Shown here piece after piece: positions 1 through 32,132 of a DNA stretch of 32,132 nt. A program made the translations under genes and the position numbers. How positions within the stretch are numbered: position 1 is the stretch's first letter; the number at the start of each line of letters is the position of its first letter. The notes below the pieces were generated by a model. It had not been told where the DNA came from and did not search any database. It saw nothing but the letters and a program-made list of their open reading frames with translations. Source of the stretch: an uncultured Bacillota bacterium (GTDB lineage Bacteria > Bacillota_I > Bacilli_A > RF39 > UBA660); the NCBI GenBank assembly GCA_947644695.1, contig CANSAJ010000010.1, positions 1 to 32,132 of the forward strand. Reading direction: 5' to 3'.

Positions 1-1
1 A

Positions 2-1381
2 TTAGAAAACTCAGTAGTAGTATGTGATGGAAATGCAGAAGGAAGTATAGAAGGAGAGAAAATAACAATAAGTAAGATAACATCATCACAAACATGTAGA
101 GTAACAACAGAAAAGATAAACTACAACTTAACAATGAATATAACAGGTGGTACTATTAAGCCAAGTAATGTAATGGTAGCGCATGGAGATTCAGGAGAAT
201 TCACAATAACAGCTAGTACTGGCTACACCTTAGATAATCCAACAATCACATGTACTGGAGGAGCTAGTCACACTTTAAATGGAAGTACCCTCACTATAAG
301 TAATGTTAAACAAACACAGACATGTAGTGTAGTATTGAAAGAAGATACAAAAACATTAAAAGATCAAATCTTAGCAGATCATACAACAAGACCAGGGTCT
401 AGACCAAATTTAAATAGTGATGTATTTGTGACAGAGAATACAAAAACATTATACACAGCGAGTGGAAATCAAACCGAAGGAGGAAAGACAGTATATTACT
501 TCTCTGGTAATGCTTTAGATAACTGGGTATATTTCGCAGATATATACTGGAGAATAATCAGAATAAATGAGGATGGAGGTGTAAGACTTCTTTATGTAGG
601 CTCAGATAAAAATACTACATCAGGATATATAGGAAAAAGCTCATATAATAATTCATCTAATGGTCCTCATTATGTAGGATACATGTTCGGTAGTACTACA
701 GGAAGCCTGGACATTGATAGAACAAATAGCATTAACTCCAAAATAAAAGATTTAATAGATCCGTGGTATGATAATACAATAAAACCAGATTATAATGACT
801 ACGTAAGTAGAACAGCGATTTATTGTAATGATCGAGCAAATGAAGGATATAGTACATCAAGTACATTCCACTTTGCTGGATTTAAAAGATTAAAAGATGC
901 AAAAGCTCCATCATATAAATGCGGAAATAATGCAAGTGGAAGTTTGTACACAGGAACCAATGGAGCAAGTCTAGCTGATAAATTTACAGGAAGCACAACT
1001 ACAGGAAATGGGAAACTAACTAATCCAGTAGCCTTAATAACAGCAGATGAGGTAGCATATGCAGGAGGTAAATGGGATATAACTTCGCCAACATATTATT
1101 ATTTAAATGCAAATAGCGAAAGCGTAACTGGATCTACATATTGGTGGACAATGACCCCTTACTCTTGCAGCGGAAGTGGAAATGGTCGTGCAAGGATGTT
1201 CTTTGTTCATGGATATGGAGCTCCTGGAAGATTATCTGATATGTATATTTCAGAGTCATCTCCTTCCATACGTCCAGTTCTATCTCTAAAATCATGCGTC
1301 AAATGGAAAAGTGGAAATGGAACAAGTGATAACCCATATGAAGTTAGTATAGATAGTACCTGCGAAGGATTAGAAAACTAA
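2..1381 (+). CDS. Secreted repeat protein, 5' truncated by window edge
   Basis: The reading frame is open from base 2 with no start codon before the internal ATG at 134, so 459 residues of a longer protein are visible and the gene begins outside the window. The N-terminal part holds a partial and then a complete copy of a roughly 70-residue beta-rich repeat. Both copies end in a similar block (TISKITSSQTCRV and TISNVKQTQTCSV), with a Cys just before and inside it, which suggests an extracellular Ig-like or InlB-B-like fold. From about residue 130 a separate domain begins (YWRIIRINEDGG), and it ends with WWTMTPYSC and, after a Gly/Ser/aromatic-rich stretch, IRPVLSL. That ending resembles DUF6273 or C-type-lectin-like domains of gut Firmicutes surface proteins. 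No LPXTG motif or C-terminal membrane helix is seen. The substrate is unknown. The coding call is sure; the fold assignment is inference. Confidence 0.85.
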   Translation, partial: LENSVVVCDGNAEGSIEGEKITISKITSSQTCRVTTEKINYNLTMNITGGTIKPSNVMVAHGDSGEFTITASTGYTLDNPTITCTGGASHTLNGSTLTISNVKQTQTCSVVLKEDTKTLKDQILADHTTRPGSRPNLNSDVFVTENTKTLYTASGNQTEGGKTVYYFSGNALDNWVYFADIYWRIIRINEDGGVRLLYVGSDKNTTSGYIGKSSYNNSSNGPHYVGYMFGSTTGSLDIDRTNSINSKIKDLIDPWYDNTIKPDYNDYVSRTAIYCNDRANEGYSTSSTFHFAGFKRLKDAKAPSYKCGNNASGSLYTGTNGASLADKFTGSTTTGNGKLTNPVALITADEVAYAGGKWDITSPTYYYLNANSESVTGSTYWWTMTPYSCSGSGNGRARMFFVHGYGAPGRLSDMYISESSPSIRPVLSLKSCVKWKSGNGTSDNPYEVSIDSTCEGLEN

Positions 1382-1395
1382 AATCAAAACAAAAT

Positions 1396-1427
1396 AAAGA
1401 TTCTCAGAATGAAAAGAGAATCTTTTT
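1396..1427 (+). terminator. Rho-independent terminator after the surface protein gene
   Basis: A perfect 10-bp stem (AAAGATTCTC paired with GAGAATCTTT) with a 10-nt loop runs into a T tract, 15 bp after the stop codon. Confidence 0.9.
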
Positions 1428-1509
1428 AAGATTAATGCCAAATTATCCCAATAAAAAGGCAAAAAATTAATTATAAATATCGTTAATACTTTAAAAATAA
1501 AAAATTATT

Positions 1510-1518
1510 TGTTATAAT
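1510..1518 (+). promoter_or_regulatory. Extended -10 promoter of ftsA-ftsZ
   Basis: TGTTATAAT is an extended -10 box (TGnTATAAT) 26 bp before the ftsA start codon. No convincing -35 box is present at the normal distance, which is common when the TG extension is present. An AGAGAGGT ribosome binding site follows. Confidence 0.65.
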
Positions 1519-1543
1519 TAAATAAACAATAAGAGAGGTATGT

Positions 1544-2782
1544 ATGAAACAAATAATAACTAGCTTAGATTTAGGCTCAAGTAGTGTAAAAATTATTGTT
1601 GGTGAAATTTACAGAGAAGAACTATTTGTTTTAGCATGCTCAGAAGTAAAGAGCAGGGGAATAAAAAAAGGACTAATAGTAGATGGAGATAAAGCACTTA
1701 TAAGCATTAAAGAAGCACTACGAAGAACTGAAGAAGTACTTGGAATAAAAATAGACAAATTAATTATCACAACACCTTCATACTATGCTGACTTCTTTAA
1801 AGGTGAAGGCTATACGACAATTACTAGAGAAGAAAAGATAGTAAATGGTAATGATATCACCAAAGCCTTACAAGCCTCAGTTTATAATAGAATAAGCCCA
1901 AATTTAGAATTAGTAAGTGTAAGCCCAGCAGAATTTATTGTAAACGACCAAAGTATAATTAAAGATCCTAAAGGACTAGAAGCTTATAAATTATCAGTAA
2001 ATTCTATCCTAGGAACAGTTCCTAAAAAGAATGTATTTACCTTAATAAGTGTTTTAGAAGCCCTTGGGGTTAAAGTAGTAGACATAGCTTTTGGTGGTCA
2101 AGCTGATTATTATGAATTTAGAAAGCCAGAATACAAAGATGCACTAGGTGCAGTGATAAATATTGGAGCTAACAAAACAGAAATAAGCATAATAAATGAA
2201 GAAATATTAGTAAGCACAGAAGTCTTGGAAGTTGGCGGAAAAAATATAGATAGAGACATAAGTTACATATATGATTTAACGCTAGAAGACAGTAGACAAT
2301 TAAAAGAAAATTTTGCTCTGGCACATAAAAGCAATGCAAGCACTAACGAAATAGTGGAATGCTTGACAAAGGCAAATGAACATATTAAAATAAATCAATA
2401 TGAGGTAAGCGAAATCGTTTATTCACGTATTAGAGAAATATTAGAACTTTCAAAAAAACAAATAAATCACTTAACAAAAAAAGATATAAGTTATATAATA
2501 ATAACTGGGGGCACTACTGAGATGGACGGATTTACTAGAGTATACAAAGAGGTCTTTGGTAAAAATGCAACAATTACAAAAGTAGATGACTTAGGAGTTA
2601 GAAACAACAGATATAGTAGTGCACTAGGAATAATAAAACTATATAGAGAAAAATTAAAATTTAGAGATTTAATAGCATCCACAGTTACAGAAGAAGAACA
2701 AGTAGAATTATTTAGTGATAAGAAAAAAATGGATGGAAACAGTTTATTAGGAAAAGTATATAGCTACTTTTTCGACAATTAA
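1544..2782 (+). CDS. ftsA: Cell division protein FtsA
   Basis: This is an actin-fold ATPase that tethers FtsZ filaments to the membrane. The N-terminal phosphate-binding loop is visible as SLDLGSSSVKIIVGE, and the second nucleotide-binding segment is IIITGGTTEMDGF near residue 325. At 412 residues the length is normal for the family. The last residues (LLGKVYSYFFDN) form a short amphipathic tail, as expected for the membrane-targeting helix. The ATG follows an AGAGAGG ribosome binding site. It lies 9 bp upstream of ftsZ in the same transcript, the usual gene order. The other dcw-cluster genes are absent: a surface protein gene precedes it and a broken ATPase gene follows ftsZ, so the pair is separated from the classical cluster. 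Confidence 0.93.
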   Translation: MKQIITSLDLGSSSVKIIVGEIYREELFVLACSEVKSRGIKKGLIVDGDKALISIKEALRRTEEVLGIKIDKLIITTPSYYADFFKGEGYTTITREEKIVNGNDITKALQASVYNRISPNLELVSVSPAEFIVNDQSIIKDPKGLEAYKLSVNSILGTVPKKNVFTLISVLEALGVKVVDIAFGGQADYYEFRKPEYKDALGAVINIGANKTEISIINEEILVSTEVLEVGGKNIDRDISYIYDLTLEDSRQLKENFALAHKSNASTNEIVECLTKANEHIKINQYEVSEIVYSRIREILELSKKQINHLTKKDISYIIITGGTTEMDGFTRVYKEVFGKNATITKVDDLGVRNNRYSSALGIIKLYREKLKFRDLIASTVTEEEQVELFSDKKKMDGNSLLGKVYSYFFDN

Positions 2783-2791
2783 GGAGAGTGT

Positions 2792-3850
2792 ATGATGGAA
2801 GGAAACTCATTAGAGATGTTACAAATAGCTAATATAAAAGTTATTGGCGTAGGTGGCGGTGGATGTAATGCCGTTAATAGAATGATAGAAACTGGACTTA
2901 AAGGGGTAGAATTTATAGTAGCTAATACTGATATACAAATATTAAATACCTCTCTTGCAAAGACAAAATTACAAATAGGAGCTTCAATAACTGATGGACT
3001 AGGTGCAGGAGCAGATCCAGAAGTTGGTAGGGAAGCAGCACTTGAAAGTAGAGATGAAATAGAAGATGCTTTAAGAGGTGCAGACATGGTATTCGTAACA
3101 TGTGGTCTTGGTGGAGGAACAGGAACAGGTGCGGCTCCAGTAATCGCAGAAATTGCACAAGGCCTAGGATGCTTAACAGTTGCAATAGTTACAAAGCCAT
3201 TTAAATTTGAAGGTAAGAAAAGAATGGACCATGCGCTTCTTGGATTAGATGAATTAAAAAAACATGTTGATACATATGTAGTAATCCCAAATGATAGATT
3301 AAGAGATCTAATAGATAAATCTACACCTATGACAGATGCATTTAAAGAAGTCGATAATGTATTAAGATTAGGAGTACAATCAATTTCAGATTTGATAAGC
3401 GTGCCAGGATTAGTAAACTTAGACTTTGCAGATGTAAAAGCAATAATGGAAAATCGTGGTCAAGCATTAATAGGAATAGGGGTTGGATTTGGAGAGAATC
3501 GTGCAATAGAAGCAGCGAAACAAGCAGTATCTAGTCCTTTACTTGAAACTACAATTAACGGAGCAACAGATTGTATAATAAATATAACAGGTGGAAACAG
3601 TTTAACTTTATTTGAAGCTGAAGATGCAGCAGAAGTAATAAGAGCTGCAGCTAATACCGACATTAATATAATATTTGGTGCAGTAATAAATGAAGTACTA
3701 TCAGATGAAGCTGTTGTAACAGTTATTGCCACAGGATTTGAAGAAGAAAGTGAACCTTTATATCAAACATATCCTGCAGGTAATGATAGAATAGAAACGA
3801 TAAATGAAGATGATGACTTACCACCATTCTTAAGAAATAGAGATATATAA
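2792..3850 (+). CDS. ftsZ: Cell division GTPase FtsZ
   Basis: This tubulin-like GTPase polymerises into the Z ring at midcell. The nucleotide-binding segment GGGGCNAV lies at residues 21-28 and the tubulin signature [10 protein letters not shown] at about 107-116. The protein ends in [12 protein letters not shown], the conserved C-terminal peptide that binds FtsA, EzrA and SepF. It has only 352 residues because the linker between the GTPase core and that peptide is very short (about 25 residues). Two ATG codons occur in tandem (2792 and 2795); an AAGGAG site at 2781-2786 can serve either. It is co-transcribed with ftsA. EzrA, a known negative regulator of Z-ring assembly in Bacillota, is encoded at 9.8-11.5 kb. 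Confidence 0.97.
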
Positions 3851-3854
3851 AAAT

Positions 3855-3879
3855 AACTTCACAACTAATGTGAAGTTTT
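3855..3879 (+). terminator. Terminator after ftsZ
   Basis: A 9-bp stem (AACTTCACA with TGTGAAGTT) and a 5-nt loop end in only four T residues. The stem is good but the U tract is short. Confidence 0.65.
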
Positions 3880-3887
3880 AAAATGGC

Positions 3888-3941
3888 ATTTAACTCAAAA
3901 AAATCGGTATTTATTTAACTTTTTTTGAGTTAAATTATAAA
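3888..3941. repeat. Perfect 16-bp inverted repeat abutting a -10 box
   Basis: The arms are at 3888-3903 (ATTTAACTCAAAAAAA) and 3920-3935 (TTTTTTTGAGTTAAAT), separated by 16 bp. A -10-like TATAAA (3936-3941) starts at the next base, ahead of the broken ATPase gene that starts at 3963. The position suggests an operator for that gene. The arms could also act as an AU-rich hairpin that backs up the ftsZ terminator. Confidence 0.8.
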
Positions 3942-3962
3942 ATTAACTTAGGTGAAAATAAA

Positions 3963-4719
3963 ATGGAAAGAAAAGCGATGAGAAAACTTCTAGAATGGAA
4001 ACGAAAAAAAGATAAAAAACCCTTATTAATATATGGTGCAAGACAAGTGGGAAAAACCTACTTAGTATCAGAATGATATTACCAAATATGCAAATGGAGA
4101 AATATCTAATAAAATTCTTGCATCTTTTAAATCTATACCAATTCAATTAGCTAAGGAAAATAAAAAATTTCAATATAAATTAATACAAAAGGGTGGAACT
4201 AGTACTATATTTGGTGAATCAATTAACTGGCTAGAAAATGCAGGTATAGTAAATAAATGTTATAAGACAAAAATAGGAATTCCTTTAAAAATGTATGAAG
4301 AATTAGAATCATTTAAACTTTACATGGCAGACACAGGACTACTAACCAATTTATCAAATTTCCCTTTATATTTAATAAAAAATAAAGAAGCTAGTAACGA
4401 TTTAATGATAGGTATGTTAACTGAAAATTATGTTTCATCTTCTTTAAAATTTAATAATATTAATTTAAATTATTGGAAAAATGATTATACTTCAGAAATT
4501 GATTTTATTCTACAAAGTGAGAAGGGAAAAATAATACCAGTCGAAGTAAAAATAAGTGAAAACACAAAATCAAGAAGTCTTACAAACTATATGAATGAAT
4601 ATAATCCACCTTATGGAATAAGAATTTCATCTAAAAATTTTGGTTTCAACAATAATATTAAATCAGTACCTCTTTATGCAGTATTTTGTATAACAAAAGC
4701 AAATTTAGACGATTTATAA
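3963..4719 (+). pseudogene. AAA/DUF4143 ATPase, broken by an internal deletion
   Basis: Codons 1-37 from the ATG at 3963 encode a normal DUF4143-ATPase N terminus with Walker A GARQVGKT, then reach TGA at 4074. The next frame is open from about 4069 to 4719 and encodes the C-terminal half of the same family. Its tail (EIDFILQ, then PVEVKIS, and VPLYAVFCI) closely matches the intact protein at 26290-27600. By comparison with that 436-residue protein, about 180 residues are missing, including Walker B and the sensor region, and the frame is shifted at the junction. Reading UGA as Trp does not rescue it, because a TAA follows within about ten codons. A rescued 142-residue product from the ATG at 4291 is possible but would lack the ATPase domain. 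Confidence 0.88.
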
Positions 4720-4721
4720 AA

Positions 4722-4745
4722 AAAACACCACCTAGTTGGTGTTTT
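4722..4745. terminator. Bidirectional terminator
   Basis: AAAACACCA and TGGTGTTTT form a 9-bp stem with a 6-nt loop. An A run before it and T residues after it allow use by the plus-strand ATPase remnant and by the minus-strand CotF-like pair, whose stop codon lies in the loop (4732-4734). Confidence 0.85.
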
Positions 4746-4983
4746 GTTGTAATTTTTTTAAAGATTGTTTAACTTTCTTTGTTTCAACATTCTCTATAGT
4801 ATACCATCCATACTCTGTCATTTTATTATAAAGTTCATCTTGTAATTTAATAATCTCATCTAAATTATGCTTTAAAACATTATGTATAGGCTTATTAGAA
4901 CTTTCCAAAGATCCATGAACATAAACTTCTACAGTACTTTTAAGAACTAAAAGCATATTATCTAATAATAATTTATCACTCAT
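4732..4983 (-). CDS. CotF-like spore coat family protein
   Basis: This is a small, helical, 83-residue protein. Its N terminus (LLLDNMLLVLKSTVEVY), the central helices and the YGWYTIENVE ending resemble Coat F domain proteins of Bacillota, small proteins found in the spore coat. Its start codon overlaps the stop of the upstream gene by 8 nt (4976-4983), so translation is probably coupled and the products may work together. Recognition rests on the GWY-type ending and gene pairing rather than on long identity, so a non-coat role is possible. Sporulation of this organism cannot be judged from the window. Confidence 0.65.
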   Translation of the reverse strand: MSDKLLLDNMLLVLKSTVEVYVHGSLESSNKPIHNVLKHNLDEIIKLQDELYNKMTEYGWYTIENVETKKVKQSLKKLQQNTN

Positions 4984-5167
4984 TTGAAATATCCTCCATA
5001 ACTTCCATTAATTTCTTTTTCATATTTTGATGTTTTTTAAGTTCGCTTTTCATAAAAGTAACTAAATCCTCATCATCTAAAGATTCAATAGTAAAATTAC
5101 AAATATCAATCAAATTAGTTTCATGATTAATAGCATCCTCCATATAAAGCAATTCCTTTTGCGTCAT
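4976..5167 (-). CDS. CotF-like small protein, first gene of pair
   Basis: This 63-residue helical protein begins MTQKELLYMEDAINHETNLI, the pattern of the first half of Coat F domains (a KELL-x-EDAI-x-HE helix). A strong AGGAGGATATTT ribosome binding site precedes the ATG. Together with the downstream gene it looks like a Coat F domain split over two short, translationally coupled genes. I see no clear sigma-A promoter upstream, and I could not identify a sporulation-sigma consensus with confidence. Function in the spore coat is a family-level inference. Confidence 0.6.
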   Translation of the reverse strand: MTQKELLYMEDAINHETNLIDICNFTIESLDDEDLVTFMKSELKKHQNMKKKLMEVMEDISNE

Positions 5168-5220
5168 AATAAATATCCTCCTAGTTCTATTATTAACTAT
5201 ATTAAAAAAAATTAAACATA

Positions 5221-5244
5221 AAAAAACAGCAAGATTAACTTGCT
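5221..5244 (-). terminator. Terminator of rpsD
   Basis: On the minus strand AGCAAG and CTTGCT form a 6-bp stem with a 5-nt loop, followed by a long U tract (the A run at 5221-5226 on the plus strand), 13 bp after the rpsD stop. Confidence 0.8.
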
Positions 5245-5256
5245 ATTTAAAGTCTC

Positions 5257-5856
5257 CTATCTATTATAGAATTCAACAATTAGAGATTCATTAATCTCAG
5301 CATTAAGTTCTTCTCTTTCAGGATATCTAACATATGATCCTTCTTTTTTCTTAGAATCAAAAGTTACATAACTTACTCTGTTAGTATTATTCTCTAAACA
5401 TTCATTAATAACTGGATGATTCATAGAACTCTCACGAACACTGATTACATCTCCAGGTTTAACTTGATAACTAGGAATATCAACTCTTTTACCATTAACT
5501 AGAATATGACCATGATTAACAATTTGTCTACTAGCTCTTCTAGTCTTAGCAAGTCCCATACGATAAACGATATTATCAAGTCTGCTTTCTAACATAATTA
5601 ATAAGTTAACACCATGCATACCTTTCTTCTTACCAGCAGCATCGAATGTTTTTCTAAACTGTTTCTCAGTAAGTCCATACATAATTCTAACTTTTTGTTT
5701 TTCTTGAAGTTGAATTCCATACTCACTTAATTTCTTTCTACTAGTACCATGTTGTCCAGGTGCAGTAGTTCTTTTTCTTAAGTCTTTACCATTTTCTAAA
5801 GTACTAAATCCAAGTCTTCTAGATTTCCTAAAAGCAGGTCCTGTGTATCTTGACAT
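5257..5856 (-). CDS. rpsD: 30S ribosomal protein S4
   Basis: This primary 16S rRNA-binding protein starts assembly of the 30S body. At 199 residues it is the normal length for Bacillota. The N terminus ([20 protein letters not shown]) and the S4 RNA-binding domain near residues 90-150 ([20 protein letters not shown], then [16 protein letters not shown]) are typical. There is no zinc-binding Cys cluster, so it is the C-minus form. A TAAGGAGGCG ribosome binding site precedes the ATG. The gene is monocistronic, with its own promoter, a leader of about 155 nt and its own terminator. That arrangement matches S4 autoregulation in Bacillota. Confidence 0.97.
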
Positions 5857-6012
5857 ATAAACGCCTCCTTATATAAATATTTGAAAGAGATGTTTATATA
5901 CATTCTCATCTATAGGGTGTTCATTTTGAGACTTTCACTAATGGCTTAGCTACTAATCACTCATAAGATAACAAACACGTTATAAACTAAATGAATTCGC
6001 CATTTCTTTCAT
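5857..6012 (-). promoter_or_regulatory. Candidate S4 autoregulatory mRNA leader
   Basis: About 155 nt lie between the predicted transcription start and rpsD. On the transcript ACTAAT near the 5' end can pair with ATTAGT about 75 nt later, enclosing a small ATAAC/GTTAT helix, and AGATG/CATCT forms a second hairpin near the ribosome binding site. S4 of Bacillota represses its own mRNA through such a leader. The family assignment is by position and foldability; I have not matched the Rfam model. Confidence 0.55.
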
Positions 6013-6018
6013 TAGTAA

Positions 6019-6047
6019 AGTATACTAGAAAGTTAAGAAAATATCAA
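6019..6047 (-). promoter_or_regulatory. rpsD promoter
   Basis: Read on the minus strand, TTGATA (6042-6047) and TATACT (6019-6024) are separated by exactly 17 bp, a good sigma-A promoter firing toward rpsD. Confidence 0.85.
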
Positions 6048-6082
6048 GCTTTTTCTACAAGAAAGAACATAACAAAACTGTA

Positions 6083-6165
6083 ATGTTTTAAAACATAATA
6101 CTGTTGTAAAATATCTACATAATTTATCTAAAGTCACTTACTTGTCACTAAAACTAAACTATAAT
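6083..6165 (+). promoter_or_regulatory. Promoter region of the envelope operon, with palindrome
   Basis: The 200 bp between the rpsD promoter and the glycosyltransferase gene hold a TATAAT at 6160-6165 with a weak TTACTT 16 bp upstream, and a perfect 14-bp palindrome ATGTTTTAAAACAT at 6083-6096. The palindrome could be an operator, but it is AT-rich and may be chance. I see nothing else here. Confidence 0.45.
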
Positions 6166-6256
6166 TACAAAATGCAACCAAATATCACCAGAAAGTAAAA
6201 TAAAATTGGTGGAATGCAACTAAGTAGAATGATAGATTATTAGCGAGGTATTAATA

Positions 6257-7327
6257 ATGAATATAATTATATTAACAGCAAAATTTGGATATGGCCACAT
6301 AAGTGTAGCAGAAAGTATTAAAGAAAAACTATTAAAAGAAAACAAGAATAATAATGTAATAATAATGGATTTTATAAGTTACTTATTTCCTAGATTAAAT
6401 AAATATATCTATGGTACATTTAATTTCTTAGTAAATAAATGCAGCAAAATATACAATATACTAAATCTAATCGCGCCTAAAAAAACAAGTGTTCCTTTAA
6501 AGAAAGTATTAGTTAAAAAGATAGAAAAATTAATAAAAGATAATAATATTGAAACTATTATATCAGTAGTGCCTATATGTTCTTCATATATATCTGCATA
6601 TAAAAAAATAAATAATGATAATATCCCATTAAATACAGTCATAACAGATGTAGATGTTCATGATTTATGGATAAATAGTAATACAGACTTTTACTTTGTA
6701 TCAAGTAAAAAAACTAAAATGCAACTGATTAATAAAAACATAAATAAAGAAAAAATAAAAATAACAGGAATCCCTGTTAAAGATAAATTCCAAATTAAAA
6801 ATAAAAAAATAACGAGAAAAAATATTTTAATAATGGGTGGAGGATTAGGATTAATTCCTAATATAGATATGTTCTTAAATAAATTAGAAGAAAATCAAAA
6901 TTTAAACACAACAGTAATAGTGGGAAACAACAAAAAACTTTATAGAAAACTTAATAAAAAATACCAAAATATCAAAATATTAAAATTCACAGAAAATGTT
7001 CATGAATATATGAAAAATTCAGATTTAATTATTACTAAAGCAGGTGGAATAACTTTATTTGAAGCTATAAAATCCAAAACACCATTATATATAATAAAAC
7101 CTTTTCTAATGCAAGAAATAGGAAATGCAAAATACATAGAAGATGAAAATATAGGTAAAATTATTTGGAAAAAAGACAAAAACATAATAAATAAAATAAT
7201 TGAATTGTTAAATAATAAAATAGAATTAGAAACCATGAAAATAAATATGCAAAAAATAGAAAAAAATTTGAATGAAAAATTATTACTAAATATAATAAAA
7301 GGGAGTACTGATACAAAATGCTTATAA
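6257..7327 (+). CDS. GT28 diacylglycerol glucosyltransferase-like protein
   Basis: A membrane-associated glycosyltransferase of the MGDG synthase/UgtP type, 356 residues, which in relatives adds sugar from a UDP-sugar to diacylglycerol to make glycolipid and the lipoteichoic acid anchor. The N-terminal acceptor domain begins IIILTAKFGYGHISVAESI, the family's G-x-GH loop. The donor domain shows IMGGGLGLIPNI (about 193-204) and TKAGGITLFEAI (about 260-271), the GT-B nucleotide-sugar site. It is the first gene of a three-gene operon and overlaps the next gene by 10 bp. The linked deacetylase and flippase-type protein suggest glycolipid or cell-wall polymer synthesis. Exact sugar and acceptor cannot be read from the sequence. 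MurG was considered but the N terminus fits UgtP better. Confidence 0.83.
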   Translation: MNIIILTAKFGYGHISVAESIKEKLLKENKNNNVIIMDFISYLFPRLNKYIYGTFNFLVNKCSKIYNILNLIAPKKTSVPLKKVLVKKIEKLIKDNNIETIISVVPICSSYISAYKKINNDNIPLNTVITDVDVHDLWINSNTDFYFVSSKKTKMQLINKNINKEKIKITGIPVKDKFQIKNKKITRKNILIMGGGLGLIPNIDMFLNKLEENQNLNTTVIVGNNKKLYRKLNKKYQNIKILKFTENVHEYMKNSDLIITKAGGITLFEAIKSKTPLYIIKPFLMQEIGNAKYIEDENIGKIIWKKDKNIINKIIELLNNKIELETMKINMQKIEKNLNEKLLLNIIKGSTDTKCL

Positions 7328-7995
7328 AAGTATTTCTAATATTATTTCTAATATATTTTATTTATGCACCACTTCCAACTATATACTATAAAATAAAAAC
7401 AAAAATTATAAGAAGAAACAAAGGTAATAAAATATATCTTACATTTGATGATGGTCCAAGTGAAAAATATACTCCTCTTTTACTAGCTCTTTTAAAAAAA
7501 TACAACATTAAAGCAAGCTTTTTCTGTGTTGGAAACCAAGTAAAAAAATACCCTTATATAATTAAAAGAATGAAAAGTGAAAACCACTTAATAGGCACTC
7601 ATTCTTATAAACACACCAGTGCTTACTTAATGAATATAAATACTACTAATAAAGATTTTAAAAAAACAAAAGAAATAATTAAATCATCATATTACCGCCC
7701 ACCATGGGGAATAATAAACCTAGTAACTATTTACAACATAAAAAAATACAAATTAAAACTAGTATTATGGAATGTAATGGTAGGAGACTGGAAAGCTAAT
7801 ATAACTAATACCAAAATAACAAATCTATTATTGAAGAAAATAAAACCAGGTGATATAATCTGCTTGCATGACAATAATAAAAATAATAATTCCCCATTAA
7901 AAATGATTAAATCTTTAGAAGAAATAATTCCAAAACTTATAAAAGAAGGTTACAAATTTGAAACGGTAGATAAATATTATGAAGAAAAAAGATAA
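7318..7995 (+). CDS. Membrane-anchored NodB-family polysaccharide deacetylase
   Basis: A CE4 family de-N-acetylase of 225 residues with an N-terminal membrane anchor (residues 3-24), so the catalytic domain faces outside. The canonical motifs are present in order: TFDDGP with catalytic Asp44 and metal-binding Asp45, the metal-binding HSYKH (His95 and His99), RPPWG near 127-131, and GDIICLHD near 180-187. All key residues appear intact. Known members remove acetyl groups from peptidoglycan or other N-acetylated glycans. It overlaps the glycosyltransferase gene by 10 bp and the next gene by 17 bp, so the three are translationally coupled. The in-operon context favours a substrate made or exported by its neighbours. 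Confidence 0.88.
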   Translation: MLIKVFLILFLIYFIYAPLPTIYYKIKTKIIRRNKGNKIYLTFDDGPSEKYTPLLLALLKKYNIKASFFCVGNQVKKYPYIIKRMKSENHLIGTHSYKHTSAYLMNINTTNKDFKKTKEIIKSSYYRPPWGIINLVTIYNIKKYKLKLVLWNVMVGDWKANITNTKITNLLLKKIKPGDIICLHDNNKNNNSPLKMIKSLEEIIPKLIKEGYKFETVDKYYEEKR

Positions 7996-9028
7996 TAAAA
8001 TTAAAATATTTAATATATGTTTTTTTCTATTAATATTAATACTTACATTTATATTTATTTTCAAAAATAATGATATAACTTTAATTATAAAAAACTTAAA
8101 AAAAGTAAACTTAAAATATATAGTAATTGCTATATTATTTATGTTTATTTATATATCATGTGAAGGAATAAATATAAAAAGAGTATTAAAAAATTTAGGA
8201 AATAAAATAACATACATCTCCTCCTATAAATATGCTTTCATAGGATTCTTTTTTAGTGCAATAACACCTTCATCTACTGGAGGAGATCCTGCACAGTTAT
8301 ATTTTATGACAAAAGATAAAATCCCAGTTTCCCATAGTGCATTAGCACTTTTAGTAGAATTAACAAGTTTCCAATTAATGACATGTATTTTATCTCTAAT
8401 AGGATTAATATATAACTTTAATTTACTATTTACAACAACTGGAAATTTAAAATATTTAATAATACTAGGATTAACCTTTAATATAACCTATCTAGTAATT
8501 CTAATAATAATGATATTTTCTAAAAAGTTAGCTTTAATCCTTGTTAAACTAATATCTAAAATATTAAATTTCTTTCACTACAAAAAAACAGAAAACTTTT
8601 ATAACAAAGCTCTCAACCATATAGAAGAGTATCATAAATGTTCTATATATTTAAAAAATAACAAAAAAATACTACTCAAAGTAATTTTAACTACTTTAGT
8701 AGAAATAATTGTATATCACTCTATACCATATTTAATATCTCTATCATTTGGACTAAATAACATTAATCCAGTAACACTAATAACACTAAGCGGCGTCTTA
8801 TTTACAACAGCTTCATTTATACCACTTCCAGGTTCAATGGGAGTAAGTGAAGGCAGTTTCGTAATAATATACAAAATGTTCTTTCCAAGACAAATACTTG
8901 GAAGTGCTATGCTAATCACAAGAGGAATCAATTATTACTTGTTTACTATTATAAGTGGACTAATAGTATTAATATTTACAATTTACTCTAAACTAAAAAA
9001 GACTTTAAAAACTAAACCAGCTAATTAA
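7979..9028 (+). CDS. LPG synthase TM/flippase-type membrane protein (YbhN/AglD)
   Basis: A 349-residue polytopic protein with about eight hydrophobic segments. The family signatures ITPSSTGGDPAQLYFM (about 96-111) and FIPLPGSMGVSEGSF (about 279-293) identify PF03706, the membrane domain of MprF, also found alone in YbhN and AglD-like proteins. The soluble aminoacyl-transfer domain of MprF is absent, so it should not aminoacylate lipid by itself. Stand-alone members are usually described as putative lipid or glycolipid flippases. It is the last gene of the operon with the glycosyltransferase and deacetylase, and the transcription terminator overlaps its 3' end. Movement of the glycolipid product across the membrane is an attractive but unproved role. 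Confidence 0.82.
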   Translation: MKKKDNKIKIFNICFFLLILILTFIFIFKNNDITLIIKNLKKVNLKYIVIAILFMFIYISCEGINIKRVLKNLGNKITYISSYKYAFIGFFFSAITPSSTGGDPAQLYFMTKDKIPVSHSALALLVELTSFQLMTCILSLIGLIYNFNLLFTTTGNLKYLIILGLTFNITYLVILIIMIFSKKLALILVKLISKILNFFHYKKTENFYNKALNHIEEYHKCSIYLKNNKKILLKVILTTLVEIIVYHSIPYLISLSFGLNNINPVTLITLSGVLFTTASFIPLPGSMGVSEGSFVIIYKMFFPRQILGSAMLITRGINYYLFTIISGLIVLIFTIYSKLKKTLKTKPAN

Positions 9029-9037
9029 AGTCTTTTT
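8996..9037. terminator. Bidirectional terminator between convergent genes
   Basis: AAAAAGACTTTAA (8996-9008) pairs with TTAAAGTCTTTTT (9025-9037). The stem contains the stop codon of the plus-strand operon. The flanking A and T runs allow use from both strands; the minus-strand gene ends at 9045. Confidence 0.85.
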
Positions 9038-9044
9038 AAATTAA

Positions 9045-9410
9045 TTAATCTATATGTTTATATAATTTATGAATTGTTTCTTCACTAATATCGCCACTTA
9101 TTAATGAACTTAATTCCTCATGAGACATATCATAAACATCATTAATAGTAGCTCTAGAATCAAATAGTAACTCACCATTATCATCTACAAAACCAAATTC
9201 ACGCATTCTATCAGCTATTCTTCTATTTAATAAATCTTCATTATTAATAAATTTTATTCTTTTAGAAACTTCTTCTACTTGTCTTCTCCAAGAAATCATA
9301 CTCTGAGCTTTTTCAAGGAATAAAACACCTAAAGCACCTGAAACCACACCATTTACAAAAGAATTAATACTTGATGAATCAATAGCAAAACAAAGATGAG
9401 AAAAAGACAT
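9045..9410 (-). CDS. Unknown membrane protein, 3' part of a likely frameshifted gene
   Basis: The frame encodes 121 residues from an ATG at 9410 (MSFSHLCFAIDSSS). A hydrophobic helix (about 16-32) is followed by a charged, soluble helical region ending in EETIHKLYKHID. The ATG has no AGGAGG-type ribosome binding site; the upstream bases are coding sequence of the overlapping frame. Deleting one T from the T5 run at about 9393-9397 joins it smoothly to the upstream frame (GIYVFSHLCFAI), giving one protein of about 198 residues with two adjacent membrane helices. I do not recognise the family. It is either the tail of a broken or frameshifted gene, or a downstream overlapping gene. Confidence 0.6.
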   Translation of the reverse strand: MSFSHLCFAIDSSSINSFVNGVVSGALGVLFLEKAQSMISWRRQVEEVSKRIKFINNEDLLNRRIADRMREFGFVDDNGELLFDSRATINDVYDMSHEELSSLISGDISEETIHKLYKHID

Positions 9411-9642
9411 AAATACCTAAACCTGCTAATATAAGAGAACTATCTGGATCTAAAGAACTAGAATATAAAGAATTCACTAACTCTTTTGTTTCCGTTCTCA
9501 TATACCTTAAAATAGCTAATTCATTACTTACACTATAAGGCCAGTTAAACTTAGCAAAACCACAATTTACCACAATATTTCCATCTTTAACACTATAGTT
9601 TCTAATAAATAAATTATTATCAATAACTTTCTCAAAATCCAT
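9379..9642 (-). CDS. Unknown protein, 5' part of a likely frameshifted gene
   Basis: The start is the ATG at 9642 (MDFEKVIDNNLF), preceded by GAAGGAGAGG and by a clear promoter at 9665-9692. The longer open frame to 9750 lies upstream of that promoter and is rejected. The 87-residue product has a soluble N-terminal region and a hydrophobic C terminus (SLILAGLGIYVFFSSLFCY), then stops inside what looks like a membrane helix. The frame that continues the helix is the overlapping gene ending at 9045. Family unknown. A sequencing error, a real frameshift mutation or two overlapping genes are all possible; a one-base loss restores a single protein. Confidence 0.65.
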   Translation of the reverse strand: MDFEKVIDNNLFIRNYSVKDGNIVVNCGFAKFNWPYSVSNELAILRYMRTETKELVNSLYSSSLDPDSSLILAGLGIYVFFSSLFCY

Positions 9643-9664
9643 AAAAACCTCTCCTTCAAAGCAT

Positions 9665-9692
9665 ATTCTAACTGTTTTAAAATAATTGTCAA
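9665..9692 (-). promoter_or_regulatory. Promoter of the unknown minus-strand gene
   Basis: On the minus strand TTGACA (9687-9692) and TAGAAT (9665-9670) are 16 bp apart, ending 22 bp before the ATG at 9642. It decides the start of that gene. Confidence 0.8.
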
Positions 9693-9796
9693 TATTCTTT
9701 AGCATAATTAACATAATTTTACAATCAGGAAAAATAATATTTACCATCAAAAACCAACAAATTTTTTAACTTTTACTTTTAGAATTATACAAATAG

Positions 9797-9805
9797 TGAT
9801 AAAAT
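9797..9805 (+). promoter_or_regulatory. Extended -10 promoter of ezrA operon
   Basis: TGATAAAAT is an extended -10 box 24 bp upstream of the GTG start of ezrA. No strong -35 box is seen. Confidence 0.5.
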
Positions 9806-9829
9806 ACTAATAGAGAGTAGGTGAAATAA

Positions 9830-11545
9830 GTGAATAGCGGTTTAATCCTAGGCGTTATTACGATATATGCCTCTGGTTTCGTCCTAATGATATTGACAAT
9901 ATATGGAATCAGAAAAAGAACAAAGACAAAATTAGAAAATGAATTAACAAGACTAGAAACTTTAAAAAACCTAATTATTTCTTCTGGTATATTATCAGAA
10001 ATGGAAAAAGTAAAAAGTCTTATAAATAATGAAAAATTAGATGATAAATATAAAAAATGGAATAAAAGGTATAAAAAAATAGAAAAAGAAAGTATACCAA
10101 AATTAACAGATAAGCTTTTAGAAATTGAAGGACTGATTGAAGACAAAAATTTTAAAGAAGCTTCTTTTAGTCTTGCACGAGCAGAATTAGACATTTATTA
10201 TGTAAAAACAGACATGGAATTATTACTAGACAGTGTAAAAGATTTAACTATGAGTGAAGAAAGAAACAGAAATGCAGTTACTAAATTAAAAGCACTTTAT
10301 AGAGAAGTAGTAAATAAATACACAAATAATAAAAATGATTATAAAGAAATGACTACCTCAATAGACTTACAATTCGAAAATATTAATAAACTCTTCAGTG
10401 CATTTGAAAGAGTAATGGAAAATAATGACTATGACGAAGTTGGTAAGATAGTTCATGCACTTGACGATCTAATTAAAAATATAAAAGTTGTAATAGACGA
10501 AGTACCTACAATTATTTTAATGGGAAGACTAGTAATACCTAAAAAAATAACTGAATTAAAATCTCTAGCTTCAAAAATGAAAAAAGATGGATACAATGTA
10601 GAATACATAAATCTTGAATATAACATAGAAGAAGCAGAAAAAAAATTAAATGATATTCTAGACAGAATGAAAGTTTTAAACTTAGAAGATTCCATATTTG
10701 AATTAAAAACTATGTTAGACTATTTTGAAGGATTGTATGGAGATTTTGACAAAGAAAAACAATGTAAAAAAGAATATGAAACATATATGAACACAATTGG
10801 TACAAAATTAGCTAGACTGACTCAAGTAATAAAAAATATATTCTTAGAATTAGAAGAAATTAAAGAATCATATGCGCTAACAGAAGAAGAACTTAAAAGC
10901 CTAGAAGGAGTAAACAAAGAACTTGCAAGTGAAAAAGAAAGCTTCAAAAAAATAAATGATAGAACATTAACAAAAGTAACACCATATTCCCGCCTTGCTA
11001 AAGAATGTGAACTAATAAGTGTTAGAATAGCAAGTACGGAAGATAAACTAGAAAGCATAATCAAAAGCTTAGGAAGCTTAAAAGAAGACGAAGTACGAGC
11101 AAGAGAACAATTAACTGAAATAAGAACTATATTAAAAGATGCAAAACATAAAATGAAAGAATATAAACTACCTGTAATTCCTAAAACTTACTTCGTAGAA
11201 CTAGAAGAAGCAAAAGAAGGAATACAAAGTATAATAAAAGAACTAGAAAAAAAACCTATAGTCATAACTGACTTAAATACAAGGGTTGATACTGGAAGAG
11301 ACTTAGTATTAAAACTATATACTTTATCAAACGAGCTAACAAAAACAGCAGGAATGGCTGAAATGGCAATAGTTTATGGAAACAGATATAGATCTTCTTA
11401 TAAAGAAATAGACTATGGTCTTACTAAAGCTGAAAAAGAATTTACTAGTGGAAACTATAGAAAAAGCTTAGAAACAAGTTTAAATACATTAAATCAAGTA
11501 GAACCAGGAATACATAAGAAACTTATGAGTGCTTACGAAAAATAG
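9830..11545 (+). CDS. ezrA: Septation ring formation regulator EzrA
   Basis: A single N-terminal membrane helix (about residues 5-26, followed by the basic stop-transfer RKRTK) anchors a long cytoplasmic domain of helical, charged, spectrin-like repeats: the EzrA architecture. The length (571 residues) matches the family. EzrA binds the FtsZ C-terminal peptide, limits extra Z-ring formation and helps recruit division proteins. The start is GTG at 9830 with GAGAGTAGG upstream. An ATG is absent at this end, and the GTG places the membrane helix exactly at the N terminus. It is followed by ftsK after 15 bp, a pairing that keeps two division genes in one transcript. Identification is by architecture and context rather than by catalytic motifs. 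Confidence 0.88.
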   Translation: MNSGLILGVITIYASGFVLMILTIYGIRKRTKTKLENELTRLETLKNLIISSGILSEMEKVKSLINNEKLDDKYKKWNKRYKKIEKESIPKLTDKLLEIEGLIEDKNFKEASFSLARAELDIYYVKTDMELLLDSVKDLTMSEERNRNAVTKLKALYREVVNKYTNNKNDYKEMTTSIDLQFENINKLFSAFERVMENNDYDEVGKIVHALDDLIKNIKVVIDEVPTIILMGRLVIPKKITELKSLASKMKKDGYNVEYINLEYNIEEAEKKLNDILDRMKVLNLEDSIFELKTMLDYFEGLYGDFDKEKQCKKEYETYMNTIGTKLARLTQVIKNIFLELEEIKESYALTEEELKSLEGVNKELASEKESFKKINDRTLTKVTPYSRLAKECELISVRIASTEDKLESIIKSLGSLKEDEVRAREQLTEIRTILKDAKHKMKEYKLPVIPKTYFVELEEAKEGIQSIIKELEKKPIVITDLNTRVDTGRDLVLKLYTLSNELTKTAGMAEMAIVYGNRYRSSYKEIDYGLTKAEKEFTSGNYRKSLETSLNTLNQVEPGIHKKLMSAYEK

Positions 11546-11560
11546 AAAGAAGTGGAGTAA

Positions 11561-13774
11561 ATGGCAAAAAAGAAAGAAAAAAAAGACGATAATAAAAAAG
11601 AATTTCCCTACGCAAAAGAATTACAAGGATTAGCCCTTGTACTAATTGGACTTCTAGGATTTGGTAAATTTGGACCAGTTGGAAGAGTAATAAGAAATTT
11701 TGCTGTTTTCCTTTTTGGAAACTGGTATATCTTAGGATTAATAATATCAGTAATATTAGGTGGTGCAATATTAATAAAAAGAAAAGGACCAAATCTACTA
11801 AATGCAAGACTTCTTGGAATATATACAATAGTAATTGCAGTCCTTCTTTTAGCGCATTTAGAATACGTAAAAGATAATGACTTAACTGGTGTAGCAATAT
11901 TAAAAACAACAGTAAATAATATAGTTTCGTCATTTAATAATCCTAACTTGATAAGATACACAGGAGGAGGAATAATAGGTGCATTATTTGCAACAGCATT
12001 TGTATCACTATTTGATATAACAGGAACACTAATAGTAATAGCAATTATAACACTATTTGGTATTGTTATGCTATTTGATATAACATTAATAGATTTATTC
12101 AAAATGATAATAAAACCATTTAAACGTAAACCTAAAGAACCAAATAAAGAAAAAGTATTACATGAAAGTGAAGAAGAAATAGAATCTCCTTATGAAGAAG
12201 ATAAAATAATAATAACAAATATAAATGAAATAACACATAAAGAAAGACCAAAAGAAATAGAAACAACAGCACCTTTAGTAGGTGAAGAAATAGAAGAACA
12301 TTATGAAACAAAGCCTATACTTGAAGGTGAATACTGCCTTCCTAATATAGATCTTTTAGTAGGAAGTAAAAACAAAGGTAAAGTTAACTCAACTGAATTT
12401 ATAACATCTAATAATAAAATATTAGAAAGAGTTTTTGGAGACTTTGGAATTTCAGGAAGAGTAGTTGAAGTTCATGTAGGACCAACTGTAACACAATTTG
12501 AAGTAGAAATAAAAGCAGGAACAAAAGTAAATAAAATACTTAGTATAAATAGAGAAATAGCTTTAGCTTTAGCTGCAAAAGATGTAAGAATACAAGCACC
12601 TATTCCAGGAAAAAGTACTATAGGAATTGAAATACCAAATCCTATAACTAGTGAAGTAAAAATGAAAGATATTCTAGTAGGAATACCTAAAAAATTAGAT
12701 AACTCAAAACTAGTCGCACCTCTTGGATTAGATATAATGGGAAATGTACAATATTTTGAAATCAACAAAGCACCACATATGCTAGTCGCAGGTTCTACAG
12801 GTAGTGGTAAATCTGTATGCATAAATAACATAATAACATCAATATTAATGCGAGCTAAACCAGATGAAGTAAAAATGATACTAGTAGATCCTAAAAAAGT
12901 AGAATTAAACTGTTATGAAGGTGTACCTCATCTAATGAGACCTGTAGTAACAGATCCTAAAAAAGCAGCAGTCGCACTCCAAAAAGTATGCGACATAATG
13001 GATGAAAGATATGATCTATTTGCAGACAGTGGAACGAGAAACATCGGGTCATACAATGAGTATGTAGAAAAGCATCCAGGTAAGGAAAAACTACCCTTTA
13101 TATTAGTAATAATAGATGAATTAGCAGATTTAATGATGGTAGCAAGTAAAGAAGTAGAAGAAGCAATTATGAGAATAACACAACTTGCCCGCGCTGCAGG
13201 AATACATTTAATTGTTGCAACACAAAGACCATCCACGGATGTAGTAACAGGTTTAATAAAATCAAATATACCTACACGTGTAAGCTTTATGGTATCTAGT
13301 AATATTGACTCAAGAACAATATTAGACATGGGAGGAGCAGAAAAACTTTTAGGAAAAGGAGACATGCTTTTCTTACCACCAGGTGAAGCATCACCGATAA
13401 GAATTCAAGGTTCATTCGTATCTGATGATGAAATCAACAGAGTAGTAGAATTTGTAAAAGCTCAAGGACATGCTCCTAAATATGATGAAAAAATGGTAGA
13501 CTTAGAAAAAAATCCAAAAGAAGAACCAATAAACTCTGGAGTTCCAGAAAGCGATGAAGATGACCCACTATATAATGAAATAGTAGAATTTGCAATACGA
13601 ACTGGAAAAATAAGTGGCTCATTAATACAAAGAAAATATCGACTTGGTTATAACCGAGCAGCAAGAATAATTGATTTGCTAGAAGAAAAAGGTATAATCG
13701 GACCACAAAATGGTTCCAAGCCTAGAGAAGTTTTAGTAAAGTTAGAAAATAAAAATATAGAAGGAGAAGAATAA
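11561..13774 (+). CDS. ftsK: DNA translocase FtsK/SpoIIIE
   Basis: A septum-located ATP-driven DNA pump of 737 residues that clears chromosome from the closing septum. The N-terminal region has about four membrane segments (roughly 22-72, 83-101 and 132-175), followed by an acidic linker. The motor carries Walker A STGSGKS at about 411-417 and Walker B ILVIIDELADL at about 510-520, with QLARAAGIHLIVATQRPS just after. The C-terminal gamma winged-helix (about 668-727, RKYRLGYNRAARIIDLLE) reads polarity sequences on DNA. All key residues are present. The ATG follows AGTGGAGT. Its stop overlaps the start of deoD by one base (TAATG). A specific FtsK versus SpoIIIE role cannot be decided here. Confidence 0.95.
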   Translation: MAKKKEKKDDNKKEFPYAKELQGLALVLIGLLGFGKFGPVGRVIRNFAVFLFGNWYILGLIISVILGGAILIKRKGPNLLNARLLGIYTIVIAVLLLAHLEYVKDNDLTGVAILKTTVNNIVSSFNNPNLIRYTGGGIIGALFATAFVSLFDITGTLIVIAIITLFGIVMLFDITLIDLFKMIIKPFKRKPKEPNKEKVLHESEEEIESPYEEDKIIITNINEITHKERPKEIETTAPLVGEEIEEHYETKPILEGEYCLPNIDLLVGSKNKGKVNSTEFITSNNKILERVFGDFGISGRVVEVHVGPTVTQFEVEIKAGTKVNKILSINREIALALAAKDVRIQAPIPGKSTIGIEIPNPITSEVKMKDILVGIPKKLDNSKLVAPLGLDIMGNVQYFEINKAPHMLVAGSTGSGKSVCINNIITSILMRAKPDEVKMILVDPKKVELNCYEGVPHLMRPVVTDPKKAAVALQKVCDIMDERYDLFADSGTRNIGSYNEYVEKHPGKEKLPFILVIIDELADLMMVASKEVEEAIMRITQLARAAGIHLIVATQRPSTDVVTGLIKSNIPTRVSFMVSSNIDSRTILDMGGAEKLLGKGDMLFLPPGEASPIRIQGSFVSDDEINRVVEFVKAQGHAPKYDEKMVDLEKNPKEEPINSGVPESDEDDPLYNEIVEFAIRTGKISGSLIQRKYRLGYNRAARIIDLLEEKGIIGPQNGSKPREVLVKLENKNIEGEE

Positions 13775-14487
13775 TGCCAACACCACACATAGAATCTAAA
13801 GAAGAACAAATCGCACCTTTAGTAATAATGCCAGGAGATCCAAAAAGAGTAGAATATATAACCAAAAACTACTTAGAAGATTATGAATTAGTAAACGAAG
13901 TAAGAGGAGAACTTGCCTATACTGGATATTATAAAGGAAAAAAAGTGACAATATTCTCAAGTGGAATGGGTATACCTTCTATGGGTATTTACAGTCATGA
14001 ATTATTCAAATTTTATAACGTTGAAACTATAATAAGAGTAGGAAGTGCGGGTTCTTATAATGAAAATCTAAATGTAAATGATTTATTTATAGTAAATAGC
14101 TCATATTCTGAAAGTAAATATGCAAAAGATTACTGTAATAAAACAAACGATATTGTTGAATCAAACCAAGAATTAACTAATTTGATATCTGAAACTGCCA
14201 AATCTTTAGACTATCAAGTAAAAATAGGAAGATGTTACTCAGCAGAAGCCTTTTATACAAAAGACTTTGATATGAATGACATGAGAGAGACAAAAAAATG
14301 TGACTGTGTCGAAATGGAAACATATAGCTTATTTACAAATGCAAAAGAATTAAACAAAAAAGCTTCTTGTATTCTAACTATTTCTGATAGCTTTATAACA
14401 GGAGAATCCTTAAGCAGCGAAGAAAGAGAAAAGAACTTTAATAAAATGATAACACTGGTTTTAGAAAGTATTCTCAAAATAGATTAA
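13774..14487 (+). CDS. deoD: DeoD-type purine nucleoside phosphorylase
   Basis: This cytosolic hexameric enzyme splits purine nucleosides with phosphate, releasing the base and ribose-1-phosphate for salvage. It has 237 residues, the DeoD length. Family landmarks are in order: TPHI (His5, contributed to the neighbouring subunit's site), MPGDPKR (phosphate loop, Gly21 and Arg25), Arg44, RVGSAGSY at 88-95, the VEMETY ribose-binding segment and the catalytic Asp in ISDSF. Translation is coupled to ftsK through TAATG with an AAGGAG site. The link to division genes looks like simple operon sharing, not function. Confidence 0.93.
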   Translation: MPTPHIESKEEQIAPLVIMPGDPKRVEYITKNYLEDYELVNEVRGELAYTGYYKGKKVTIFSSGMGIPSMGIYSHELFKFYNVETIIRVGSAGSYNENLNVNDLFIVNSSYSESKYAKDYCNKTNDIVESNQELTNLISETAKSLDYQVKIGRCYSAEAFYTKDFDMNDMRETKKCDCVEMETYSLFTNAKELNKKASCILTISDSFITGESLSSEEREKNFNKMITLVLESILKID

Positions 14488-14510
14488 CTATGTTTATTAC
14501 ATAGTTTTTT
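14486..14510 (+). terminator. Terminator of the ezrA-ftsK-deoD operon
   Basis: AACTATGT and ACATAGTT form an 8-bp stem with a 5-nt loop and a six-T tract, starting at the deoD stop codon. Confidence 0.85.
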
Positions 14511-14550
14511 AGTGCTTGCTAATTAAATTTTAAAAATAATAAAAAGAGTT

Positions 14551-14624
14551 TTGCATTTTTTTGTCGTATATATTTTTAGGGGTAAATAAATAATATAACT
14601 AAAATGGAAAAAATAGGTTATAAT
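14551..14624 (+). promoter_or_regulatory. Upstream region of ymfF with -10 box
   Basis: TATAAT at 14619-14624 lies only 18 bp before the ATG, implying a leader barely long enough for the GGAGG site (14631-14635). Further upstream, TTGCATTTTT at 14551 is followed by a CG and TATATATTTT. A similar motif recurs at 17971. Which element drives transcription is unclear. Confidence 0.4.
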
Positions 14625-14641
14625 AACTTTGGAGGATAGCC

Positions 14642-15913
14642 ATGGATTATAAAAAAGAAAAAAAACAAAATTATAATTTACACTTAGTTAAAACCGATAG
14701 ATTTAAAGAACTAATTGTATCAGTAAGATTTACAAAAACATATGACAAAGAAGAAGGTGCTTACTTAAAATTATTAGAAAGACTTATTATAACAGGAGGA
14801 ACAAAAAAATATAAAACATTAAAAGATTTAAGTAAAGAACTAGAAAATTTATATAGATCTAATATTTATTCAAGATTTTTTGCGACAAGTAAAAACATGA
14901 CATTTGAAATGAGACTTGTTATGGTTAATCCAAAATATACAGAAGATTTTATTTATGAAGATGCTTTCAAGCTATTTAAAGAGATACTTACTAGTCCAAA
15001 ACTCAAAGATAATAAATGGGATGATGAAATTTTTAATAGCGAAAAAGAAAATCTAATAAGATCTATACAGAACGTTAAAGAAAGTCCAGATGCTTATGGA
15101 AGAATAAGATTTGAAGAACTTTTTTACAAGGGAACTGTATACGAAGAAAATAATTATAAAAACATTAAATTATTTGAAAATTTAGAAAATAAAAAACTAT
15201 ATGAAATTTATAAGAGACTTTTTAAAGATTATAAAATAGATGTTTTTGTAATAGGCGATATAAATGAAGAAAAAACAAAAAAAGAAGTAGAGAACTTACT
15301 AAAAGATTTTAAAGAGAATAATAACGTTTCAAATGAATTATACATTAATCTAAAAAATAAAAATTTAATAGAAAGTAAAGAAAAAATAAACACAACCCAA
15401 TCTAATTTATTTGTAGGCTGCACTATAAATAATCTGACAGAAGAAGAAAGAAAATATAAATTAATACTTTATAATACAATTTTAGGAACAATGAATAATT
15501 CTGTATTATTTGTAAATGTAAGAGAAAAACATTCATTATGCTATCATATAGGAAGTATTATCAATAGATTTACTGATACTATTGTAATAGACTCAGGAAT
15601 AGATAAAGAAAACTATGATAAAACTATAAGCCTTATAAAAGATAGTATAGAAAGTATGAAAAATCCAAATGTAATAAAGAAGCTTATTCAAAATGCTAAA
15701 AAAACACTTGAAATAGCTTATAATGATTTTTATGATAATATACTAAAAATAATTGATTACTATTATTTAAATGAATTATCTCCATGGCCAAGTATAGAAG
15801 AAAGACGAAAAATAGTAGAACAAATTACAGTAGAAGAAATATGTGAAATAGCAAATAAAATAGAAATAAAAAGTATATTTTTATTAGAAGGGAGCTTAAA
15901 TGAAAACAATTAA
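14642..15913 (+). CDS. ymfF: M16-family peptidase-like protein YmfF, non-catalytic
   Basis: A 423-residue protein of the insulinase/M16 fold, the partner subunit of YmfH. The N-terminal domain lacks the HxxEH zinc motif, as expected for the inactive half of paired M16 proteins. Family-type features include the NKWDDEIFNSEKENLIRSIQ helix (about 135-154) and a C-terminal domain with LFVNVREKHSLCYHI (about 287-301), the conserved R-E-x2-L-x-Y-x-I element. The ATG has a GGAGG site. It overlaps ymfH by 14 bp, so both are made together. In Bacillota this pair is widespread but its substrate is not well established. The symbol is given by analogy with B. subtilis. Confidence 0.8.
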   Translation: MDYKKEKKQNYNLHLVKTDRFKELIVSVRFTKTYDKEEGAYLKLLERLIITGGTKKYKTLKDLSKELENLYRSNIYSRFFATSKNMTFEMRLVMVNPKYTEDFIYEDAFKLFKEILTSPKLKDNKWDDEIFNSEKENLIRSIQNVKESPDAYGRIRFEELFYKGTVYEENNYKNIKLFENLENKKLYEIYKRLFKDYKIDVFVIGDINEEKTKKEVENLLKDFKENNNVSNELYINLKNKNLIESKEKINTTQSNLFVGCTINNLTEEERKYKLILYNTILGTMNNSVLFVNVREKHSLCYHIGSIINRFTDTIVIDSGIDKENYDKTISLIKDSIESMKNPNVIKKLIQNAKKTLEIAYNDFYDNILKIIDYYYLNELSPWPSIEERRKIVEQITVEEICEIANKIEIKSIFLLEGSLNENN

Positions 15914-17153
15914 ATATAATTTTGATGAAGAAATTTATGAAAGTACTCTAGATAATGGCTTAAAAATATACTTATATCCTACCAATAAAACTAAAAATTT
16001 CTATATAACAGTTTCAACTCATTTTGGCTCAGAAGTAATGTCCTATAAAAAAGGAGATAAAAAGTATGAAGTAACTAAAGGCAGCGCTCATTTCCTAGAA
16101 CATCGTGTCATGGACTTCACTAAAAATAAAGATGCAATGGAAAAAATAAATGAATTTGGATCTATTGTGAATGCTTATACTACTTATAACGGAACAAATT
16201 ATAATCTTTTTGGACATGATAATATATATGAAAATATGGAATTACTATTTGACCGTGTATTTAAAGCAGACATAAAAAAAGAAGATGTAGAAAATGAAAG
16301 AGGAATTATATTAGAAGAATATAATATGTATTTTGATGATCCTTATTTTCTTTTACATAATAACTTAAATCAAAATATATTTCAAAAATCTTTTATAAAA
16401 TATCCTGTATTAGGAACAAAAGAAGGAATAGAAACGGTAACAGTAGATGAATTAAAAAGATTGTACAAAGATTTTTATGTCCCTAATAATATGTTTATCA
16501 TAATAACTGGTAACTTTAATATGGATGAAGTACTTAGTTATATTAAAGAATATACAAAAAATATGAAGACAAAAAAAGAACTTCCAAAAATAATAAAACC
16601 TAAAGAATCTGATGAAATTAATGTAGAATATGAAGAAATATCTTTAGACATAAAAGAGCCTAAAATAATAATAGGATATAAGACAAAAATTCCAGACAAA
16701 AAAACTACAATAAAATATAAAATTATGATTAATATTTTATTATCTAACAAATTTAGTTCAACTGGAGATGCATATGAAGAACTAAATAATAAAGGAATAA
16801 AAAGATTTGATTATGGAGTAGAAGTTGTTGATGAATACTTATTAATTTACTTTAAAGCTAGTACAGATAAAGTAGAAGAATTTATAAAAATAATAGAAAA
16901 ATATATCACTAATCTAAAAATAGATGAAGAATCACTAGAGAGGAAAAAACGAGGAAAACTAAGTTCACTAATTTTATCTTTTGAAGACATAATGCAAATA
17001 GAAGACAACATAGCTACTGAAATATTTACTTACAATAAATTGATAAATAATATGAATGATATAATTAAAAGCATTACATTAAAAGAAATAAATGATACAG
17101 GAGGAACAGTAAATTTAAATAATAAAAGCACACTAAAAATCAATCCAAAATAG
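15900..17153 (+). CDS. ymfH: M16-family zinc metallopeptidase YmfH
   Basis: The catalytic partner of YmfF, 417 residues. The inverted zinc motif HxxEH is present as HFLEH at residues 64-68 (two His ligands and the catalytic Glu). The downstream ENERGIILEE segment at about 131-140 supplies the third ligand, a Glu. The C-terminal half is the inactive second M16 repeat. The start ATG lies inside the end of ymfF behind GAAGGGAG. No signal peptide is seen, so the protein is probably cytoplasmic. The terminator stem overlaps its stop codon. Substrate unknown. Confidence 0.87.
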   Translation: MKTIKYNFDEEIYESTLDNGLKIYLYPTNKTKNFYITVSTHFGSEVMSYKKGDKKYEVTKGSAHFLEHRVMDFTKNKDAMEKINEFGSIVNAYTTYNGTNYNLFGHDNIYENMELLFDRVFKADIKKEDVENERGIILEEYNMYFDDPYFLLHNNLNQNIFQKSFIKYPVLGTKEGIETVTVDELKRLYKDFYVPNNMFIIITGNFNMDEVLSYIKEYTKNMKTKKELPKIIKPKESDEINVEYEEISLDIKEPKIIIGYKTKIPDKKTTIKYKIMINILLSNKFSSTGDAYEELNNKGIKRFDYGVEVVDEYLLIYFKASTDKVEEFIKIIEKYITNLKIDEESLERKKRGKLSSLILSFEDIMQIEDNIATEIFTYNKLINNMNDIIKSITLKEINDTGGTVNLNNKSTLKINPK

Positions 17154-17164
17154 TGTACTTTTTT
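17124..17164 (+). terminator. Terminator of ymfF-ymfH
   Basis: AAAAGCACACTA (17124-17135) pairs with TAGTGTACTTTT (17151-17162) with one mismatch and ends in a T run. The ymfH stop codon lies in the 3' arm. Confidence 0.75.
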
Positions 17165-17166
17165 AT

Positions 17167-17195
17167 TTGACAAAGTTATAATATTTTGCTATTAT
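17167..17195 (+). promoter_or_regulatory. Consensus promoter of the unknown gene at 17219
   Basis: TTGACA (17167-17172) and TATTAT (17190-17195) with exactly 17 bp spacing, 23 bp before the ATG. Confidence 0.88.
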
Positions 17196-17218
17196 TAACA
17201 GGCGAAAGGAAGGGTAAA

Positions 17219-17938
17219 ATGGACTTAAATAGCAGAAGATATAGAAAAATGCCAATTTCAGAAATAATATATTATTCAGTGTTTCCTAAAAAAAGTGAAG
17301 ACATGGATGCTTTAAAACTAGAAGATTTCTTAAGAACTAAAAGATTAAAATCACTTTATAAATGCAACGAAGGGAAAGTAGAAAGTTTTATAAGACGTGA
17401 ACAAGAGATAATTACTTTACGAGGTCCTATTCAAAGAGATTACTTATTTTCTTTGAATAAATCTATAGTTGAAGCTAAAGAATTAATATTTGGTAATCCT
17501 ATAAATGAAGAGTTTTCTTCTCCACAATATTATCATTTAACATTAAGTGAAATAATTAGTAGTTTAGCAATTTTCGGAAAACTTTCGTCTATTTATAATA
17601 CTAGATATACTAGATTTCTAGTAGAATCTCAAAAATCAGATGGAATTAAAAGACAAGAGTTAGAAAAAAAAGCTATAGAAGAAAGTCAAATGCGTAGTTT
17701 TTATGCGAGTGAAAAAAATAAATTATTTGACTTAATGTTGAATAGATTTAATACAAACGTAGATAATACAAACTTGATGGAATTTTTAAAAGTTTCATCT
17801 ATCATATTAAAAGAAATAATAAATTTATCAGGAGATACTTACACAAAATTTAATTCATTAGAGAATTTACACTTTAATATGCCAAGTTATGATACAGGAC
17901 TAATAAAAAGATACTGTCCAAATTTTGAATTAGAATGA
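17219..17938 (+). CDS. Unknown soluble helical protein with a decayed relative nearby
   Basis: I do not recognise this 239-residue protein. The start is the ATG at 17219 (MDLNSRRYRKMPISEIIYYS), which follows an AAAGGAAGGG site and a consensus promoter; the longer open frame to 17186 begins inside the -10 region and is rejected. There is no signal peptide or membrane helix. Predicted content is mainly helical and charged, with a Lys/Glu-rich helix at about 145-175. It is a single-gene unit with its own promoter and terminator. Its residues 14-124 align with the degraded frame at 20919-21221 (RLKS, LRG, YLFSLNK and YHLTLSE have counterparts there), so it belongs to a family that has duplicated in this genome. 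Confidence 0.8.
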   Translation: MDLNSRRYRKMPISEIIYYSVFPKKSEDMDALKLEDFLRTKRLKSLYKCNEGKVESFIRREQEIITLRGPIQRDYLFSLNKSIVEAKELIFGNPINEEFSSPQYYHLTLSEIISSLAIFGKLSSIYNTRYTRFLVESQKSDGIKRQELEKKAIEESQMRSFYASEKNKLFDLMLNRFNTNVDNTNLMEFLKVSSIILKEIINLSGDTYTKFNSLENLHFNMPSYDTGLIKRYCPNFELE

Positions 17939-17958
17939 TTTAACTCATTCTTTTTTTT
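17932..17958 (+). terminator. Terminator after the unknown gene
   Basis: AGAATGA and TCATTCT form a 7-bp stem with a 6-nt loop, followed by eight T residues. The stop codon lies at the stem. Confidence 0.85.
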
Positions 17959-18053
17959 ATTATAAAAATATTGCATTTTTGCGAGTATGTTTTTATAAGT
18001 TCTTAAATGTCGTTATAACTTTTATTTATAGGAGTTTATGATATTTTTATTTT

Positions 18054-18275
18054 TTGAAGATGTTCACATATATTTTTATAATTTTTTACATTTTAGCTTT
18101 CAAAAGTAGTAAAAAAGTAATAAATTTTCAGCAATTGTTTTGCATAATCATTTTAAATATTAAAAAAATACTATGTGATGTCATAGTATTGAAATATATT
18201 TCTATGAGCGAGACTAGTGGAATAGCCACTAAAGTTTTCGCCATAATAGGGGATAATATTACCCTTATTATGTAG
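18054..18275 (+). pseudogene. Possible ACT-domain gene remnant in a non-coding stretch
   Basis: The interval 17959-18371 has no convincing gene. One frame ends with VLKYISMSETSGIATKVFAI (then IGDNITLIM and a stop), which resembles the ACT repeat of aspartate kinases (the G-M-x-E-T-P-G-I-A-x-K-V-F pattern). The upstream part of the frame is AT-rich noise without a ribosome binding site, so at most a short relic remains. The same bases contain three stem-loops: AATACTATG/CATAGTATT (18167-18190), TAGTGG/CCACTA enclosed by GCGA/TCGC, and ATAATAGGG/CCCTTATTAT. A structured RNA is the alternative reading. Bases 18276-18371 show nothing I can name. Confidence 0.3.
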
Positions 18276-18371
18276 CATGAAGCATGTAGCAAAAAATTAT
18301 TCTTTAAATATTAAATCATGCTTTATATTTGGTATAAAAAATGCGTTTTTATAATTATTATATTTAACTTT

Positions 18372-19179
18372 TTATTTCAATTGGGCACTTTCATTCTTCA
18401 AATAGAAATTACAAGTAGTATAATTTCTATCTAATGGTTCCTCTGAATGAATAGGTTGCTTATATATATTACTAAGTCCTTCAAAATCGAATGAAATACT
18501 TTCTATATTAGAAATATCTTCTTTACCAATAATTGAATATGCTGGAACATATCCGCTATTAAGAGCAACTGGGTTTGTTGAATCATATAAAATCAAAGTG
18601 CCATCTTTCATTTGAAATATATTAAATGCATGTTCTTCTTCTGTTCCTTCAGAACTTAGTTTACCAAATACTAAATAACTTTTTATTCCACAAAACTCTG
18701 CTATATTTTGTACTGCGGCACTTCTCTCTGAACATAGTGCAGAATTATTTTTATAGAAATCTGCTATTGATATTTGAGAATCATCTCTTTCTTGCAAGTA
18801 AACATTTACTCTAATAGCTTGATTTCCTTTAAAACCAAATGCTTCAATCGTAAAATCTTGTAATTCATGAAAAAATTGTAAAGGATTATTTAAATTTTTA
18901 CCTTTAATAGATTTTATAAATTCTACATAAAGTGTTGCATCATTCATATAAAAAGGATCAACTATATAAGATGTAATAATGGGGCTATCTGAATTAATAT
19001 ACCCTTCTGAAATTGTTCCTATCAAACGGCCATTGTTGTTTTTATCTATGGTTCTCTTTTCAGAATTTTTTTTCCAATTCTTCTAATCTAGACATTACAA
19101 ATTCTTTAATTTGTTCTTCATTTTCTAAAGAGTTAACATAGGCTATTATATCTCTAAAAGAGTTTAAATTTTGGCTCAT
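18372..19179 (-). pseudogene. Transglutaminase-like protein, frame interrupted at an A8 run
   Basis: The only well-supported start is the ATG at 19179 (MSQNLNSFRDIIAYVNSLEN) behind TTGGAGG. That frame stops at 19060-19062, just after eight consecutive A residues (19066-19073 on the minus strand). If one A is skipped the frame continues without a stop to 18372, giving about 269 residues. The downstream 217-residue frame carries a transglutaminase-like Cys-His-Asp triad, numbered within it: CSERSAA (Cys98), EEHAFNI (His132) and LYDSTNP (Asp148). It has no signal peptide. The known fold includes cysteine proteases and peptidoglycan- or peptide-acting enzymes; the substrate here is unknown. It is a one-base frameshift mutation, a sequencing error, or a slippage-dependent gene. 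A TTG start at 19025 lacks a ribosome binding site. Confidence 0.75.
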
Positions 19180-19696
19180 ATTTATGCCTCCAATCATTTA
19201 TTCTAAAGATATTTTACCATATTTCTTATCTTATTTAAAGTAATGTGTATCTATTTTTTTAATTCATTTTAAGTATTAAACTTCTGTAACATATTTCTAA
19301 AGTAGTAAATTAGTAGTAAAATGCTATTAATAATTTTTGTATATAACTATAATTATAGACTTTTATAGTGAAATTGCTTTTTTTTTAATTAAAAAATTCA
19401 ACTAAAATTATTTAAAAAGAGAGAATTTACTTTCTCTCTAATATGCTTCATTATATCAAATGTAACTTATTTGTTAAATTTTTCGAAACTTCTTGACTCT
19501 AACATTATATAACAATATTAGAGATTGCACGAAAAATAATTTATTAAAAATTTTAGATAATTATTTGTTATTATTTCTTGAAGAAATAAGGAAGAGAATC
19601 TAAATTGTTAATTTATTTGGAAAAATCAAATGATAAAGATATAATCAATTGGAATAACTTTAATGCCCATATAGCTGCTAGAGTTTTTATTTATGC
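19180..19696. other. Long intergenic stretch with gene relics
   Basis: No intact gene is present. The stretch holds an imperfect 10-bp inverted repeat (19497-19506 with 19514-19523) and a short plus-strand frame at about 19593-19721 that ends in NWNNFNAHIAARVFIYAKK. That frame reads like the tail of a decayed gene but I cannot place it. A minus-strand terminator sits at 19414-19439. Confidence 0.5.
19414..19439 (-). terminator. Minus-strand terminator
   Basis: On the minus strand AGAGAGAA and TTCTCTCT form an 8-bp stem with a 6-nt loop followed by a U tract. No intact gene lies just upstream, so it may be left from a lost minus-strand gene. Confidence 0.6.
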
Positions 19697-19719
19697 AAAA
19701 AAAGAACCCTTAAGGCTCT
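19697..19719 (-). terminator. Terminator of the coiled-coil gene
   Basis: On the minus strand AGAGCC and GGTTCT (one G-U pair) form a short stem followed by seven U residues. The stem overlaps the last codons and stop of the gene that ends at 19710. Confidence 0.7.
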
Positions 19720-20819
19720 AATAGTTTCTTCTTATTTTTAGAAGTAAAAGTCTCTAATTGATACTCTTGAGCAAGTGTGCTAAAATCATATCCTTCTGGA
19801 GTAGCACTCATGAGGATAGCAGTTAATGCTTCTACTTGAGACTCTAAAATTCTTTGTTTAGCAACTGCTTCCATAGCAATTCTTTGAAAATGAAGTTCTC
19901 TTAATAAAGAATTAATATTATTAGGAACTGTTCCAGGTTTTACACTAAAAGAATCAATATTATAACTAGCTTCTTTATATACAGGCATTTTGAAGTTTTC
20001 CATTGTATATTTTAAAGAAAGTGCTGCATCTGCATACGAAAAGTCAAAATCATTAGGCCTTTCAATAATATATTTCAGTGTAACAGAAGATACAAAAGAA
20101 CTAATTAGCTCTTTTATTGAAAATAGTCCAAGATTAGTAAAAAATACTATAGCTTCATCCCTTGATTTTCCAGTTTTTCTTATATATTCTGATATCAAGC
20201 TTTCTAAATAATAATCTATGCTAGCACTAGTTACCTTAAGAAGTGGATGATCTTCTGATATAGTTTCTAATACTACTTGTGATTTGCTACCACTATTTTC
20301 GACAATTTGACTATATTCATTTATTTTACTTTTAAGTTCTGAAATAGCCTCGCTAATAGCTCTTTTTTCGTCAGCTAGAGCAGTAACTTCACTAGTTAAT
20401 TTCTCTTTCTTTATTAAAATATCAGCATCCAAATCTTGAGCTTGTCTTAAAAGACGGTCTTTTACTTGCTCTAAAGAAGTTAGATTTTTTTCTAGTGTTT
20501 CTTTCTTTTCCAGAAGACTTGTAACCTCATCTTTTAAAGTGTGATATTCACATCTATAAGAATCTAATGTTCTTTTCTGAACCTCACTTTGAATATCTGT
20601 TAAAGCAGCCTTAGCACTTTCACTTAAAAATTGATAATTAAATTCTCTATGTAACTCATCTCCATTAATTAAAGCTTCAACATAAGAAATAATAATCTCT
20701 AACTGAAAACTATTAGAATCACCTATAGGTAATAATCTCTTAGCTTTTCTTAATAAATCTAAAGTCGCTTTATAATCTTCATTTGGAAACATAGCACTTA
20801 ACTCGCTTTGTAAACCCAT
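19710..20819 (-). CDS. Unknown coiled-coil protein
   Basis: A 369-residue cytoplasmic protein of unknown family. An N-terminal helical region (MGLQSELSAMFPNEDYKATL) is followed by a long heptad-rich coiled coil at about 80-175, rich in Lys, Glu and Leu. A globular C-terminal half follows, with no membrane segment or catalytic motif I recognise. The ATG has a GAGGTGATG site and sits behind a consensus promoter with a perfect palindrome in its spacer, so it is probably regulated. It is transcribed alone. The coiled coil suggests a structural or DNA-associated role, but that is only inference. Confidence 0.82.
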   Translation of the reverse strand: MGLQSELSAMFPNEDYKATLDLLRKAKRLLPIGDSNSFQLEIIISYVEALINGDELHREFNYQFLSESAKAALTDIQSEVQKRTLDSYRCEYHTLKDEVTSLLEKKETLEKNLTSLEQVKDRLLRQAQDLDADILIKKEKLTSEVTALADEKRAISEAISELKSKINEYSQIVENSGSKSQVVLETISEDHPLLKVTSASIDYYLESLISEYIRKTGKSRDEAIVFFTNLGLFSIKELISSFVSSVTLKYIIERPNDFDFSYADAALSLKYTMENFKMPVYKEASYNIDSFSVKPGTVPNNINSLLRELHFQRIAMEAVAKQRILESQVEALTAILMSATPEGYDFSTLAQEYQLETFTSKNKKKLLEP

Positions 20820-20846
20820 AATTCATCACCTCATAACTAAGAATGT

Positions 20847-20875
20847 ATTATATATGTTACATCTATAGATGTCAA
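20847..20875 (-). promoter_or_regulatory. Promoter with palindromic operator-like site
   Basis: On the minus strand TTGACA (20870-20875) and TATAAT (20847-20852) are 17 bp apart, a consensus promoter. A perfect 14-bp palindrome, ACATCTATAGATGT (20859-20872), fills the spacer and overlaps the -35 box, where a bound repressor would block polymerase. Confidence 0.88.
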
Positions 20876-20918
20876 CTATTATATAAATATATATAATTAT
20901 AAAAAAACTCCAACTTAG

Positions 20919-21481
20919 AAATTAATATATCATACTTTATATCATAAAACAGTTGACCCAAAATTTAATTTATACAAAGTTGAAAAATATATAGAAAGCG
21001 AAAGATTAAAAAGTATATCTGATATAGCACAAAGAAAACAATTTATAACAGATGAACAATTTAAAATAAAAATAAGAGGTAACTCATCAACAAATTATTT
21101 ATTTAATTCCCTTTAAATTTAGATAAATTTTTAAATATAGTTTTTACAGATGGTATTGCTAGAGAATATAGTATGACTTTTAGTGAAGAAGTAGAAACTA
21201 TTACATTTATTTAAGAATTTAATAAAAATATATAAGCTAAGAATAAGAAAACTTGAATCTTTAAAAATAATTCATATAGTCATTGTGGGGGAGACTTAAC
21301 TAATCCACTGGATACAAATGTAGCAAGTTTACTAGAAGCAAGAAATTTAATTAATGGAGAAAATAGAATAATTAAAGAAACTATAAAACCACTTTATAGT
21401 GAATTAGAAACATCGTCTATAAGTAGTGAAACTGAAGAAAATTTCACAATGAGTTTACTAAAATGTACCACAAGATATTAA
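20919..21481 (+). pseudogene. Decayed relative of the unknown gene at 17219
   Basis: Three consecutive open pieces separated by stops or frameshifts encode fragments of the same family as the intact protein at 17219-17938. LIYHTLYHKTVDPKFNLYKV and ESERLKSIS align with IIYYSVFPKKSEDMDALKLE and RTKRLKSLY. The next pieces keep the counterparts IKIRG, YLFNSL and YSMTFSEE of LRG, YLFSLNK and YHLTLSE. A last frame (from about 21310) ends at TAA 21479-21481 and is only loosely similar. No ribosome binding site or start survives. A transcription terminator directly follows, supporting a former gene on this strand. Confidence 0.78.
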
Positions 21482-21486
21482 AGTTG

Positions 21487-21516
21487 CTATGAATTTTAAA
21501 TTCATAGTTTTATTTT
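21487..21516 (+). terminator. Terminator after the decayed gene
   Basis: CTATGAATTT and AAATTCATAG form a near-perfect stem centred on 21497, followed by TTTTATTTT. Confidence 0.75.
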
Positions 21517-21575
21517 CTAAAGAAAAACGTATAATTAAATGCGAACAATATTTTACACAAAAAAGGGGATTCTGG

Positions 21576-21604
21576 TTGACATTAAAACCTCATAGTGATA
21601 TCAT
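21576..21604 (+). promoter_or_regulatory. str operon promoter
   Basis: TTGACA (21576-21581) and TATCAT (21599-21604) are 17 bp apart, 86 bp upstream of rpsL. Confidence 0.88.
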
Positions 21605-21617
21605 TAACTTGCTTTGG

Positions 21618-21672
21618 GTTTTCAAATGAAAACTTGAATATAATTATAAAAACGACACACCGGGAAGTGTGT
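21618..21672 (+). promoter_or_regulatory. rpsL leader with two hairpins
   Basis: The 5' leader contains GTTTTC/GAAAAC (21618-21633, loop AAAT) and ACACAC/GTGTGT (21655-21672, loop CGGGAA), the second ending 5 nt before the AAAGGAG ribosome binding site. This could be a ribosomal-protein control element, but I do not recognise a described family. Confidence 0.45.
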
Positions 21673-21689
21673 ACGAGAAAGGAGCTTAA

Positions 21690-22100
21690 ATGACTACTAT
21701 AAACCAATTAGTAAGAAACAAACGTGGACAAAAAGTAAAAAAGAGTAAAAGCCCAGTATTAAATGTAGGTTTTAATTCAAAAGACAGAAAAAAAACTAAC
21801 AATATGTCACCACAAAAACGTGGAGTATGTACTCGTGTAGGAACTAAAACACCTAAAAAACCAAACTCAGCATTACGTAAATATGCTCGTGTAAGATTAA
21901 GTAATGGATATGAAGTAACATGCTATATTCCGGGAATTGGACACAATTTACAAGAGCACAGTGTAGTTCTAATAAGAGGTGGACGTGTTAAAGATCTTAT
22001 CGGAGTACGTTATCACATTATTCGTGGAACATTAGATACTGCTGGTGTTGACAATAGACGTCAAGGAAGAAGTAAATACGGCGCAAAAAGACCTAAATAA
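21690..22100 (+). CDS. rpsL: 30S ribosomal protein S12
   Basis: A decoding-centre ribosomal protein of 136 residues, with the Bacillota-type N-terminal insertion. The loops [18 protein letters not shown] (Lys56, equivalent to E. coli Lys42) and [15 protein letters not shown] are clear. In the second loop the residue after KDL is Ile (codon ATC at about 22000) where nearly all bacterial S12 proteins have Pro (E. coli Pro90). Changes at that Pro are known to alter the streptomycin response in E. coli. It is the first gene of the str operon and its ATG follows AAAGGAG. Confidence 0.98.
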
Positions 22101-22112
22101 GGAGAAGAAATT

Positions 22113-22142
22113 ATGTGGGAAAGCACAGGAGATTTAAAATAA
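22113..22142 (+). CDS. Possible 9-codon ORF between rpsL and rpsG
   Basis: Directly after the rpsL stop an AAGGAGAAG site precedes ATG and the short frame MWESTGDLK. A second ribosome binding site (AAAGGAG) then serves rpsG. This could be a coupling leader peptide, the residue of a lost gene, or chance. No homologue comes to mind. Confidence 0.2.
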   Translation: MWESTGDLK

Positions 22143-22179
22143 TTAAATAAAAGAATAACTAAAGAAAGGAGTAAAACTT

Positions 22180-22647
22180 ATGCGTAAAAGAAGAGCAGAA
22201 AAAAGAGAAGTATTAAACGATCCTATATATAACTCAAAAATCGTTACAAAGTTAATTAACCGTGTAATGCTATATGGTAAAAAAGGAACAGCTCAAACAA
22301 TACTATATGATGCATTTGATATAGTAAGAGAAAAAACTGGAAAAGATCCTATAGAAGTATTTGAAGCAGCTTACGAAAATGTAAAACCAGCTTTAGAAAT
22401 TAGAAGTAGACGTATTGGTGGTGGTAACTATCAAGTTCCAGTAGAAGTTAGAGAAGAAAGACAACAAGCCTTAGCACTTCGTTGGTTAGTACAATATGCT
22501 AAAAATAGAAACGGAAAAGGAATGGCAGAAAATTTAGCTAATGAAATAATAGATGCATCAGAAGGAACTGGTGGAGCTGTTAAAAAACGTGAAGACACAC
22601 ACAAAATGGCAGAGGCAAATAAAGCTTATGCACATTATAGATGGTAA
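22180..22647 (+). CDS. rpsG: 30S ribosomal protein S7
   Basis: A primary assembly protein of the 30S head, 155 residues, the normal length. The N terminus ([20 protein letters not shown]), the central [19 protein letters not shown] and the C-terminal [11 protein letters not shown] are all canonical. It is the second gene of the str operon, with AAAGGAG before the ATG, and ends 15 bp before fusA. In E. coli S7 represses its own operon; whether that holds here cannot be seen. Confidence 0.98.
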
Positions 22648-22662
22648 AGAGGAGGAAAATAT

Positions 22663-24735
22663 ATGGCGCGTGATGTATCTCTAGATAAAACTCGTAATAT
22701 AGGTATAATGGCTCATATTGATGCCGGAAAAACTACATTTACAGAACGTGTTCTATTCCATACAGGTATAACTCATAAAATTGGAGAAACTCATGATGGA
22801 GAATCTCAAATGGACTGGATGGAACAAGAAAAAGAAAGAGGAATCACAATAACAAGTGCAGCTACAACTGCACACTGGAAAGGTTATAGATTAAATATAA
22901 TCGACACACCTGGACACGTAGACTTCACAATTGAAGTATCTCGTAGTCTTAGAGTATTAGATGGTGCTATTGCACTTATAGACTCACAAGCTGGTCCAGA
23001 AACTCAAACTGAACAAGTTTGGAGACAAGCTAATGAATGGAATGTTCCTAGAATGATATTCTCAAATAAAATGGATAAAATGGGAGCAGATTTCTTCTTT
23101 AGTTTAAAAATGAGTAAAGAAAGACTATCAGAAAAAGCAGTTGCAATAGAATTACCTATAGGTGCAGAAGATAACTTTAGAGGAATCATAGATTTAGTAA
23201 CTATGAAAGCTTATGAATACGATGGTGGCGAGCATGAAGAAGCAAAAGAAATAGAAATTCCAGCAGAACTTAAAGATAAAGCTGAAGAAATGAGAAATGA
23301 ACTTATTGAAGCTGCTAGTGAGTTCTCAGATGAATTAATGGAAAAATACTTAGAAGGCGAAGAAATTACTGTAGAAGAATTAAAAGCAGCTATAAGAAAA
23401 GGCGTTCTAGAAGTTAAATTATTCCCTATGATGTGCGGAACAGCATTAGGAAACAAAGGAGTAAAATTAGCATTAGATGCAGTACTTGATTACTTACCAG
23501 CACCAACTGACATAGCACATGTAAAAGGTATTGATATGAAAGATAATCCTATTGAAAGAAAAACAAGTGATAATGAACCATTCTCAGCGCTTGCATTCAA
23601 AGTTATGAATGATCCATTCGTAGGAAACCTAACATTCTTCCGTGTATATTCAGGAACTTTAAAATCAGGAAGTTACGTATATAATAGTACTAAAGGTACT
23701 AAAGAAAGAATTGGACGTATTCTTCAAATGCATGCTAATAATAGGAAAGAAATCACTGAAGTTTTTGCAGGAGAAATAGCTGCAGCAGTAGGACTTAAAG
23801 ATACTACAACTGGTGATACACTATGTGATGAGAAGAGTCAAGTAATACTTGAAAAAATGACTTTCCCAGAACCAGTTATAGAACTTGCTATTGAACCTAA
23901 GAGTAAACAAGACCAAGAAAAAATGAGCTTGGCTTTACAAAAATTAGCAAAAGAAGATCCATCATTCAGGGCTAGTACAAACCACGAAACAGGACAAACA
24001 ATAATTGCTGGAATGGGTGAATTACACTTAGATGTATTAGTAGACAGAATGAAAAGAGAATTTGATGTTGAATGTAATATAGGTAAACCACAAGTTGCTT
24101 ATAGAGAAACATTAACAGCTACTGGCGAATGCGAAGGAAAATACATTAAACAATCAGGTGGACGTGGACAATATGGTCACGTATGGGTTAAATTTGAACC
24201 TAATAAAGATAATGGATATGAATTCGTTGATGAAATCGTTGGTGGTGTAGTACCTAGAGAATATATTGGAGTAGTTGATAAAGGACTTCAAGAAGCACTA
24301 GCAGGAGGAATCCTTGCAGGATATCCTATGATAGATGTAAAATGTACACTATTTGATGGATCATACCATGATGTTGACTCAAACGAAATGGCATTCAAAA
24401 TCGCAGCTTCAATGGCTTTAAAAGAAGCAAAGAATAAATGTAAACCAGCACTACTTGAACCAATAATGAAAGTAGATGTAGTAGTTCCAGAAGAATTCAT
24501 GGGAACTGTAATGGGAGACTTAACAAGTAGAAGAGGAAGACCTCTTGGAAATGAATCTCGTGGTAAAGATTTACAAATATCTGCAATGGTACCATTAGCT
24601 GAAATGTTTGGCTACATGACAGTACTTCGTTCAAATACACAAGGACGTGGAACATATCAAATGGTATTCGACCATTACGAAGAAGTACCTAGAAATATAG
24701 CAGAAGAAATCATTAAAAAGAATAGTATTCAATAA
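22663..24735 (+). CDS. fusA: Elongation factor G
   Basis: The translocase GTPase of translation, 690 residues. The G domain shows G1 AHIDAGKTT at about 17-25, G3 DTPGHVDF and G4 NKMD. The later domains carry the conserved HVWVKFEPN and [16 protein letters not shown] segments near the C terminus. The ribosome binding site is AGAGGAGG. It keeps the str-operon position between rpsG and tuf. It is the canonical FusA rather than a duplicated or resistance-type copy. A gap of about 220 bp to tuf contains an EF-Tu-like fragment. Confidence 0.98.
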
Positions 24736-24745
24736 GATATTTATT

Positions 24746-24883
24746 ATGGAAAAACCAAATAAAGTTCAAATTCACATAGGAATAATTGGACATGTAGACC
24801 ACAGTAAAACAACTTTAGAAGAAGCAATAAATAAATATCTAAAAGAAAAAGGCTTAACCTTAAAGCCTAATAAAAAATTGTAA
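24746..24883 (+). pseudogene. EF-Tu-like 45-codon P-loop fragment
   Basis: An ATG frame of 45 residues begins MEKPNKVQIHIGIIGHVDHS and continues KTTLEEAINKYLKEKG. It matches the N terminus of EF-Tu ([17 protein letters not shown]) and is nearly identical at base level to the adjacent tuf gene over the P loop, with Ser replacing Gly in the loop. The rest of the G domain is absent. No ribosome binding site is visible. The likely origin is a partial duplication of a translational GTPase gene that then degraded. The alternative is a small GTP-binding-like peptide kept between fusA and tuf. The frame is intact to its own stop. Confidence 0.6.
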
Positions 24884-24958
24884 TAAAAGTAATTTATTAC
24901 TTGCAAAAAAGCCAAGTATTAGATAAAATTAATAATGTATATAAAGGAGGAAATACAA

Positions 24959-26128
24959 ATGGCAAGAGAAAAATTTGATCGTTCAAAACCACATGTTAAC
25001 ATTGGTACAATTGGACACGTAGACCACGGTAAAACAACTTTAACTGCGGCTATAACTAAATTATTTGGTAAATTTGTTGATTATGCTGATATCGACAAAG
25101 CACCAGAAGAAAGAGAAAGAGGAATAACTATCAATACATCTCACGTTGAGTATGAAACTGAAAAACGTCACTATGCTCACGTTGACTGTCCAGGACATGC
25201 TGACTATGTTAAAAACATGATCACAGGTGCTGCACAAATGGATGGTGCTATTCTAGTAGTTAGTGCTACTGATGGAGCTATGCCTCAAACTAGAGAACAT
25301 ATCTTATTATCAAGACAAGTTGGTCTTAAGAAAATGGTTGTATTCATCAATAAATGTGATATGGTTGATGATGCAGAATTAGTTGATCTAGTTGAAATGG
25401 AAATTAGAGAATTATTAACTGAATATAATTTCGATGGAGATAATACTCCAATAGTTAGAGGATCTGCTCTTAAATCACTTGAGGGTGATGCTAATTATGA
25501 GCAATCAGTTAGAGATCTTATGGCTGCTGTTGATGAATGGATTGAAGACCCAGTAAGAGATACTGAAAAACCATTCTTAATGAGCATTGAAGATGTATTC
25601 ACAATCACAGGACGTGGAACTGTTGTTACAGGTCGTGTTGAAAGAGGACAATTAAAACTTAACGAAGAAATTGAAATCGTTGGTATTAAAGAAACTAGAA
25701 AATCAGTTGTTACTGGAATTGAAATGTTCAGAAAATCACTTGATTATGCTGAAGCAGGAGACAACGCAGGTGTATTACTTCGTGGAATTAACCGTGAAGA
25801 CGTTGAAAGAGGACAAGTTCTTGCAAAACCTGGAACAGTTCATCCTCACAAAAAGTTCAAAGCAGAAGTTTATGTTCTATCTAAAGAAGAAGGTGGAAGA
25901 CATACTCCATTCTTCAGTAACTATAGACCACAATTCTACTTCAGAACTACTGACGTTACTGGTGTAATTGAATTACCAGCTGGTGTAGAAATGGTTATGC
26001 CTGGAGACAACGTATCAATTACAGTTGAACTAATCAGCAACATCGCTATCGAAAACGGAACTCAATTCAGTATCCGTGAAGGTGGAAGAACTGTTGGTGC
26101 TGGTGTAGTATCAGAAATTATTGAATAA
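24959..26128 (+). CDS. tuf: Elongation factor Tu
   Basis: Delivers aminoacyl-tRNA to the ribosome. It has 389 residues with G1 GHVDHGKT, G3 [14 protein letters not shown]4 NKCDMV and complete domains 2 and 3 ending in VVSEIIE. The start is the ATG at 24959 ([16 protein letters not shown]), placed 8 nt after an AAAGGAGG site at 24943-24950. The frame open from 24935 would put that site inside the gene and is rejected. It is the last gene of the str operon and is closed by a strong terminator. Codon choice is more GC-rich than in the neighbouring accessory genes, as expected for a highly expressed gene. Confidence 0.99.
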
Positions 26129-26138
26129 TAAATTAAAA

Positions 26139-26160
26139 GAATCCCTTAGGGGATTTTTTT
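26139..26160 (+). terminator. Terminator of the str operon
   Basis: AATCCC and GGGATT form a 6-bp GC-containing stem with a 4-nt loop followed by a seven-T tract. Confidence 0.9.
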
Positions 26161-26177
26161 AGTTTCAAATACTTATG

Positions 26178-26262
26178 TTATAAAAAATGTTAAATAAAAG
26201 AAAATATTCCTTATAAAAAATGTAAAATTTATATAAATATTCGTTATAAAAAGTGCGAATAT
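26178..26262. repeat. Three direct repeats at an exact 33-bp period, plus inverted repeat
   Basis: TTATAAAAAATG, TTATAAAAAATG and TTATAAAAAGTG start at 26178, 26211 and 26244, each 33 bp apart (about three helical turns). Copies 2 and 3 share the extension ATATTC on their left. The third copy lies inside an inverted repeat with arms ATATTCG (26237-26243) and CGAATAT (26256-26262), which ends two bases before the -10 box of the ATPase gene. Confidence 0.85.
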
Positions 26263-26270
26263 GATATAAT
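26262..26270 (+). promoter_or_regulatory. Extended -10 promoter of the AAA/DUF4143 gene
   Basis: TGATATAAT is an extended -10 box, 20 bp before the ATG at 26290 (ribosome binding site AGAAGG). The inverted repeat overlaps its upstream edge. Confidence 0.75.
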
Positions 26271-26289
26271 ATATTTAGAAGAAGGTAAT

Positions 26290-27600
26290 ATGAAAAGAAA
26301 AATATATGAGAATCTTATAGAATGGAAAAATAATAAAGATAAAATGCCTGCAATTGTGTTAGGAGTCAGGCAATGTGGAAAAACTTATATAATAGAAAAA
26401 TTTTGTGAACAAGAATTTAAATCATTTGTTGAAATAAATTTATTAGAACGAAAAGATATAGTAAATCTTTATAAGTCAAATAAACCATCTAGTGAAAAAT
26501 TTAAAGAATTAAAGTTAAATTTAGGAATTGATTTAGAAAAAGAAGGAACAATATTATTCATAGATGAAATACAAGAATGTGAAGAACTTATTCAAGAATT
26601 AAAATATTTTTGTGAAAAACAGAATAGTAGTAGAATTATATGTGCAGGATCTCTATTAGGTGTAAAATTAGGTAGAATGAAAAGTTCACTTCCAGTTGGA
26701 AAAGTAAAATTATTTAATATGTACCCTATGGATTTTGAAGAATTTATGTGGGCAACTAATAATAAAATGCTTCTTGATGAAATAAGAAATTGTTATAATG
26801 CATTATCACCTATAGGCTCATCTCTTCATGAAAAAGCTATATCTTTGTATCGATCATTCCAAGTAATCGGAGGAATGCCTAAAAATATATCTAACTTTAT
26901 AGAAAATAATCAAGATTATATTAAAATGGATAATAGTATACTAGAAGATATAAAAAATGAATATTATGATGATTTTAAAAAACAAATAGACAATAAAAAT
27001 GATTCATTAAAAATAGAAGAAACTTATAAATCAGTACCTTCACAGTTAAGTAATGAATCTAATAAATTTCAATATTCCAAAATAAAAAAAGGCGGAAGAG
27101 GGTCAGAATATCAAAATTCAATTTCATGGTTAAAAAGTGCTAATTTAATAAATATCTCATATAAAGTATCTTTGCCTGAAATACCATTAGAAGGATTTAA
27201 AGATGTAAATGTATTTAAATTATTTATAAGTGATATAGGAATATTAAATAATATGCTAGGAATAAAACCGTTCGATATTTTAAATGACAATTTATCATTA
27301 TATAAAGGAGCAATAACAGAAAATTATGTAGCTAATGAATTTATATCAAATGGGTATAAACTTTATTATTGGGAAAGTAAAGGAACGGCAGAAGTTGATT
27401 TTTTATTATATACAGCTAATGGAATTATTCCAGTTGAGGTAAAAGCTAGTGATAATACAAAATCAAAAAGTTTAAAACTTTACATAGAAAAATATAATCC
27501 AAAATATGGTATAAGAATAAGTACTAAGAATTTTGGATTTGACAAAGAAACAAAAATAAAAATTATTCCATTATATGCAGTATTCTGTATAAATGATTAA
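26290..27600 (+). CDS. AAA+ ATPase with DUF4143 (PD-(D/E)XK-like) C terminus
   Basis: A 436-residue P-loop ATPase of the prokaryotic AAA_14/DUF4143 family. Walker A is GVRQCGKT (25-32), Walker B is LFIDEIQ (Asp92, Glu93), and ICAGSLLGV near 117-125 is the sensor-1 segment. A winged-helix-like region spans about 245-300. The C-terminal domain shows EVDFLL (Glu368, Asp370) and PVEVKA (Glu383, Lys385), the spacing of a PD-(D/E)XK nuclease-like core with its residues intact. The family is common in gut bacteria and archaea and its function is not established. It has its own regulated-looking promoter. The broken gene at 3963-4719 is its close relative. A self-regulating defence or mobile module is a hypothesis only. 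Confidence 0.9.
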   Translation: MKRKIYENLIEWKNNKDKMPAIVLGVRQCGKTYIIEKFCEQEFKSFVEINLLERKDIVNLYKSNKPSSEKFKELKLNLGIDLEKEGTILFIDEIQECEELIQELKYFCEKQNSSRIICAGSLLGVKLGRMKSSLPVGKVKLFNMYPMDFEEFMWATNNKMLLDEIRNCYNALSPIGSSLHEKAISLYRSFQVIGGMPKNISNFIENNQDYIKMDNSILEDIKNEYYDDFKKQIDNKNDSLKIEETYKSVPSQLSNESNKFQYSKIKKGGRGSEYQNSISWLKSANLINISYKVSLPEIPLEGFKDVNVFKLFISDIGILNNMLGIKPFDILNDNLSLYKGAITENYVANEFISNGYKLYYWESKGTAEVDFLLYTANGIIPVEVKASDNTKSKSLKLYIEKYNPKYGIRISTKNFGFDKETKIKIIPLYAVFCIND

Positions 27601-27647
27601 ATCAACTTGTAAAGTGAAAACTTTTTTAAATTAAATATATCTAATGA

Positions 27648-27656
27648 TGATATAAT
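27648..27656 (+). promoter_or_regulatory. Extended -10 promoter of the membrane-anchored protein gene
   Basis: TGATATAAT lies 25 bp before the ATG at 27682. A weak AAAGT/ACTTT hairpin with a T run (27611-27626) upstream may end the ATPase transcript. Confidence 0.6.
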
Positions 27657-27681
27657 TATCTAAGAAAGTATAAGGAAAAGG

Positions 27682-28371
27682 ATGAATGAATTAATTATGG
27701 AAAAGAAAAAAACAAGTATTTTAATAATCATACTATTTACACTTTGTTTATTTTATTCAGGGTGTCTAACATTCATAGTTTTAAAAAATAATATGCCTAT
27801 TAATAACAAAGAAAATAGCAATGATAAAACAGAAGAAAAAGATGATAAAAAAGAACCAGAAGAAAAACCAAATATATATTCTGAAACTGACTATATCAGA
27901 AAAACAGAAGTAAACTTAGAAGAAAAAAGTTGTAAAAACACACTTATAAAAGCAAATATTGAGAATGGAAATATTATAATATCAGATGAAACAAAAGAAA
28001 TAATACTGAACACAAAAAATGCAAAATATCTATATAAAACTAGCTATCAAATATGTACAAATGTAATTCTATTTTTTATAACAAATGATGGTAAATTATA
28101 TAAAATAACTAACCCCAATGAATTAATAAAAGACAGAAATATAAAAACTGGAAATATACTTGAAATGTCAGATATATATGGATTAAAATTTGAATACTCT
28201 AGTATTGAAAGACTTTCAACTAAAGATGACATAATAACTGAATTTTTAGGTGAATACAACGCATCTGATCAAGACGTAGATACATACGGATTAATGAATG
28301 ATGAAATAATAGTATTAGATTTTTATAATAATAAAAAAAGTTTCAACTATCGTGATGACATATTTCATTAA
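27682..28371 (+). CDS. Unknown membrane-anchored extracytoplasmic protein
   Basis: This 229-residue protein has an N-terminal signal-anchor helix (about 13-37) preceded by basic residues. A Lys/Glu/Asp-rich linker (about 40-62) and a soluble domain of about 165 residues follow, with paired Cys residues in EKSCKN and YQICTN. FYSGC in the helix looks like a lipobox, but Tyr at -3 and continued hydrophobic residues after the Cys argue against lipoprotein processing. The start has AAGGAAAAGG just upstream. I do not recognise the fold. It sits between the ATPase and the dehydrogenase, with its own -10 box. Confidence 0.8.
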   Translation: MNELIMEKKKTSILIIILFTLCLFYSGCLTFIVLKNNMPINNKENSNDKTEEKDDKKEPEEKPNIYSETDYIRKTEVNLEEKSCKNTLIKANIENGNIIISDETKEIILNTKNAKYLYKTSYQICTNVILFFITNDGKLYKITNPNELIKDRNIKTGNILEMSDIYGLKFEYSSIERLSTKDDIITEFLGEYNASDQDVDTYGLMNDEIIVLDFYNNKKSFNYRDDIFH

Positions 28372-28404
28372 TAAATATAGAATAATATATTAAGGAGGAT
28401 AAAA

Positions 28405-29175
28405 ATGAAATTAGAAAATAAAGTAGCAGTAATAACAGGTGGATATAAAGGAATAGGAAGAGGAATCGTAAATGTATTTTTGAGTCACGGAGCAAAAGTA
28501 GTAGTACTTGATTATGATGATAAAGTAACAGAAATGAATAATGAAAATATTCTAGCTTATAAAGTGGATATAAGAAACATAACTGAAATAGAAGAGGCAA
28601 TAAAAGATGCCAAAAATAAATTTGGAAAAATAAATATACTTGTAAATAATGCAGGTGTCTGTAAATTAGAAACTTTCGAAAATATGACAGATGAAATAAA
28701 GAACTTTCACTTTGATATAAATATAAATGGTGTATGGAATACTACTAAGATACTACTTAAATATTTAAAAGAAGAAGAAAAAAGTTCAATAGTAAACATG
28801 TCTAGTGTAACAGGACCATTAGTAGCAGATCCTGGTGAAGTAGCTTATGCAACTACAAAAGGCGCAGTATTAGGATTCACAAAAAGTTTAGCAAGAGAAC
28901 TAGCTGACGATGGTATAAGAGTAAATGCAATAATGCCTGGATATGTAAGAACTCCACTAGTTGAAGGAATGGCAGTAGAAAGTGATAAATCAAATCCAGA
29001 AAGTGTAATAGATGGAATTGCATCTGCTATACCTTTAAAAAGACTAGCAACACCTGAAGAAGTAGGTGAACTAGCTGCATTTCTAGCCAGTGAAGAATCA
29101 AGTTATATTACAGGACAAGGAATTGTCATTGACGGAGGCTCAACATTACCCGAAACAGCAGTGGTGGGAATATAG
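28405..29175 (+). CDS. ucpA: UcpA-type short-chain dehydrogenase
   Basis: A cytosolic NAD(P)-dependent oxidoreductase of 256 residues. The dinucleotide loop TGGYKGIG (11-18), NNAG, catalytic Ser in MSSVTG and the YATTK active-site Tyr/Lys are present. Beyond the generic SDR motifs it matches E. coli UcpA over distinctive stretches recalled from memory: NNAGVC, NGVWNTTK, SSVTGPLVADPGE, PGYVRTPLVEGMA, EVGELAAFLAS and the end GGSTLPETAVVGI. The substrate of UcpA is not established. A strong AAGGAGGAT site precedes the ATG. Its single-gene setting between accessory loci suggests acquisition by transfer. Confidence 0.85.
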   Translation: MKLENKVAVITGGYKGIGRGIVNVFLSHGAKVVVLDYDDKVTEMNNENILAYKVDIRNITEIEEAIKDAKNKFGKINILVNNAGVCKLETFENMTDEIKNFHFDININGVWNTTKILLKYLKEEEKSSIVNMSSVTGPLVADPGEVAYATTKGAVLGFTKSLARELADDGIRVNAIMPGYVRTPLVEGMAVESDKSNPESVIDGIASAIPLKRLATPEEVGELAAFLASEESSYITGQGIVIDGGSTLPETAVVGI

Positions 29176-29233
29176 AAAAATATTTCCAAAACTAAGCAAC
29201 TTTCTGAAGTTTTGGAAATATTTTTCCAAAACT
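29176..29233. repeat. 18-bp perfect inverted repeat plus third half-site
   Basis: Arms AAAAATATTTCCAAAACT (29176-29193) and its exact complement (29208-29225) are separated by 14 bp. A third TTTCCAAAACT follows in the first orientation at 29223-29233, running into the -35 box of the next gene. It starts right after the ucpA stop and ends in TTTTT, so it can also serve as the ucpA terminator. Confidence 0.88.
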
Positions 29234-29261
29234 TGACATTTGTTTTTGAAAAAGTTATACT
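29233..29261 (+). promoter_or_regulatory. Consensus promoter of the second AAA/DUF4143 gene
   Basis: TTGACA (29233-29238) and TATACT (29256-29261) are 17 bp apart. The third half-site of the repeat overlaps the -35 box by one base. Confidence 0.9.
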
Positions 29262-29279
29262 TGTAATGGAGGTAAACGT

Positions 29280-30479
29280 ATGATAGAAAGAAAAGAATAT
29301 CTTGATGAATTAAAAAGATGGAAAGATAAGGATTTAATTAAAGTTGTTACAGGTATAAGAAGATGCGGAAAATCAACTTTATTTGATCTCTTCATTAATT
29401 ATTTAAAAGAAAATAATATAAAAGAAGATCAAATAATAAAAATAAATCTAGAAGATATAGATTACGATTTTGAAAATTATAAAGAATTATATAATTATAT
29501 AGTAAAAAAAATTGACAAAAATAAAAAATATTATATATTTCTAGATGAAATTCAAAATATTAAGGATTTTCAAAAAGCTGTAGACAGTTTATACATAAAG
29601 AAAAATGTTGACGTATACATAACAGGTTCAAATGCATTTCTTTTATCTGGAGAACTAGCAACGTTATTATCAGGTAGATATATAGAAATAAAAATGTTGC
29701 CTTTATCTTTTAAAGAATATATAACCGCTTTTGAAGACAATAACTATCATAAACTATTTCAAGATTATATGAAAGTTGGCGGAATGCCAGGAAATATAAA
29801 TATATTAAAAACAAATCCTAATGATGTAGATAAATATTTAGATGGTATATTTTCAACAGTAGTATATAAAGATATAATGTTAAAAAATAACATAAATGAT
29901 AAAATGTTATTAGAAAGTATATTAAAATTTATTTTTGATAGTGTTGGTAGTCCTATATCGATAAAAAAAATTAGTGATACATTAACTAGTAAAGGTACTT
30001 CTACAAGTAATCATACAGTAGAAAATTATATAAGAGCTTTTTTAGAAAGCTTCTTAATCTATAAAGCAGAAAGATTTGACATTAAAGGTAAAAAACTATT
30101 ATCTAGAGATTATAAATTTTATGCAGTAGATCAAGGGCTAAGAAGCTATTTACTAGGTAAAAAAGCAAATAGTGATATGGGCCACATATTAGAAAATATT
30201 GTATATTTAGAATTACTTAGAAGAGGATATAAAGTTTATGTCGGTAAATCAGATGAATTAGAAATAGATTTTATAGCTGAAAATAGAGAAGGCTTAAAAT
30301 ACTATCAAGTAGCTTTGACAGTTAGAGATGAATCTGTTTTATCAAGAGAATTAAAGTCACTTCAAAAATCTGGAGATCATTATCCTAAATATTTACTAAC
30401 ACTAGACTTTGATTTAGAAACAGATTATGATGGAATAACAAAAATAAATGTAATAGATTGGCTATTAAAAGACGAATAA
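29280..30479 (+). CDS. AAA+ ATPase with DUF4143, second subfamily
   Basis: A 399-residue AAA_14/DUF4143 protein, only distantly related to the one at 26290. Walker A is GIRRCGKST (25-33), Walker B is YIFLDEIQ (Asp89, Glu90), and VYITGSNAFLL is sensor 1. A winged-helix-like segment follows (PISIKKISDTL, near 230). In the C-terminal domain EIDFIA is conserved, but the usual EVK triad reads YYQVALTV, with Gln in place of Glu, so nuclease-like chemistry is doubtful in this subfamily. The ATG has a TGGAGG site. It is a single-gene unit with a strong promoter, an upstream inverted repeat and a terminator. Function unknown. Confidence 0.9.
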   Translation: MIERKEYLDELKRWKDKDLIKVVTGIRRCGKSTLFDLFINYLKENNIKEDQIIKINLEDIDYDFENYKELYNYIVKKIDKNKKYYIFLDEIQNIKDFQKAVDSLYIKKNVDVYITGSNAFLLSGELATLLSGRYIEIKMLPLSFKEYITAFEDNNYHKLFQDYMKVGGMPGNINILKTNPNDVDKYLDGIFSTVVYKDIMLKNNINDKMLLESILKFIFDSVGSPISIKKISDTLTSKGTSTSNHTVENYIRAFLESFLIYKAERFDIKGKKLLSRDYKFYAVDQGLRSYLLGKKANSDMGHILENIVYLELLRRGYKVYVGKSDELEIDFIAENREGLKYYQVALTVRDESVLSRELKSLQKSGDHYPKYLLTLDFDLETDYDGITKINVIDWLLKDE

Positions 30480-30485
30480 AAAAAA

Positions 30486-30505
30486 CAGAAAGATTTTTCT
30501 TTCTG
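30486..30505. terminator. Bidirectional terminator
   Basis: CAGAAAGA and TCTTTCTG form a perfect 8-bp stem with a TTTT loop. An A run on the left serves the minus-strand rpmB, and T-rich sequence on the right serves the ATPase gene. Confidence 0.88.
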
Positions 30506-30507
30506 AT

Positions 30508-30669
30508 TTATTTTTCTAAACTTCTAAGTTCTCTAGCTGACATTCTAACTTTTTTGCCATTTAACTTAACAGTTTGAAGATTTACTTTCTGAGTTTTATT
30601 AGTAGCCTTTAAAGAGAAAGGTCTATTATTAGCACTCATATTTTTTCTACTAGATATATTTTTAGCCAT
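30508..30669 (-). CDS. rpmB: 50S ribosomal protein L28, short form
   Basis: The start is the ATG at 30669 (MAKNISSRKNMSANNRPFSL), placed behind TAAGGAGG; the longer open frame to 30708 reaches back through that site and into the promoter. The product has 53 residues against the usual 60 or so. The shared core is clear: a SANNRPFSL segment, QKVNLQTVKLNGKKVRMSAR and the LRSLEK end. The Cys-containing N-terminal part seen in other L28 proteins is missing. It is a monocistronic gene divergent from nfo. Confidence 0.88.
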   Translation of the reverse strand: MAKNISSRKNMSANNRPFSLKATNKTQKVNLQTVKLNGKKVRMSARELRSLEK

Positions 30670-30698
30670 TATAAATTGCCTCCTTAAACTTCTATAAT

Positions 30699-30744
30699 AA
30701 TTTACCATAAAATACTGGTTTAGTCAATGAAATTTTGCTATAAT
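30699..30744. promoter_or_regulatory. Divergent promoters of rpmB and nfo
   Basis: Toward rpmB (minus) TTGACT (30722-30727) and TAAATT (30699-30704) are 17 bp apart, with a TG extension. Toward nfo (plus) TGCTATAAT (30736-30744) is an extended -10 box. Its -35 region overlaps the rpmB -35, so the two promoters may compete. Confidence 0.75.
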
Positions 30745-30769
30745 CTTAAGTAGCAAAAGAGGTGAGAAT

Positions 30770-31657
30770 ATGCTATATATTGGAAGTCACACAAGTTATT
30801 TAAAAGACAAACAACTACTTGGTGTAGTAGAAGAAAGCTTAAGTTATAATTCAAATGCATTTATGTTTTACACAGGTAGTAACCAAAGTACATTAAGATT
30901 TCCTATAAATCATGAATTAAGAGACAAAGCTCATGCATTAATGAAAGAAAATAATATAGATAAAAGAAATTGCATAGTACATGCTCCATTCATAATAAAC
31001 CTTGCAAACGATAGTGACGAAGATAAATACAATTTTTATGTAAACTTTCTTAAAAATGAAATAGATAGATGTATTGAACTAGATATAACTAAACTAGTGC
31101 TGCATCCTGGTTCATACACTAATCTAGATAGACAAACTGGAATAGAAAATATTGCTAAAGGTTTAAATCAAGCACTTGATGACAAAGAAGGAATAGAATT
31201 GCTACTAGAGTACATGAGCGGAAAAGGAACAGAAGTAGGTAGTAGCATTGATGATCTAAAAGGAATTATAGACTTATTACACGAAAATGTAAAAGACAAA
31301 GTATTTGTATGCTTAGATACATGTCATATAAATGATTCGGGTTGGGACATAAAAGATTTTGATAAATTTTTAGATGAATTTGACTCAAAAATAGGAATAA
31401 ACAAAATAAAATGTATTCATATAAACGATTCATACAATGATGTAGGTTCCCACAAAGATAGACATGCGAACTTTGGATATGGCACTATTGGTTTTGATAA
31501 ATTAATAAATGTTGTTTACAATAAAAGACTAGACAATATTCCAAAAATATTAGAAACACCTTGGATAAACAGAAATGAGAAAAACACTTATGCCCCATAC
31601 AAATTTGAAATAGAAATGATAAGAAAAAAAGAGTTTGTAGATTATATTAATCTATAA
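30770..31657 (+). CDS. nfo: Endonuclease IV (AP endonuclease)
   Basis: A zinc-dependent AP endonuclease of base-excision repair, 295 residues, in the cytosol. The TIM-barrel signatures are present: IGSHTS at the start, VHAPFIINLAN, KLVLHPGSYTN, LLEYMSGKGTEVG, CLDTCHIND, CIHINDSYNDVGSHKDRHAN and ILETPW, which contribute the His, Glu and Asp ligands of the metal cluster. The usual LETM is LEYM here, with Tyr replacing Thr and the Glu ligand kept. Ribosome binding site AGAGGTG. It converges with a YqfT-like gene, overlapping by 11 bp. The same two genes are neighbours in B. subtilis (yqfS-yqfT). Confidence 0.95.
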   Translation: MLYIGSHTSYLKDKQLLGVVEESLSYNSNAFMFYTGSNQSTLRFPINHELRDKAHALMKENNIDKRNCIVHAPFIINLANDSDEDKYNFYVNFLKNEIDRCIELDITKLVLHPGSYTNLDRQTGIENIAKGLNQALDDKEGIELLLEYMSGKGTEVGSSIDDLKGIIDLLHENVKDKVFVCLDTCHINDSGWDIKDFDKFLDEFDSKIGINKIKCIHINDSYNDVGSHKDRHANFGYGTIGFDKLINVVYNKRLDNIPKILETPWINRNEKNTYAPYKFEIEMIRKKEFVDYINL

Positions 31658-31901
31658 ACTTTTTATATTTATTAAATAACTCTAAAAGCTTATCATAAGC
31701 TTCTTCGCTCATCTGATCCTTTTTAGACTCTATAACTTCTAAACCATGTCCGTCTAATATATAATCTGCATTCTCTCTAATAGTAGTAATAAATAAAGAT
31801 GCTTCCTCTTGTGTAATAGAAATTCCTTCCTTTAAAGCAAAATCAATCACTTTATCTTCACTTAAATTCATGGCATAAGCCTTAATTATATTCTTATTCA
31901 T
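31647..31901 (-). CDS. Small DUF2624/YqfT-like protein
   Basis: An 84-residue helical protein starting at the ATG at 31901 (MNKNIIKAYAMNLSEDKVID) behind GAGGAGTG. The pattern of an N-terminal helix, a leucine-rich centre with SITQEEASLFITTI, and a charged tail resembles DUF2624 (YqfT), whose gene sits beside nfo in Bacillus. The assignment leans on that neighbourhood as much as on sequence. The function of the family is unknown. The gene is convergent with nfo and their ends overlap by 11 bp. Confidence 0.65.
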   Translation of the reverse strand: MNKNIIKAYAMNLSEDKVIDFALKEGISITQEEASLFITTIRENADYILDGHGLEVIESKKDQMSEEAYDKLLELFNKYKKFID

Positions 31902-32011
31902 AATCACTCCTCAATAAATACTATGAATTATTTATTAAAAAAAGTACAAAATATTACTGAAAAGATTATTTTTTAAACCAATAAATTATCAGTAACACTA
32001 ACATTTTTTCA

Positions 32012-32040
32012 TTGACATTGATAATGGGTGCTAGTAAAAT
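32012..32040 (+). promoter_or_regulatory. Promoter of the partial gene at the window end
   Basis: TTGACA (32012-32017) and TAAAAT (32035-32040) are 17 bp apart. ATTATCA (31985-31991) and TGATAAT (32019-32025) form an inverted repeat flanking the -35 box. Confidence 0.85.
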
Positions 32041-32077
32041 AAATCATAGAATAGTAGTATAGCGAGGTTATAAGGGT

Positions 32078-32132
32078 ATGAAATTATTAAAAACAAAAGT
32101 AGGAATATTTACAATACTAATGATACTAACAA
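32078..32132 (+). CDS. Exported protein, 3' truncated by window edge
   Basis: Eighteen codons are visible from the ATG at 32078 (MKLLKTKVGIFTILMILT), with AGCGAGGTTATAAGGG upstream and a consensus promoter. Basic residues followed by a hydrophobic stretch indicate a signal peptide or membrane anchor. Nothing more can be said of its function. It could be a surface protein of the kind seen at the left edge. Confidence 0.75.
   Translation, partial: MKLLKTKVGIFTILMILT

Follow-up and report, generated by a model that had tools for sequence, protein, structure and literature searches.

The transglutaminase-like gene in the window (the whole stretch of DNA analysed here, 32,132 nucleotides from an uncultured Bacillota bacterium) appears to be the only gene carried by a non-autonomous integrative mini-element mobilised in trans, and a real gain of one base appears to have broken its frame, a recent loss of function; we assign this reading a probability of about 0.75. 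It draws on the architecture of the element, its distribution, the pattern at its junctions, the empty site of a sister copy, ends and an origin in common with an element encoding Rep and integrase, and the intact relatives of the gene. A preliminary description of this DNA, which the analysis supports in part, had noted the split gene and contained nothing of its status as mobile-element cargo.

Reading of the open frames on the reverse strand bore out that the start preceded by a GGAGG site lies out of frame with the catalytic domain. The ATG at 19179 opens a first frame of 39 residues that stops at 19060, and the catalytic frame, which begins at the end of the eight-A run, stays open for 231 residues from 19067 to 18372; joining the two takes the loss of one A or the gain of two. 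Runs of eight As are not unusual here, with 15 matches in the window vs a mean of 46.9 in shuffled sequences, and a frameshift in such a place is in itself nothing exceptional. Two forms of recoding were considered and rejected. If the TGA were read through, the first frame would still end at a TAA six codons later, so that stop recoding cannot join the halves, and programmed −1 frameshifting at A-AAA-AAA leads into the wrong frame, +1 or −2 being needed.

Table 1. Features of the mini-element and its cargo gene in the window.
Feature	Position	Strand	Remarks
Whole non-autonomous mini-element, ~1.4 kb	about 17964..19386	-	T-run/A-run junctions, L015 homology, flank homology; left end +/- 15 bases
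Left integrase arm-site pair TTTACTACTAATTTACTACTTT	19299..19320	-	
Ribosome binding site GGAGG	19187..19191	-	same in L015 and L016
Cargo gene, first frame: start and N-terminal part, 39 residues, stop	19060..19179	-	
Eight-A run, site of frame change	19066..19073	-	
Cargo gene, second frame: transglutaminase-like catalytic domain with Cys, His, Asp	18372..19067	-	
Origin segment: iteron-like repeats, origin hairpin, second hairpin (model R1)	18207..18292	-	102.5 bits
Rfam RF03070 'ssNA-helicase' match, hairpin loop with TAATATTAC, read as rolling-circle origin	18242..18291	+	
Right integrase arm-site pair, degenerate (TTTATTACTTTTTTACTACTTT)	18103..18124	-	
Right end of element	17964..18102	-	resembles right ends of other copies

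A scan of genome contigs identified five loci with close relatives of the gene (L014 to L018), whose best segments are 91, 93, 82, 78 and 74% identical to it. Each of the five has its start region and catalytic domain in a single open frame, confirming the one-base frameshift that the preliminary description had proposed; L014 begins at a contig edge, with its first residues and start outside the contig, and over the 28 N-terminal residues where it matches the window identity is 100%. That description had suggested comparing the run in related strains, and it was found to consist of seven As (L016 and L018) or to be interrupted (four As, T and two As in L014 and L015; four As, G and two As in L017), never of eight. 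Relatives with a decayed catalytic domain, which would have told against its reading and indicated a loss of long standing, numbered none of the five. With open frames and seven As or an interrupted run in every relative, the base was presumably gained recently by the window copy. Pairwise dN/dS between the window copy and each relative was 0.09–0.21; judged from these sequences, the gene was under purifying selection before the break, and its frame was lost recently. Counting the changes found in just one of four sequences (window, L014, L015 and L016), we obtained 5 synonymous and 6 non-synonymous changes for the window (too few to date the break), 21 and 8 for L014, 7 and 3 for L015, and 36 and 38 for L016. 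The flanks of the gene differ from relative to relative, and no arm sites were detected near it in four of the five, as far as their contigs reach. The L014 product is 91% identical to that of the window, vs 73–74% for the host EF-G DNA in the genomes of L014, L017 and L018; the EF-G DNA of the window was without a match in the genomes of L015 and L016.

The affiliation of the protein was assessed by sequence and structure. The catalytic frame scored 13.9 bits against Pfam PF01841 (Transglut_core), below the gathering score of 23, and the intact L015 protein had no Pfam match at E<=0.001, no NCBIfam family and, among the sequences of solved structures, a match at chance level (E 0.41). The catalytic Cys, His and Asp, described earlier as preserved, occur in this order in all 16 aligned proteins, namely the window protein, the five close relatives and 10 distant homologues from genomes of the same family (a weak match, L010, and locus L024 were left out). 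The AlphaFold2 model of the L015 protein (mean pLDDT 64) yielded a structure list headed by transglutaminases, including factor XIII (Z 7.3, rmsd 4.9, 171 aligned), and matched TglA with Z 6.7, rmsd 5.1 and 160 aligned; these values lie below 8, under which matches were not taken as proof of fold, and Foldseek alone returned nothing at E<=0.001. The gene thus resembles the transglutaminase-like superfamily (PF01841) in the order of Cys, His and Asp and in its leading structural matches, and differs from it in falling below the Pfam cut-off and in having an N-terminal part of its own.

The window and L015 share a block (17976–19337, 90.5% identical) with TTTACTAC pairs at both ends and hairpins downstream of the cargo gene, one of which matches Rfam RF03070; the right arm site and the left end of the window copy are degenerate. 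The host flank at 19379–19507 is 92% identical to G005:C28, and this match reaches as far as the left end of the element, where a T run and an A run are located and beyond which G005:C28 runs on differently. The matching part of G005:C28 (L110, 1501–1629) lies at the 3′ end of a transposase-like ORF, and the window cassette may thus have inserted next to what remains of an insertion sequence. The flank on the peptidase side was clearly matched in four congeners (G002, G006, G007 and G008) and by shorter pieces in others; both flanks together, as an empty site of the window copy, were found in no congener among the nine genomes of the genus, its own included. The genome of the window contains two further blocks, one with a GNAT gene (C5) and one with a small gene (C12) that we read as nucleoside-deoxyribosyltransferase-like from its sequence, no family being matched. 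Elsewhere in the window, two full-length ATPase-like genes (26290–27600 and 29280–30479) and a seemingly truncated third (4291–4719) have similar sequences.

The distribution of such blocks was then determined across the family. The double arm repeat with at most one mismatch was present in 10 of 98 genomes (reversed control, 1), and R1, a covariance model of the 86-base origin segment built from 13 copies, matched 85 places in 37 of 386 genomes. Of these places, 79 were read with their surroundings (L015 was left out, being taken as the same locus as the match in G155), and we defined a mini-element as an R1 match with an arm-site pair of at most four substitutions within 1.3 kb upstream and another within 0.2 kb downstream. 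This definition was satisfied by 49 places in 27 genomes; 8 of the 79 had a Rep-like motif directly past the origin, and 22 belonged to neither class, some of them at contig ends. The 49 mini-elements measure about 0.8–1.6 kb, with about 400–1200 bases of cargo, and in 44 of them one ORF fills at least half of the stretch from the left arm site to the origin. Their cargo falls into 30 clusters. Among 16 cargo proteins scanned with Pfam, 10 were matched at E<=0.001 (HD, GNAT, LOG/lysine decarboxylase, radical SAM, two Nudix, calcineurin-like phosphoesterase, Ppx/GppA, DUF5680 and DNA alkylation repair), and no integrase or Rep family was found in these 16. Tandem mini-elements were observed in L085 3094–6527 (G037:C14), with three arm-site pairs and two origins, and in L170 (G312:C3), where one element has the right end of its neighbour as left flank. 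Related small genes (MKIITDN...) adjoin arm-site pairs in L100 3014–3737 (G007:C55) and L094 (G018:C2), where the origin match is absent or very weak; a cassette without an R1-type origin may therefore exist.

Twelve clusters with at least two members comprise 31 elements, and their 19 other members were compared with the longest member of each cluster, allowing ATG, GTG and TTG starts. Clear breaks were seen in four of these 19 cargo genes. One is the window copy; another, LOG-like (G130:C50), has gained a G in a G run, in an element that is 96% identical apart from this; the other two are HD genes in a state of severe decay. The Nudix gene G116:C1 was a doubtful fifth case, and two further candidates, G116:C19 and G397:C20, were rejected as intact with a GTG start and a ribosome site. 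At this frequency, the window frameshift fits the decay of a stranded cassette. As for exchange between genomes, two elements from different genera, G018:C1 and G260:C1, share 991 bp at 99.8% identity, and their flanks are unrelated. The pair G000:C12 (L026) and G262:C15 (L165), 99.9% identical in two genera with unrelated left flanks, was not counted towards movement, since identity (100%) extends over 610 bases of the right flank; it represents either a larger transfer or a binning error.

Many left ends, among the matches listed, start near AAAAAGTTTAGTTTTT and have CCTTTATTT in common, and many right ends, among the matches listed, share AAATAAAGG and finish near CTTTTT. The arm repeat TTTACTAC appears to resemble DR-2 of Tn916. 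The pattern T4-N5-7-A4 was present at the left end of 44 of 49 mini-elements vs 0 of 47 control windows, and at the right end of 39 of 49 vs 2 of 46. Tn1549 targets TTTT-n6-AAAA, and the ends of its circle are joined by 5–7 nt (PMC5871717); the junctions of the mini-elements show insertion at such sites, as in elements of the Tn916/Tn1549 type. An empty site was found for a sister copy, the GNAT element G000:C5, which sits between jag-like and mnmE-like genes (identities taken from sequence). In five of eight congeners, pieces of these two genes lie 31–96 bp apart on one contig; in a sixth (G001), the region preceding mnmE starts 35 bp after jag, and in the remaining two the mnmE side alone was matched.

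The origin segment was aligned across 70 copies (66 distinct), in which 94.9% of the cells pair. Changes on both sides were observed in 16 of 28 pairs, vs 4.3 in shuffles (0 of 500 as high) and far above the slid versions; the fitting of this alignment to the model favours covariation, and such changes were seen in only 3 of 28 pairs when the 13 copies were aligned. The hairpin loop contains TAGTATTAC in 63 of 70 copies, TAATATTAC in 2 and other sequences in 5; we take the first two to be the nonanucleotide of CRESS-type origins. Two or more iteron-like GCTWCAT repeats lie beside the hairpin in 55 of 70 copies, so that a nonanucleotide in the hairpin loop and iterons alongside, the marks of a CRESS-type origin, are both present. 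Of 8 sources searched, 4 had an RF03070 match above the gathering score. The mini-elements have the same hairpin and downstream repeats as this Rfam family (ssNA-helicase RNA), which is filed as gene/sRNA, whereas the traits seen here are those of a DNA origin: the TAGTATTAC loop, the iterons and a rep gene adjacent to it in the helpers. RF03070 thus looks like a CRESS-type rolling-circle DNA origin, a function that we infer from sequence, and it may act as an RNA as well. The name 'ssNA-helicase' would suit the helicase domain of the neighbouring Rep.

A candidate helper was identified in L088 (G011:C4), which has the ends and origin of the mini-elements and in addition encodes Rep and an integrase. 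Its Rep belongs to Viral_Rep (PF02407), with 7lar ('ATP-dependent helicase Rep'), which we take to be a circovirus Rep, as the best solved chain (E 4.4e-11). Its integrase matched PF02920, the DNA binding domain of Tn916 integrase (E 4.4e-33), 1b69 (E 1.1e-26) and, at E of about 1e-134, chains 6emz and 6en0 ('Int protein'), presumably Tn1549 Int. The likely helper therefore carries a cognate integrase of the Tn1549/Tn916 type. Its right arm site lies inside the 3′ end of the int ORF, and by sequence the mini-elements look like L088-type elements minus the stretch from rep to int. Relatives of Rep (E<=1e-10) were detected in 11 of 386 genomes and relatives of Int (E<=1e-30) in 6 of 386. Mini-elements occur in 6 of the 11 Rep genomes vs 21 of 375 others (p 2.4e-5). 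At the same thresholds, the genome of the window (an assembly 94% complete) had neither a Rep nor an Int relative, and 21 of the 27 genomes carrying mini-elements had no Rep match; the link to the helper accordingly rests on the shared ends, the shared origin and this enrichment, which make L088 a likely helper. L208, L209 and L210 combine an R1 origin with a Rep that shares about 66% identity with the L088 protein, and no TTTACTAC pair was found near them; they are perhaps a second helper type with other ends.

The extra A could instead be a sequencing or assembly error, or the state of a minority strain, with the gene intact in the living cell. The window genome is a draft of 56 contigs, the gene is intact in all five relatives and purifying selection lasted until recently, all of which would suit an error. 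Eight other runs of eight As, however, sit inside open ORFs of the window (27 kept), including rpsL-like and ftsK-like genes (identities read from sequence), so that runs this long are generally read right, and the one-base gain in the LOG-like cassette gene is comparable, although possibly an error too. We regard an error as unlikely. An internal start from which only the catalytic frame is translated, yielding a shortened enzyme that works, agrees with the 231 open residues of that frame and the presence of all three catalytic residues, and is nevertheless very unlikely: by eye, no GGAGG-like site precedes the TTG at 19025 or the later ATG, and the N-terminal part is kept in all five relatives (in L014 minus the first residues) and partly in distant homologues.

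Two further explanations make use of the A run itself. The preliminary description had proposed that polymerase slippage rescues the gene; if transcripts on the eight As regained the frame in a useful share of the mRNA, full-length enzyme would still be made. The run does lie at the frame junction, and an 11-A run in Citrobacter tssM gives 20–25% frameshifting by slippage (PMC4256274). The direction is wrong, however, since −1 A or +2 A is required, whereas slippage on homopolymers mostly inserts one base, and PMC5574713, from which this is taken, reports that no transcription errors restoring a frame were detected. Eight As are also short, and the run is interrupted in three of five relatives, which argues against a kept slippery site; rescue by this route is highly improbable. 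A phase-variable switch, on at seven As and off at eight, would account for the seven As and open frame in two relatives, and is scarcely credible given the interruption in the other three and the 15 runs of eight As in the window. Of the earlier proposal that full-length product is or was recently made, the past part is supported, the gene having been intact until recently (five of five relatives; dN/dS 0.09–0.21), and the rescue of the present copy is not. We infer that the window gene has recently lost its function and yields a truncated or trace product at most.

A real one-base gain in a trans-mobilised cassette remains the preferred reading, and we propose the following course of events. 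A Tn1549-like integrase supplied by a helper would bind the TTTACTAC arm sites and the ends, excise the mini-element as a circle and later insert the circle at TTTT-n6-AAAA sites. The CRESS-type Rep of the same helper would nick the hairpin origin and copy the circle, and perhaps transfer it too. In the window copy, the gain of one base in the A run would have separated the start and N-terminal part from the catalytic frame, a loss that would have befallen an element with no helper detected in the same genome. More broadly, we consider it rather probable that gut Bacilli of this family share minimal cassettes, mostly of one gene, whose only unifying parts are Tn1549-type ends and a CRESS-type rolling-circle origin and which Rep/Int helpers move in trans, in an integron-like swapping of cargo without an integron, and that RF03070 is their DNA origin and not an RNA. 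If so, elements of 0.8–1.6 kb without mobility genes would explain part of the gene flow among these gut bacteria, carrying cargo of many kinds (HD, Nudix, GNAT, LOG, radical SAM, phosphoesterase and transglutaminase-like) across genera in a lineage with small genomes. They would indicate how small a hitchhiking element can be, and a curated RNA family would have to be reinterpreted; with two sites and two proteins, the system offers direct tests.

Among the matches listed in a search of titles and abstract openings, no mini-elements of such a layout were described. Integrative and mobilizable elements (IMEs) with a Viral_Rep (PF02407) relaxase are known (PMC5357655 and PMC5704250), as are integrated pCRESS plasmids (PMC6668415). 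L088 resembles these in combining a PF02407 Rep with a tyrosine integrase in the chromosome; the mini-elements differ from them in having neither rep nor int and consist of ends, origin and cargo only, thus lacking the integrase and relaxase of their own that mark an IME. They agree with the cis-mobilizable element (CIME), which PMC5704250 defines by both ends being kept and the integration and transfer genes lost, in that their attachment ends are kept and those genes are gone. Unlike CIMEs so described, they retain a putative replication origin and occur in many uniform copies of 0.8–1.6 kb with varied cargo. This uniform layout, the different cargo and the near-identical copies across genera suggest that they have apparently been propagated rather than only decayed. 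With the conjugative transposons Tn916 and Tn1549 they share the integrase type of the helper and the target TTTT-n6-AAAA (PMC5871717), and they differ from these in size, in having no conjugation genes and in carrying a CRESS-type origin. The mini-elements are therefore probably best placed as a class of single-cargo elements, probably trans-mobilised, and as a variant of known non-autonomous integrative elements.
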